In this document: in pieces, positions 1 through 53,514 of the stretch | Layout: every line of letters begins with the position of its first letter | Position numbering within the stretch: the stretch's first letter is position 1 | NCBI GenBank assembly: GCA_937923745.1 | Contig: CALDUO010000231.1 | Span: forward strand, 1-53,514 | Length of the DNA stretch: 53,514 bases | Direction: 5' to 3' | Origin: an uncultured Granulosicoccaceae bacterium | GTDB taxonomy: Bacteria > Pseudomonadota > Gammaproteobacteria > Granulosicoccales > Granulosicoccaceae | The notes under the pieces: generated by a model | What the model was told of the DNA's origin: nothing | Databases searched by the model: none | Seen by the model: the letters and a program-made list of their open reading frames with translations, nothing else | Translations under genes and position numbers: made by a program

Positions 1-29
1 GGGTTCTCGCTGGGGTTCGAGCGTTTACC

Positions 30-60
30 GGTTCGTCTCCAAGACGGGAGACGAACCTTT
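30..60. terminator. Perfect 11-bp hairpin downstream of the giant secreted gene
   Basis: An 11-bp perfect inverted repeat (GGTTCGTCTCC, loop AAGACG, GGAGACGAACC) is followed on the plus strand by TTT. It lies 19 bp past the stop of the minus-strand gene that ends at 76. The T run is short and on the plus-strand side, so it may end transcription of a gene entering from the left, or act in both directions. No other feature is visible in bases 1-75. Confidence 0.5.
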
Positions 61-75
61 CAGAGTTACACAGCC

Positions 76-975
76 CTAGGGTTTAGCGCCCGCTACCACC
101 CAATCACGTACTGCGGTAATTTGCTCCTCGGTCAGAGCAATACCCCGGAAAGGCATACGTGAGCCCACCGATTGTGTACCTTCAATTTTCCGAATCAGAT
201 AACTGTCGTCTGCATTACCGGGCTCCACCCGAAGGAGCTCTGGGTTTTGAAGACTGACGGTGTCAACAAGGCTTAAGTAGGTGGCGTCTGCAGACGTAAA
301 GTCCATGATGCCCGGCAGCGTATCGCCGCGACCCAAATGACAGCCAGAACAGATAGGCTTGAAGATCCTGAGTTGAAGATCAGCGAGAATAGAAGACGGT
401 GGTATGTCAAAGTTCTCTGGGCTAACTTGCGCGCGAAGTGCACCATCAGGGTAATCAGGGTGATTGACCAACACATACATGTTGCCGTCATTGAGTGAGG
501 TTATCTGGTTTTCGGTGAGATAAGTGTCTTCCGGTATGCCATAGATTGCACCAATACCATCTGCGATACCCAGTGTTACCACAACATCACCGTTCTCGCC
601 AAACGGTGCTTCATGCAATGTCACCGAGGTAACATTTTCTAATGAATGACCTACCGTACCCTCGAGCTTACCGGTGCCTACATTCAGGTTCAGACTCAAT
701 GTGCCACTCTCGCGTATTGCAACAGGTGGCACCACTTGAGTGCCGCTGAGTGTGGCGGTGAATACTTTCACAAACGAGACATCATTGAGGGGCTCTGTCG
801 GCACCGAAGCCTCGGGAAGTGCCGCTTGCAGTGCCAGTGCCGAGCTCGCGGCGGGAAAGGTTGATGTCAGCGATGCATTGTCGGTCGTCTCTGCAACCGA
901 GGTTGTGGATAACCGGGTGCCAGAGTCACAGGCAGCTAACGTCAAAGCAACCAGTGGTAAACCCAAACGGACCAC
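76..975 (-). other. Candidate separate lipoprotein (CHRD + cytochrome c) inside the giant reading frame
   Basis: A GTG codon at 975-973 (residue 1867 of the long frame) would give a protein beginning M-V-R-L-G-L-P-L-V-A-L-T-L-A-A-C: a textbook short lipoprotein signal with a lipobox. Mature features would be a CHRD domain and one CxxCH haem site near the C-terminus, 299 residues in all. An AAGG lies only 3 bases before the GTG, closer than usual for a ribosome site. This is an alternative reading of the C-terminal part of the 76-6573 frame, not an extra stretch of DNA. Confidence 0.4.
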
Positions 976-3900
976 AGGCCTTGCCTGTCTGCGAGGGTGT
1001 TTGGTCTGTTTTTCGGTTAATTGCCCTGTAGTTCGCCCTATAGTTCGCCCGGTAGTTCGCTTCGTGACTTGCCCGTTAAATCGCCAGGTGACAGGTTTGG
1101 CTAACAGCCTGAAAACCTGCAGCACTATCAGCATCACCAGCCACATCAGCGGAGTAGAACCTGCACCGCCACTTTGCATTGACCTTGGACCCTGTTGCGT
1201 GTCAGCCACAGCGAGTGATGCGCCATCATCGAACAACGTCGTCGTCGCTGCCGTGTTGGCCGCCGTGTTGACGGTAAGGTTCGCGGCGTTATTCGTCGTG
1301 TTGTCGAGGGCGCTGGCTAACAGCGGTGCGTCATTGAGGCGTAAGCTGTAGGTGATGGTACCGTTGTCGGGCAACACATCCAGCGATGAGCCACCCACTG
1401 CGGCAGAGTCTCCGCGAAACATAAGCGTGATGGCCGGTGGGTTACCCAGTAGAGATCGCTGGATGGCAATTTCGGTGGATGCACCCCGTGTGGCGATAGC
1501 CACTTTGCCTGCAATATCCCATGACCACTCGTTCTGGGTTGCGCCTGTATACAGCGCGATGGTGTCACCTTCGAGAATGATATCGGCACCCAACGGTAAC
1601 GCATTGTCAAAGCCGCGAAAACCGGTGTTGATGTCGTTGTCGCGATCAAAATAAATGGCATGTCCCCAAGACACATCAACCGCCTCGTGAAGCTCATAAG
1701 CGATATACAGTGCATCACCGTCCTGTTGCAGCATCGCACGTCGCCAGTCGATATCGGTGGCAAGGTCAGTATCGTTGGGATCAATGTCGCCCAGTTGTGC
1801 GCTGGCTGGCCACTCATTCAGATTACCGTCCACGGTGACACTTGACGTTACCTGTATCGAACCCATGGTCAGGTCGTAACTGAAAAAGCGTTCGTTAACG
1901 TCAACACTATTGGTTGCCAGCAGGTCGGGGTAGAGGTCAACCGCTGTGCCACCGATCGCCTCGTTGTTACCGACGAATATAAGGTTCACGTTGGCAGGAT
2001 CACCAATTGCCAGTCTCGGCATCGACAACTCCACAACGGCGCCGTTACGTACGTTGGTTGAGGTGCCCGAGGCTATCCAGCTCCAGTCAGTGCCAGTACC
2101 GGCGTACCGGTAAATGCTACCGTCCTCTAGCAGGTAGTCCACGCCAATCGGGAGTTCATTCAGAAAGCCACGGAAGCCGGTATTGTTATTGGTATCAGTA
2201 TCGAGCATCACAGACTGTCCCCAACTCGCCCGTACGGTGCCGTCATTGATATAAGCAATAAACAGTGAGTTGTCGTTGTGTGCCACCCAGGCCTCCCGCC
2301 AGTCGATGTGTTCGCTGTTGGACCGGATATCATCGGGGTCAAGGCCAAAAGAAGTCAGACCCGACCAATCAGACAGGCTGCCGTCAACCGCGAGGGCAGC
2401 AACCGAATTGGAGATGGTCGTGTTGGGTGTTGATGGTGTAGCTGGCGCGTCGCCCTCGAAAGCATAGCCAATGGTTCTGTCACCGATGGGTGCATCGGGG
2501 TCAGAGACCGAGTCCGGAAAATAGTCACGGGCGTCACCGCCGACGGCCACATTGTTGGCAAAGAAAAAGGTTTGTACGGTTGCCGGGTCGCCGATACTGC
2601 GTCGGTTGATAGCCAGTTCAGTGTTTGGTCCGTTTTGTACCAGTATCACCGGGCCCACAACGTCCCATGTCCAGTCCTGACCGGTGCCGGCGTAGCGGTA
2701 CAGTATCTGGCCTTCCAACAAATAGTCGGTGCCGGTTGGCAGTTCGTTCACAAATCCCCGAAAACCGTTGTCGATACCATCAGTATCGATGTGAATACTG
2801 TAGCCCCAGGTCAGTTCGGCGGTGTTGTTGTCCTGCGTGTCGTAACGAATATACCAATGGGTGCTGTCGTGCGCCATCCAGACCAATGAGTAATCCAGCG
2901 TATTGTTCGCACCACTGATATCGTCGGCGTCTCTGGCCATCAGTGATGTGATAGGCCAGTCATCGGTTTGTCCGTCTATAAAAATCGTTAACGGGTTCGA
3001 TGCGCCATCGTTAACGACCGGGTCTACCGGCACGGGCGCGATAACGGGTGCCGGTTCGGTGTCATCAATTTGCAACATATAGTCAGCCAGTCGGTTGACC
3101 TGACCACTGGTTAGCGTGGTGACATCAAAATCGGCCAGTTCGGTGTGTGCTGTAATCGCCTCTTGCAGTGTGGCAGCGCTACCGTCATGTAAATAGGGAG
3201 CGGTTAACCACAGGCCTTTGAGCGTTGGTGTGTCGAGGCCGCCGTTGAGCAAGGGCAGACCCAATCGGCCGCCGGTGTCACCATCGACGGTACCGATGTT
3301 ATGGGTGACACCAGACGGACTGTCGGTAAAGGTGTCGCCCGAGTGGCAACTGGCGCATCCGCTTCGCTGAAAAATTTGCTGACCCGCTTGTGCGGATTCG
3401 GTGAGCGAGCCGTCGGGTTGACGATAGGGGCTGCGACCAATAGTGCGCAGGGTGCTGGTAAACGCTGCAAGTGAATCAAGTGCAGCGCTGCGACCGGCTT
3501 TGGGTGTCTCGGGGTTTAGTGTCGAGACCGTCGCCGCGTAATCGGCATCGGTCAGTAACCCCGTGCCATCGAAAATTTCACGAATATCGTTTTCAAAATC
3601 ATGTATCTCATCAAAGTTGGAGGACCAGTGCACGTTGCCGTCACCGATACCGGCGCGTCCACGCAGGTCAATGGTGTTGCGCAAGCCTTCACCGGCATCA
3701 CTGAAATCCCATGTTCTGCCGTCGTGTCCGGCCTCGTCATGACAGGCGGAGCAGCTCATGTATTTCTGTGCCGATAGCCGTAAGTCAGAGGAGTCAAAAA
3801 AGAGTCTCTTACCGGCCAACACGCGGGGGCTCAATACTTCATTCCCCACGAGCGCAATAGTCGTGATGACATCCGCGTTATTGCCGGTACCGCTCATCAG

Positions 3901-6573
3901 TGGTTCGCTGTTGATAACACTCAGCGATCGGTCCAGCCAATTGTGGATATAGACACGGTTACCATCGGGGGAGACTACGATGCCGGTTGGTGCAAAGCCA
4001 ACCGTATCGGAAAACAGAATTTCGTTGCGGTAGACATCAATGACCTCGTAGGCGCGACTGGACTCATGCGCGACAAACAACAAATTGCCGGTAGGACCGA
4101 ATGCAATCGCGGTCGGGTGGCTGTTATTGTCAAATTGAATTCTGTCGTCGAGTAATTCTGTGGAAGTGGTCAGATTAAATTTCGACAGAATCCCCCGTAC
4201 CAGCATGTCGTGTTCACGTGCTTGTCCGTCACGCATGGAGCCTCGATATATATTGTCTGATTTGGCGGGCACCATCGCGAGCGTGCCTGACGGTGACAGC
4301 GCCGGTGCTCTGAGATAGTTAGGTATACCGCGCGCGTTATCACCACGATCGGCATTACCCGGCGGGCGGTTGTAGTCCATCGATATGAAGTCCGTCTCTG
4401 CTAGATTCGATGTGCTCAGTACAGCAATAGTGCCGGATGCTTCTGCCGGGTTGCGAGTGTCTTCACCATTGGCGAAGCGGGTAATAAAATAGGGTACATA
4501 GAGTCTTGAGCCGTCGTGGTTGATGGCGATATCGCGCAGCGCGGCACCCAATTTCCTTTGATCGGTAATCTCTCCGGTTTGTGTGTTGAGCCTCAGCACA
4601 AAGCTGGTTGCCTGGGTGACCACAAAAGCACTCTCGCGACTGGTACTGATCACCATGCCGTGCGGTTGGCTTCCGGCAGGCAGCGCTATGTCACGGGTAA
4701 CACTTAGCGATTCAGTATCGATCACTGAAATACTGGCGGCATCTTTGTTAATCACCCAGAGTTCGCCAGCGCCTGCCAATGCCACACTGCGAGGGTTGTC
4801 ACCCACCGGAATTTCACTGATCACAGTGCCGGCCACCGCATCGACTACGGTGACGCTGTCGTTGTCCGGATTGGCAACATACAGACGGTCGCCGCCTTGA
4901 CGGGTCTCGTAAATGACATCCATGGATGACTGTGCCACGCCTGCAGCCAATGGCTCGTGTACGCGATGATAGGCAGTGACCTGATCGCTGCCAATAGCAC
5001 TGGTGGCTGTAACGGTGACCTGATAACGACCGGGTTGTGCATAGACGTGTGACACAGTGGGTTCATCGGTCGTCAGGATTGTGCCGTCACCGAGTTCCCA
5101 TTGGTAGCTGACATTCGCGCCACTGATTAACGTGACCGTGAGAGTCGCGGCGGTGGCGGCCACAGAAGGTGTGTTGATCATCTCCGGCGCCAATTCAACG
5201 ATGAGCGGAGGTGCGTCGTTAATATAAACACCGTAACGTTCTTCATGGCCGACAAACATATCCATGTTGCCGTCTCCGTTGATGTCCAGAATCTTCATGT
5301 CATACGATTCTTCCTGTCCCCAGTCTTCTCCGACGAAGGTATCGAACTCACCGGAATTTAATCCGCGGTTGATCACCATTTCGGTTCTCATACCCTCGCG
5401 AGAATTAAACAGTCCGCCAAAGTTACGCAGTATGCTGGACAGGACGTAGTCGGTATCACCGTCACCGTCGATATCACGAATGTGTACCGTGCCGTGCTTG
5501 CGGTTACCACGTAACATGTTGGCGTCGGTGCGAACTGTGTATTCCGGTATACCATTGGCATCAAAGGTACCGGTTGACATTTGCGCGTTAGGCGCCGGGT
5601 TGGAGTATTGGCGATAGTCGAATATGCCATCACCATTGAAATCAGCGGCACCAAAAATATAGGCAAAATTGTCGGGATTTCTGAATGACGATCTGAACGC
5701 GTTGCTGAAATTGCCGGTACCGTCGTTATAATAGATATACAGAATCAAATCTGATTCGAGATAAATAATATCGTTGTCATTGTCGTTATCAACGTCAGCG
5801 ATTCTGATCGCATGTCCGCGGGTGAAATCGGCCAGTTCACCGAGACGCGCATTCTCGCTGGTGAAGTTTCCGGCGCCATCGTTGATCAGCAGATCATTGG
5901 TTTCTCTTTCCACTTGGATGGCGAACAAATCCGCAAAGCCGTCACCGTTTATATCACCAGATTCCAATACCAGATTGTTCGTGGTGTCAGTCAGCGAGAC
6001 GGGAGCCGAGAATCCGACCCATGTCTGGGTGGCGTCATCAATGCCAGCGTTTAGATAGAGCGCCGGGCTTTGCCCGCGTATCCCAAACACCATATCGAGT
6101 AAGCCATCATTGTTGGCGTCAAAGGCTTCGACATAGACCGAATCCGAAGCCCCGGACCCCGCATCGGTGAGTTTGTCTGTTTGGTTGGTCAGCACACCAT
6201 CCATGTTCAGCAACAGCACGGGCGTTGTCCCGCGTCGTGCTATGACAAGGTCTTCGACACCATCACCGTCAAAATCACCCAGTTCGATGGTTTTGGCGGT
6301 GTCGTCGTTATTCAGTCCATCTAAGTGGTCGCCGGTGCGATCAGACATAATGGGGTTCGCGATTGCCGACGCGCAGAACAGCGAAGCCAGCACACCGATC
6401 AGTGCCACTCGAGGCACATAGCGTGTTTTCTGTGTGGCAGTTCTCAGTTTCCGGGCGGTAACCGTTTGGGAGTGGTTAACGAGCGTAGCTGTTGGTAAAT
6501 ACCTGAGCGGGTTATGAGACACTGACATCATAGTTCTATTGGCCGAAAGCGGTTCGCGTGACCCCGTTAACAC
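76..6573 (-). CDS. Giant secreted FG-GAP/PKD/YVTN-propeller/di-haem peroxidase-like protein fused to a CHRD/cytochrome c lipoprotein
   Basis: 2165 residues. Seen in order: hydrophobic export signal about 53-73 after a long N-terminus; FG-GAP/VCBS repeats with D-x-D/N-x-D-G motifs 85-455; PKD domain 457-540; YVTN-type beta-propeller 555-895; MauG/CcpA-like di-haem region with CSACH (941-945) and CASCH (1073-1077); three repeats of about 175 residues resembling DOMON/CBM9-type sandwiches (about 1193-1370, 1395-1568, 1580-1745); Ser/Gly-Gly, hydrophobic stretch and basic tail like GlyGly-CTERM (1801-1832); a Thr/Gly/Arg linker; a lipoprotein-type signal ending LTLAAC (Cys1882); a CHRD domain about 1936-2050; a final haem motif CSGCH (2075-2079). 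The first codon is GTG at 6573; two ATGs at 6531 and 6528 are equally good starts and neither choice has a clear ribosome site. It probably acts outside the cytoplasm, perhaps in redox chemistry or adhesion; the substrate is unknown. GlyGly-CTERM normally ends a protein, so the last 300 residues look like a second gene joined in frame. Confidence 0.85.
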   Translation of the reverse strand: MLTGSREPLSANRTMMSVSHNPLRYLPTATLVNHSQTVTARKLRTATQKTRYVPRVALIGVLASLFCASAIANPIMSDRTGDHLDGLNNDDTAKTIELGDFDGDGVEDLVIARRGTTPVLLLNMDGVLTNQTDKLTDAGSGASDSVYVEAFDANNDGLLDMVFGIRGQSPALYLNAGIDDATQTWVGFSAPVSLTDTTNNLVLESGDINGDGFADLFAIQVERETNDLLINDGAGNFTSENARLGELADFTRGHAIRIADVDNDNDNDIIYLESDLILYIYYNDGTGNFSNAFRSSFRNPDNFAYIFGAADFNGDGIFDYRQYSNPAPNAQMSTGTFDANGIPEYTVRTDANMLRGNRKHGTVHIRDIDGDGDTDYVLSSILRNFGGLFNSREGMRTEMVINRGLNSGEFDTFVGEDWGQEESYDMKILDINGDGNMDMFVGHEERYGVYINDAPPLIVELAPEMINTPSVAATAATLTVTLISGANVSYQWELGDGTILTTDEPTVSHVYAQPGRYQVTVTATSAIGSDQVTAYHRVHEPLAAGVAQSSMDVIYETRQGGDRLYVANPDNDSVTVVDAVAGTVISEIPVGDNPRSVALAGAGELWVINKDAASISVIDTESLSVTRDIALPAGSQPHGMVISTSRESAFVVTQATSFVLRLNTQTGEITDQRKLGAALRDIAINHDGSRLYVPYFITRFANGEDTRNPAEASGTIAVLSTSNLAETDFISMDYNRPPGNADRGDNARGIPNYLRAPALSPSGTLAMVPAKSDNIYRGSMRDGQAREHDMLVRGILSKFNLTTSTELLDDRIQFDNNSHPTAIAFGPTGNLLFVAHESSRAYEVIDVYRNEILFSDTVGFAPTGIVVSPDGNRVYIHNWLDRSLSVINSEPLMSGTGNNADVITTIALVGNEVLSPRVLAGKRLFFDSSDLRLSAQKYMSCSACHDEAGHDGRTWDFSDAGEGLRNTIDLRGRAGIGDGNVHWSSNFDEIHDFENDIREIFDGTGLLTDADYAATVSTLNPETPKAGRSAALDSLAAFTSTLRTIGRSPYRQPDGSLTESAQAGQQIFQRSGCASCHSGDTFTDSPSGVTHNIGTVDGDTGGRLGLPLLNGGLDTPTLKGLWLTAPYLHDGSAATLQEAITAHTELADFDVTTLTSGQVNRLADYMLQIDDTEPAPVIAPVPVDPVVNDGASNPLTIFIDGQTDDWPITSLMARDADDISGANNTLDYSLVWMAHDSTHWYIRYDTQDNNTAELTWGYSIHIDTDGIDNGFRGFVNELPTGTDYLLEGQILYRYAGTGQDWTWDVVGPVILVQNGPNTELAINRRSIGDPATVQTFFFANNVAVGGDARDYFPDSVSDPDAPIGDRTIGYAFEGDAPATPSTPNTTISNSVAALAVDGSLSDWSGLTSFGLDPDDIRSNSEHIDWREAWVAHNDNSLFIAYINDGTVRASWGQSVMLDTDTNNNTGFRGFLNELPIGVDYLLEDGSIYRYAGTGTDWSWIASGTSTNVRNGAVVELSMPRLAIGDPANVNLIFVGNNEAIGGTAVDLYPDLLATNSVDVNERFFSYDLTMGSIQVTSSVTVDGNLNEWPASAQLGDIDPNDTDLATDIDWRRAMLQQDGDALYIAYELHEAVDVSWGHAIYFDRDNDINTGFRGFDNALPLGADIILEGDTIALYTGATQNEWSWDIAGKVAIATRGASTEIAIQRSLLGNPPAITLMFRGDSAAVGGSSLDVLPDNGTITYSLRLNDAPLLASALDNTTNNAANLTVNTAANTAATTTLFDDGASLAVADTQQGPRSMQSGGAGSTPLMWLVMLIVLQVFRLLAKPVTWRFNGQVTKRTTGRTIGRTTGQLTEKQTKHPRRQARPVVRLGLPLVALTLAACDSGTRLSTTSVAETTDNASLTSTFPAASSALALQAALPEASVPTEPLNDVSFVKVFTATLSGTQVVPPVAIRESGTLSLNLNVGTGKLEGTVGHSLENVTSVTLHEAPFGENGDVVVTLGIADGIGAIYGIPEDTYLTENQITSLNDGNMYVLVNHPDYPDGALRAQVSPENFDIPPSSILADLQLRIFKPICSGCHLGRGDTLPGIMDFTSADATYLSLVDTVSLQNPELLRVEPGNADDSYLIRKIEGTQSVGSRMPFRGIALTEEQITAVRDWVVAGAKP
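1024..1059. repeat. 12-bp tandem array (3 units) at the fusion junction
   Basis: Three consecutive 12-bp units on the plus strand: CCCTGTAGTTCG, CCCTATAGTTCG, CCCGGTAGTTCG. On the coding strand they read as Thr/Gly/Arg tetrapeptides. They lie exactly between the GlyGly-CTERM-like tail and the internal lipoprotein signal of the giant gene. Confidence 0.9.
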
Positions 6574-6668
6574 GCAAATTCCACACCCGGGTGCCAGTCA
6601 GCAGAGCGAGTACAGAGTCACAAATCCGTACAATAAAAATCCACAGGGATACCTTTGAGACCACAACG

Positions 6669-8012
6669 ATGGCGCTAAAAAAGTGCAATACCACGGTAAC
6701 TGTCAGTATTGTGCTGTTGTTGCTGCTGTGTGCGCCTGTTCGGGCAGAACGTGCAAGGGTGGCTTTTATTGGTGATCAAGGTGTCGATGATGCGGCGGTC
6801 GCGGTGCTCTCGCTCATTGCCACTGAGGCGGTTGATCTGCTGGTGATACAGGGCGATCTCGGTTACGGTGCCAATGCCGCCACGCAATGGCGTGACAACC
6901 TCAACATGACCGTTGGCGAGTCCATGCCAGTGCTCGCCGTGGTCGGTAATCATGAAAATTTCGAGTGGCCACTGTACCGGTCGATGCTTACCAAGAGGCT
7001 CAACACTGCGGACGAACTAACCTGTCAGGGTGACGTGGGTGTCAAAGCGGTCTGTCAATTCAGGCATCTCGATATTGTCCAGGTGGCACCCGGTATCACG
7101 GAGGTCGAAGGGGTATTGCCTGATGATGGTTATGCAGATTTCATACGTGACTCTCTCTCCGTTCAAACCAATAACAACCGGCAAACCAATAACAATCGGC
7201 AACCCAAATACAACCGGTGGAAAATCTGTAGCTGGCATAAAAACCAAACGAAACTACAGACCGGCTCCAAACCCAATGCCACCGGTTGGGACGAATATGC
7301 CGCCTGTCTCGATGTTGGTGCGATGGTGTTTGTCGGTCATGAGCACGCGTACTCTCGCACTCATCTGTTAAGTGACTTCGAAACCCAATCCGTCATAAAC
7401 ACCGATAACATAATGACGTTAAAACCGGGGCAGTCTTTTATGGCTGTGACCGGGCTGGGGGGTCGGCCGGTGCGGGCACAGGTGCAGCCAGATGCACCGT
7501 GGTGGGGGTCAGTGTATACCGCGACGCAGGGTGCCGTGCAGGGTGCTTTAATCTGTGATTTTAATGACTCAACGGCTGATTGTGTCTTTAAAGCCATCGA
7601 TGGTGCGCAACCCGATAGATTTTCGTTGGTACTGGGCGGTAGCGATGCCGAGGCCACTCAGGCAACCGACGCTGTCACGCCAGCCACAGGTGACGCCGAC
7701 AGTGAGCAATTTGCCGTGCCTTTCCCAAAAGAAAATGGATCAGAAGAAAATGGACCAGAAGAAAATGGACCAGAGGAAGATGGACCGCAGGACACGGGAC
7801 CACAAGACGCAAGTATTGCTCTGAATGCTCAGACAACAGCCAATGATACCAACAACACGCCTCAAGCCAGCGAGACGTCACAACCGATTAACACTGCATC
7901 ATCATCAAACGGTGGGTCACTACATGGGTTGGGTTGGTTGGTGTTGGCGGTTCTGGTGTGGTGCAGACAGCAAGGACACAAAATACGGGACTACCAGGCA
8001 ACACGATTTTAA
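6669..8012 (+). CDS. Secreted calcineurin-like metallophosphoesterase with GlyGly-CTERM-like tail
   Basis: 447 residues from ATG 6669. The frame is open back to 6558, but this ATG begins directly with a signal peptide (hydrophobic about 11-21, cleavage near PVRA). Metal-site motifs of the calcineurin-like superfamily are present: GDQG (Asp36), GD (Asp63), GNHE (94-97), His190 in SWHKNQ, and GHEH (223-226). An 18-bp tandem repeat inserts QTNNNR units at about 166-183, just before the His190 strand. The C-terminal third is low complexity (a Glu/Asn/Gly/Pro array, then Thr/Ser-rich) and ends in Gly-Gly-Ser, a hydrophobic stretch and basic residues, a tail type processed by rhombosortase for surface release or anchoring. 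It is divergent from the giant secreted gene, which has a similar internal tail. Substrate unknown. Confidence 0.85.
   Translation: MALKKCNTTVTVSIVLLLLLCAPVRAERARVAFIGDQGVDDAAVAVLSLIATEAVDLLVIQGDLGYGANAATQWRDNLNMTVGESMPVLAVVGNHENFEWPLYRSMLTKRLNTADELTCQGDVGVKAVCQFRHLDIVQVAPGITEVEGVLPDDGYADFIRDSLSVQTNNNRQTNNNRQPKYNRWKICSWHKNQTKLQTGSKPNATGWDEYAACLDVGAMVFVGHEHAYSRTHLLSDFETQSVINTDNIMTLKPGQSFMAVTGLGGRPVRAQVQPDAPWWGSVYTATQGAVQGALICDFNDSTADCVFKAIDGAQPDRFSLVLGGSDAEATQATDAVTPATGDADSEQFAVPFPKENGSEENGPEENGPEEDGPQDTGPQDASIALNAQTTANDTNNTPQASETSQPINTASSSNGGSLHGLGWLVLAVLVWCRQQGHKIRDYQATRF
7164..7217. repeat. 18-bp tandem array (3 units) inside the metallophosphoesterase
   Basis: Three 18-bp units of the form CAAACCAATAACAACCGG; the third has four changes. 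They encode QTNNNR, QTNNNR and a diverged QPKYNR. The unit length keeps the reading frame. Confidence 0.92.
7725..7799. repeat. 15-bp tandem array (about 5 units) in the metallophosphoesterase linker
   Basis: Units of 15 bp based on CCAGAAGAAAATGGA, the outer ones more diverged. They encode an acidic Glu-Glu/Asp-Asn/Asp-Gly-Pro linker between the catalytic domain and the C-terminal membrane tail. Confidence 0.9.
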
Positions 8013-8044
8013 CCCTGACAGTGCGGTGCGTGTTTTCTTGTAGC

Positions 8045-8114
8045 GCACTTTGCCAGATGCACTTTGCCAGATGCACGTTGCCAAATGCAAGTGGCTAAAT
8101 CCATTTGGCTCAAT
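8045..8114. repeat. 14-bp tandem array (5 units) with graded decay
   Basis: Units start as GCACTTTGCCAGAT. Unit 2 is identical to unit 1; units 3, 4 and 5 differ from it at 2, 5 and 6 positions. The array begins 32 bp after the metallophosphoesterase stop and fills much of the 271-bp gap before the next gene. The rest of the gap shows no gene. Confidence 0.9.
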
Positions 8115-8283
8115 GCGCCTTGCTACCGGGCACACATCACCGGTGAGAGCACGGTATTGGTATCGTGCAGTTGTTAGCGATTTGTCTCTGCGCTTGAGAT
8201 GGTGCTTGATAATGGCCTCAGAGAGTAGCATCCTGCGAATCAGTATTTGGGCACGATGATCAAAACCCGTAGCGGGGCAGACA

Positions 8284-9156
8284 ATGAAACACGACAACCA
8301 AAGCACCCTCACGACAGAACAGATTGAGCAATACTGGCAAGACGGATTTTTGTTTCCGCTGTCGGTGCTGAACGACGATGAGGTCTGTCGGTTTACTAAC
8401 GATTTAGCGGCACTTGAGCGTGGTGAACATCCGACGCTTGAGCAACCGTTAACCCACTATCTGCGCATGCAGTCGCATCTTGTGTTGCCAATGGCAGCGC
8501 AGCTGGCAACACACCCCCGGGTTCTGGATGCCGTAGAGCCCTTGCTCGGACCCAACATCATGATTTGGGGCGCTGAATTTTTTATTAAAGAGGCGCAGTC
8601 AACGTCGGTTGTCACGATGCATCAGGACCTGACCTATTGGGGGTTTGGCGAAACCTCTGACCAGGTCACTGCATGGATCGCGCTGACACCTTCAACTGTC
8701 GAATCGGGTTGTATGGACTTTGTGCGGGGCAGTCACAAAAATCCGATCTTACCGCACACTGATACTCATGCAGACAACAACCTGCTCTCCAGAGGACAGG
8801 AGATAAATGTTAAAGTCAGTGGCGATGATCGCACACACGTTGTACTCGCGCCTGGTCAGATGTCACTGCACCATGGTCTAACGATACACGGGTCGCAGCC
8901 CAACCGTTCCTCCGAGCGGCGTATCGGATTTGCGATTCGATACATCAATCCGTCAGCCCGGCAGGCAACCGTGGAGCGTGAATATGCGATGTTGGCACGT
9001 GGCGTGGACGACAGTGACGCTTTTATACACGTGGATGCGCCGAGCACGTCATTCTCAGACACCAGTCTGTCCCGACATGCCGCCATACTCGCGGCCAGAG
9101 CGCGAGTCCTCGGTGCCGGTATGGCGGCTGATCGTCAACTCTTTCAGACACCTTAG
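8284..9156 (+). CDS. Phytanoyl-CoA dioxygenase (PhyH) family Fe(II)/2-oxoglutarate oxygenase
   Basis: 290 residues, ATG start. The iron-binding facial triad of the PhyH family is visible: H113-Q-D115 in the MHQDLTYWG motif, and His202 in IHGSQPN. The nearby Arg-Arg (212-213) is placed to bind the 2-oxoglutarate carboxylate. The Asp at the HxD position argues for a hydroxylase and against a halogenase. The substrate cannot be read from sequence; relatives hydroxylate fatty acyl chains, ectoine, amino acids or small metabolites. It stands alone between two repeat-bearing or regulatory gaps, upstream of the TRAP receptor gene. Confidence 0.85.
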   Translation: MKHDNQSTLTTEQIEQYWQDGFLFPLSVLNDDEVCRFTNDLAALERGEHPTLEQPLTHYLRMQSHLVLPMAAQLATHPRVLDAVEPLLGPNIMIWGAEFFIKEAQSTSVVTMHQDLTYWGFGETSDQVTAWIALTPSTVESGCMDFVRGSHKNPILPHTDTHADNNLLSRGQEINVKVSGDDRTHVVLAPGQMSLHHGLTIHGSQPNRSSERRIGFAIRYINPSARQATVEREYAMLARGVDDSDAFIHVDAPSTSFSDTSLSRHAAILAARARVLGAGMAADRQLFQTP

Positions 9157-9519
9157 CGGGACTCTGCTGTGCCGCCGGCCCGTGACACTCTTCCATGACG
9201 CCGGCTTGACGTTGGCCGGTGAAGCTGACCCATAACACTGGCCCGTGCCGGTGCCGCACTGTCTCTGACCCCGGAATGCTCCAGCACATAACGGTGGTTT
9301 TTTGGCTGATTTGAGGATTACCTGAAGTATCACTCTGCACCCCATTGCGGACACTATGGTCAAATGGAAAACAATATGGTTAAATTGCGGTGATGCCTTG
9401 GCGATGACTTGCCGTCATCGACTGGCGGTCGACTACAATTATAAATCAGCGTTATTCAGTCGTTCGGCAATGGTGCAAAACGGCTGTTGTGATGCTTTTA
9501 CTCTCAAGCGAGGAGCAAC
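9157..9519. other. 363-bp non-coding gap before dctP
   Basis: No reading frame here has gene-like composition. The first half is GC-rich with short imperfect inverted repeats (GCCGG/CCGGC type). The second half turns AT-rich and holds the palindrome and promoter-like elements listed separately. Confidence 0.6.
9402..9439 (+). promoter_or_regulatory. Operator-like palindrome plus promoter for dctP
   Basis: CGATGAC-TTGCC-GTCATCG (9402-9420) is a perfect 7-bp inverted repeat with a 5-bp spacer. It overlaps a weak -35 (TTGCCG, 9409-9414), followed after 19 bp by TACAAT (9434-9439). A regulator bound here would block the promoter of the substrate-binding gene at 9520. The promoter call is by eye. 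Confidence 0.4.
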
Positions 9520-10551
9520 ATGCAAAACTATCTATCCGCATTGCGTCTGGGTGCCGTAGGTGCAACAGCACTCACCGTTGCAATGGCAGCCGGTAATGTC
9601 TCTGCCGAAGAAACCAAGTTACGTATCCAAACCCACTTTTCTCCAGAAACCCTGTCAGGGCAAATGGCAGCAGAATTTATCGAAGACATCACCACCATGT
9701 CTAACGGTGAAATCAAAGTTGAAATGTTTTACTCCTCTGCGGTCGTTAAATCTGCAGAAACCTTTGACGCTGCAGCAACCGGTATCCTCGATTGCGACAT
9801 GACCGGTGGTGCTTACCAAACCGGTAAGAACCCGGCATTCCAGTTCACCGGTGACCTGATGGGTGGTTACCAAAACCCGTATCAGCAAATGGCTTGGCTG
9901 TTACACGGTGACGGCTACACCCAACTGAACGCACTGTATAACGACCACAACATGGAATTTGTCGGCTGGTGGATTCCGGGTCCTGAGTCACTGTCATCAA
10001 CCAAGCCTATCCGTAACGTCGACGATTTCAAAAACTGGAAATTCCGCTCACCACCAGGCATGGCAACATTGGTCTTCAAAAACATGGGCGCGTCTCCCAT
10101 CGTGATGGACTTTAACGAAATCTTCACCGCTCTTGAGTCAGGCATCATCGACGGTGCCGATGCGGCTAACCTGACCAACAACGTCGGTCTTGGTTTGTAT
10201 GACATTGCCGAGCACACCAACTTTCCTGGTTTCCACTCCATGCCAGCTGATCACTTGGCATGTCGTAAAGACGTTTGGGAAAAAATGCCAGACAGCCACA
10301 AGGCAATCCTGAAAGTCGGTATGCAAGCACTGGCGCTGCGTAACGCAACAGCCAACGAAGTCAAGAACGCGCAAACAGCAAAAGACCTGCGTGCGAAAGG
10401 CGTCAACCTGTATGAATGGTCTCCTGAAGAACTGGGCAAGTACCGTGACGCTGTCCAGAAAGGCTGGGTTGAGTTTGCAACAACACCTGAGTCAAAGGCA
10501 CTGCTGGAAAGTCACATCAGCTTCCTGAAAGACCTCGGCGCAATGAAGTAG
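9520..10551 (+). CDS. dctP: TRAP transporter solute-binding protein, DctP family
   Basis: 343 residues with a GAGGAG ribosome site about 6 bp before ATG. A Sec signal peptide ends near NVSA-E (about residue 29). The rest fits the periplasmic DctP fold, including the Arg in the RSPPGM segment, the position that usually salt-bridges the carboxylate of the ligand in this family. It captures an organic acid in the periplasm and hands it to the DctQM membrane pair encoded downstream. Codon choice is more uniform than in neighbours, as expected for an abundant receptor. A strong terminator follows at once, so it is probably made in excess over DctQM. Ligand unknown; the nearby KduD-like and zinc dehydrogenases suggest a sugar acid or uronate. 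Confidence 0.92.
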   Translation: MQNYLSALRLGAVGATALTVAMAAGNVSAEETKLRIQTHFSPETLSGQMAAEFIEDITTMSNGEIKVEMFYSSAVVKSAETFDAAATGILDCDMTGGAYQTGKNPAFQFTGDLMGGYQNPYQQMAWLLHGDGYTQLNALYNDHNMEFVGWWIPGPESLSSTKPIRNVDDFKNWKFRSPPGMATLVFKNMGASPIVMDFNEIFTALESGIIDGADAANLTNNVGLGLYDIAEHTNFPGFHSMPADHLACRKDVWEKMPDSHKAILKVGMQALALRNATANEVKNAQTAKDLRAKGVNLYEWSPEELGKYRDAVQKGWVEFATTPESKALLESHISFLKDLGAMK

Positions 10552-10581
10552 ACGGTAGCCTCGCGTTACTGTCAGTAAGCG

Positions 10582-10620
10582 AAAGCAGGGCACATCATAA
10601 TGATGTGTCCTGCTTTTTTT
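10582..10620 (+). terminator. Rho-independent terminator after dctP
   Basis: A 16-bp stem (AAAGCAGGGCACATCA paired with TGATGTGTCCTGCTTT, one G-T pair, 3-base loop TAA) runs into a tract of T. It lies 31 bp past the dctP stop and separates dctP from dctQM. Confidence 0.92.
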
Positions 10621-10900
10621 GGAAAACACAAAAGACACCGAGCACCAGCCCGGTCAAAACCACCCGGCAACCGCAAGCTCCGCCAGATTGCAGCGGCGCG
10701 ACGGTCGGAAAAAGCTCGGCTCGAATAGTCGCCCTAGCTGTCGCCCTAGCTATCGACATGGCGGGCAACAGGCAGTCAACATGACGGTCGGCATGACGGG
10801 CAACATGACATCGGACCAGACAGAGGCCTTTCATTGGCTGGGCAAGAGGCTAGGCTAATGGGTATCACAAACGGTAGGCCAACGGATATCCAAGGCTGGG

Positions 10901-10964
10901 CGTTGACGAGTCTGGTCCTTCACAAGGCTGGTCGTTAACAAGGTTGGTTGTTGAATCGAGCGGT
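10901..10964. repeat. 16-bp tandem array (4 diverged units)
   Basis: Units CGTTGACGAGTCTGGT, CCTTCACAAGGCTGGT, CGTTAACAAGGTTGGT and a weaker fourth. It lies in the dctP-dctQ gap with no coding role. Confidence 0.75.
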
Positions 10965-11105
10965 GTTAAGCCTTCGTCGTTACGCTTGATACCAACATGA
11001 CCCACACCGACTACTGGCAACCAGGGCTCTGTGTTCTGTTTTTACCATGAATAACTACCGACAACACCACGTTGTCCAAACCCACACGCGCAGGAGTGCA
11101 TTCCA

Positions 11106-11954
11106 GTGAAAGATGAGTCCGGCAGCTTTCTGGAGTGGATTATTCCACTGGCTTTCGTCATCTGTACCGGGTGGGCTGTTTGGCACACACCGGCGTACAT
11201 ACTCGATTTTATACCTCCCGCCAGTGAAAGCCTCGTCGAACAGATGAGTCAACTTCACCTGCGTAAAGATGTCACGCCTAATCTTTCCGGGTTGTTTGGC
11301 GGTTACGCCGACATCATTGATTGGGCGGCTTTGATCCTGATGCCCATTATCTTCTACCTCGGCATTAAAACCGTTCGCTGCGCTCCGATGGAATTCGAAC
11401 ACTGGCGCTCGATTGACCGTATTGCGCTTTTTGTCGGTCGTATCACGATGGTACTGATTATTTCGATGACCGCCGTAATGCTCTATGAGGTCTTTCTGCG
11501 GTATGTCTTTGAAGCGCCCACCCTCTGGGCGAATGAACTGACCTTATGGATTGCCGGTTATGTGTTTTTGTTGTCTGGCTTCTATGCCATGCAACAGCGG
11601 TGTCATATCCGAATTTTTCTGTTGTACGACGTCATGCCACGCTGGATACAACATATATTTGATGTCATCTCTGTGACACTGATCTGTGTCTTTGCCATTG
11701 GTCTGGTGTTTGGCAGTTACCAGCAGGTGTTTGTCACCAAGTTTTATAAATGGGAAATGTTTGGAACGGCATTTGACCCGCCGATACCGGCAACGGTACA
11801 GCCCATGATACTGATCATGGTCTCACTGATCGCGATACAGTCGGTCATTAATTTGGTGTCAGATTGGCACTTGAAACCCTCATCCCACACTGGCGTCGAC
11901 GAGATTGACAAAGATGAGCTTGAGGCAATCAAACGTAGCGTAGGTGAAAACTGA
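11106..11954 (+). CDS. dctQ: TRAP transporter small membrane subunit, DctQ family (long form)
   Basis: 282 residues. GTG start at 11106, chosen because AGGAG sits about 10 bp upstream. Ordinary DctQ proteins are near 160-200 residues; this one has an N-terminal extension of about 100 residues with its own membrane segment (about 12-30), followed by the usual four-helix DctQ core. Such long forms occur in TRAP systems annotated for mannitol/chloroaromatic-type substrates, but the label says little about the real ligand. Its stop overlaps the dctM start (TGATG), so the two are translated together and pair as the membrane channel working with DctP. Confidence 0.88.
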   Translation: MKDESGSFLEWIIPLAFVICTGWAVWHTPAYILDFIPPASESLVEQMSQLHLRKDVTPNLSGLFGGYADIIDWAALILMPIIFYLGIKTVRCAPMEFEHWRSIDRIALFVGRITMVLIISMTAVMLYEVFLRYVFEAPTLWANELTLWIAGYVFLLSGFYAMQQRCHIRIFLLYDVMPRWIQHIFDVISVTLICVFAIGLVFGSYQQVFVTKFYKWEMFGTAFDPPIPATVQPMILIMVSLIAIQSVINLVSDWHLKPSSHTGVDEIDKDELEAIKRSVGEN

Positions 11955-13585
11955 TGGACGTCGGAACGATATCGATAGTACTGGTTACCGGGCTACTGCT
12001 GTTACTGGCCATTGGTATGCCGCTCGGGCTAGCGTCTGCCGTACTGGCACTGCTGGTCATGATCATGAAGTTCGAGCCTGCGTTGCTCACCGATCCGATG
12101 ACATTCGGGGAGGGTCTGCTTACCGGCCGACCGGGCACCGGGCCGCTGTACATACTGACTCAAAAGATATTTGATCTGCTCACTGAATATGTACTGATTT
12201 CGGTGCCGCTGTTTATTTTTATGGCGGCGTTGCTGGAACGCTCGGGTGTGGCCAAGGGCATGTACGATTCACTCGACTTCTGGCTCAGTCGTGTACGGGG
12301 CGGTATTGCTATCGTGACATCACTGATGGCAGTGCTGCTGGCTGCAATGTCCGGCATTATCGGCGGTGAAATTGTGTTGCTGGGGCTCATTGCCTTACCG
12401 CAGATGTTGCGCCTCGGTTACAACCAAAATCTTGCGATTGGTACCATCTGCGCCTCTGGATCTTTAGGCACCATGATACCGCCGTCTATTGTGTTGATCA
12501 TTTATGGCCTGATCACCGAGACCTCTATCAAAGCGCTCTTTACCGGTGCGTTCATTCCGGGTTTTATGCTCGCAAGCTTTATCATTATCTATATCATCAT
12601 ACGAACCCGTATGAACCCCTCCATGGCGCCGTTGCCTGATCCGGGCCCCGGCGATCCCGAAGGTCCCGAAAAACGCAATATGTTCCTTGGGTTTCTGTGC
12701 ATTCTGGTGACCGGCATTGCTGCTGTACTGTTGTTACGCGCTGCCGTCTACACACTGACCGGCGTCAACGCTGATGTGTCAGAGGACGACGGTCCCATCT
12801 GGCTCGGCATGCGCTATCACTTGCCCTACATCGGTGGTGTGGTGGCAGTCGGGCTTGCCGTGATCTTTGTTGTCGTAGGTCGGGAACGTGCTGCCAATGG
12901 ATGGAAACACGGCAAGGGGTTAGTACCGCCGCTGACAATCATCGGTATCGTACTTGGCTCTATCTACGGTGGTGTGACCGGTATTACCGAAGCTGCCGGA
13001 ATGGGCGCGCTGGCGGTCTTTGTGATTGCTGCGCTGCGCGGTGAAGCATCAACAGCATTGGTCTGGGAGAGTCTGATGCGAACCCTGCGTTCGACAGGTA
13101 CTATCATCTGGGTGACTGTGGGTGCCGCCGCATTGTCCGGTGCATACACACTTGCCGGTGGACCATCCTATATTGCATCGCTAATTGTTGGTGCTGAGAT
13201 GCCAACGTTCCTGGTACTGCTGACCATGATGCTCATACTGTTGTTCATGGGAGCGTTTATGGACTGGGTGGGTATCGTGTTGCTGATTATTCCGGTGTTC
13301 TTGCCCATCGTTCGCGCTATGCCCATTGAGGAGATTGGCATCATTGGTCAGCTTGAGCCCAATCAGGTGGCCATTTGGTTTGGGGTGCTGTTCTGTATGA
13401 ATATGCAGGTGAGTTTTCTGTCACCACCGTTTGGCGGGGCGGCGTTCTACCTGAAGTCAGTAGCACCGCCGCACATATCACTCACCGATATCTTTAAAGG
13501 CTTCTTACCGTTCATTGGTCTGCAGCTTCTCGCATTGTCGGTGCTGCTGATTTGGCCGCCCATTGTGACCCTGCTACTGAATTAA
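11954..13585 (+). CDS. dctM: TRAP transporter large membrane subunit, DctM family (long form)
   Basis: 543 residues against about 425-450 in typical DctM. Multi-pass membrane protein with the family's glycine-rich re-entrant segments: a GTMIPPS-type motif near 175 and conserved PPFG near the C-terminus. The extra length is a Pro/Gly/Asp-rich loop and two added hydrophobic segments around residues 215-330. It is the Na+-coupled transport channel that receives solute from DctP. Coupled to dctQ by a one-base overlap. No gene follows for 545 bp. Confidence 0.9.
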   Translation: MDVGTISIVLVTGLLLLLAIGMPLGLASAVLALLVMIMKFEPALLTDPMTFGEGLLTGRPGTGPLYILTQKIFDLLTEYVLISVPLFIFMAALLERSGVAKGMYDSLDFWLSRVRGGIAIVTSLMAVLLAAMSGIIGGEIVLLGLIALPQMLRLGYNQNLAIGTICASGSLGTMIPPSIVLIIYGLITETSIKALFTGAFIPGFMLASFIIIYIIIRTRMNPSMAPLPDPGPGDPEGPEKRNMFLGFLCILVTGIAAVLLLRAAVYTLTGVNADVSEDDGPIWLGMRYHLPYIGGVVAVGLAVIFVVVGRERAANGWKHGKGLVPPLTIIGIVLGSIYGGVTGITEAAGMGALAVFVIAALRGEASTALVWESLMRTLRSTGTIIWVTVGAAALSGAYTLAGGPSYIASLIVGAEMPTFLVLLTMMLILLFMGAFMDWVGIVLLIIPVFLPIVRAMPIEEIGIIGQLEPNQVAIWFGVLFCMNMQVSFLSPPFGGAAFYLKSVAPPHISLTDIFKGFLPFIGLQLLALSVLLIWPPIVTLLLN

Positions 13586-14130
13586 CGTAACAAACGACTG
13601 CTCAAGCCGCGGCAACGCGATAGACGGTGTTGCCGAGGTCCACCGCTGCGATACGCGCGGCCTCACAGATTGCTGTTGGGTGGACAGCGAAGACCCTAAC
13701 GTCCGACAGGGCTCTGCATCATGGCATCCGCGTCGAAGCTGTCTGATCAGCCGGGTCGACTTTGAGATGACACACCAGCGCTGAAAGCGGTACCATACCA
13801 GTTCAGGGCACACGCCAAAGCAAGGTCATCAGCGTGTCTGAATGGTTTGTCTGGATAACGTGACCGGATAGTTTGCTTGGGTACTTGGACTGGGTACTTG
13901 GACTGGGTACTTGGACTGGGTACTTGGGCTGGGTACTTGGGCTGGGTACTTGGATTGGGCAGCGTGATTGACCACACGGTTACGCAGTGCGGGTGCTCGG
14001 AAGGCCAATGTTAGCATATCGGGTCAGCATATCGTGTCAGCACTTCCGGGTAGCGTATTGGGTCAGCATAATTGGCCAACACATGTCACCGGCGCCGTTG
14101 GCACCGTCTACATTAACGTCAGGGTATTTC
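13586..14130. other. 545-bp non-coding gap with tandem repeats upstream of the zinc dehydrogenase
   Basis: No credible gene. Contains the 13-bp array at 13878-13960 and a looser set of GTCAGCATAT-type repeats at about 14010-14070. The dehydrogenase frame is open upstream to 13987, but that extension is translated repeat DNA. Confidence 0.6.
13878..13960. repeat. 13-bp tandem array (6 units)
   Basis: Six units of TGGGTACTTGGAC (copies 4-5 end GGC, copy 6 GAT) plus a 5-base partial. This is the cleanest intergenic array in the window; its 13-bp period would break any reading frame. Confidence 0.95.
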
Positions 14131-15165
14131 ATGTCCATAAAAGCAGCCGTCTATCGCGGCAATAAATCCTTTTCCATTGAGCACAAGGAAGTAGCGCCTC
14201 CTGGCGCAGATGAAGTACAGATTCAGGTGGCGTTTTGTGGTATCTGCGGCACCGATCTGCATATTTATCTGGGCCATATGGATCAACGGGTGGGATTCGA
14301 GCGCACCATCGGGCATGAAATGTCTGGCACCATCGCGGCCGTGGGAGACAACATCAGCGATCTGAGTGTCGGGCAGCCCGTGGTGGTTCGTCCACTCGAT
14401 CACTGCGGGGACTGCCCGGCGTGTGATGCCGGTCATGAACACGTGTGTCATAACCTCAAGTTCATTGGTATCGATAGTGAAGGTGCGTTTCAGGAGCGCT
14501 GGAACGTTCCTGCCCACACCGTCCACGTGCTGCCTGCTGCGCTCGACCTGTCACATGCCGCGTTGATCGAACCGCTGGCAGTGGCGTGTCATGACATCAA
14601 GCGGGGGCGGGTAGCAGCGGGTGAGGATGTGTTGGTGATTGGCGGTGGGCCTATCGGTATGTTGGTCGCGCTTGCAGCCAGACATGCTGGCGGTAACGTG
14701 ACTATTTCTGAAATTAACGACAGCCGGCTTGCGTATGCTGCCAAGCTCGGGTTTACCACCCGCAACCCTCTGAACGATGATGTCGCAGCCGATATGCATG
14801 AGCGCACGGGTGGCAAGGGTGCGGATGTGGTGTTTGAAGTGTCGGGCAGTCAGCCCGGTGTTGATCTCATGACCGAGGCTGTGGCCACTCGCGGACGCAT
14901 TGTGATGGTTGCCATTCATGCCACCAAACCACAGATCGATCTGTTCCGTTTTTTCTGGCGAGAGATAGAGATGGTCGGTGCGCGTGTCTATCGTCGAGAG
15001 GATTACGACACGGCGATGCAGCTGCTGGATGAGGGCGTGATCGATTGCGAGAGTTTTATCACCGACATTCAAAGCCTCGACAGTATTCAGGGTGCCTTTG
15101 AGACGCTGACGTCTAATCCAAACGCTATGAAATCCATGATCAAAGTCTCTGGAGACACCGCATGA
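14131..15165 (+). CDS. Zinc-dependent alcohol/polyol dehydrogenase (MDR family)
   Basis: 344 residues from ATG 14131; earlier in-frame starts lie in repeat DNA. Catalytic zinc motif GICGTDLH and the GHE motif (TIGHEMSG) are present, as is a structural-zinc loop with four Cys (DHCGDCPACDAGHEHVC). The Rossmann motif is IGGGPIGML. It should oxidise a secondary alcohol of a sugar acid or polyol with NAD(P). Relatives include L-idonate, sorbitol and threonine dehydrogenases; I cannot choose among them. Its stop overlaps the next gene (ATGA), which encodes a KduD-like SDR, so the pair likely performs consecutive oxidation/reduction steps on a uronate or aldonate taken up by the upstream TRAP system. 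Confidence 0.85.
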   Translation: MSIKAAVYRGNKSFSIEHKEVAPPGADEVQIQVAFCGICGTDLHIYLGHMDQRVGFERTIGHEMSGTIAAVGDNISDLSVGQPVVVRPLDHCGDCPACDAGHEHVCHNLKFIGIDSEGAFQERWNVPAHTVHVLPAALDLSHAALIEPLAVACHDIKRGRVAAGEDVLVIGGGPIGMLVALAARHAGGNVTISEINDSRLAYAAKLGFTTRNPLNDDVAADMHERTGGKGADVVFEVSGSQPGVDLMTEAVATRGRIVMVAIHATKPQIDLFRFFWREIEMVGARVYRREDYDTAMQLLDEGVIDCESFITDIQSLDSIQGAFETLTSNPNAMKSMIKVSGDTA

Positions 15166-15932
15166 GCATAATGAATGCATTCGACCTGACCGGTAAAACA
15201 GCGTTGGTCACTGGCGCGCGACGCGGCATCGGTCGGGGTATGGCTGAAGCACTGGCATCAGCCGGAGCCGACATTATCGGTGTCAGCGCGTCGCTGGAAT
15301 CTGACGGTGGTGATGTTGGCAAGAGTATTCGCGCCATGGGCCGTGAGTTCCACAGTTATCAGTGTAATTTCAGTGACCGATCAGCCGTCCACGCGTTCTC
15401 AACACAAGTGTTGGCTGATCATCCGCAAATAGATATTTTGATTAACAACGCCGGTACCATCAAACGCAAACCGGCAGCTGAGCACGACGACGAACTCTGG
15501 GATGAAGTCATTGAAACCAACCTGTCCGCGCAATTTGTGTTAACCCGCAATATTGGTCGTACCATGTGTGAGCGCGGTAGCGGCAAAATTATTTTTACGG
15601 CATCACTGCTGACGTTCCAGGGTGGCATAACCGTGCCTGGGTATGCAGCGTCCAAAGGCGGCGTCGGTCAGCTGACCAAGGCGTTTGCCAATGAATGGGC
15701 ACCACAGGGCGTTAACGTTAATGCGATTGCACCGGGTTACATCGCTACCGACAACACGCAGGCACTGCAAGACGACGCGAACCGCTCCAGCGCTATTCTG
15801 GAAAGAATACCAGCCGGTCGCTGGGGCAGTCCGGCTGATTTCGCAGGTCCCGCAGTCTTTTTAAGTTCATCGGCAGCTGATTATGTTCACGGCGAAGTAC
15901 TGACTGTGGATGGTGGCTGGATGGGTCGCTGA
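15162..15932 (+). CDS. kduD: KduD-like short-chain dehydrogenase
   Basis: 256 residues (a second ATG 9 bp in would give 253). SDR motifs: TGARRGIG cofactor loop, NNAG, catalytic Ser in TASLLTFQGG and YxxxK in YAASKGG. The stretches FQGGITVPGY, NVNAIAPGYIATDN and ERIPAGRWG closely match KduD (2-dehydro-3-deoxy-D-gluconate 5-dehydrogenase), which reduces the keto-uronate formed in pectin or alginate breakdown. It overlaps the zinc dehydrogenase by four bases. The function is inferred from the motif match; related SDRs act on other keto-sugars. Confidence 0.82.
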   Translation: MSIMNAFDLTGKTALVTGARRGIGRGMAEALASAGADIIGVSASLESDGGDVGKSIRAMGREFHSYQCNFSDRSAVHAFSTQVLADHPQIDILINNAGTIKRKPAAEHDDELWDEVIETNLSAQFVLTRNIGRTMCERGSGKIIFTASLLTFQGGITVPGYAASKGGVGQLTKAFANEWAPQGVNVNAIAPGYIATDNTQALQDDANRSSAILERIPAGRWGSPADFAGPAVFLSSSAADYVHGEVLTVDGGWMGR

Positions 15933-15944
15933 TTACGCGCGACC

Positions 15945-16007
15945 CTTAATTGTACAAACCCTTAATTGCACGAACTCTTAATAGTACAAACCCGGGCCGC
16001 ACAAACC
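15945..16007. repeat. 16-bp tandem array (4 units) between convergent genes
   Basis: Units of the form CTTAATTGTACAAACC, the last shortened to 15 bp and more GC-rich. Begins 12 bp after the kduD stop. Confidence 0.88.
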
Positions 16008-16052
16008 CGGGGCTTCGTACTGCAGGTTTGGCTACTGTAAAGTCTCTTGCTT

Positions 16053-16997
16053 TTACTGCAGCGGTACGCCCAACAGGTAGGCCGCTGCTGCGAGCACCAT
16101 CGGTAACGTCAGAAATGACACCGTCGTTTGCACCGTCACAATTGCCGCCATGGCGGGCGCATCGCCTCCCATTTGTCTGGCCAACGTGTACGCACCTGCT
16201 GCAGTCGGCACCGCGCCAAACACGATTGCGACAAGTGTCGCCTCGCTATCCAGTCCGGCCAGTTGCGCCAGGAGACCAATGGCCAAAGGAAAGACCAGCA
16301 TTTTGCCGATCATTGAGACGATGATCGGTACGACAGACGCAGACATCGCTCTTACCCGTATATTCGCACCGACGCACAGCAGCACAATCGGTAGTGCGGC
16401 ACCTCCCAATAAAATGCACACATCAAACAGCACCGGAATGTCTTTGATGCCCAGCAGATTCACCGCAAGGCCAAGTCCGACCGCAATCAGTATGGGGTTA
16501 CGGGCGAGGTCCAGCGCTATCATGCGCACAACACCGCCTTGACTGAAGCCCCGCAATAACACGATGATTAAACTGACCACGCTGACATTGGTAACCGGAA
16601 TCAGCAGTGCAGTGATCAGTGTGGCCAGTTGCAACCCGCGTCCACCAAACACTTCCTCGGCAATCGCCAGCGCTATAAACGTGTTGTGACGGGCACAGCC
16701 CTGGAGCACCGACGTCCATAACGGACGTGCAAAGGTGAATAGCTTGCCAGCCAATAACGCAAATACAATGGCAGCGAGCAAACCGCCATAAATAACCAGC
16801 GCGTAGTTCTTCAGCAGATCGCCGGAGAGCTCCATTGTCGCCATTTTATAAAACAGCAGCGCCGGGAACAGGACCCAGTAGACCAGCCGGTCGTTAAGAT
16901 TCCAGAATTCAAAGCTCGGTATGCCACCGCGCCTGAGCAGATGGCCAAGGATGATCAGAATGAAGATCGGTGCAATAGCGAGCAGAATGTGTAACAT
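16053..16997 (-). CDS. AEC (auxin efflux carrier) family transporter
   Basis: 314 residues, about ten hydrophobic segments in two halves as in the AEC/MdcF family of the BART superfamily, starting MLHILLAIAPIFI. Bacterial AEC members are linked to malonate or other carboxylate transport. It is the last gene of the minus-strand tricarboxylate operon, 37 bp after the 2-hydroxyacid dehydrogenase. It may move a product or substrate of that pathway. No Shine-Dalgarno is visible before this ATG. Confidence 0.85.
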   Translation of the reverse strand: MLHILLAIAPIFILIILGHLLRRGGIPSFEFWNLNDRLVYWVLFPALLFYKMATMELSGDLLKNYALVIYGGLLAAIVFALLAGKLFTFARPLWTSVLQGCARHNTFIALAIAEEVFGGRGLQLATLITALLIPVTNVSVVSLIIVLLRGFSQGGVVRMIALDLARNPILIAVGLGLAVNLLGIKDIPVLFDVCILLGGAALPIVLLCVGANIRVRAMSASVVPIIVSMIGKMLVFPLAIGLLAQLAGLDSEATLVAIVFGAVPTAAGAYTLARQMGGDAPAMAAIVTVQTTVSFLTLPMVLAAAAYLLGVPLQ

Positions 16998-17034
16998 GCG
17001 TAGGAGGTTCGTCTCGCCTGTGTTGCGTTGTGAG

Positions 17035-18000
17035 TCAGGTCAGTACCCTGATCGGTTCTCCGCGTTGCCAGGCTGCAATAGCCTCGACAGTCTGCGTGTA
17101 GAACACCGTAAAGGTCTGTTCGGTCGCGTATCCCAAATGCGGGGAGAGCACCAAGCGGCCTGAGTTTATCAGTTCGGCGTCACGCAGCGGGTGATTCTGT
17201 GGCAAAGGCTCTTCACTGTAAACATCGAGTGCTGCCTTGTGCGGGCGTCCGGCCTTAAGGGCCGCAATTAACGCTGTCTCGTCAGCGATGGGGCCACGTG
17301 ATGTATTAATAAACAACGAACCTTCGCGCATATGTGAAAACGCCTCGGCGTTAATTAACCCGTGAGTGCGCTCTGATAACACCATGTGCACCGAAACCAC
17401 ATCACTTGCTGCCATCAACGCGTTGAGTGAGCCCTGATACGTGACACCCTGCTCATCACAGGTGGATGGTTCGAGATTTTGCGACCACGCGTGCACCTGC
17501 ATACCGAAAGCTTTACCGAGCACAGACATCTGCGAACCGATTTTTCCTAATCCAATAAGACCGAGGTTCAAGCCTGCCAAGTCACGCCCGAGTCCGGACT
17601 GCCAACCGCTGGACTGCAGAGCGGCCATCTCTGTGTGCAGACCTCGGGATAATGTCAGCATCAGTAGCATGGCCAGTTCTGAGGTCGTGGTTTTGCGCGA
17701 CTGTGTACTGCATACGGTGACGTTGTGAGCACGAGCAGCGTCGAGATCGATCGACAGATTACGCGGTCCGGTGGTCACCAGAAGTTTGAGTTGCGGTAAT
17801 GCGGCTATCAAGCTTGCAGGAAATGGCGTGCGCTCACGCATGATGCAAATAACGTCGAAGGGTTTTAATCGCTCGACCAATTCGGTGTGGTCGCTCAAGG
17901 TATCCCGAAACACGGTGACCGTTGCATCGGCGAGCTGGCTCCAGTCTGCCAGTGTGGTCGCAACACCCGCATAGTCGTCAAGAATGGCTATCGTTGTCAT
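17035..18000 (-). CDS. D-2-hydroxyacid dehydrogenase
   Basis: 321 residues, full length for the family. Nucleotide-binding motif GLGKIGSQM in the central Rossmann domain. The catalytic triad is visible: Arg in NTSRGPIAD, Glu in YSEEPLP, His in SPHLGYAT. The enzyme interconverts a 2-oxoacid and its D-2-hydroxyacid with NAD(P)H. Its start overlaps the prpF stop (TGATG), so the two proteins are co-translated. Such a dehydrogenase is not part of the classical tricarballylate operon; here it probably handles a hydroxylated or keto intermediate. Substrate unknown. Confidence 0.88.
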   Translation of the reverse strand: MTTIAILDDYAGVATTLADWSQLADATVTVFRDTLSDHTELVERLKPFDVICIMRERTPFPASLIAALPQLKLLVTTGPRNLSIDLDAARAHNVTVCSTQSRKTTTSELAMLLMLTLSRGLHTEMAALQSSGWQSGLGRDLAGLNLGLIGLGKIGSQMSVLGKAFGMQVHAWSQNLEPSTCDEQGVTYQGSLNALMAASDVVSVHMVLSERTHGLINAEAFSHMREGSLFINTSRGPIADETALIAALKAGRPHKAALDVYSEEPLPQNHPLRDAELINSGRLVLSPHLGYATEQTFTVFYTQTVEAIAAWQRGEPIRVLT

Positions 18001-19100
18001 CAGAACTCCGTGGGAACATACACATGACCAGCGGCCAGTTTTCGGGCGGTACGCAACAGTCCGGCCGACTGTAGCTGGAAACCGTGCTGATCAAAATGAT
18101 AATCAACCAATACTTCAATCTGACCGGAGGCGTGTTCAATCACTGTGGTCTCGGGTGGATCGTCGGCGGCGCACGCAGGCCCGCGTGTCAGCAGCCCATC
18201 GGCAATCGTGCCGGGCATCAGAGAACAGACCGCCAAACACTGCGAGCCGGTGACGGCCATCGACGGGTGCGTTTTCCATGGCATGCAATAGCGTGCGGTA
18301 ATTGACCCGCCGTGCCGCGCCGGGGCCAGCACACCGAACTTCGGTGTGACCGATTCGCTGACATCGCCCATGCCCATAAGGCGCCCCGCAGACTGTCTGA
18401 TGGATTCCATCCGTGTATAGAAGTCGCGGTTGTTATCCAACTCGGCACAACTTTCACAGCCGCTTAACCCGAAATCGGTGGCGCGGGCAATGACCATCGG
18501 CATCGCGACATCAAGGCAGGTCACTTCGATGCCGTCGATGGTATCGCGCAGGTTGCCGGTGGGCAGCAACGCACCGGTGCGCGAACCGATAACATCCATA
18601 AATTTCAGTAACACCGGTGCCGCGGTACCCGGAACACCATCAATGCGCGCATCACCGTGATACGCCGGGTGTCCATTCGGGGTTTGAATGGTCGCGGTCA
18701 CACGAGCGCCGGTATTCACAGCTCTGATGTTGATATCAGTGGTATCGCCAGTGGGCGTGTAGAGTCCCATTTCGACGGCGGCGGCGGCCACACCGGATAA
18801 TATATTGCCGCAGGTCGGTGCAAAATCCACGAGACGGGTCTCGACGCTCACTTGCGCAAAAAAATAATCAATATCAGCCCATGTATCGTTTGATTGAGAA
18901 AGAATGGCTACTTTGGTGGTCACGGCATCGCCGCCACCGATACCGTCGATGTTCAGCGGATGGCCGGACCCAATCACGTCCAGCAGCACCTGTTTCAGCC
19001 GCTCGCGGTCCTGCGGTAAATGCTGTTGGTTAAAGTAGGGGCCACGGGATGTACCCCCACGCATCAGAACAAAAGGAATACCGGTTAAATCACTCATCAC
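18000..19100 (-). CDS. PrpF-family isomerase/tautomerase
   Basis: 366 residues from GTG 19100; the adjacent ATG at 19097 is an equally likely start. N-terminal FVLMRGGTSRG and internal TCGN are signatures of the PrpF / 4-oxalomesaconate tautomerase family, which has a diaminopimelate-epimerase fold. The Lys in TTKVAI and the Cys in TCGN match the proposed catalytic pair. Members shift double bonds: trans- to cis-aconitate, methylaconitate, or oxalomesaconate tautomers. In this operon the natural inference is aconitate isomerisation feeding the TCA cycle. Six bases separate it from tctAB; it overlaps the next gene. Confidence 0.85.
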   Translation of the reverse strand: MMSDLTGIPFVLMRGGTSRGPYFNQQHLPQDRERLKQVLLDVIGSGHPLNIDGIGGGDAVTTKVAILSQSNDTWADIDYFFAQVSVETRLVDFAPTCGNILSGVAAAAVEMGLYTPTGDTTDINIRAVNTGARVTATIQTPNGHPAYHGDARIDGVPGTAAPVLLKFMDVIGSRTGALLPTGNLRDTIDGIEVTCLDVAMPMVIARATDFGLSGCESCAELDNNRDFYTRMESIRQSAGRLMGMGDVSESVTPKFGVLAPARHGGSITARYCMPWKTHPSMAVTGSQCLAVCSLMPGTIADGLLTRGPACAADDPPETTVIEHASGQIEVLVDYHFDQHGFQLQSAGLLRTARKLAAGHVYVPTEF

Positions 19101-19106
19101 ACAGGC

Positions 19107-21137
19107 TCATCGTAATGGCCATGGCAGATCAACATACGACTGCAACAGTCCCGGTGGAAAATCACGGTTCAGTGTACTGGCCATGAAACACATAAACGCA
19201 ATTCCGCAGACGGTGAGCGCCAAAGTTCTTGGGACGGATGCGCCTGCGCGCACACGCAGAAAACTCAATAAAAATAACACCAGTGCCAAAATAAAACCGA
19301 GCAGTCCGGTCATCAGCACCAAAAAACCAAACCACGCCAACGTGGGCCATAAGCCATAGGTTGCATTGGCATCTTCGCCTGCGAGTTCGCGGTCTGCAAA
19401 CAGCACGTGCCCTTCGGGCGCCAACATCATCTGTACCAGCAATATCAAACAACACAACAGTGCAATACCGCCAATGACCAAAGGCACTATTTTATCGGTC
19501 ATATTGATGTCCGGAATACGGCTGGCATCAAACACAGCTACACCAAGGTAAGTCGCAATAACCAACAAAAATAGCAGTGGTGCGCGTTTGGCACCGGATT
19601 GGGATTCACCCTCAGACATGATCGATTTCGCCTGACGGATGCCAAGTACGACCGAGATAACAGTAATGATCAGCAGAGTAATGACGATCGGACTAAACAG
19701 GTAATCCATGCCCTGATCAAAGCCTTTTCGAAATCGAAAGCTCGCAATCTGAAACGCCTGGTTCGAGAATTTTTCGACCGGATTGGACAATACAAACCCG
19801 ATCAGAAACGCAGGACGCGACCAATCAAACCGACGTAGAAATATGCCGATCAAACCAATGACACACAGCGCGAGTATGTCTTCAAAGTTTTGTCCGGACT
19901 GAAACGCGGCAAACGAAATCAGCATAAACAAAAAGGGAGCAAGATAGGTAAACCGTATTGTCGTCAGTTTGGCGATACCGCCCGAGGCTGCAATACACAA
20001 GAGCGTGCCAACTACATTGGCCAATGCCAGTAACCACACGATAGCGTAGGTGATGTCGAGGTTACTCTTGAGCATGTTCGGCCCGACCTCAATTTGCCCG
20101 GAACCGAGCAGCGCTATCGCACCAATAAAAATAGCCATGGAGCCTGAGCCCGGTATGCCGAATAACAGGGTCGGTACGAGGCCGCCACCTTCTTTGGCAT
20201 TGTTGGAACTCTCAGGCCCGATAACGCCGCGGACTTCTCCCTTACCGAAGCGGCTTTTGTCACGCGTGGTTTGTACGGTGTGCCCATACGCTATCCAATC
20301 AACCACCGAACCGCCCAGTCCCGGTATTACGCCAACCACGACACCAATAATCGAGCAGCGCATGGACAAAAATATGTTTTTAAACCAATCCCGGATACCG
20401 GTCACCCAGCCAGCGCCGAGCGTGGTTGTTTTTGAAATGGAACGATCCTGGCGCAGCAACGACACGATCTCGGGGATAGCAAAAATACCGAGTCCAACGA
20501 TGACAAGCTTCAACCCGTCAGTGAGATACGGTATGTCGTAGGTGGCCATGCGTAAGTTACCGCCAGCATCTGCTTCACCGATGGTGCCGAGCATCAGACC
20601 CAGGCCAGCGGCGGCGAGTCCTTTTAACGCAACCCGTCCGGCCAGCACCGCGACCATCGATAAACCAAAGATCGTGATCATCAGCATTTCGGGTAACCCA
20701 AATGCGAGCACGACCGGTCTTGCGACAAGGATAAACAATGTCAGAAACAGTGCGCCGACGAGGCCACCGAACAAGGAGGATGAAAAAGCGGCCGACAATG
20801 CACGGGCAGCTTCTCCGTTTTTGGCCATCGGAAAGCCGTCGAGTACCGTCGCCTGAGAGGCAGAGGAGCCGGGGATACCCATTAACACCGAGGCAAACGT
20901 GTCGGAGGTGGGTACCACAGCGACCATACCAATCATTAGCGCCAGACCCAATATGGGGTCCATGCCGAACATAAACGGTAACAGGAGCGACAAGCCGGCA
21001 ATACCACCAAGGCCCGGAAACACACCAACGGCGAGTCCCATGACCACGCCCAGCACCAGATAACCCAGTACCAATGGTTGCAGAATCAGATCCCAAGCAC
21101 TGGCCAGTGCGGGTAATGCGCTGATGAATGTATCCAT
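19107..21137 (-). CDS. tctA: Tripartite tricarboxylate transporter, fused TctA-TctB
   Basis: 676 residues. Residues 1 to about 500 are a TctA large channel: glycine-rich GVFPGLGGIAGLSL near the N-terminus, GIPGSSASQATVLDG, and the second-half repeat GVIPGLGGSVVDW. After a soluble linker, about 520-676 form four further hydrophobic segments like a TctB small subunit, normally a separate gene. No other tctB is nearby, so the fusion should be the complete membrane part. With the TctC receptor encoded just upstream it imports tricarboxylates using an ion gradient. Closely packed in the operon. Confidence 0.88.
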   Translation of the reverse strand: MDTFISALPALASAWDLILQPLVLGYLVLGVVMGLAVGVFPGLGGIAGLSLLLPFMFGMDPILGLALMIGMVAVVPTSDTFASVLMGIPGSSASQATVLDGFPMAKNGEAARALSAAFSSSLFGGLVGALFLTLFILVARPVVLAFGLPEMLMITIFGLSMVAVLAGRVALKGLAAAGLGLMLGTIGEADAGGNLRMATYDIPYLTDGLKLVIVGLGIFAIPEIVSLLRQDRSISKTTTLGAGWVTGIRDWFKNIFLSMRCSIIGVVVGVIPGLGGSVVDWIAYGHTVQTTRDKSRFGKGEVRGVIGPESSNNAKEGGGLVPTLLFGIPGSGSMAIFIGAIALLGSGQIEVGPNMLKSNLDITYAIVWLLALANVVGTLLCIAASGGIAKLTTIRFTYLAPFLFMLISFAAFQSGQNFEDILALCVIGLIGIFLRRFDWSRPAFLIGFVLSNPVEKFSNQAFQIASFRFRKGFDQGMDYLFSPIVITLLIITVISVVLGIRQAKSIMSEGESQSGAKRAPLLFLLVIATYLGVAVFDASRIPDINMTDKIVPLVIGGIALLCCLILLVQMMLAPEGHVLFADRELAGEDANATYGLWPTLAWFGFLVLMTGLLGFILALVLFLLSFLRVRAGASVPRTLALTVCGIAFMCFMASTLNRDFPPGLLQSYVDLPWPLR

Positions 21138-21238
21138 GCGACTAAAACACGTGGCAGACGGGAAAGGTGGGTTGCGCAGCAGTCATGGTCGGTTGGCGAT
21201 CATGACCGCTGCGTCTTAAACAACTGAGGTGACAGTTG

Positions 21239-22333
21239 TTATTTCAGGCTAACGCCGTAGGCCTCTTCGAGCCAGTTGACCACAAACGCTTTGGCTTCGT
21301 CCGGTACGGATACTGCCGCGGTCATAGCGCCTTGCGCCATTTCGCCGGTGTGCATGGGGTATTTACCCAATGTTTTACCGGAGATTTCTGCAAAGTCATC
21401 ACGTGCTGCGATGGCATCGAACGCTGCCACGTAAGCCGCTACCACATCATCCGGTGTGTCACCGGGCAAGTGCATGATTTTCTGTGCCGGGAAACCTGCA
21501 ATAAAGAAGGCTTTCCAGGCTTCCCATGCATCGCCCGAAGTTTCACAACCGTCGGTCGCTTCGCACACTTCCTTGAAGGTGGGCATGTCCGGGAAGGTGG
21601 GGTCACGAACGATGTTGCCGCTATCATCCAGCGCACCCCAGCTCATCATCGGTACCGCTTTACCTTCTTCCACCAGTGCGGCAGAACCTTTCAAATAAGA
21701 TGAGCTGGTTTGATAGTCGATGGTCGCCTCGCCACGTTCGAACATGAGTCGGCCGTCACCACGCCCTTTGATACCAAAGACAGGCTCTACATTCATGCCC
21801 AGCATTTCCCACGCAAGCAGTGGCACGAGGTCCAAACGCGTGGCACCTTGTGAACCATAGATAAAGTCGACGTCTTTGAGTTGATTGGCGGTGCCGTCAT
21901 ACTTTGCGCCGTCTTCAGCGTTCAGGTACGCAACACCACCGGTACCGGTGGCCATGACCTGAATCCAGTCTTTATATTCGTATTTGACGCGAGGGTCGTC
22001 GAGCAGATAAGGAAACTGCGTGGAGCCGGACGACCCGAACAGCAGCGTGCCATCTTCATGGCTTTGTTCCTGGAACCAGTTGGCACCCTTGGTGGAACCC
22101 GCGCCTGGCATGAACTTAACAACAACGGTTGGCTCGCCGGGCATGGCCTCTGACAGAAGCGGTGCAAAAAAGTTAGCCCATTTTGCCGAGCCACCGGTCT
22201 CTGAGAACGGGATGATGATTTCAATGGTTTTGCCAGCGAAATCTGCCTCTGCCTGTGCCGTTACCGGCAGTGCCGCAGCGGCGGCAACAGCGAGTGCTGC
22301 CACCGTTTTTTTACCAAAATCTTTGAACTTCAT
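21239..22333 (-). CDS. tctC: Tripartite tricarboxylate transporter substrate-binding protein, TctC family
   Basis: 364 residues from ATG 22333. The frame is open to 22636, but AGGAGA lies just before this ATG and a signal peptide follows at once, ending TAQA-E near residue 28. The start IEIIIPFSETGGSAKW and the GxGS-containing segment FMPGAGSTKGANW are TctC/Bug family hallmarks. It binds the carboxylate in the periplasm for TctAB. It is somewhat longer than many Bug proteins (about 320) and has two Cys (EVC...DGC) that could form a disulfide. Third in the operon after tcuA and tcuB. Confidence 0.9.
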   Translation of the reverse strand: MKFKDFGKKTVAALAVAAAAALPVTAQAEADFAGKTIEIIIPFSETGGSAKWANFFAPLLSEAMPGEPTVVVKFMPGAGSTKGANWFQEQSHEDGTLLFGSSGSTQFPYLLDDPRVKYEYKDWIQVMATGTGGVAYLNAEDGAKYDGTANQLKDVDFIYGSQGATRLDLVPLLAWEMLGMNVEPVFGIKGRGDGRLMFERGEATIDYQTSSSYLKGSAALVEEGKAVPMMSWGALDDSGNIVRDPTFPDMPTFKEVCEATDGCETSGDAWEAWKAFFIAGFPAQKIMHLPGDTPDDVVAAYVAAFDAIAARDDFAEISGKTLGKYPMHTGEMAQGAMTAAVSVPDEAKAFVVNWLEEAYGVSLK

Positions 22334-22490
22334 TACTCTCTCCTGTGGATCCAGTCGTAAAAGGTTGGCGTTTTTGTAGATGACGACGCCTGTCTGTGAG
22401 CCGACATGACTGACCTGACGGTACCAGTACCATACAACGCGAACCTTGCTTAAACCTTGCGATGTCGCTGATTTTACGCCTGAATGAGGG

Positions 22491-23693
22491 TTATCGTTGC
22501 GCGTCGCGTACCAGCGCCGCCAGCCTGAAAAAACCATGCACCATTTTTGAATAGGGCATGGTGATAAAAAACGCGAGCACGGTGCCAAGGTGAATGGCGA
22601 GTAACGTCGGCACCCACGTGGTACCGGTCGCCACATACAAGAGTAGTCCGGTCAGTCCGGTGGCGCCGAGCAGCAGGACAAACGCCATCTCACCACCGAC
22701 CACTGTTCGTGTTGATCGGTCACCGGTTTGATCATCAGTTTGGTTGCCACTTGGTCCAACGGCCTGATTGCTGCTGTGCTCGCTGCTGTGATCGCTATTG
22801 TGGCCGGTACTGTGGTCATAGCGGTGGCTGGCTGCGCCGGCCCCCAAGGAGGGATCGGCACGGGTTTTCAAATAAGCCAGACCGGCACATCCTACCGTGA
22901 GCAAAAACCCACCGGTGATGCCCAGTAATTTGGGTAATGACAACAACGCATACGGTGCTTCAAGACCCAACCCATAATGCATCACGGTCGCGCTCGACGT
23001 TGACAGAAAACACAACAAAAAGCCGTACATCGTGGCTTGATGATACCAGCGACGTGTGTTGGTATAGCGGTCCTTTTCTTCGTAGTTACAACCCTGTTGT
23101 TGACCACCACCGAGATTACGCAGACTGGCGGCATCTGCCAACGCTTTGCGCAAGTGTGTCAAACGTACCGCCTGTCCATCGACGGTTTGCCAGTAGCGCC
23201 TTATTCCAAAGGCAATAACCACCAGCGGCACGATAAAAGCGGGCAGAAACAGCAGTACCATCATGGTGTGAGACAGGTACGCATAGAAGCCCTCACCGTT
23301 GCCGGGCGTCCATTGGCTGAGCAGATAAAACAACAACGCGATAGTGGTGACCAAGACACCTGCGATAGCCACCCCATGATACTGGAATGCGCCAGCCACA
23401 CGTGACGGCAGAATAAACTGCTGCCAGCTCTCGGTACGAACATTGGCCAACGCTCTTGGGAGATTAATCGCGAATTCGTGCGGCTCGGTGTATTGACACG
23501 CGTAATAACAGCCACGACAGTTGTGGCACAAATTGGCAAACTGGGTGATGTCACCGGATGCAAATGCACGCTGACTGTGCACCGCCGGAAATACCGCGCA
23601 GAAACCCTCGCAGTAACGACACGCATTACACACAGTGAGCTGACGGTCGGCCTCTGCCAGTGAAGCATTAAACTGTAGGGTCTGTTCTTTCAT
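22491..23693 (-). CDS. tcuB: TcuB-like membrane iron-sulfur protein (tricarballylate utilisation)
   Basis: 400 residues. Two ferredoxin-like cysteine clusters: Cys22/25/28/32 and Cys56/59/62/66, each likely holding a [4Fe-4S] centre. A membrane region follows with about six hydrophobic segments. In Salmonella, TcuB reoxidises the flavin of tricarballylate dehydrogenase TcuA and passes electrons to the membrane pool. The insert of about 45 residues between two late membrane helices is a His/Ser/Asn/Asp-rich low-complexity stretch created by 12-bp tandem repeats (22771-22830). It lies between tcuA and tctC. Confidence 0.87.
   Translation of the reverse strand: MKEQTLQFNASLAEADRQLTVCNACRYCEGFCAVFPAVHSQRAFASGDITQFANLCHNCRGCYYACQYTEPHEFAINLPRALANVRTESWQQFILPSRVAGAFQYHGVAIAGVLVTTIALLFYLLSQWTPGNGEGFYAYLSHTMMVLLFLPAFIVPLVVIAFGIRRYWQTVDGQAVRLTHLRKALADAASLRNLGGGQQQGCNYEEKDRYTNTRRWYHQATMYGFLLCFLSTSSATVMHYGLGLEAPYALLSLPKLLGITGGFLLTVGCAGLAYLKTRADPSLGAGAASHRYDHSTGHNSDHSSEHSSNQAVGPSGNQTDDQTGDRSTRTVVGGEMAFVLLLGATGLTGLLLYVATGTTWVPTLLAIHLGTVLAFFITMPYSKMVHGFFRLAALVRDAQR
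22771..22830. repeat. 12-bp tandem array (5 units) inside tcuB
   Basis: Plus-strand units CTGCTGTGCTCG, CTGCTGTGATCG, CTATTGTGGCCG, GTACTGTGGTCA, TAGCGGTGGCTG, diverging rightwards. They encode Ser/His/Asp/Asn tetrapeptides in a loop between membrane helices, and the frame is kept. Confidence 0.85.
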
Positions 23694-23744
23694 CGTGTAT
23701 CAGATGTTTGTGTTGTTGTCAGGCGACGCTTGTCGATGCGTGGT

Positions 23745-23832
23745 GGTTCGAGGGTGATTCCTTGATTGTTTCCAGGTCGTTCTTTTATCGTTTCTTGATC
23801 ATTCCTTGGTCGTTCCTTGGTCGTTCCGGGGC
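23745..23832. repeat. 11-bp tandem array (about 8 units) between tcuA and tcuB
   Basis: Units based on CGTTCCTTGGT repeat with an 11-bp period; the central copies match best. This period matches the DNA helical repeat, so identical bases face one side of the helix. The array fills most of the 157-bp gap inside the operon. Confidence 0.85.
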
Positions 23833-23850
23833 ACCGTTGACAGCTGCCAG

Positions 23851-25266
23851 TCAAGAGTTGCTGTGAAAAGTTGCCACCGATGCTGCCGCCTGTTGTCCCG
23901 CGATGCGACCGAACACGGTACCGATGGTCATACCAAACCCTGCCAGATAGCCCTGACCCAAGATGCTGCCTGCCATGATCTCACCGGCCGCCCAGACATT
24001 GTCATAAGGACCGTTCGGACCGAAGACCCGAGCGGTTTGATCAACCTGCAAACCAAGGTACGTGAATGTGACGCCAGGCTTTAGACTGAACCCATAAAAA
24101 GGTGGTGTGTCGATCGGCCGGGCCCAATTGGTCTTGGGTGGGTGTACGCCCTCGGTAGCAAGGCCGTCAAGTTCGGTCGGGAAGAAGTCACCGTCACGAC
24201 ACCCTGCATTAAAGGTTGTGATTGTATGGGTCAGGGTGTCGAGTGGAATGCCCATCGCAGCACCCAATGCCGCTATGCTGTCCGCTGTTGTTGGCGGATA
24301 CAACGACGGCATAAAAAGGTCGATGGATTTGGCGTCAATAATGACATAAGCCACCTGATCGGGTTGTGCGGCGACGAGGCGTCCCCAAATGGCATAACGT
24401 TTGGGCCAGACGTCTTCACCTTCGTCATAGAAACGTTCCCCATTCCGATTAACCACCACCGAAAACGGCACACAGTCGAGTCGTGTGACAATGCCCCCGT
24501 CGAACTGTGGTGCCCGACCATCAATCGCCACTGCATGGCATTGGGTGGGATCACCGACGCTCACTGCGCCCTGATCCAGCATATTTTTTAGCACCACCCC
24601 GCGGTTGTAAGGGGTACCGCGAATCAGAAAATTGCGCGCAGCCGGACCCCAGGCGCGTGCCAACCAATCAAGGTCTGCCTGAAAACCACCGCTGGCAAGC
24701 ACAATAGACCGGCCGCGGAGCGTCACGCTCTGCCCGTCGACGGTCGCCTGCAGGGTTTCAAACCGATTGTTGTCGAGCGTGATGTCGGTGACCTCGGCGT
24801 CATAGAGTACTTCGACGCCAAGATCAGCAGCACGGTTGTAATAGGCATTAACCAACGCTTTACCCCCACCGAGGAAAAATGCATTGGTGCGACTCAGGGA
24901 GAGGGTACCCGACAGTGATGGCTGAAAACGCACACCTTGAGCCTGCATCCATGGCAGACAGTCTTCGGAGTAGCGGATGGCCAGGCGTGCGAGTGCCTCG
25001 TCGGTTTTGCCGGCGGTTACTCTCAACAGGTCATCGTAATATTCGGCTTCGCCGTAGTCGTCGGTCAGATGTGCCAAAGGCCCTGTGTGCATACAGCGGA
25101 AATTACGGGTGTGCCGCGAATTGCCGCCCCGGTAGACGCGCGGCGCACTTTCCAGCATCAGCACCCGTTGGCCAGCACTTGCACCCTCGATGGCCGCGCA
25201 CAGAGCAGCATTACCGCCACCGACAATAACGATATCCCAGTGCGTTGAGCTGACGTTGTTGTCCAT
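23851..25266 (-). CDS. tcuA: FAD-dependent tricarballylate dehydrogenase-like protein
   Basis: 471 residues. FAD-binding motif IVGGGNAALCAA at about 15-26, then an Arg-rich RGGNSRHTRNFR segment and a C-terminal GLQVDQTARVF/GEIMAGSILGQGY region typical of the succinate dehydrogenase/fumarate reductase-like flavoprotein family that includes TcuA. TcuA oxidises tricarballylate to cis-aconitate, passing electrons to TcuB. It is the first gene of the minus-strand operon, divergent from a TctDE-like two-component system with a palindrome between them. It could act on another substituted tricarboxylate, given the extra PrpF and hydroxyacid dehydrogenase. Confidence 0.87.
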   Translation of the reverse strand: MDNNVSSTHWDIVIVGGGNAALCAAIEGASAGQRVLMLESAPRVYRGGNSRHTRNFRCMHTGPLAHLTDDYGEAEYYDDLLRVTAGKTDEALARLAIRYSEDCLPWMQAQGVRFQPSLSGTLSLSRTNAFFLGGGKALVNAYYNRAADLGVEVLYDAEVTDITLDNNRFETLQATVDGQSVTLRGRSIVLASGGFQADLDWLARAWGPAARNFLIRGTPYNRGVVLKNMLDQGAVSVGDPTQCHAVAIDGRAPQFDGGIVTRLDCVPFSVVVNRNGERFYDEGEDVWPKRYAIWGRLVAAQPDQVAYVIIDAKSIDLFMPSLYPPTTADSIAALGAAMGIPLDTLTHTITTFNAGCRDGDFFPTELDGLATEGVHPPKTNWARPIDTPPFYGFSLKPGVTFTYLGLQVDQTARVFGPNGPYDNVWAAGEIMAGSILGQGYLAGFGMTIGTVFGRIAGQQAAASVATFHSNS

Positions 25267-25297
25267 AGAGCGCGGTTATTTGACTTCACAATAGGGT

Positions 25298-25309
25298 ATG
25301 GTTAACCAT
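25298..25309. promoter_or_regulatory. Palindromic operator candidate between tcuA and the response regulator
   Basis: ATGGTTAACCAT is a perfect 12-bp palindrome, flanked by GGGT on the left and AAACCC on the right, which extend the symmetry with a two-base offset. It lies in the 93-bp divergent gap, with a TTGACT at 25280-25285 nearby. It is well placed to control both promoters. The regulator is probably the adjacent response regulator (inference). Confidence 0.5.
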
Positions 25310-25359
25310 AAACCCTCAAGCTTGCAGAAAGCTGGCGATCCCGGTCTCGACCTCGTTCT

Positions 25360-26028
25360 ATGCGCATCACAGTCATTGAAGATAATGAAGCTCTGGCCAA
25401 TGCCATCGCCTATCGGTTACGTGATCGTGGCCATGCCGTTGATGTGATTTTGAATGGGCAACAGGCGCTGGACTTTCTCGACGCGGAAAGTGCCGATCTT
25501 ATAATCCTCGATTTGACCTTGCCGGGCTTGGGTGGGCTTGATGTGCTGCGTGCGCTTCGGCGGCGCGGGCGGCACACGCCCGTGCTGATATTAACAGCAC
25601 TTGGCAGTACCGAAGACCGGGTAGAGGGCCTTGACGCCGGCGCTGACGATTACCTCGTCAAGCCTTTTATGATGGATGAGCTCGAAGCAAGACTGCGGGC
25701 CTTGTCACGACGGCGCGCGCTGGAATATTCAGCGGAAGAATCCATCGGTCCGCTGCGCTTTGATGTGACCGCTAGACGCCTGTTTGCAGACGGTGTACAG
25801 CTGGAATTGCCGAGGCGTGAGCTCGCAACGTTCGAATGTCTGGTCGAGCATCGCGGAAAACTTGTGTCTAAAGCACAGTTGGCAGACCACCTGTATGGCG
25901 TGGGTGCCAGTGTTGAGGACAAGGTGGTCGAAACGCATGTCTCGCGCCTGCGCAAACGGTTACATGAACACGGTGTGCACATCAAAAGTGCGCGGGGTTT
26001 GGGTTATACGTTGGTCGTCAACGATTGA
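25360..26028 (+). CDS. OmpR/PhoB-family response regulator (TctD-like)
   Basis: 222 residues. Receiver domain with acidic pocket Asp8, phospho-acceptor Asp51 (ILDLTLPG), Thr79 and Lys101 (DYLVKPF); a C-terminal winged-helix of the OmpR type follows from about 125. Together with the sensor kinase it should switch on the divergent tricarboxylate operon, as TctD does for citrate/tricarballylate-type transporters in enterobacteria and pseudomonads. The stop overlaps the kinase start by three bases. A role in regulating the downstream copper ATPase is possible but less likely. Confidence 0.9.
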   Translation: MRITVIEDNEALANAIAYRLRDRGHAVDVILNGQQALDFLDAESADLIILDLTLPGLGGLDVLRALRRRGRHTPVLILTALGSTEDRVEGLDAGADDYLVKPFMMDELEARLRALSRRRALEYSAEESIGPLRFDVTARRLFADGVQLELPRRELATFECLVEHRGKLVSKAQLADHLYGVGASVEDKVVETHVSRLRKRLHEHGVHIKSARGLGYTLVVND

Positions 26029-27422
26029 AAACCAACAGCAAATCGCTGCGCGTTCGTCTGATACAGTTAATTCTGTTACCACTGACAGTCATTGCACTGT
26101 TACTGGGTTATTGGCGCTACTCGGTGGCCAAAGACACTGCCGAGGTTTTGTTCGACCGTTCGTTACTGGCAACGGCGCTGGCTATTTCCCGTGATGTGGA
26201 AATTTCCGGCGGTGACACGCTGTCACTGACGACACAAGAGCTGATGCGTGATGCTGTCAGCACGCAGGTGTTTTATCATGTCACTGGTCCTGCCGGAATT
26301 TATGTCACCGGTTATGCCTACCCGCCAGTCAATACAGCACCGGCACCGCGAACCGGTGAGAGGCGGTATCAGCCGCAGTATTTTGATGCCAGTTACCGCG
26401 ATGAACCGGTTCGGGTATTACGTCTGTCCGAGCCAAGCTCCTTCGATGGTGTCAGTGGCGACTCCACTGTCACAGTGTGGCAAAAAACCAGCGGCCGTAT
26501 TGACTTTGCGCGGCAACTGGCGGCCCGAACTGCCAGTGTCCTGGGTGTGTTGTTGGCAACCTTATGCGTTGTGGTGGGTTTTGCCGTGCACCGTGGTCTG
26601 CGTCCGCTACTGGATCTTGAAGATGCCATTAACCGCCGCTCTCCCAATGATCTCAGTGAAATCAGACGCCCGGTACCTCGTGAGGTCAAGAGTGTCGTTA
26701 GCACGCTAAACCGATTGCTGTCACAACTGCGACAAAGCATGTCGGATCATCAGGGATTTATTTCCGATGCGGCTCATCAGTTACGTAACCCCACTGCAGC
26801 TGTGTTATCGATGGCGGAGGCAGCACAACGTGCACAAACAGAACAGGACAGGGCATTCCGGGTTGATCAGTTGGTTATCGCAGCACGCGAATCGAGCAAA
26901 ATCACCGAGCAGCTATTGTCGCTTGACCGACTACACCGACCGGCCGAGCCTATTGACCCGAAACCGATAGAGCTGGGTGGTCTGGTGCAAAGTGTTTGCA
27001 GCGATGCAGCGGGCGCCATCCTGCATCGCGGTATCGGTTTCGAGTGGCGGCCCGCAGCGCAACCTTTATGGGTAACCGTTGATCCTGTGCTCATTACCGA
27101 GGCGATTAAAAACCTGATCGATAACGCTGTCACCCATGGCGGCAATACCATGACAACAATCAGCGTCACCTTACAAGACGTCGACGATCACGCAGTCGTT
27201 ACCGTGTTCGATGATGGGAAAGCACTCAAAGCCGAGGATCAGCCATTGGCGTTTAGCCGTTTTGGTCAACTCGAATCCAGCCAGGGTAGCGGACTCGGGC
27301 TTGCCATCGTTGAAACTGTGGCACAACGCCATGGCGGCAGTCTGGCCATTGATGTGGTCAAAAACGGAGCGAGTATCAGTTTGTCATTACCGATCACGCA
27401 CCGACGGCAAGACCAGGCGTAA
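26025..27422 (+). CDS. Sensor histidine kinase (TctE-like)
   Basis: 465 residues with a TTG start overlapping the response-regulator stop. Membrane segments at about 13-30 and 170-188 enclose a periplasmic sensor region of about 135 residues like the 2CSK_N domain. HAMP-like linker 189-240; phospho-accepting His251 in DAAHQLRNP, the TctE-type H box; N box NLIDNAVTHGG; G box GSGLGLAIV. It should sense an external carboxylate and phosphorylate the partner regulator. It ends 78 bp before the copper ATPase start. Confidence 0.9.
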   Translation: MKTNSKSLRVRLIQLILLPLTVIALLLGYWRYSVAKDTAEVLFDRSLLATALAISRDVEISGGDTLSLTTQELMRDAVSTQVFYHVTGPAGIYVTGYAYPPVNTAPAPRTGERRYQPQYFDASYRDEPVRVLRLSEPSSFDGVSGDSTVTVWQKTSGRIDFARQLAARTASVLGVLLATLCVVVGFAVHRGLRPLLDLEDAINRRSPNDLSEIRRPVPREVKSVVSTLNRLLSQLRQSMSDHQGFISDAAHQLRNPTAAVLSMAEAAQRAQTEQDRAFRVDQLVIAARESSKITEQLLSLDRLHRPAEPIDPKPIELGGLVQSVCSDAAGAILHRGIGFEWRPAAQPLWVTVDPVLITEAIKNLIDNAVTHGGNTMTTISVTLQDVDDHAVVTVFDDGKALKAEDQPLAFSRFGQLESSQGSGLGLAIVETVAQRHGGSLAIDVVKNGASISLSLPITHRRQDQA

Positions 27423-27500
27423 CCCTTGGCCTATAATGCCAAAACCGCTCATTCAATCAACATCGTAAAACGAGTGGCACCTTCAACCAAGCGAGTCACA

Positions 27501-29813
27501 ATGACATCAACTGAATCCAACAGCGCAATTGATCCGGTCTGTGGTATGTCTGTGGCGCTGGGTCAGGGCAAGCCGCAGTCAACCTACCGGCAACAGGACT
27601 ATCATTTCTGTTGTGGTGGCTGTCAGTCCAAATTTGATGCAGACCCCTACTTTTATCTGTCGGACAGTCGCGATCGCCTGTCAGTCAGTGAAGACGATCT
27701 CAGTAAAACCTACACCTGCCCGATGGACCCGGAAGTCATTCAGGAAGGGCCGGGCACCTGTCCGGTCTGCGGGATGGCGCTGGAACCGATGGACGGGGTC
27801 AGCGAAGGGCCCAACGAAGAACTGATTGACTTTACACGCAGACTCATCGTTAGCGTGGCTGCCGCCATACCGTTATTGGTACTGACGATGGGACCCATGG
27901 TCGGATTACCTGTGCGTGAATGGTTGGGCCACAACGTCTCGTTATGGCTTGAATTTTTGCTCGCGACACCGGTCGTGTTGTGGGCGGCCCTGCCGTTTTT
28001 TCAGCGTGGCTGGACATCGATCAAAACCCGACACTACAACATGTGGACCCTGATCATGCTGGGTGTCGGGGCGGCCTATCTATTTAGCACGGTGGCTTTA
28101 TTGGCACCTGGCCTGTTACCCGATGCGGTAATGCAGAACGGACAGGTGCCGGTCTACTTTGAAGCGGCTGTGGTAATTATTGCGTTGGTGTTCGTCGGCC
28201 AGGTGCTTGAGCTCAGGGCAAGAGAGCGCACTGGCGATGCGATACGGGCGTTACTCAATCTTGCACCCGAAACTGCCCGTCGGGTGACGCCCGATGGTGA
28301 CGAGTACGATGCGCCACTGGCGAATATTCTGGCAGGTCACCGGGTAAAAGTGCGTCCAGGTGACAGTGTGCCGGTCGATGGTATTGTCGTTCATGGGCAC
28401 AGTGCGGTTGATGAGGGCATGCTGACCGGTGAGTCACTACCGGTTGAAAAAAACGAAGGTAGCCAAGTCACAGGGGGCACCATAAACCATAGCGGTACGC
28501 TCGTGGTTGAGGCCACCGGTGTCGGTGATGACACCATGCTCGCGCGCATCATCGCAATGGTCGCCGGTGCCCAACGTTCGCAGGCGCCCATCCAAAGTCT
28601 TGCCGACAAAGTGGCCGGGTATTTTGTACCCGCGGTGGTGGCCTGTGCCGTACTTGCGTTTATCGTTTGGTGGATCGTCGGTCCCGACCCGAGCTTTATC
28701 TATGCGTTGGTAGCACTGGTGTCGGTGCTGATCATTGCCTGTCCCTGCGCGCTGGGGTTGGCGACACCGATGTCAATCATGACCGCAACCGGAAGAGGCG
28801 CACAGGCTGGGGTACTTATCAAAGACGCGACCGCACTTGAACGTATGGCCAGCGTCGATACCCTGATCGTTGACAAGACAGGCACACTCACTACCGGAAA
28901 ACCTGTTGTCACCGCCGTAACGTCGCTGGGAGACTATACCGACGATACGTTGTTAGCCTTGGCTGCTGCACTGGAACGCGACTCTGCCCATCCGCTAGCG
29001 GAAGCCGTTGTACAAAATGCCGCCGCACGTCATTTGACCCTCGGCGGCGTCCGCAACTTTGAATCAATAAACGGTATGGGTGTCACCGGAGAGGTAGAAG
29101 CAACAGAGGTGGCACTGGGCAATCAGGCATTGATGTCGCGGTTAGGTATCGACAGCAAACGCGCCACAGAGCTTGCGGACCGACAACGAGCCACCGGTGC
29201 TATTGTTATGTTTATTGCGATTAACCACCGACTCGAAGGTGTGCTGAGTCTGTCAGATCCGTTAAAAGATAATACACAGTCAGTCATTCAATCACTGCAA
29301 GCATCTGGCGTTAACATCATCATGGCCACCGGTGACAGTGAAAAAACCGCACAAGCCATCGCTCTCGAAACAGGCATTAATGAGGTGTTCGCAGATGTGC
29401 TGCCGGAAGACAAGCAGGCGCTGGTACAGCGACTGCAAACGTCTGGTCATGTGGTGGCCATGGCAGGGGACGGTGTGAATGATGCACCGGCTCTGGCTAC
29501 GGCAGATGTTGGGATTGCCATGGGCACCGGCGCTGATGTCGCGATGGAGAGTGCCGGTATGACACTGCTTGGTGGTGATCTAAATGGTGTGCTCAGAGCA
29601 CGCACGCTCGCGTCAGCAACCATGACCAACATCAAACAGAATCTGTTCGCAGCATTTGCATACAACACACTCGGCGTGCCAATCGCCGCCGGTGTGTTAT
29701 ACCCGGTGTTTGGTTGGCTGTTATCGCCCATGCTTGCAGCCGCAGCGATGAGTCTGTCATCGGTGTCAGTGGTGGCCAATGCGTTGCGGTTACGACGCTT
29801 AAAGTTGCCGTAA
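27501..29813 (+). CDS. copA: Cu(+)-exporting P1B-type ATPase with YHS and heavy-metal-binding domains
   Basis: 770 residues from ATG 27501; an earlier in-frame TTG at 27426 would only add an unrelated leader. N-terminal YHS domain (DPVCGM, CCGGC, about 10-53), then a short heavy-metal-binding domain (YTCPMDPEV...CPVCGM, about 70-97), in place of the usual CxxC MBDs. Membrane metal motif CPC (414-416), phosphorylation site Asp458 (DKTGT), GDGVNDAP near 656, and YN / MSLSS motifs in the last helices, typical of Cu+ pumps. It exports copper from the cytoplasm. The link with the upstream two-component genes may be just proximity. No CueR-type gene is nearby. Confidence 0.93.
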   Translation: MTSTESNSAIDPVCGMSVALGQGKPQSTYRQQDYHFCCGGCQSKFDADPYFYLSDSRDRLSVSEDDLSKTYTCPMDPEVIQEGPGTCPVCGMALEPMDGVSEGPNEELIDFTRRLIVSVAAAIPLLVLTMGPMVGLPVREWLGHNVSLWLEFLLATPVVLWAALPFFQRGWTSIKTRHYNMWTLIMLGVGAAYLFSTVALLAPGLLPDAVMQNGQVPVYFEAAVVIIALVFVGQVLELRARERTGDAIRALLNLAPETARRVTPDGDEYDAPLANILAGHRVKVRPGDSVPVDGIVVHGHSAVDEGMLTGESLPVEKNEGSQVTGGTINHSGTLVVEATGVGDDTMLARIIAMVAGAQRSQAPIQSLADKVAGYFVPAVVACAVLAFIVWWIVGPDPSFIYALVALVSVLIIACPCALGLATPMSIMTATGRGAQAGVLIKDATALERMASVDTLIVDKTGTLTTGKPVVTAVTSLGDYTDDTLLALAAALERDSAHPLAEAVVQNAAARHLTLGGVRNFESINGMGVTGEVEATEVALGNQALMSRLGIDSKRATELADRQRATGAIVMFIAINHRLEGVLSLSDPLKDNTQSVIQSLQASGVNIIMATGDSEKTAQAIALETGINEVFADVLPEDKQALVQRLQTSGHVVAMAGDGVNDAPALATADVGIAMGTGADVAMESAGMTLLGGDLNGVLRARTLASATMTNIKQNLFAAFAYNTLGVPIAAGVLYPVFGWLLSPMLAAAAMSLSSVSVVANALRLRRLKLP

Positions 29814-29830
29814 CAAAAAAGTCTACCGCG

Positions 29831-30613
29831 TTAGTGCCGTTTATCCCGATACACCCGGCGCACAAAACGAAAGCCGGGTCTTTCTTGCCAGTCGGCCAGA
29901 TCACGTTGGATGCGCTGCGGTACCTGCAACGTTGCGTAGACCGGGTGCTCATCAGGTAACACCAGCGGCGACAGTAGACTGGCAGCCGTTAAATCTGCTT
30001 CCGAAAACCGGTCGTTGTGTAACCATTGACGACCGTCAGACAACAGATCATCCAGCCACTGTACTTCATCATTCAGCCGGTTCAGCGAATCACGATATTG
30101 CGTTGCACCAAGATCGAGTCCTTTTATCATCATCCGTCGCAGTAATGGCCAGCTGAGCCTCAATAACATGCGATTGGCAGTAGACTGATGTAAGGCAAAC
30201 ACGCGCCGAACCGATGCTGAATCATGCACCAGAGCCTCCGAATAATAAAAGCGACGCGTGTGCGCACCCACAGTGGCTTCCAAACGCTGCACCGTTGCCT
30301 GAATATCTGCATCGGTTGCCTGTGTATCAAGTGAGTTTGTCCGATCAGGCGATGTGTTATGTTCAGCGCGGTGTTGTTTGCTGTACTTAAACGCCCAGTC
30401 AACAATCGCAGCGGAGCCTTGGATAGCACCGTCGGCGGTGCTCAGTATCGGGACTGATGTACCGGCAACGTTGAGTTGTTTGGCAACCTTGATATGTATG
30501 CCGGGTAGCGGATAGACAAGATGGTAATCCAAATTGCAGTAGTCCAGCGCCCATCGCGCTTTTTCGCAAAAATGCGAAATTGCAAATACGTACAAAACGG
30601 GCGGGTTAGGCAA
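29831..30613 (-). CDS. Glutathione S-transferase-like protein
   Basis: 260 residues from a TTG start, supported by AAGGAG about 9 bp upstream. An N-terminal thioredoxin-like GST domain: YVFAISHFCEKARWALDY, with SxxC in the active-site loop, and a SVPIL segment with the cis-Pro. The C-terminal part is helical. A middle low-complexity stretch (Thr/Asp/Gln) separates the domains. Probably a cytosolic thiol transferase or detoxification enzyme; substrate unknown. Convergent with copA, whose stop is 17 bp away. Confidence 0.8.
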   Translation of the reverse strand: MPNPPVLYVFAISHFCEKARWALDYCNLDYHLVYPLPGIHIKVAKQLNVAGTSVPILSTADGAIQGSAAIVDWAFKYSKQHRAEHNTSPDRTNSLDTQATDADIQATVQRLEATVGAHTRRFYYSEALVHDSASVRRVFALHQSTANRMLLRLSWPLLRRMMIKGLDLGATQYRDSLNRLNDEVQWLDDLLSDGRQWLHNDRFSEADLTAASLLSPLVLPDEHPVYATLQVPQRIQRDLADWQERPGFRFVRRVYRDKRH

Positions 30614-30756
30614 CCTGTTGTCTCCTTTGTGTTTGTCCGAAAAGCTAACCTATCACGTACCCCTGTCGATGACAGAAAAAATAAATGCAATATTAAGGAA
30701 TAAAATAGGCCGCTGCGGTGTCTTCTAGGTTAAGTCTGATCACAACGAGGATAACC

Positions 30757-31206
30757 ATGAACACGAAACCAACCAGAAGAAGCGTTTTACAAACCGTCGT
30801 CGGTGGCGTTTTGGGTGTTGTAGCAGCCAGCGCAATTGCAAGCGATTTACCGGTCACCCCGGCTGTTGAAGGTGCCACGGTTTCTATTATTTCACCGAAA
30901 GACGGCGACACCGTGCCCAAGGAATTTACTGTGTATTTTGGTTTGTCCGGCATGGGCGTAGCGCCCGCGGGCACCGATAACCCGACCACCGGTCATCATC
31001 ACTTATTGGTTGATCAGGCAGAGTTACCGCCAGAGGGTAAACCCATGGGTAACCCACCCATCCACTTTGGCGGTGGTCAGACACAAACAACGCTGACGTT
31101 GGAGCCGGGTGAGCACACATTGCAGCTGATCTTAGGTGATAAATTTCATATTCCACATAACCCACCGATTATTTCAGAAAAGATCACCATTACCGTCACA
31201 GAGTAA
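30757..31206 (+). CDS. Exported DUF4399 protein
   Basis: 149 residues from ATG 30757 with a GAGG ribosome site 6 bp upstream; it could also be read from 30718, but the signal peptide starts here. Twin-Arg TRRSVLQT and a hydrophobic stretch ending ASAIASD suggest export, perhaps by Tat. The mature part has the DUF4399 pattern: FGLSGMGVAPAG, HHHLLVD, GGGQT, PGEHTLQLILGD and a late His-x-x-x-His. The function of DUF4399 is unknown; the clustered His suggests metal binding. Divergent from the GST gene. Confidence 0.85.
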   Translation: MNTKPTRRSVLQTVVGGVLGVVAASAIASDLPVTPAVEGATVSIISPKDGDTVPKEFTVYFGLSGMGVAPAGTDNPTTGHHHLLVDQAELPPEGKPMGNPPIHFGGGQTQTTLTLEPGEHTLQLILGDKFHIPHNPPIISEKITITVTE

Positions 31207-31241
31207 CACCGCTGCACAATCGTTGATGGCCTGCATGGAAG

Positions 31242-31262
31242 CGGGAGCACCGCGTGCTCCCG
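31242..31262 (+). terminator. Strong GC hairpin after the DUF4399 gene
   Basis: CGGGAGCAC-CGC-GTGCTCCCG: a perfect 9-bp stem with a 3-base loop, 35 bp past the DUF4399 stop and before the convergent amidinohydrolase. No T tract follows, so it may be a processing or mRNA-end hairpin and not an intrinsic terminator. Confidence 0.45.
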
Positions 31263-31366
31263 TGACTGTGTAACAGTAACCGCAGCCGCCAGCACCGTGG
31301 CAACACCGTGGACACAACGGCGGCAGCGTTACGCGCTGTGCGTATGGTGGCCGGCTGCCAAGAGCA

Positions 31367-32434
31367 TCACACCACATCACGACACAGTGCCTGGGCAAGG
31401 CAGTGCACGCCACCGCCACCCAATGTGAACATTGACATATCCGGGTCATACACCTCAAAGCCAAGCGCACGCATCTTCTCGTTAAGTTGTGTCGCGCCAT
31501 GCATGGACAACACCTTGTGATTACCCAGCGCGACCAGGTTAACCCCTAAGTTTTTGGCTTCAACATACGGCACATCAACAAAGTCAAATCCCCAATCCCG
31601 TAACTGCTGAACTACCCACGGCTCCAGTGCATCAAGGCACGCCACGAGGAGTTTCTCCGCCAATGGGACAACCAGACCATCCATGTGCACAAACTCACGG
31701 CTGATCGGGGCGGTGACGGCCTCCCAGCCCATCTCTCTGACAAACCCCGCCACTTGCTCAGCACCTGCCTGTTCGGAGCGCTCGCCGCAATAACCAATCA
31801 GTACCCGTCCGGGCTCAACAATGACAAAGTCACCGCCCTCAAAATGTCCTGCAGTGGCATAGCGCCAGATAGGAATATCGCTGTCCTGATAAAATTGAAT
31901 TGCAGTGACGTAGTCGGCACGTCGTACTTTCAGCTGCATGTGGCAGATCAGTGCCCCCCAGGGTGTCATCGCTGAACTGTCTCGGGCGAAGAAGTTGCGG
32001 TGCAATACCGGATCTGATTGCAGGTAATGGCACCTGACACCATTGTCTTCGTAGATTTTGACCATGTCGCTGTGTTGCGCCATAGCGAGCTGCAAGTCGA
32101 ATCGCACCCCCGTCTTATGCGCATTGGCCAATGTTCTGCCTATCAGTGGACCAGCTTCCACCCATTGAAAATACTCGGGCACACCCAGCAGCACATCATG
32201 AAGTGGGGCATAATCATTGTTGATACCCCATGCGCGGGTTTCACCGGCCGCGTTACGGCTCGCAGGCGGTGACGTCTCCCGGGTTATCGCAGACTCAAGA
32301 TGAGCGTCAGGACTGGAATCAAGGCTGGGTTCTGGATTCGATCCGGGACTCGATCCGGCGTTCGATCCGGCGTTCGATCCGGGGTTCGATCCGGGGATCG
32401 ATATAGGGACGTTCGGGGACTCTTCCGTCGACAT
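31367..32434 (-). CDS. Amidinohydrolase/amidinotransferase family protein (arginine deiminase/DDAH superfamily)
   Basis: 355 residues from ATG 32434 (GGAG about 10 bp upstream). Residues 15-45 are a Gly-Ser-Asn-Pro array made by 12-bp DNA repeats. The enzyme proper starts near 66. Guanidine-modifying superfamily residues: Glu199 and Asp202 in FEGGDF, His250 in EFVHMDG, and the nucleophile Cys345 in GGGGVHCLAQ. It should hydrolyse or transfer the amidino group of arginine, a methylated arginine or another guanidino compound through a covalent Cys intermediate. Which reaction is not decidable here. It is divergent from the hydantoinase-like operon. Confidence 0.83.
   Translation of the reverse strand: MSTEESPNVPISIPGSNPGSNAGSNAGSSPGSNPEPSLDSSPDAHLESAITRETSPPASRNAAGETRAWGINNDYAPLHDVLLGVPEYFQWVEAGPLIGRTLANAHKTGVRFDLQLAMAQHSDMVKIYEDNGVRCHYLQSDPVLHRNFFARDSSAMTPWGALICHMQLKVRRADYVTAIQFYQDSDIPIWRYATAGHFEGGDFVIVEPGRVLIGYCGERSEQAGAEQVAGFVREMGWEAVTAPISREFVHMDGLVVPLAEKLLVACLDALEPWVVQQLRDWGFDFVDVPYVEAKNLGVNLVALGNHKVLSMHGATQLNEKMRALGFEVYDPDMSMFTLGGGGVHCLAQALCRDVV
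32337..32408. repeat. 12-bp tandem array (6 units) in the amidinohydrolase N-terminus
   Basis: Units TTCGATCCGGGG/TTCGATCCGGCG, the outer copies diverged. They encode Gly-Ser-Asn-Pro/Ala tetrapeptides and keep the frame. Confidence 0.92.
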
Positions 32435-32639
32435 GGATAGGATGCTCCGCTTTGCGCTGCCAAGTGTTTTGGCGATAATGTAGCGCCACCTATCCAGCCG
32501 GGCAAGTACCAACCACATGGCCGGATGCCGGGCCACATTCTGCCCACGCCGGACAGATACGCCCGGTCGACAATAACCGGGGGCGAACCACTGGTGTACT
32601 GACAGTGGCCAAGGACGACCCGGACATTGGCACTCGCCA

Positions 32640-32678
32640 CAAGACAAGCACACAAGACAAGCTCACAAGACAAGCACA
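32640..32678. repeat. 13-bp tandem array (3 units) upstream of the HyuAB gene
   Basis: CAAGACAAGCACA, CAAGACAAGCTCA, CAAGACAAGCACA. It ends 27 bp before the HyuAB start and occupies the place of the leader/ribosome-site region. Confidence 0.92.
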
Positions 32679-32705
32679 TGAGGACACCCTGACAGTGACA
32701 ACACG

Positions 32706-35700
32706 ATGGCTATAAGCGCAGAGCCCTCACGGTGGGATTTTTGGATTGACCGTGGTGGCACCTTTACCGATATTGTTGCGCGTATGCCAGACGGTACACT
32801 CACGTCGCATAAATTGCTCTCGGAAAATCCCGAAGCCTATAACGATGCGGCCGTTCAGGGTATCCGGGACCTCATGGGTGTTAACAAAGACGAGCGCATA
32901 CCCTCAGAGCAGATAGCCTCAGTCAAAATGGGGACCACGGTTGCCACCAACGCTTTGTTGGAACGTAAGGGGGATCGGGTTTTACTGATCACCAACACAG
33001 GTTTTGCTGACGCGCTTGAAATTGGTTTTCAGGCAAGACCCCGACTGTTTGATCGTGAAATCATTAAACCATCGCTGCTGTATGAGCAAGTCGTGGAGGT
33101 GGCCGGTCGTGTACTGAACGACGGCACCGAGGAGGTTCCACTCGATGAGGCCGGTGCCGAACAGATGCTCCAGGACGCCTATCACCAAGGTTTTCGTTCG
33201 GTCGCCATTGTACTGATGCACGGCTATCGTTATCCGGCGCATGAACAGCGAATAGCGCAGCTTGCCACCGACATCGGGTTCACACAGGTGTCACCAAGCC
33301 ATGAAGTCTCGCCGCTGATCAAGTTCGTCGGACGCGGCGATACCGCCGTTGTCGATGCTTATCTTTCTCCAATCTTGCGACGATATGTGGATCAAGTTGC
33401 GAGCGAGTTGGACACCCGCAAAACGACATTGCAGCTCATGTTTATGATGTCCTCAGGCGGTCTGACGGATGCCGCGCTGTTCCAGGGTCGTGACGCCATT
33501 CTGTCCGGTCCTGCCGGTGGTATTGTCGGGGCGGTGCACACCAGTAAACTTGCAGGCTTCGACAAAATAATTGGCTTTGATATGGGCGGTACATCAACCG
33601 ATGTTGCGCATTATGCCGGTGATTTTGAAAAAGACTTTGAAACCGAAGTTGCCGGTGTTCGCATGCGCGCACCGATGATGAAAATCCATACGGTAGCAGC
33701 CGGTGGTGGCTCTTTACTGACCTACGACGGATCACGCTTTCGGGTCGGGCCGGAGTCTGCCGGGGCTAACCCGGGCCCTGCGTGTTACCGTCGGGGTGGT
33801 CCGTTGGCTGTCACTGATGCCAACGTTGTGTTACGCAAACTACAGCCTGAGTATTTCCCGGCAGTGTTTGGCCAAGACCAACAGCAGCCGCTGGATCGCG
33901 ATGCGCCCAGAGCAAAATTCGACGCAATTGCAGAAGTCGCGGGCGTTGCCTCTGCCGAAGAAGTCGCTGAAGGTTTTTTGCGCATTGCGGTTGAAAATAT
34001 GGCCAATGCTGTCAAAAAAATATCCGTGCAACGCGGGTATGACATTACGCAGTATGCATTGACGTGTTTCGGCGGTGCCGGTGGGCAGCATGCGTGTGCG
34101 GTGGCCGATGTGCTCGGTATGAAAACAATCATCATTCACCCGTTCTCCGGAATTTTGTCAGCGTATGGTATGGGGCTTGCCGATATAAAAGCGACACGTC
34201 AGTACAGTGTTGAATCGGTGTTGTCGGATAACATGCTGCAGCAACTACAGCCGACACTGAATCGGCTGTGTGACGACAGTCGACAGGAGCTCATCACTCA
34301 ATCAGTAGCAGATGCTGACATTAGGACGACCGTCCGTTTTCACCTGAAATACCAGGGCACCGATTCGACGATCGAAGTCGACGCCGATGCGGTGTTACCC
34401 ATGCGGCGACGTTTTGAAGAGGAGCATCGCGAGCAGTTTGGGTTTGGCATGGAGGAGACGCCGCTGGTGATTGAGCTTGTCGACATCGAATCAGCCGGTG
34501 GCGGTGCTGCATCGTTAGAGCAGGTATTACCGGATGCCGCAGGTCCGCCACCAGCAATAGCCGACACGCAATTTTACTCGCAAGGTGAATGGCAGCAGGC
34601 ACGCATCTTTCAGCGAGACGCGTTACAGCCCGGGCATACGGTATCTGGTCCTGCCATTATTATTGAGTCAATCGGTACCATCGTGGTGGAACCTGGTTGG
34701 GAGGCACGTGTTAACCCGTATGCACACCTGGTGTTGCATAAACAGGCGGCGTTAGCCACCACCGAACAGTTAAGCACCGAGGCAGATCCCGTGATGCTGG
34801 AGGTGTTTAACAACCTGTTTATGTCGATCGCCGAACAAATGGGTGTGCGTCTGCAAAAGACCGCACGCTCGACCAACATAAAAGAACGGCTCGATTTCTC
34901 GTGTGCATTGTTCGACGGGCAGGGTGCACTGATTGCCAATGCGCCACACACACCGGTACATCTTGGGTCGATGGATCGTTCTGTGTCGAGTGTCATGGCA
35001 GCACATCCGGTCATGCACCGTGGTGATGTCTTCGTGACCAATGCGCCGTACAACGGTGGCACACACCTGCCGGATATCACAGTAGTCACACCGGTGTTTC
35101 ATTCAGAAGATAGCCAACCGGTGTTTTTTGTGGCCTCACGCGGACATCACGCCGATGTCGGTGGTATAGCGCCAGGCTCCATGACACCGCTGGCAACCAC
35201 TATCGAAGAAGAAGGTATCGTGCTCGACAATTGTCGGTTGGTCAAAGACGGGCGGTTTCTCGACAGCGAGATCCGTGCACAGCTCGATGGCGGGCCTTAT
35301 CCGTGTCGGAACACAGATCAAAATGTTGCTGACCTGAAAGCGCAAATCGCCGCGAATGAAAAAGGTGTGCAGGAACTGCTTGCCATGGTCTCGACCTATA
35401 GCATGCCGGTAGTCACCGCTTATATGCATCACGTCAGGGTTTACGCCGAAGAGTGTGTACGACGCGTCATCGCAACCCTGTCGGATGGCGAGGCCACCAT
35501 TCACTTTGATCAGGGATGTCAGATCAGTGTGAAGCTTCGCATTGATCAATCAACTCGCTCAGCCACACTCGATTTTACCGGTACCAGCGAGCAGCAAAGT
35601 GACAACTATAACGCGCCGGAACCGGTGACTCGCGCAGCCGTGCTATACACCTTTCGTTGTATGGTCAACGACGATATACCCATGAACGCAGGCTGTATGA

Positions 35701-36302
35701 CGCCATTAACCATCATCCTGCCACCGCGCTCCATGCTCACGCCAGAGTATCCGGCAGCCGTGGTGGCCGGTAACGTCGAAGTCAGCCAAGCGGTCACCGA
35801 CTGCCTGTTCTCGGCACTCAATGCCATTGCCGGTGCACAGGGAACCATGAACAATTTTAACTTTGGTGATGCGCAGTACCAGTATTACGAAACCATCTGT
35901 GGAGGTGCCGGTGCAGGTCCTGGTTTTCATGGTGCGCATGCCGTTCATACTCACATGACCAATACACGTCTGACCGATCCCGAAATTCTGGAGCTGCGTT
36001 ATCCTGTGATCCTCGATACGTTTCAGATTCGGCGCGGCACCGGAGGTGCGGGTCAATGGCACGGTGGTGATGGTCTCAACCGGACCATTCGTTTTAATCA
36101 GCGTATGGAGGTCTCGTTTTTGTGTGGGCGACGCATCGTGCCACCCGCCGGGCTCGCCGGCGGTCAGCCAGGAGCTGTAGGCCGTAATGCTGTCGAGCGT
36201 GCCAATGGTGTTATTGAAGAGTTACCCGGTCGTTGCCAACTGGTGTGCGATGCCGGTGATCGGGTTATTATTCAAACACCATCAGGCGGAGGGTATGGGT
36301 GA
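32706..36302 (+). CDS. Fused hydantoinase A/B (5-oxoprolinase-like) protein
   Basis: 1198 residues, the usual size for fused HyuA-HyuB such as 5-oxoprolinase. The HyuA half (about 1-690) has an actin/hexokinase-like ATP site: [10 protein letters not shown] near 14, GPAGGIVGA, and [14 protein letters not shown]. The HyuB half starts at about 693 ([10 protein letters not shown]) and carries the [13 protein letters not shown] and [10 protein letters not shown] metal-site segments. The enzyme class opens cyclic amides (hydantoins, 5-oxoproline) or carboxylates ketones at the cost of ATP; the exact substrate is open. It heads an operon with a flavin monooxygenase (4-bp GTGA overlap) and an SDR, and is divergent from the amidinohydrolase. 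Confidence 0.88.
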
Positions 36303-37576
36303 GCAATTCGTTACCGGAGCACGTCAACACCGTTGTCATCGGTGCAGGGCAGGCAGGTATCGCCATGAGCGAGCACCTGCAGGCAGCCAGTATTGATCAT
36401 GTTGTGTTAGAGCGTGCGCGTATTGCCGAGGCGTGGAGAACCGGTCGCTGGGACTCATTGGTGGCGAATGGCCCTGCATGGCACGACCGGTTTCCGAATC
36501 TTGAATTCGATTGTGTGGGTCCTGACGGATTTCCCGGCAAAGAAGATGTCGCCGACTATTTTGAGCGTTATGCGCAAAACATTAACGCGCCGGTGCACTG
36601 TGGTGTTGACGTAACGCATGTCAGTCGTTGTCACAACAGCCGGGGCTTTCAGGTCGTCACGTCCCACGGTACGCTTGCGGCCGATAACATTGTGGTTGCG
36701 ACGGGTCCGTTCCAGCAGCCGGTTATTCCCAAGGTTATCCCATCGCTTGAGGATCAAGCCGCGCCACTACAGCAAATACACTCGTACCACTATCGCAACC
36801 CGTCAGCGTTACCCGATGGTGGTGTATTGGTGGTGGGTGCCGGATCATCCGGTGCACAAATTGCCGATGAACTGGCGCGTGCCGGTCGTGCTGTGACGCT
36901 ATCGGTCGGACCCCATGACCGCCCACCCCGCCAGTATCGCGGTCGCGATTTTGTCTGGTGGCTGGGTGTGTTGGGTAAATGGGATATCGACGCCATGGAG
37001 CCCGGGCGCGAACACATCACCATTGCTGTCAGTGGTGCTTACGGTGGGCAAACGGTCGACTTCAGGCGCTTGGCAGCAGAGGGCATAACGCTGGTGGGCA
37101 TGACACAAACCTACCACGATGGTGTATTAACCTTTGCACCCGATCTCGTGCATAACGTCAATGAAGGCGATAAAAATTATCTGGCGTTACTCGATGAGGC
37201 AGATGCTCACGTAGCAGCCTATGGGCTCGATCTGCCCGAAGATCCCGAGGCCAGAAAACGTTACCCTGAACCGCCATGTATGCAACAACCCATCACATCG
37301 CTCAATCTCGCCGCTGCCAATATCACCACCGTGATCTGGGCCACCGGTTATGCCACCGATTACAGTTGGCTGGCGGTAGATGCTTTCGATAAAAACGGCA
37401 AACCCAAACACCTGCGTGGCGTCAGTTCAGCGCCCGGCGTTCATTTTGTCGGCTTACCGTGGCAGTCACGACGGGGGTCGGCATTTATTTGGGGCGTGTG
37501 GCACGACGCGCGACACATCGCCAATCATATTGTCACCCAACAAAGCTATATCAACTACACCCAAGGCATAGGATAG
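36299..37576 (+). CDS. FAD/NADPH-dependent monooxygenase
   Basis: 425 residues, GTG start overlapping the HyuAB stop. FAD motif [10 protein letters not shown] at about 13-22; NADPH motif [12 protein letters not shown] in the middle; [12 protein letters not shown] near the C-terminus is the ATG-type motif common in flavin monooxygenases. Closest in type to the CzcO/YUCCA-like single-component enzymes that oxygenate small nucleophiles or ketones. In this operon it may oxidise the substrate before or after ring opening by HyuAB. Eight bases separate it from the SDR gene start. Confidence 0.87.
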
Positions 37577-37584
37577 ATACCGCC

Positions 37585-38313
37585 ATGAACAATCAAATCG
37601 CAGTGGTCACCGGTGGTGCGCAAGGTATTGGCCTGGCGGTTGTCGTCGCGTTGATACAACGTGGCGTCAAAGTGGCCAGTTGGGATCTGGATGCAGTGAA
37701 CACTCAGACCATGCAATCGTTTGATGGGCAAGCTGTGGCAGTGCATTGTGATGTCAGTGATGAAGCATCGGTGACTGATGCCTATCAGCACACCGTCGAT
37801 ACGTTGGGTGTGCCTGATATTTTGGTGAACAGTGCCGGTGTTGCGGGGCCTAACGCGACGGTAGCTGAATACGACTTTGCGCAATGGCAGCAGGTGATGA
37901 ACATTAACCTGAACGGCACGTTTTTGGTCAACCGGGTATGCGTGCCCGGCATGATTAATAAAGGCTATGGTCGAATTCTGAATATTGCCTCTATTGCCGG
38001 TAAAGAGGGTAACCCGAATGCGTGTGCTTACTCGGCGTCCAAAGCGGGCGTGATCGGCTTGACCAAGTCATTGGGTAAAGAACTGGCGGCTTACGATATT
38101 GCGGTTAATTGTGTCACGCCAGCAGCAGCTCGCACCCGTATTTTTGATCAAATGAGCCAAGAGCATATTGACTACATGTTATCGAAGATACCACGCGGTA
38201 AATTTTTGGAAGTGGAGGAAGCTGCGAACATGATTGTCTGGGCGGTGTCGCCGGAGAATTCGTTTACAACCGCCGCTGTATTTGATTTGTCGGGCGGTCG
38301 TGCCACCTACTGA
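37585..38313 (+). CDS. Short-chain dehydrogenase/reductase
   Basis: 242 residues from ATG 37585; the frame is open further upstream but overlaps the monooxygenase. SDR motifs: TGGAQGIG, NSAG (a variant of NNAG), catalytic Ser in NIASIAGKEG, YxxxK in YSASKAG. An NAD(P)-dependent oxidoreductase; the substrate is unknown. Third gene of the hydantoinase-like operon. Confidence 0.87.
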   Translation: MNNQIAVVTGGAQGIGLAVVVALIQRGVKVASWDLDAVNTQTMQSFDGQAVAVHCDVSDEASVTDAYQHTVDTLGVPDILVNSAGVAGPNATVAEYDFAQWQQVMNINLNGTFLVNRVCVPGMINKGYGRILNIASIAGKEGNPNACAYSASKAGVIGLTKSLGKELAAYDIAVNCVTPAAARTRIFDQMSQEHIDYMLSKIPRGKFLEVEEAANMIVWAVSPENSFTTAAVFDLSGGRATY

Positions 38314-38345
38314 GTGCAGCGGTCATCGGGGTGCCAGCTGCTGCA

Positions 38346-39086
38346 TTACACCGCGTGCGTTAATACAAACTCACCGCTAATCATTGTATTGACGGTTGCT
38401 GCAGCGTGTAGCGCTGTGGTGTCAAACACGGGCAGAGTCAGGTCAGACTGTTTTACCAACAGGGTGATCTCGGTACATCCCAGGATAATACCTTCAGCCC
38501 CCTGATGTGACAGCGACCGAATCACATCGAGATAACGCTGTTTTGATTCAGCGTTGATCACACCCAAACACAGCTCTTGATAGATGATGTCGTGAATCTC
38601 CTGTTGCTCCGGGGCTGTGGGCAATAACACATCAAGACCAAACTGCGAGATAAGCCGACCGGTATAAAATGTCTCTGACATCGTAAACCCTGTCCCCAGT
38701 AAAGCGACGGTCTGTACGTTGCGCGCTTTGATGGCCACTGCGGTCGCATCTGCGATGTGCAAAATGGGAATTGAAATTCGTGCCTCAATCGCGTCAGTCA
38801 CCTTATGCATGGTGTTGGTACAGATCACAATAAAGTCAGCCCCTGCGCTTTCGAGCTCAAGGGCTGCTGTAGCCAACGCATCGCCAGCGGCGTCCCAATT
38901 ACCACTGGCCTGAAGCGCCTCGATGGTGGCGAAATCAACACTGTTCATCAACAGTGGCGCAGAGTGAAGCCCACCAAGCTTTTGCCGAACACCCTCATTA
39001 ATCCAGCGGTAATACAGCGCCGTTGACTCCCAACTCATGCCACCGAGCAGGCCAGGTCGATACAGTTTTGCGGGTTCAGACATCAC
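38346..39086 (-). CDS. Aspartate/glutamate racemase family protein
   Basis: 246 residues from GTG 39086, or 245 from the next codon, ATG 39083. Start GLLGGMSWEST is typical of the YgeA/aspartate racemase group. Both catalytic Cys of PLP-independent racemases are present: ICTNTMH and LGCTEI. It should invert the alpha-carbon of an acidic amino acid or hydantoin-like compound. Convergent with the HyuAB-FMO-SDR operon and 32 bp from it; racemases often accompany hydantoinases. Confidence 0.87.
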   Translation of the reverse strand: MMSEPAKLYRPGLLGGMSWESTALYYRWINEGVRQKLGGLHSAPLLMNSVDFATIEALQASGNWDAAGDALATAALELESAGADFIVICTNTMHKVTDAIEARISIPILHIADATAVAIKARNVQTVALLGTGFTMSETFYTGRLISQFGLDVLLPTAPEQQEIHDIIYQELCLGVINAESKQRYLDVIRSLSHQGAEGIILGCTEITLLVKQSDLTLPVFDTTALHAAATVNTMISGEFVLTHAV

Positions 39087-39100
39087 GTGTACTCAATGAT

Positions 39101-39128
39101 TGGCGGCTGGCGGCTGGCGGCTGGTGTC
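39101..39128. repeat. 7-bp tandem array (4 units)
   Basis: TGGCGGC three times, then a diverged TGGTGTC. It fills the space between the racemase start and the TauE stop, touching the TauE stop codon. Confidence 0.9.
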
Positions 39129-39886
39129 TATAGTGCCGATATGACCAGCCTGATCGAAATTAAAAAAAGCGCAATCTGCACAGCAAGAAAAAACCACTTT
39201 TCAGACAACCGCTGTATCAGTTGTTTTCCCACCACGGTACCAAGGGCTGCAACCGGCAGCAGCAATGCCGATACTTTCAGGGTTGCTTCGGTATACGGGT
39301 ACAGAGTTGAGTAGGGAATAATTTTAGCCAAATTTACCGCTGTGAACACAAGGGTGGTGGTACCGGCAAAGACCATTTTCGGGAGTCGTTGTGGCAGGAT
39401 GTAAATTTGGAATGGTGGTGCGCCTGCGTGCGAGATAAAACTGGTAAAGCCCGACAAGGTGCCCCAGAACAGGCCTTTGGGTACACTGACCGGGGCTGCG
39501 GGTGTATCGTGTTTGCCCTTTGACCATGTATACAGACAAAAGCTGATACCCATCACGCCAATAAACAACGACACCATTCGATCGGACACAACGGTAGCGG
39601 TTGCCCACCCGATCAAAACACCACATAACCCGGCAGGAATAAGCAACTTGACGTTGGCAAGGCTAAACTGCCGGCGATACAGCCAAACACTGACCATATC
39701 AGACAAAATATAAATCGGTAACAGCAGCACCGCGGCCACCAGTGGAGACATCGTTAAAGACAGGAGTGGCACACTTAACATGGCAACGGCCGGTAGACCA
39801 CCTTTGGAAAGCCCGACAAAAAAAGCGGCAAGAATCAACAACGCCAAAAGCGCCGGTTGTAGCAGAAGCTGGTCAACAGTAGGCAT
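39128..39886 (-). CDS. TauE/SafE (TSUP) family membrane permease
   Basis: 252 residues, about eight hydrophobic segments in two repeats. The motifs GLSKGGLPAVAMLSVPLLS (N-terminal half) and GFTSFISHAGAPPFQIY (C-terminal half) are the duplicated TSUP signature. Relatives export sulfite, sulfoacetate or other sulfur or organic anions. Its gene lies just downstream of the racemase on the same strand order reversed (TauE is transcribed first), 40 bp apart, so the two may share a transcript. Confidence 0.87.
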   Translation of the reverse strand: MPTVDQLLLQPALLALLILAAFFVGLSKGGLPAVAMLSVPLLSLTMSPLVAAVLLLPIYILSDMVSVWLYRRQFSLANVKLLIPAGLCGVLIGWATATVVSDRMVSLFIGVMGISFCLYTWSKGKHDTPAAPVSVPKGLFWGTLSGFTSFISHAGAPPFQIYILPQRLPKMVFAGTTTLVFTAVNLAKIIPYSTLYPYTEATLKVSALLLPVAALGTVVGKQLIQRLSEKWFFLAVQIALFLISIRLVISAL

Positions 39887-40089
39887 AGCGACATGATACG
39901 CGAATTCAATGGCGTACCACGCTGAAGTGTGACACCGTTGAACATGAAGGTCTGATGACTGTCAGAGCCGAGATACGCTGACGTTGCCACAGTCGCCTTA
40001 ACAGAGTCGTCATGCCAGAGTCGTCATGACGGGCACTTTTTGAGACGGCTCATGGCGTGGTCTGCATGGGCTTTAGTATTAACGCAGAC

Positions 40090-40155
40090 AATCACAGCGG
40101 CATCGATCACAACGATATTGATCACGGCAACATTGATCACAACGATATTGATCAC
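40090..40155. repeat. 15-bp tandem array (about 4.4 units) ending at the intradiol dioxygenase ribosome site
   Basis: GATCAC recurs with exact 15-bp spacing at 40105, 40120, 40135 and 40150 (weaker copy at 40090), with AACGATATT/GGCAACATT between. The last copy abuts the AGGGGGA ribosome site. It could be slippage DNA or an array of regulator sites. Confidence 0.88.
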
Positions 40156-40171
40156 AGGGGGAATCCAACCG

Positions 40172-40813
40172 ATGAAACCGACACCCGGACGACGAAAACT
40201 ACTGACAGTCCTTGGTCTGTTACCAGCGGGTTTATTACCTGCAGGGTTACTGGCGAGCACCACAGCATCGGCTGACACTACCCGACAAACGGCATCGGCC
40301 GCCGCTGGCCCTTTTTACCCAACGCCTTCGATGCGATTTCCGGACATCGACAATGATCTGGTCAAAATTGAAAGCCGGGTGCGGGAGGCCGGTGGCGAGA
40401 TTTTACAGTTGAGTGGTCAGGTCACCACCGTCGCTGGCGAGCCCTTGCCTGGCGTCAGAATTGAAATCTGGCAATGCGACGTCAATGGCCGGTATCTGCA
40501 CACCAAAGACAATAACAGTGCCACCGCTGATCCTGATTTTCAGGGTTTTGGGTTTACCGTCTCCGACGAGGCGGGTCGCTATGCGTTTCGCACCATTAAA
40601 CCGGTATCCTATCCGGGCAGAACACCACACATTCACGTCAAGCTCCTCCACGGCGATACCGAACTGATTACGCAGCTGTACCTGAAAGACCATCCGCAAA
40701 ATGAACGGGACGGTCTGTACCGACGTATGTCGGCCGCCGAGCGAGCAACCGTTGACATGACGGTGGTCGAGCAGGGCGATGTACTGATGACTGAGATAAA
40801 TCTGGTTGTATGA
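40172..40813 (+). CDS. Exported intradiol ring-cleavage dioxygenase family protein
   Basis: 213 residues from ATG 40172, preceded by AGGGGGA. The frame is open back to 40040, but that part is translated repeat DNA. Residues 7-35 are an Arg-Arg-led hydrophobic signal (GRRKLLTVLG) lengthened by GLLPA repeats. The core carries the family's four iron ligands: Tyr108 (GRYLH), Tyr147 (YPGR), His153 and His155 (PHIHV). Fe(III) intradiol enzymes split catechols to muconates; exported short forms without the dimerisation domain occur in bacteria and fungi and their substrates are often unknown. Confidence 0.87.
   Translation: MKPTPGRRKLLTVLGLLPAGLLPAGLLASTTASADTTRQTASAAAGPFYPTPSMRFPDIDNDLVKIESRVREAGGEILQLSGQVTTVAGEPLPGVRIEIWQCDVNGRYLHTKDNNSATADPDFQGFGFTVSDEAGRYAFRTIKPVSYPGRTPHIHVKLLHGDTELITQLYLKDHPQNERDGLYRRMSAAERATVDMTVVEQGDVLMTEINLVV
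40214..40258. repeat. 15-bp tandem repeat (3 units) in the dioxygenase signal peptide
   Basis: GGTCTGTTACCAGCG, GGTTTATTACCTGCA, GGGTTACTGGCGAGC. Translated as GLLPA, GLLPA, GLLAS. The protein is conserved better than the DNA, so selection keeps the hydrophobic core. Confidence 0.7.
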
Positions 40814-40853
40814 TTTGGTTGTCAGATCTGGTCTGTTTGAATCTGGCAGCCTG
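40800..40853. repeat. 13/14-bp tandem array running out of the dioxygenase stop
   Basis: ATCTGGTTGTATG, ATTTGGTTGTCAG, ATCTGGTCTGTTTG, AATCTGGCAGCCTG. The first unit contains the last sense codons and the TGA stop of the dioxygenase; the rest lie in the 178-bp gap, which has no gene. Confidence 0.75.
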
Positions 40854-40991
40854 ATTAAATGGTCTGGTCGGCCACCGTCTAACTAGCCGACGCTGTGCCA
40901 CCTCCAGCCGCTATCCATTTCATCTCTGGATCAACCGGTCTGCTGGTGTAAACTTCGCACCTACGATCAGCTAGCGCGGGAAGTTACATCA

Positions 40992-41573
40992 ATGGTGTTC
41001 AAGGTTGCACAGGGGTCACTGTTTGCGGTGCTCTCACGAAGTCCCTGGTGGTACAGCGCGTTGATTGGTGCGGCATTCATCGCGATCGCTGTGATTGTTG
41101 CCAGCCCACAGATTTCCGTGTTAATCGGTGCGTGCGGCGTTCCGTTTTTTGGTATCGCGCTCTATGCCGGGTTTAAACAGTCCAAACAGCCCAGTCGCCA
41201 ACGAATTCTGGAGGTCGCCGAACAGGCACGAGGCCTCTCAGCCTCGCAAATTGCTGCCAAAATAGCCGACGGTTATGCCAAAGCGCACTACGATTCAGAA
41301 CCCTTTAAAGGAAATGCGGCAGAGCTGGAGCTGACGCACGGGTATCGAAAGCTTCTGGTAGCGAGCAAACGGTTTAAAGCGGCCAATACCGGGGTTGATC
41401 CACTGAAACAGCTGGTTGCGGCAGGTGAAAAACACGAAGCGACCGGGTATGTCTATGTCACGCTCGGCGAGGTCTCGGACAGCGCCCGACAGTATGCCAA
41501 CGAACACAACATTGAGCTGGTACAAGCTGACCGCCTGGCGGCCTTTTTTGACGGACAGGCCGTGATTGACTGA
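40992..41573 (+). CDS. Membrane-anchored Mrr/restriction-endonuclease-like protein
   Basis: 193 residues. Two hydrophobic segments at about 20-37 and 40-58, then a soluble domain. The segment LLVASKRFKAANTGVDPLKQLVAAGE, followed by YVYVTLGEVSDSARQYA and IELVQADRLAAFF, resembles the Mrr_cat/HJC-type fold: core Lys of Q-x-K, helix, strand, and the 'A..la..n.I.li' tail. The canonical catalytic Asp and Gln/Glu are not clear, so it may be a degenerate nuclease domain with a structural or regulatory role at the membrane. It stands alone. Confidence 0.6.
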   Translation: MVFKVAQGSLFAVLSRSPWWYSALIGAAFIAIAVIVASPQISVLIGACGVPFFGIALYAGFKQSKQPSRQRILEVAEQARGLSASQIAAKIADGYAKAHYDSEPFKGNAAELELTHGYRKLLVASKRFKAANTGVDPLKQLVAAGEKHEATGYVYVTLGEVSDSARQYANEHNIELVQADRLAAFFDGQAVID

Positions 41574-41685
41574 GCAGGCAACGAACTCCCGTCACCCGCG
41601 GTTCACACCAAAAGTCGATCTGCACGGCGCAACTTCAGAAAGGAGTCGCAGCTAGCGGGAGACGCAATACCCCGTAGTGCTCAGC

Positions 41686-41781
41686 TTAGCGCTTGCCCCG
41701 GTCCTTGCCCCAGCCCTTACCCGAGTCCTTGCCCAAGTGCTTACCCGAGTGCTTACCTCGGTCGCGTTTGCCTGTACGCAT
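41686..41781 (-). CDS. Short Gly-Lys repeat reading frame after RraA
   Basis: 31 codons from ATG 41781 to TAA: M-R-T-G-K-R-D-R followed by GKHS, GKHL, GKDS, GKGW, GKDR units and a final GKR. Counting from the RraA stop (41830-41832) the same frame stays open for 47 codons and includes a hydrophobic patch PLSPLSLIWYALM just before the ATG. The DNA is a 12-bp array. It may be a real basic small protein, a readthrough tail of RraA, or chance translation of repeat DNA; no ribosome site is evident. Confidence 0.25.
   Translation of the reverse strand: MRTGKRDRGKHSGKHLGKDSGKGWGKDRGKR
41692..41763. repeat. 12-bp tandem array (6 units)
   Basis: Units CTTGCCCCGGTC, CTTGCCCCAGCC, CTTACCCGAGTC, CTTGCCCAAGTG, CTTACCCGAGTG, CTTACCTCGGTC. 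On the minus strand they encode Gly-Lys-x-x. Confidence 0.92.
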
Positions 41782-41829
41782 GAGCGCATACCAGATAAGG
41801 CTTAAGGGGCTCAGCGGTAGCTCGGACGC

Positions 41830-42309
41830 TTAAAACGGGGCTGCGGTAACGATAACACCGTCGGTATCGGTATACACATAATCACCCGGATGAAACGTCA
41901 CGCCACCAAAGGTTAGGGGTATGTCGCGCTCACCGGCAGTGACCGGTATAGATTTACGAGAGCAGGTGCCCAGCGCGTATAGCGCGACCGGGATGTCTTT
42001 GATCTGAGCGGTATCCCGAACATACCCGTTCACCACAATGCCCGCATAGTGATTGTTTTGTGCAAACTGCATGAGTTTTTCGCCCACTATGGCGTAATAG
42101 GCTTCCTCTGCATCGACCACCACGACCTTACCGGTGCCGTCTTCATCGCGTAAAAGCGTGAGCAGATCGCTGTTATTGAGGTTGAGGCGAACGGTGACTA
42201 CCGTTCCCTGGCACTTCGCCGCCCCCCCGTAATTGGTAAAGCCCGGGCCCAGTACGGCTGTGCGGTCGGGGTAGGTGTCGCAAAAATCTGCGGTGAAGTC
42301 GTCACTCAT
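41830..42309 (-). CDS. RraA-family protein (possible HMG/CHA-type aldolase)
   Basis: 159 residues, full length for RraA (161 in E. coli). N-terminal DxCDxY segment, NYGGAAKCQG, VVVNGYVRDT and FGGVTFHPGDYVYTDTDG are family signatures. E. coli RraA, an RNase E inhibitor, lacks the Arg-Asp pair; here VRD is present with an upstream VGEKL, as in the 4-hydroxy-4-methyl-2-oxoglutarate/4-carboxy-4-hydroxy-2-oxoadipate aldolase branch. So it may be an aldolase or oxaloacetate decarboxylase. Its gene is divergent from the glutamate mutase operon with a 130-bp gap. Functional choice is uncertain. Confidence 0.82.
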   Translation of the reverse strand: MSDDFTADFCDTYPDRTAVLGPGFTNYGGAAKCQGTVVTVRLNLNNSDLLTLLRDEDGTGKVVVVDAEEAYYAIVGEKLMQFAQNNHYAGIVVNGYVRDTAQIKDIPVALYALGTCSRKSIPVTAGERDIPLTFGGVTFHPGDYVYTDTDGVIVTAAPF

Positions 42310-42439
42310 GATGGCTGCTCCGAAAGGGCTGTCAACAGGCGGCTACAGCCTTGAAAAACCCGGAATTCTACCATCTTCGGGGTCTCGGATCAGTGGCAGA
42401 TTTGATACTATAGAGAGATTCGTCAGGGGCGTGTGTTTA

Positions 42440-42853
42440 ATGAAAGTCGTAACCGGGGTAATTGGCAATGACATCCATGTGGTGGCCAATCGATTAATGG
42501 ATCTGTCACTCAATGCCAGGGGCTATGAAGTCTTTAACCTTGGGGTGAACACCTACCTTGAAGAATTCTTCGACGCTGCCGTCGAAACCGGCGCCGACAT
42601 CCTGCTGATTTCGTCACTCAACGGTGAGGCCGAAGGCTGGAGTCGTGAAGTCAAAATGCTCAAAGCGGGCTATCAGAGCCTCGACAACCTGATCATGATG
42701 ATTGGTGGCAACCTGTCGGTAGGCAGTGGTAACGCCGAAGATATCATCCCGCGTTATAAAAACTACGGCTTTGATCTGGTCTGTCACCAGGTTGATCTCA
42801 ACACCGGGCTAGATATGCTCGACAGTTACCTTCAGGAACACAGACCCTCATGA
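42440..42853 (+). CDS. glmS: Glutamate mutase small (B12-binding) subunit, GlmS/MutS family
   Basis: 137 residues from ATG 42440 (AGGGGC about 9 bp upstream); the frame is open upstream without conservation. It has the B12-binding fold of methylaspartate mutase S: D-x-H-x-x motif as GNDIHVVAN with the axial-ligand His, SSLNGEAEG, and the GGNLSVG loop. The last residue of DxHxxG is Ala, a mild change. With GlmE it forms adenosylcobalamin-dependent glutamate mutase, which rearranges L-glutamate to threo-3-methyl-L-aspartate. Unrelated to the DNA-repair MutS. The stop overlaps glmE (ATGA). The gap before it has a TACTAT-type -10 near 42407. Confidence 0.88.
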   Translation: MKVVTGVIGNDIHVVANRLMDLSLNARGYEVFNLGVNTYLEEFFDAAVETGADILLISSLNGEAEGWSREVKMLKAGYQSLDNLIMMIGGNLSVGSGNAEDIIPRYKNYGFDLVCHQVDLNTGLDMLDSYLQEHRPS

Positions 42854-44214
42854 GTCAGTTGCAGGAAGAGCGCGACATCATTCTCGGCAACGAGAATGTC
42901 GATTCGTTCGATTTTGATGAAGTGCGCGAGTTTGTCAGAGGCGCTGATAAAAACCTGTTTATCTCGCACCACTTTGACAAAGCCGACAAAATGCTGGTGC
43001 AGCCGCGCGGCGGATTCCCCACCTACGAAAAACAGTTTGCGCTGTACGAGTTTTTTGTAGAGGCCAATGTTGACGTGTTGCCACTGACCATCGACTCCAA
43101 CACCCGTCTCAACGACTACGCCACGGCCAAAAAAATGCTGCGCCTCAGTGAGGCCAATGAAGTGGATATGCTCAACGGCTACCCGCTGGTGAATCACGGC
43201 TACCGAAGCACACGTAAGATGATGACGCACTTTAACCATCCGGTGAGTCTGCGTCACGGCACGCCAGATGCGAGGCTACTGATCGAGATAGCCATTGCGT
43301 CCGGCATTTTCGAGATTGAAGGTGGCCCCATCACCTACTTGCTGCCGTATTCAAAAAACTTCCCCCTCGATAAAGCATTTTTGTACTGGAAGTACGTCGA
43401 ACGCGTCTGCGCTGATTACTCCACCCTTAATTTGCCGATCAATCGCGAATCATTCGGGCCACTGACCGCCACGCTGGTGCCACCGTCTATCACCATAGTG
43501 ATTCAGTTGCTGGAAATGCTGTTGTCACTGGAGGAGGGCGTGAAGTCTTTTTCGGTGTCATTTTCACAGCAGGGTTCGATGACACAAGATATCGTCACCG
43601 GCAAAGTCACCCGGGCGCTGGCTGAGCACTACGCCAAACAGATTAACTGCGAAGACGCCAAAATCCATTTGGTGTATCACCAGTGGATGGGCGCATTCCC
43701 GACCAATCGTGATTCGGCCGATCAGCTGATCAACATGTCGACCGTTATTGCCTCGATGGTCGGTGCCGACAAAATTATCACTAAAACCCGCGAAGAGGCG
43801 GTGGGTATTCCGACCAAAGAAGCCAACGCGCAAACTGTGGCCAACACACAATACACATTAAGAATTCTCAGCGGATTACCGGCCATAGTGGACGAGCAGG
43901 AAGAGGCGATATTAACTGCCGAAGTGCATGCCATTATGGAAGCGGTATTTAATGACCCCGCCGATACCCTGTGGCGCAAAGTTTTTAATTCCATCAAAAA
44001 CGGCATAATCGACGTGCCGTTTTCGCCGCATATTATCAATCACAACAAGATGATCACGATTCGTGACAGCCATAAAAATATTCGTATCATTGAGCGCGGT
44101 AATGTGCCGATCCCCGATCACTGTTTTGCCTATGAAAAATCGTGCTGTGATCTGAATAAAGACACCACCAGCATCGTGAATGACATCATCCACGATATAG
44201 GAATCATGCAGTGA
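42850..44214 (+). CDS. glmE: Glutamate mutase catalytic subunit, GlmE family
   Basis: 454 residues, slightly shorter than clostridial GlmE (about 483). All glutamate-binding positions known from Clostridium cochlearium GlmE can be matched: Arg53 in QPRGG, Arg86 in DSNTRLNDY, Arg135 in RHGTPDARLL, Glu157 in EGGPITY, Tyr163 and Tyr167 in TYLLPYSKN. VYHQWMGAFP and VGIPTKEAN are also conserved. This supports true glutamate mutase chemistry over a diverged function. ATGA overlap with glmS before it and GTGA overlap with the reactivase after it mean one translation unit. Confidence 0.9.
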   Translation: MSQLQEERDIILGNENVDSFDFDEVREFVRGADKNLFISHHFDKADKMLVQPRGGFPTYEKQFALYEFFVEANVDVLPLTIDSNTRLNDYATAKKMLRLSEANEVDMLNGYPLVNHGYRSTRKMMTHFNHPVSLRHGTPDARLLIEIAIASGIFEIEGGPITYLLPYSKNFPLDKAFLYWKYVERVCADYSTLNLPINRESFGPLTATLVPPSITIVIQLLEMLLSLEEGVKSFSVSFSQQGSMTQDIVTGKVTRALAEHYAKQINCEDAKIHLVYHQWMGAFPTNRDSADQLINMSTVIASMVGADKIITKTREEAVGIPTKEANAQTVANTQYTLRILSGLPAIVDEQEEAILTAEVHAIMEAVFNDPADTLWRKVFNSIKNGIIDVPFSPHIINHNKMITIRDSHKNIRIIERGNVPIPDHCFAYEKSCCDLNKDTTSIVNDIIHDIGIMQ

Positions 44215-45512
44215 CAGCCAACGACAACAGGCTGCTGATTGATATCGGCAGCACCTACTTCAAGGTCAGCTCCAAAGACCACATCGAGCAGCATTTTCGC
44301 GATTTTAACAAGCGGATACTCGATGACCTGATGCAAAAATGCGGTAAGACCGTGCAGGCTTTTGCACCGGAGAATATCCATATTTGTTCTTCAGCGAATG
44401 GAGGTCTTAGCTCGCTGATCATTGGCCTAACCCATTCATACTCCCTGAAATACGCAACCAATATTGCGTACAACGCCGGTATCAATATCATTGATTCGAT
44501 TATTTTTCAGGATATTGAGGACTATTCAATCCCGAGTGACCTAGTGGATGTTGTCATTGTCGTTGGCGGTATAGACTCCAATGGCAATCTGTTTGACACA
44601 CGCCTCGACACCTATTTGAGTAAGGTTAATTACTCCAATGTCGTGTATGTCGGTAATGCCACTGACGCACAGGCACTGAGTGCCAGAATCGAGCGACTGA
44701 CTGTCCTGCCCAATATTATTGACAACCGGCTGCACATTGTTGAAGAGCATCTCAAAGACTACCTGACCAATCTGTATCAGCAGGATATCGAGGGCAAAGA
44801 AGACATCAAACACCTGTACGACATCACCGGTAATCAAATTTACTCAACACCGTACATTGTCAGCCAGTCATTGCCGTCTATTCACGGAAAATTCTCGGTC
44901 ACCGACCCGTTTATCCTGCTCGATATCGGTGGTGCCACCACTGACGTACATTATTCCAAAGACCTGATCAGCGACAACATTGTCACAGAGCAGGGGCATG
45001 ACCGTATCGTGTTTAAAAAGCTCGGTGTCTATAAGTCGCGCCAGTCGCTGATATTTACTGCCGAAAACAATGAATACGCGTATGAGTTACTGATGCACCT
45101 CAAAGTCACCGAAAACATCTACAACGAGCACAGCGAAAAAGCCACCAAAATTCTGATGCAGCTCGCCATTTTTCTGGTGCTGTGCAAAATGTCTCACTAT
45201 CGACCCATGTACGTAACCCTGCGGTTACTGACCATGAACTCAATTGTTTTTACCGGGGGTATAACCAAGGTACTGACCGAAGACGATATTAAAGACGTGG
45301 TGGCCTTTTTCTATCGCAAAATTCTGAATTCCGATCACAAACCTGCCACTGTGCTCGATACCAACTACGACATCTGGACACTGGGTGCCGCGACACTGGT
45401 CAGCCAAGCAAGTCATGCCGCTGTGGATCACGCCGGGTCCGGTGTTACCACGAACAGTCCGGGTGCCGTGAACAGCCATTCTGGCGCACAGGAGCAATCG
45501 ACATGTCCATAA
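44211..45512 (+). CDS. glmL: MutL/GlmL-type reactivase of the B12 mutase
   Basis: 433 residues, GTG start. Actin-like ATPase signatures: LLIDIGSTYFKVS at 8-20, a second phosphate loop LLDIGGATTDVHY about 240, and a late TGGITKVL motif. GlmL/MutL proteins repair or reload the inactivated adenosylcobalamin mutase. The C-terminal tail of about 30 residues is Ser/Gly/His/Asn low complexity and looks repeat-derived. Its order between the mutase and the ligase, with overlaps on both sides, ties it to this operon. Unrelated to the DNA-repair MutL. Confidence 0.87.
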   Translation: MTANDNRLLIDIGSTYFKVSSKDHIEQHFRDFNKRILDDLMQKCGKTVQAFAPENIHICSSANGGLSSLIIGLTHSYSLKYATNIAYNAGINIIDSIIFQDIEDYSIPSDLVDVVIVVGGIDSNGNLFDTRLDTYLSKVNYSNVVYVGNATDAQALSARIERLTVLPNIIDNRLHIVEEHLKDYLTNLYQQDIEGKEDIKHLYDITGNQIYSTPYIVSQSLPSIHGKFSVTDPFILLDIGGATTDVHYSKDLISDNIVTEQGHDRIVFKKLGVYKSRQSLIFTAENNEYAYELLMHLKVTENIYNEHSEKATKILMQLAIFLVLCKMSHYRPMYVTLRLLTMNSIVFTGGITKVLTEDDIKDVVAFFYRKILNSDHKPATVLDTNYDIWTLGAATLVSQASHAAVDHAGSGVTTNSPGAVNSHSGAQEQSTCP

Positions 45513-47074
45513 ACTGCATTCGAATTTTGCTCGAAAAAGCCGCGCAGTTTCAGCCTGACAAACTTGCCCTTGTTCATAACGAAGAAAAGCTGACCTACGC
45601 CGAGCTGTTGCTGCGGGTGAATCAGGCAGCACTGTATTTGCAGGAGCTTGATTTACCAAAAGGTTCACGCGTCGGTCTGTATGCCAACAAAAGCACGTCG
45701 CAGGTCATTGCCATACTGGCTATTTTATCGACCGATTATATTTTGGTGCCACTGACGCGGCTGTTAAAGCCCGAGCAGGTCGAATACATTATTGAAGACT
45801 GCGATATTCAATGTGTTATTACCGACAAGCTGAAACTTGCGAGCATTGCAGAAATTGATTTTAGCGGTCACATCGTATCGATCGAAAGCACCGACAAAGA
45901 AGTGCCGTCGTTCGAGGATATTTTTAAATACTATAACCGTCCGTTCCGCTGTGACATCAACGGTCACGACAACGCGGTCATCACGTACTCGTTTGGGTTG
46001 ACCGGCACCCCAAAAGGTATTGTCATTTCACACCGAAACCTGATCGACTCGGCACGGGTGGTCTCACAATACCTGAACCTGAACGAAGACGATGTAATCT
46101 CGGGCTTGCTGATTTTTAATCTCGACTATGGACTGAATCAAATCTTTTGTGCACTGTTTAATCGTGCGACACTGGCCTTACACCGGTTTATATTGCCTGA
46201 CGACTTTTTTAATCATCTCATCAACGACAAGGTCACCGTACTGCCACTGATGCCGGTGAATATCTCGCAGATGTTCGACGAAGACCTGTACGCACACCCA
46301 AACGTCGAGTTGTTTGACAGCGTGCGCACCATCACGTCCTCGGGCGGTAACGTCACCGAAAAAATGATCAAAGATTGTGAACGCACATTTCGCCACGCCA
46401 ACTTCTATTCCATGCACGGTCTCACCGAGGCATTTCGCTCGACGTACCTCGATCCGTCACAAATCAAAATACGACCCGACTCTATCGGCAAGGCTATTCC
46501 CGACGTCGAATTGTATGTGATCAATGAGGATGGTGAGGCGTGTGGCCCTCGGGAAGTCGGCGAATTGATTCACCGGGGCGGTTATATCTATCGTGGTTTC
46601 TGGAACGCCCCCAAAGAGACCTCCGAGCGTTTTAAATCGGTCGATATCCTCAGTAAAGTCATTAACCTTGAAGGACAGTTAGCGCCCGAAATCGTGGTAG
46701 CCACCGGCGACTACGTCTATCGCGATGAAGAGGGTTATTTCTATTTCGTTGATCGGCGCGACGACATGATCAAAACCAGCGGATTTCGGGTGTCACCCTT
46801 CGAGATTGAATCTGTTGTAGAGAAAAACCTGCCACACATACAGCAGTGCGCCGTGTTTGGTATGGATAACCCGCAAATCGAAGAAGAAATTGTGATGGTC
46901 TATTCTGCGCCGGGCGAGCTCTCTGAAAAGGAAATAGCGTTTGAACTGAAAAAGCACCTGGCGTCCTACATGGTGCCCAGCCGAATCGTGTACCGAAAAT
47001 CGCTGCCACTGGTGCAAAGCGATGAGAACAAAATCAATAAGGACGAATTAAAAAGAGAATTGGGCGGGCACTAG
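45503..47074 (+). CDS. AMP-forming ligase (ANL superfamily) of the glutamate mutase operon
   Basis: 523 residues, overlapping the reactivase by ten bases. ANL core motifs: A3 phosphate loop TYSFGLTGTPKG (161-172; Phe and Leu replace the usual Ser residues), A5 MHGLTE (304-309), A7 TGD (401-403), A8 DDMIKTSGFRVSP (420-432) and A10 Lys510 in ENKINKDEL. It should activate a carboxylate as acyl-AMP and pass it to CoA or a carrier. No carrier protein gene is visible. The sequence is of the type annotated as acyl-CoA ligase/AMP-ligase. By position the substrate may be 3-methylaspartate or a product of it such as mesaconate; that is inference. Confidence 0.88.
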   Translation: MSINCIRILLEKAAQFQPDKLALVHNEEKLTYAELLLRVNQAALYLQELDLPKGSRVGLYANKSTSQVIAILAILSTDYILVPLTRLLKPEQVEYIIEDCDIQCVITDKLKLASIAEIDFSGHIVSIESTDKEVPSFEDIFKYYNRPFRCDINGHDNAVITYSFGLTGTPKGIVISHRNLIDSARVVSQYLNLNEDDVISGLLIFNLDYGLNQIFCALFNRATLALHRFILPDDFFNHLINDKVTVLPLMPVNISQMFDEDLYAHPNVELFDSVRTITSSGGNVTEKMIKDCERTFRHANFYSMHGLTEAFRSTYLDPSQIKIRPDSIGKAIPDVELYVINEDGEACGPREVGELIHRGGYIYRGFWNAPKETSERFKSVDILSKVINLEGQLAPEIVVATGDYVYRDEEGYFYFVDRRDDMIKTSGFRVSPFEIESVVEKNLPHIQQCAVFGMDNPQIEEEIVMVYSAPGELSEKEIAFELKKHLASYMVPSRIVYRKSLPLVQSDENKINKDELKRELGGH

Positions 47075-47108
47075 CTGGGTTTGACGGCGGTTAACCTGCC
47101 GTGTCTGC

Positions 47109-47144
47109 GTGACTGGCCACGTGACGGGCCACGTTACGGGGCTG
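47109..47144. repeat. 12-bp tandem array (3 units) after the ligase
   Basis: GTGACTGGCCAC, GTGACGGGCCAC, GTTACGGGGCTG, starting 35 bp after the ligase stop, in the 154-bp gap before the Fur-family gene. Confidence 0.8.
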
Positions 47145-47201
47145 TGGCGATAGTGGGTGGTCGTTATGAGGGCGGGCGATTCTACACCACTCGGGTTCGC
47201 G

Positions 47202-47228
47202 CCAATTCTTGACACAGTCTAGAATTGG
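47202..47228. promoter_or_regulatory. 27-bp inverted repeat overlapping the promoter of the Fur/PerR gene
   Basis: CCAATTCT, 11-bp spacer, AGAATTGG: a perfect 8-bp inverted repeat. A consensus-like -35 TTGACA (47209-47214) lies inside, followed 17 bp later by CATCAT as a possible -10. The site is well placed for autoregulation by the Fur-family protein encoded next. Confidence 0.55.
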
Positions 47229-47699
47229 ATGCATCATAGACCCATGGCAACTTTCGGTAATCACTCAGAACCAACCGTCACCTCAGGCGCGCTCAACATA
47301 GCCGATGCACTGAGGGCTGCCGGTCTTCAGGTTACCGCACAGCGCCTCGCCGTGTATCGTGCCGTGCAAACACATCCTCACGGTCTTGCCGACGAAATTT
47401 GTGCGGCGGTCAGAGCCGACCTTGGTGTCGTGTCGCGGCAAGCGGTCTACGATGCGCTAAACGCCATGGCAGAACACAAGCTACTTCGGCGAATTCAGCC
47501 CGCTGGCTCTGCCACCCGTTACGAGCATCGTGTCGACAACCATCATCATTTGGCGTGCCGCCGTTGCGAAAAGCTCATTGATATTGACTGTGCGGTAGGA
47601 GAGGCGCCCTGTTTGGTTGCCGAGCATGATCACGGATACCAAATTGACGAGGCGGAAGTCATCTACTGGGGCATCTGCCCTGAGTGCCAGCAGCAATAA
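47229..47699 (+). CDS. Fur-family regulator, PerR-like
   Basis: 156 residues from ATG 47229; ATG 47244 (151 residues) fits better if the -10 at 47232 is real. Winged-helix region [15 protein letters not shown]...[12 protein letters not shown], then [14 protein letters not shown] with the conserved His cluster and CxxC, and a C-terminal CPEC: the four-Cys structural zinc site of the Fur family. Being next to katG on the same strand, 203 bp upstream, it is probably a peroxide sensor (PerR/FurA type) that represses katG until metal-catalysed oxidation. An iron-Fur or zinc-Zur role is less likely. Confidence 0.86.
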
Positions 47700-47856
47700 C
47701 CTAATGGGTCTGCAGTGAGACGGCGCAGCAGACAGACAAGACCGGTAGCCAGCAGTAAACCAGGCATCATCTGTAACGTAAAAACGTTTAATGTTCGGGT
47801 AACACACGTAACACCTATGTCGATTGGCTAGCCACCACACCAACGTCCGCCGGCCG

Positions 47857-47868
47857 ACAATAAATTGT
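47857..47868. promoter_or_regulatory. Operator candidate upstream of katG
   Basis: ACAAT-AA-ATTGT: a 5-bp inverted repeat with an AT core, followed by TATAAACC, 34 bp before the katG start. AT-rich symmetry of this kind fits a Fur/PerR-family site. By-eye call; it does not closely resemble the site in front of the regulator gene. Confidence 0.4.
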
Positions 47869-47872
47869 ATAA

Positions 47873-50074
<2,202 letters not shown>

Positions 50075-50097
50075 CACCACTGTCTTGACTTGCGCTG

Positions 50098-50120
50098 AAC
50101 CGTCCCGCTCCGGGGCGGTT
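50098..50120 (+). terminator. Hairpin after katG
   Basis: AACCGTCCC-GCTCC-GGGGCGGTT type stem with G-T pairing, 24 bp after the katG stop. No T tract, so weak as an intrinsic terminator. Confidence 0.4.
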
Positions 50121-50232
50121 CACGCTGTCTGCTCAGGTTAAACCCACCAAACACCAAAACGGCGTTATCGTCAATACAGGTACTTCGCAACAACGTAAGC
50201 GGCTATCCACGCGATAATCTACACAGCAGCCC

Positions 50233-51243
50233 ATGCAGGACACTCAACGCGCCGTACCGATCATTGATGTCACTGCACTGTATTCGGGTGATAGTGATGC
50301 TCAACAGCAACTGGGCGAGCAGTTTATCGAAGCCTACTCAACAGCAGGCTTTAGTTACATAACCAATCACCGCATACCACAGACACTGATCGATCGTGTC
50401 TTTGCAGCCTCCGCACAGTTCCACGCACTACCCACCCGGCAAAAGAAATCGGTTGAGCTGAATCAGCTTCATCGCGGGTTTATCCCGATTAACACATCCA
50501 CAGATGTCAATTCCACACTGGCAGACGTCAGTCATCCCAATCAGTCAGAAAGTTTTATGGTGATGCGCGAAGATGGCAGTGAGTCACAAGCGGTCAGGGC
50601 AGGTGACTATCTGGCTGGTCCCAATCAATGGCCACAGCTCAACGGATTTCGTGAGGCGGTCATGACATACAACACAGCAATGACATCGCTGGGTCAACGA
50701 CTTGTACGCGTCATTGCGCAGGCACTGAATGCCGAGCGTCAACTGGTGCCGGCATTTGAAGTCCCGACGACATGGCTACGCTTGTTGTATTACCCGGCTA
50801 AAAACCCGGGTGTCGACTGGGAGACGCACGGTATTTTCGGTTCGGCACCACATACCGATTTTGGCTGTTTGACACTGCTGGCACAAGATGATGCCGGTGG
50901 CCTTCAAGTGCTGGACACTGCCCATGAACACGGCGACAGTGCGACATGGATAGACGTGCCCACAATTCCCGGCACCTTTGTTGTCAATGCCGGTGACATG
51001 CTGCAGCGTTGGTCGAATGGCCTGCTGAAGTCAACGCCTCATCGTGTCATCAATACCTCGGGCAAAGCCCGGTATTCGTGTCCGTTCTTTTTTGATCCTA
51101 ACGTAAACACCACCGTCACACCGCTCGCATCCTGTATCAACGAGCTACACCCGAAAAGATTCGAACCGATTCGGTTTGGTGATTTTCTGCGAAAAGAACT
51201 GGAAGCAGGTTACGATCACCACAAGCAATCGGACCACGACTAA
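50233..51243 (+). CDS. Isopenicillin N synthase-like Fe(II)/2-oxoglutarate oxygenase
   Basis: 336 residues. N-terminal DIOX_N-type domain (PIIDVTALYSG, AYSTAGFSYITNH), then the 2OG-FeII_Oxy domain with iron ligands His207, Asp209 (PHTDFG) and His270 (STPHRVIN), and 2-oxoglutarate-binding RYS at 280-282. Members hydroxylate, desaturate or close rings on small molecules, and include ethylene-forming and gibberellin-type enzymes; bacterial substrates are mostly unknown. It stands alone between katG and the repeat lipoprotein. Confidence 0.87.
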   Translation: MQDTQRAVPIIDVTALYSGDSDAQQQLGEQFIEAYSTAGFSYITNHRIPQTLIDRVFAASAQFHALPTRQKKSVELNQLHRGFIPINTSTDVNSTLADVSHPNQSESFMVMREDGSESQAVRAGDYLAGPNQWPQLNGFREAVMTYNTAMTSLGQRLVRVIAQALNAERQLVPAFEVPTTWLRLLYYPAKNPGVDWETHGIFGSAPHTDFGCLTLLAQDDAGGLQVLDTAHEHGDSATWIDVPTIPGTFVVNAGDMLQRWSNGLLKSTPHRVINTSGKARYSCPFFFDPNVNTTVTPLASCINELHPKRFEPIRFGDFLRKELEAGYDHHKQSDHD

Positions 51244-51475
51244 ACCTGGGTATGACGTGAACCAGTCGGTGTGTAATCAGCGCAAAAGTGACATGCCATT
51301 GACAGTAACGATAAATTCATTTGATCTGTCCCGAATTTCCGTTCATATTTGTAACTGATAAAACATCGAGGACAGTTGGTCCGCTGTTGTACGCCGTGTC
51401 GGTCCCGGTAATTCACCCCAACAAATCAAACATGCCGCCAGATAGAAACAATGACCTGGCAGAAGGAAGCAAGCG

Positions 51476-53514
51476 ATGCAAAACCTGACTTACAAAAGCT
51501 TGTCGCAAGGTATAGCTGCAGTACTGGTATTAGTGATAGGCGGTGCGGGCTGTTCTTCCAGCTCGGACAACACTACTACCACCGGCATAGCAGAGACTGA
51601 CACACCCGCTGAGCAGGTCCTGTCTGATGCCGAAACCAGCGATATAGCGCAGGGCATTGAAACACCGGATGACACCGGTACAGACAACACCGGTACAGAC
51701 AACACCGGTACAGACAACACCGGTACAGACGACACCGGTACAGACAACACTGGTACAGATGACACCGGTACAGATGACACCGGTACGGATGACACTGGAC
51801 TACGCATTTCGCCTGACAATGCCAACGCGTTAATTCTGCAGGCTTTCGAAGTCTATTCCGGTCGTGCTTATGACCGTCGTATGACCGACTTCCCGTACAC
51901 CACAACCGAGACGTTTGAGCTTTCTTCCGGAAACGGACAGACCGGAGAGCGACTCACGTTCTCCGCTTGCCAGAATAGTGGACAAATGACCCAAACAAAC
52001 AACAGCGGTAAATTCGACTATTCGGTTGAGGGTGTCTATTCAGATTGCCTGATCAACGGAGATACCCTCAATGGACGTGTTACATTGCAGGATGAAGACG
52101 GTGAGGGCAATGCTTTCTCTCAACGTGTGTACAGTGATAACTTTACCGTGGCGTTTCAGCCGGGTGGCCGCATGACCCTGTCAGGCGTGCAGCAACAGGC
52201 AAACACATTTCGCTCGACCAACGTGTTTAATGTTGAGCGCTTTAACTTTGCATTATCGTATCCTGGTGGATCACTAAGTGTGTCTGATGCAAATACTACC
52301 CGGAGTGTAAAGCTAGCAGGGTTTCCGTCAGGCTCAATGCCAATCGCGCAGATGTCCGGTTCGTTCACCATGCGGCCGCCCGTGTTAAACGGTACCACCA
52401 TCACCGTTGAGACCAACGAGCCGTTCGTCAACAGCCAGACAGCCTCATCGCTGCGTTACGAGACTGGAGTGATGACACTGACTGACGGCGAAGGGCACAT
52501 TGTTGTTAATGCCGATACCGGAAATATCAATACCGTGTCAGTGACGACCACGGTAGATGGACAAACCGCTGTGACACGTGAAGAGCCGTGGTTTGTCTGG
52601 CGTGATGCATTGGCTTATGTGCCACCCAACCCCAATGCCGCACCAGAACCGAATCTGACCACACAACGAAACGATATCATTACGCCTGATAATGCCAACG
52701 CTATAATGCGCGAAGCGTTTGATGTATTGACTGGCGATCTGTTTGGCAGCGAAATGCTTAACTTACCCGAATACACTTTCCCGGATTTCCCGGAGGGGTA
52801 TTTACAAGCGGCAACTCCCGATGGTGCGCAGGAGTGGGGCACACAATCCTGTGCCAATGGAGGGTCGGTTGATCTTGAGAGCTTTAAATTCGGGGCACGG
52901 CAGATCACGAGCGGTTGGAATGCAACCTTTAACGAGTGCGACCAAAATAACAATCGTTATACCGGGCAGTTTTTTACCAGAAACTTCGGTAATTTTAACT
53001 ACAGTGGCAACAACTTTTCGCTGGCATCACCCAATCGTACCGTGTCGTTGGACGGTTCTGTAGACTACAAACGCACGTCCAATCGTGACGGAGGGCCAAG
53101 CAGACACTATGGCCTCAGCGGCGACATCACCCGACTGGTCACCGAGGCCAACTCGCAAGACTTTGGAGAGTACAAAGCCATTCAAGCACAAACGTACTTC
53201 GAGGCCGTGCTCGGATTCCAGCTATTAATGACCGGAGAATTTTATTACTCGTCACCATCCACCAAATCAGAAACCCTACAAATATCAATACCCGATCCAC
53301 TGATACAACGAAACAACATAGGCGGGCTACTGACGCAATACCGCTATGGCACACTGGTCATAAAAGCCGGACAAGGCAATGAACTGATGCTAAACGCCAC
53401 CAACGGTGATGACAACACGTTTGACCTCACAGTAAGGCAAGGTGGCCAAATAACGTATAGCAGCAATGAAGCATGGAGCGACTGGACAGAGGCACTGACG
53501 TTTAATTTTGATTT
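51476..53514 (+). CDS. Large repeat-containing lipoprotein, incomplete at window end
   Basis: Open from ATG 51476 to the last base (679 codons, no stop). GGAAG lies about 8 bp before the ATG. A lipoprotein signal ends GGAGC with Cys26, then Ser-rich. At about 66-105 there is an Asp/Asn-Thr-Gly-Thr array from a 15-bp DNA repeat, a flexible stalk. Two related domains follow, starting near 110 (ISPDNANALILQAFEVYSG) and about 403 (ITPDNANAIMREAFDVLTG), each with a conserved Cys pair. No known family recognised. It is probably anchored to the outer membrane. The duplication suggests a modular surface protein of binding or structural function. Confidence 0.82.
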   Translation, partial: MQNLTYKSLSQGIAAVLVLVIGGAGCSSSSDNTTTTGIAETDTPAEQVLSDAETSDIAQGIETPDDTGTDNTGTDNTGTDNTGTDDTGTDNTGTDDTGTDDTGTDDTGLRISPDNANALILQAFEVYSGRAYDRRMTDFPYTTTETFELSSGNGQTGERLTFSACQNSGQMTQTNNSGKFDYSVEGVYSDCLINGDTLNGRVTLQDEDGEGNAFSQRVYSDNFTVAFQPGGRMTLSGVQQQANTFRSTNVFNVERFNFALSYPGGSLSVSDANTTRSVKLAGFPSGSMPIAQMSGSFTMRPPVLNGTTITVETNEPFVNSQTASSLRYETGVMTLTDGEGHIVVNADTGNINTVSVTTTVDGQTAVTREEPWFVWRDALAYVPPNPNAAPEPNLTTQRNDIITPDNANAIMREAFDVLTGDLFGSEMLNLPEYTFPDFPEGYLQAATPDGAQEWGTQSCANGGSVDLESFKFGARQITSGWNATFNECDQNNNRYTGQFFTRNFGNFNYSGNNFSLASPNRTVSLDGSVDYKRTSNRDGGPSRHYGLSGDITRLVTEANSQDFGEYKAIQAQTYFEAVLGFQLLMTGEFYYSSPSTKSETLQISIPDPLIQRNNIGGLLTQYRYGTLVIKAGQGNELMLNATNGDDNTFDLTVRQGGQITYSSNEAWSDWTEALTFNFD
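51671..51790. repeat. 15-bp tandem array (8 units) in the lipoprotein stalk
   Basis: Eight units of GACACCGGTACAGAC/AACACCGGTACAGAC, with a ninth diverging. Encodes (D/N)TGTD repeats. Changes are mostly between Asn and Asp codons or silent. Confidence 0.96.

What the first reader, a model, noticed from the sequence alone, without database searches (positions are those of the whole stretch)
42440..47074. Glutamate mutase operon with an adenylating ligase in place of methylaspartate ammonia-lyase
Four genes, each overlapping the next by 4-10 bp: GlmS, GlmE, GlmL and an AMP-forming ligase. Seen: GlmE keeps all six glutamate-contacting residues known from the clostridial enzyme (Arg53, Arg86, Arg135, Glu157, Tyr163, Tyr167) and GlmS keeps the B12 His. 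Known: in fermenters the product 3-methylaspartate goes to methylaspartase; in haloarchaea it enters the methylaspartate cycle; in some actinomycete lipopeptide clusters it is a building block. Inference: here 3-methylaspartate, or mesaconate made from it elsewhere, is turned into an acyl-AMP/CoA or loaded on a carrier in an aerobic bacterium. I know of no described pathway with exactly this four-gene unit.
Basis: partly seen in the sequence, partly recalled or inferred. Interest (0 to 1): 0.75.

Follow-up and report, generated by a model that had tools for sequence, protein, structure and literature searches.

The report
Mobile glutamate-mutase module with altered ligase
A vitamin-B12 enzyme that rearranges glutamate into 3-methylaspartate travels between unrelated, mostly marine bacteria together with partner genes that look like candidates for the old, little-explored glutamate route to the isoleucine precursor 2-oxobutyrate, although one always-present partner, a ligase-like protein with damaged catalytic motifs, is still unexplained.

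Summary
The four genes are real: GlmS, GlmE, GlmL and a ligase-like protein, overlapping by 4, 4 and 10 bp. GlmE keeps all six glutamate-binding residues in 81 of 81 proteins, so the product is very probably 3-methylaspartate. The order GlmS-GlmE-GlmL-ligase recurs in 75 of 75 usable loci (Gammaproteobacteria, some Betaproteobacteria, Campylobacterota), GlmE 78-94% identical: a horizontally moved module.

It has more parts than reported. A divergent RraA-family gene (41830-42309, -) accompanies it in 69 of 81 loci. Across 135 Sulfurimonas genomes RraA and GlmE co-occur almost perfectly (21 both; 1 and 2 alone). In many Gammaproteobacteria a dedicated AspC-type aminotransferase travels too. Glutamate mutase, AspC-type transaminase and an oxaloacetate-decarboxylase-like RraA could turn glutamate into 2-oxobutyrate, a route proposed in 1962.

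The 'adenylating ligase' is doubtful. It shares the 3-methylaspartate pocket of VinN (Asp, Tyr, Ser, Arg invariant in 74/74), but its ATP loop reads YSFG instead of YTSG and the A10 catalytic lysine is not conserved. It may bind 3-methylaspartate without adenylating it. Methylaspartase was not found. Threonine dehydratase is retained, so the physiological need is unclear. No activity was tested.

The parts
41830..42309 (-). RraA-family protein, 159 aa, divergent from GlmS; predicted class II aldolase / (methyl)oxaloacetate decarboxylase
   Evidence: RraA family 148.6 bits, cut-off 136; next to the unit in 69 of 81 loci; co-occurs with GlmE in Sulfurimonas
42013..42081 (-). RraA residues Glu77, Arg98, Asp99 (putative metal and catalytic motif E-x20-R-D)
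   Evidence: Invariant apart from gaps in 69 unit RraA; E. coli RraA has Arg-Gln there
42310..42439 (.). Divergent intergenic region between rraA and glmS
   Evidence: Read directly; no Rfam riboswitch found; one promoter-like match on the - strand at 42335-42308, no proof of function
42440..42853 (+). GlmS, B12-binding subunit of glutamate mutase, 137 aa
   Evidence: PRK02261 142.6 bits over cut-off 110; D-x-H, S-x-L and GG motifs invariant in 74
42850..44214 (+). GlmE, catalytic subunit of glutamate mutase, 454 aa
   Evidence: Pfam PF06368 394 bits; aligns with glutamate mutase structures 6h9e and 1cb7; six substrate residues invariant in 81
44211..45512 (+). GlmL-like protein (MutL family), predicted reactivating factor, 433 aa, GTG start
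   Evidence: Pfam MutL 88 bits over cut-off 27; below the NCBIfam GlmL equivalog cut-off
45503..47074 (+). Ligase-like protein of the ANL superfamily, 523 aa
   Evidence: Pfam AMP-binding 213 bits; best NCBIfam TIGR03098 442.8 bits, under its cut-off 592
46124..46438 (+). Ligase pocket residues Asp208, Tyr209, Ser280, Arg312, equivalent to VinN Asp230, Phe231, Ser299, Arg331
   Evidence: VinN is the best solved relative of this stretch; invariant in 74 of 74; VinN roles in PMC11253843
45986..46006 (+). Altered A3 (phosphate-binding) loop YSFGLTG instead of YTSGSTG
   Evidence: Y162 S163 F164 G165 invariant in 74; TIGR03098 proteins keep YTSGSTG
47015..47050 (+). Degenerate A10 region without a conserved catalytic lysine
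   Evidence: Position 510 is K26/Q25/R16 of 74; only Asp507 invariant

Best explanation
The four genes are the core of a horizontally transferred metabolic module, rraA (divergent) - glmS - glmE - glmL - lig, often with a dedicated aspC-type aminotransferase gene. Shown by sequence: a glutamate mutase (GlmS/GlmE) with all known substrate residues and a GlmL-like factor, so glutamate is converted to 3-methylaspartate. Inferred: an AspC-type aminotransferase (module copy in many Gammaproteobacteria, a host enzyme in this genome) turns 3-methylaspartate into 3-methyloxaloacetate, and RraA, a homologue of class II pyruvate aldolases with oxaloacetate decarboxylase activity, decarboxylates it irreversibly to 2-oxobutyrate and CO2, pulling the unfavourable mutase equilibrium. 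Net: 2-oxoglutarate to 2-oxobutyrate plus CO2 with glutamate acting catalytically, that is the glutamate-mutase route to the isoleucine precursor. The ligase-like protein keeps a VinN-type pocket for 3-methylaspartate but is predicted not to adenylate normally; it most likely binds or handles 3-methylaspartate (or an already activated form of it). That role is the least certain step.
For: All six GlmE substrate residues invariant. RraA adjacent in 69/81 loci and co-occurring with GlmE in 21 of 22 GlmE-bearing Sulfurimonas genomes versus 2 of 113 others, also when unlinked. Unit RraA keeps the Arg-Asp pair lost in E. coli RraA, and the family relative HMG/CHA aldolase decarboxylates oxaloacetate (PMC5065237). 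A dedicated AspC-like aminotransferase with Arg292 travels with the unit in 32 loci although most of those hosts already own another copy. Glutamate mutase pathway listed among 2-ketobutyrate routes (PMC7476758). Methylaspartase not found.
Against: Threonine dehydratase C-terminal domain is found in 21/21 module genomes (weak in the six Campylobacterota), so the route is not needed for isoleucine. The ligase-like protein, present in every copy, has no place in this scheme. The aminotransferase is not linked in Granulosicoccus, Sulfurimonas or Arcobacter. RraA activity on 3-methyloxaloacetate has never been shown to my knowledge.
Confidence: 0.38

Rival explanations
1. VinN-like loading. Despite its odd motifs the ligase activates the beta-carboxylate of 3-methylaspartate and loads it on CoA or a carrier protein, as in macrolactam starter-unit biosynthesis; RraA and the aminotransferase serve to drain excess 3-methylaspartate.
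For: VinN is the best solved relative of the pocket, and D230/F231/S299/R331 equivalents are invariant. The ligase is in every copy, translationally coupled to GlmL. Macrolactam clusters pair glutamate mutase with a VinN-type enzyme (PMC10662134).
Against: A3 loop changed and A10 lysine not conserved. No carrier protein or decarboxylase gene recurs next to the unit, and no TIGR03099-type decarboxylase over cut-off in 14 module genomes.
Confidence: 0.22
2. Split half-reaction. The ligase-like protein performs only the second (transfer) half, using aminoacyl-AMP made by another enzyme, like the natural division between PtmA1 and PtmA2.
For: Loss of the adenylation motifs with kept AMP-site residues (Asp403, Arg418) and pocket; precedent PtmA1/PtmA2 (PMC6594144).
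Against: No partner adenylating enzyme is in the unit or recurs beside it.
Confidence: 0.13
3. Reverse use. The mutase runs in its favoured direction and assimilates 3-methylaspartate (made by transamination of 3-methyloxaloacetate) into glutamate.
For: The equilibrium of glutamate mutase favours glutamate (general knowledge); an aminotransferase travels with the unit.
Against: A decarboxylase-type partner (RraA) would destroy the 3-methyloxaloacetate; no uptake or source gene recurs beside the unit.
Confidence: 0.08
4. Methylaspartate-cycle-like scheme: 3-methylaspartate is deaminated to mesaconate elsewhere and the ligase makes mesaconyl-CoA (one option of the first reader).
For: Glutamate mutase is the entry of the haloarchaeal methylaspartate cycle (PMC4682846).
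Against: No methylaspartase beyond weak enolase-superfamily hits in 21 genomes; the ligase pocket has the Asp that holds an amino group, which mesaconate lacks.
Confidence: 0.04

Closest known systems
Clostridial glutamate mutase GlmES with GlmL (methylaspartate fermentation pathway)
   Same: Same three proteins, same substrate residues
   Different: No methylaspartase, mesaconase or citramalate lyase; RraA, an aminotransferase and a ligase-like protein instead; aerobic and microaerobic hosts
Vicenistatin-type macrolactam starter module (VinH/VinI, VinN, VinO, VinL)
   Same: Glutamate mutase plus an ANL enzyme with the same 3-methylaspartate pocket residues
   Different: No carrier protein, decarboxylase, second ligase or polyketide synthase beside the unit; ANL catalytic motifs altered; GlmL, RraA and an aminotransferase added
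TIGR03098 exosortase-associated AMP-forming ligase
   Same: Best family of the ligase (442.8 bits), same D-Y-G, S and GLTEAFRSTYL pocket
   Different: Below its cut-off (592); not in an exosortase cluster; lacks YTSGSTG and NGKIDR; no TIGR03099 decarboxylase partner
Glutamate-mutase route to 2-ketobutyrate/isoleucine (Abramsky 1962, cited in PMC7476758)
   Same: Would use exactly glutamate mutase, a transaminase and a 3-methyloxaloacetate decarboxylase
   Different: Here proposed from gene linkage in other bacteria; hosts keep threonine dehydratase; includes an unexplained ligase-like protein
HMG/CHA aldolase - RraA superfamily
   Same: Unit RraA has the Arg-Asp motif and an acidic residue 21 positions before it; relatives decarboxylate oxaloacetate
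   Different: Closer in sequence to RraA than to HMG/CHA aldolase; tied to glutamate mutase, not to aromatic degradation or RNase E
PtmA1/PtmA2 split acyl-CoA ligase pair
   Same: Precedent for an ANL protein that does not adenylate
   Different: No second ANL in the unit; amino-acid pocket; loss not tested biochemically

Membership tests
Glutamate mutase GlmES | Six substrate-contact residues of GlmE | tested here: met
   81 of 81 invariant; alignment to 6h9e and 1cb7
Glutamate mutase GlmES | B12-binding DxHxxG, SxL, GG motifs in GlmS | tested here: met
   Asp, His, S-x-L and GG invariant in 74; the last motif position is Ala, not Gly
Glutamate mutase GlmES | Activity on L-glutamate | not testable with these tools
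   Needs an enzyme assay
VinN-type 3-methylaspartate adenylating enzyme | Pocket residues D230, F231, S299, R331 and short beta13-beta14 loop | tested here: met
   D208, Y209 (aromatic), S280, R312 invariant; ungapped alignment to VinN in the loop; K330 is Phe
VinN-type 3-methylaspartate adenylating enzyme | Canonical A3 loop and A10 catalytic lysine | tested here: not met
   YSFG in 74/74; A10 lysine not conserved
VinN-type macrolactam starter module | Carrier protein and PLP decarboxylase in the cluster | tested here: not met
   No recurring flanking genes other than RraA and the aminotransferase; no TIGR03099 over cut-off
TIGR03098 ligase_PEP_1 | Score over curated cut-off | tested here: not met
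   442.8 vs 592.35 bits
RraA-family class II aldolase/decarboxylase | Metal-binding and catalytic motif (acidic residue - x20 - Arg-Asp) | tested here: met
   Glu77, Arg98, Asp99 invariant apart from gaps; Glu instead of the Asp of P. aeruginosa RraA 3c8o
RNase E regulator RraA | Tied to RNase E, independent of glutamate mutase | tested here: not met
   In Sulfurimonas it co-occurs with GlmE, 21/22 versus 2/113; RNase E itself was not searched for
Clostridial methylaspartate pathway | Methylaspartate ammonia-lyase | tested here: not met
   Only weak enolase-superfamily matches, best 39.5 bits over part of the profile, in 21 genomes
Glutamate-mutase isoleucine route | Transaminase and decarboxylase for 3-methyloxaloacetate | tested here: inconclusive
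   Candidate genes travel together; activities untested

The most novel reading that the evidence does not exclude
A mobile five- to six-gene module in Gammaproteobacteria and Campylobacterota encodes the glutamate-mutase route from glutamate to 2-oxobutyrate, with RraA as a 3-methyloxaloacetate decarboxylase (a metabolic function for a presumed RNase regulator) and a non-adenylating VinN-like protein as a new kind of accessory that binds 3-methylaspartate.
Probability: 0.22. Interest if true: 0.8.

Novelty: new variant of a known kind. Interest (0 to 1): 0.6.

Why it matters
If right, it gives concrete candidate genes for a 2-oxobutyrate route proposed in 1962, assigns a metabolic role to an RraA-family protein outside RNase E control, and exposes a conserved ANL protein that kept its amino-acid pocket while losing its adenylation motifs. 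All three can be tested in a laboratory E. coli strain.

Tried and rejected
Isoleucine route as a replacement for threonine dehydratase: rejected, the IlvA C-terminal domain was found in 21/21 module genomes (weak and partly below cut-off in the six Campylobacterota). Exosortase context for the ligase: in G061 the exosortase-type ligases are unlinked to its distant GlmE. Dedicated TIGR03099 decarboxylase: none over cut-off, only LysA/SpeA-like scores (the own genome, 85% complete, gave no hit at all). Aminotransferase as a mere insertion hotspot: upstream neighbours differ in nearly every locus and most of those hosts have a second, more distant copy, so it moves with the unit. AlphaFold model of the ligase: pLDDT 58.8, pTM 0.39, unusable, so a compensating lysine could not be checked in space; a deeper alignment would have needed sequences the tool does not take. 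Cobalamin riboswitch near the unit: none. Papers naming glutamate mutase and Sulfurimonas together: none held. The original PtmA2 paper is not held.
Full report
Observation. The window lies in a 4.1 Mb, 265-contig, 85% complete genome whose nearest named relatives are Granulosicoccus and Granulosicoccaceae MAGs. The four frames are as described: GlmS 42440-42853, GlmE 42850-44214, GlmL 44211-45512, ligase 45503-47074, overlapping by 4, 4 and 10 bp. Family searches confirm GlmS, GlmE, a divergent MutL/GlmL and an AMP-binding protein. GlmE aligns with the solved clostridial protein, and all six glutamate contacts are invariant in 81 proteins.

A mobile unit. A pattern scan of about 85,000 species genomes found 218 relatives; the best 80 loci have GlmE 78-94% identical, in Granulosicoccus, Colwellia, Vibrio, Amphritea, Neptuniibacter, HTCC2143, Litorirhabdus, Sulfurimonas, Arcobacter and betaproteobacterial MAGs. 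In every locus where the contig continues (75 of 75) the order GlmS-GlmE-GlmL-ligase is kept; in two of them the ligase frame is short. The unit is rare and patchy: 4 of 369 gammaproteobacterial genomes (the window's own included), 22 of 135 Sulfurimonas genomes by the GlmE Pfam model. GlmE is 86-93% identical between gammaproteobacterial and Sulfurimonas copies, far too similar for vertical descent between phyla. Pairwise identities of the unit's genes correlate with those of GlmE (Mantel r 0.66-0.81), which fits transfer as a block but is not a tree test.

RraA belongs to it. A divergent RraA-family gene lies beside the unit in 69 of 81 loci (window 41830-42309). In 135 Sulfurimonas genomes GlmE and RraA co-occur in 21; one genome has GlmE only, two have RraA only (one of these of another subfamily) and 111 have neither; Fisher p 3e-21, not corrected for phylogeny. 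In several of these genomes the two genes are kilobases apart or on different contigs, so adjacency alone does not explain it. Many gammaproteobacterial carriers have further RraA-like genes that are distant from the unit's (about 30-39% identical or not aligned). Three Arcobacter-type genomes without an adjacent copy have a 50-55% identical one elsewhere. Unit RraA keeps Glu77 and Arg98-Asp99; E. coli RraA has Arg-Gln. The related HMG/CHA aldolase decarboxylates oxaloacetate, and most family members with one of two motifs are thought to be class II pyruvate aldolases (PMC5065237). That Campylobacterota lack RNase E is general knowledge, not tested here.

An aminotransferase travels too. In 32 loci an AspC-type aminotransferase lies upstream on the same strand as GlmS, in most of them facing RraA directly, with a different neighbour on its far side nearly every time. 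It scores 425 bits against E. coli aspartate aminotransferase and 312 against the tyrosine enzyme, and keeps the Arg292 equivalent and PPAHG in 32 of 32. It is 76-84% identical between hosts, while most of these hosts own a further copy at 38-70%. The window's genome has only a 45% copy elsewhere; the five Campylobacterota searched have none of this type.

The ligase-like protein. Its best NCBIfam family is TIGR03098 (442.8 bits, cut-off 592). The best solved relative of its pocket stretch is VinN, which binds 3-methylaspartate as a beta-amino acid with D230, F231, S299, K330 and R331 (PMC11253843). The unit has D208, Y209, S280, F311 and R312, all invariant in 74 proteins; TIGR03098 proteins share the signature. 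But the A3 loop reads YSFG in 74 of 74 where TIGR03098 proteins have YTSGSTG, and no lysine is conserved in the A10 region: position 510 is K in 26, Q in 25, R in 16; position 508 is K in 53; position 513 is K in 69; L091 has none of them; only Asp507 is invariant. Residues of the AMP site (Asp403, Arg418) are kept. The claim of an ordinary adenylating ligase thus fails at two defining motifs by sequence. The structure prediction was too poor to look for compensation. A natural split of the two half-reactions between ANL proteins is reported for PtmA1/PtmA2 (PMC6594144).

What it does. Glutamate to 3-methylaspartate is the best-supported step. AspC-type transamination and RraA decarboxylation would then give 2-oxobutyrate; a glutamate mutase pathway (Abramsky 1962) is listed among at least nine 2-ketobutyrate routes (PMC7476758). 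That no genes have been assigned to that route is my reading of what I found, not a proven fact. Methylaspartase was not found. A BtuR-type adenosyltransferase is in the own genome and in all gammaproteobacterial module genomes searched; it was not found by this family in six Campylobacterota, which may use another type. Against the scheme: a threonine dehydratase C-terminal domain is in 21 of 21 module genomes, so the route would be an extra one, and the always-present ligase-like protein has no place in it. I give the whole scheme 0.38.

Novelty. Every enzyme family is known, and glutamate mutase paired with a VinN-type enzyme is known in actinomycete macrolactam clusters (PMC10662134). New, as far as I could check, are the mobile module, the RraA partnership, and a conserved ligase-like protein with a kept pocket and lost adenylation motifs. 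I class it as a new variant of a known kind.

Noticed in passing
L100-L118 (TIGR03098 exosortase-associated ligases): These proteins share the VinN 3-methylaspartate/aspartate pocket signature (D-Y-G, S, R after GLTEAF in nearly all), which suggests that they activate the beta-carboxylate of an aspartate-like acid; I know of no assigned substrate.
   Followed up: partly
GlmS of the unit, window 42440-42853 and 74 relatives: The B12 motif is D-x-H-x-x-A instead of D-x-H-x-x-G in every copy.
   Followed up: no
L164 7610-10994 (G061): A different, distant GlmE-GlmS-GlmL set (GlmE 26% identical, order E-S-L) sits in a gammaproteobacterium next to acyl-CoA dehydrogenase, CoA ligase and thiolase-like genes, perhaps a catabolic cluster.
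   Followed up: no
window 47229-50074: Fur-family regulator followed by a catalase-peroxidase (KatG-type); the same pair also follows the unit in L023.
   Followed up: no
window 51490-51905 (- strand frames): Short tandem repeat coding for VPVSSVPVLS-like units when read on the - strand; probably not a gene.
   Followed up: no
window 40992-41573: Small protein with an Mrr-type restriction endonuclease domain (Pfam Mrr_cat 44 bits) between a protocatechuate-dioxygenase-like gene and the module.
   Followed up: no
G000:C232:2899-3342 and other contigs of the own genome: Up to five further RraA-like stretches in the window's genome, of other subfamilies or partial.
   Followed up: partly
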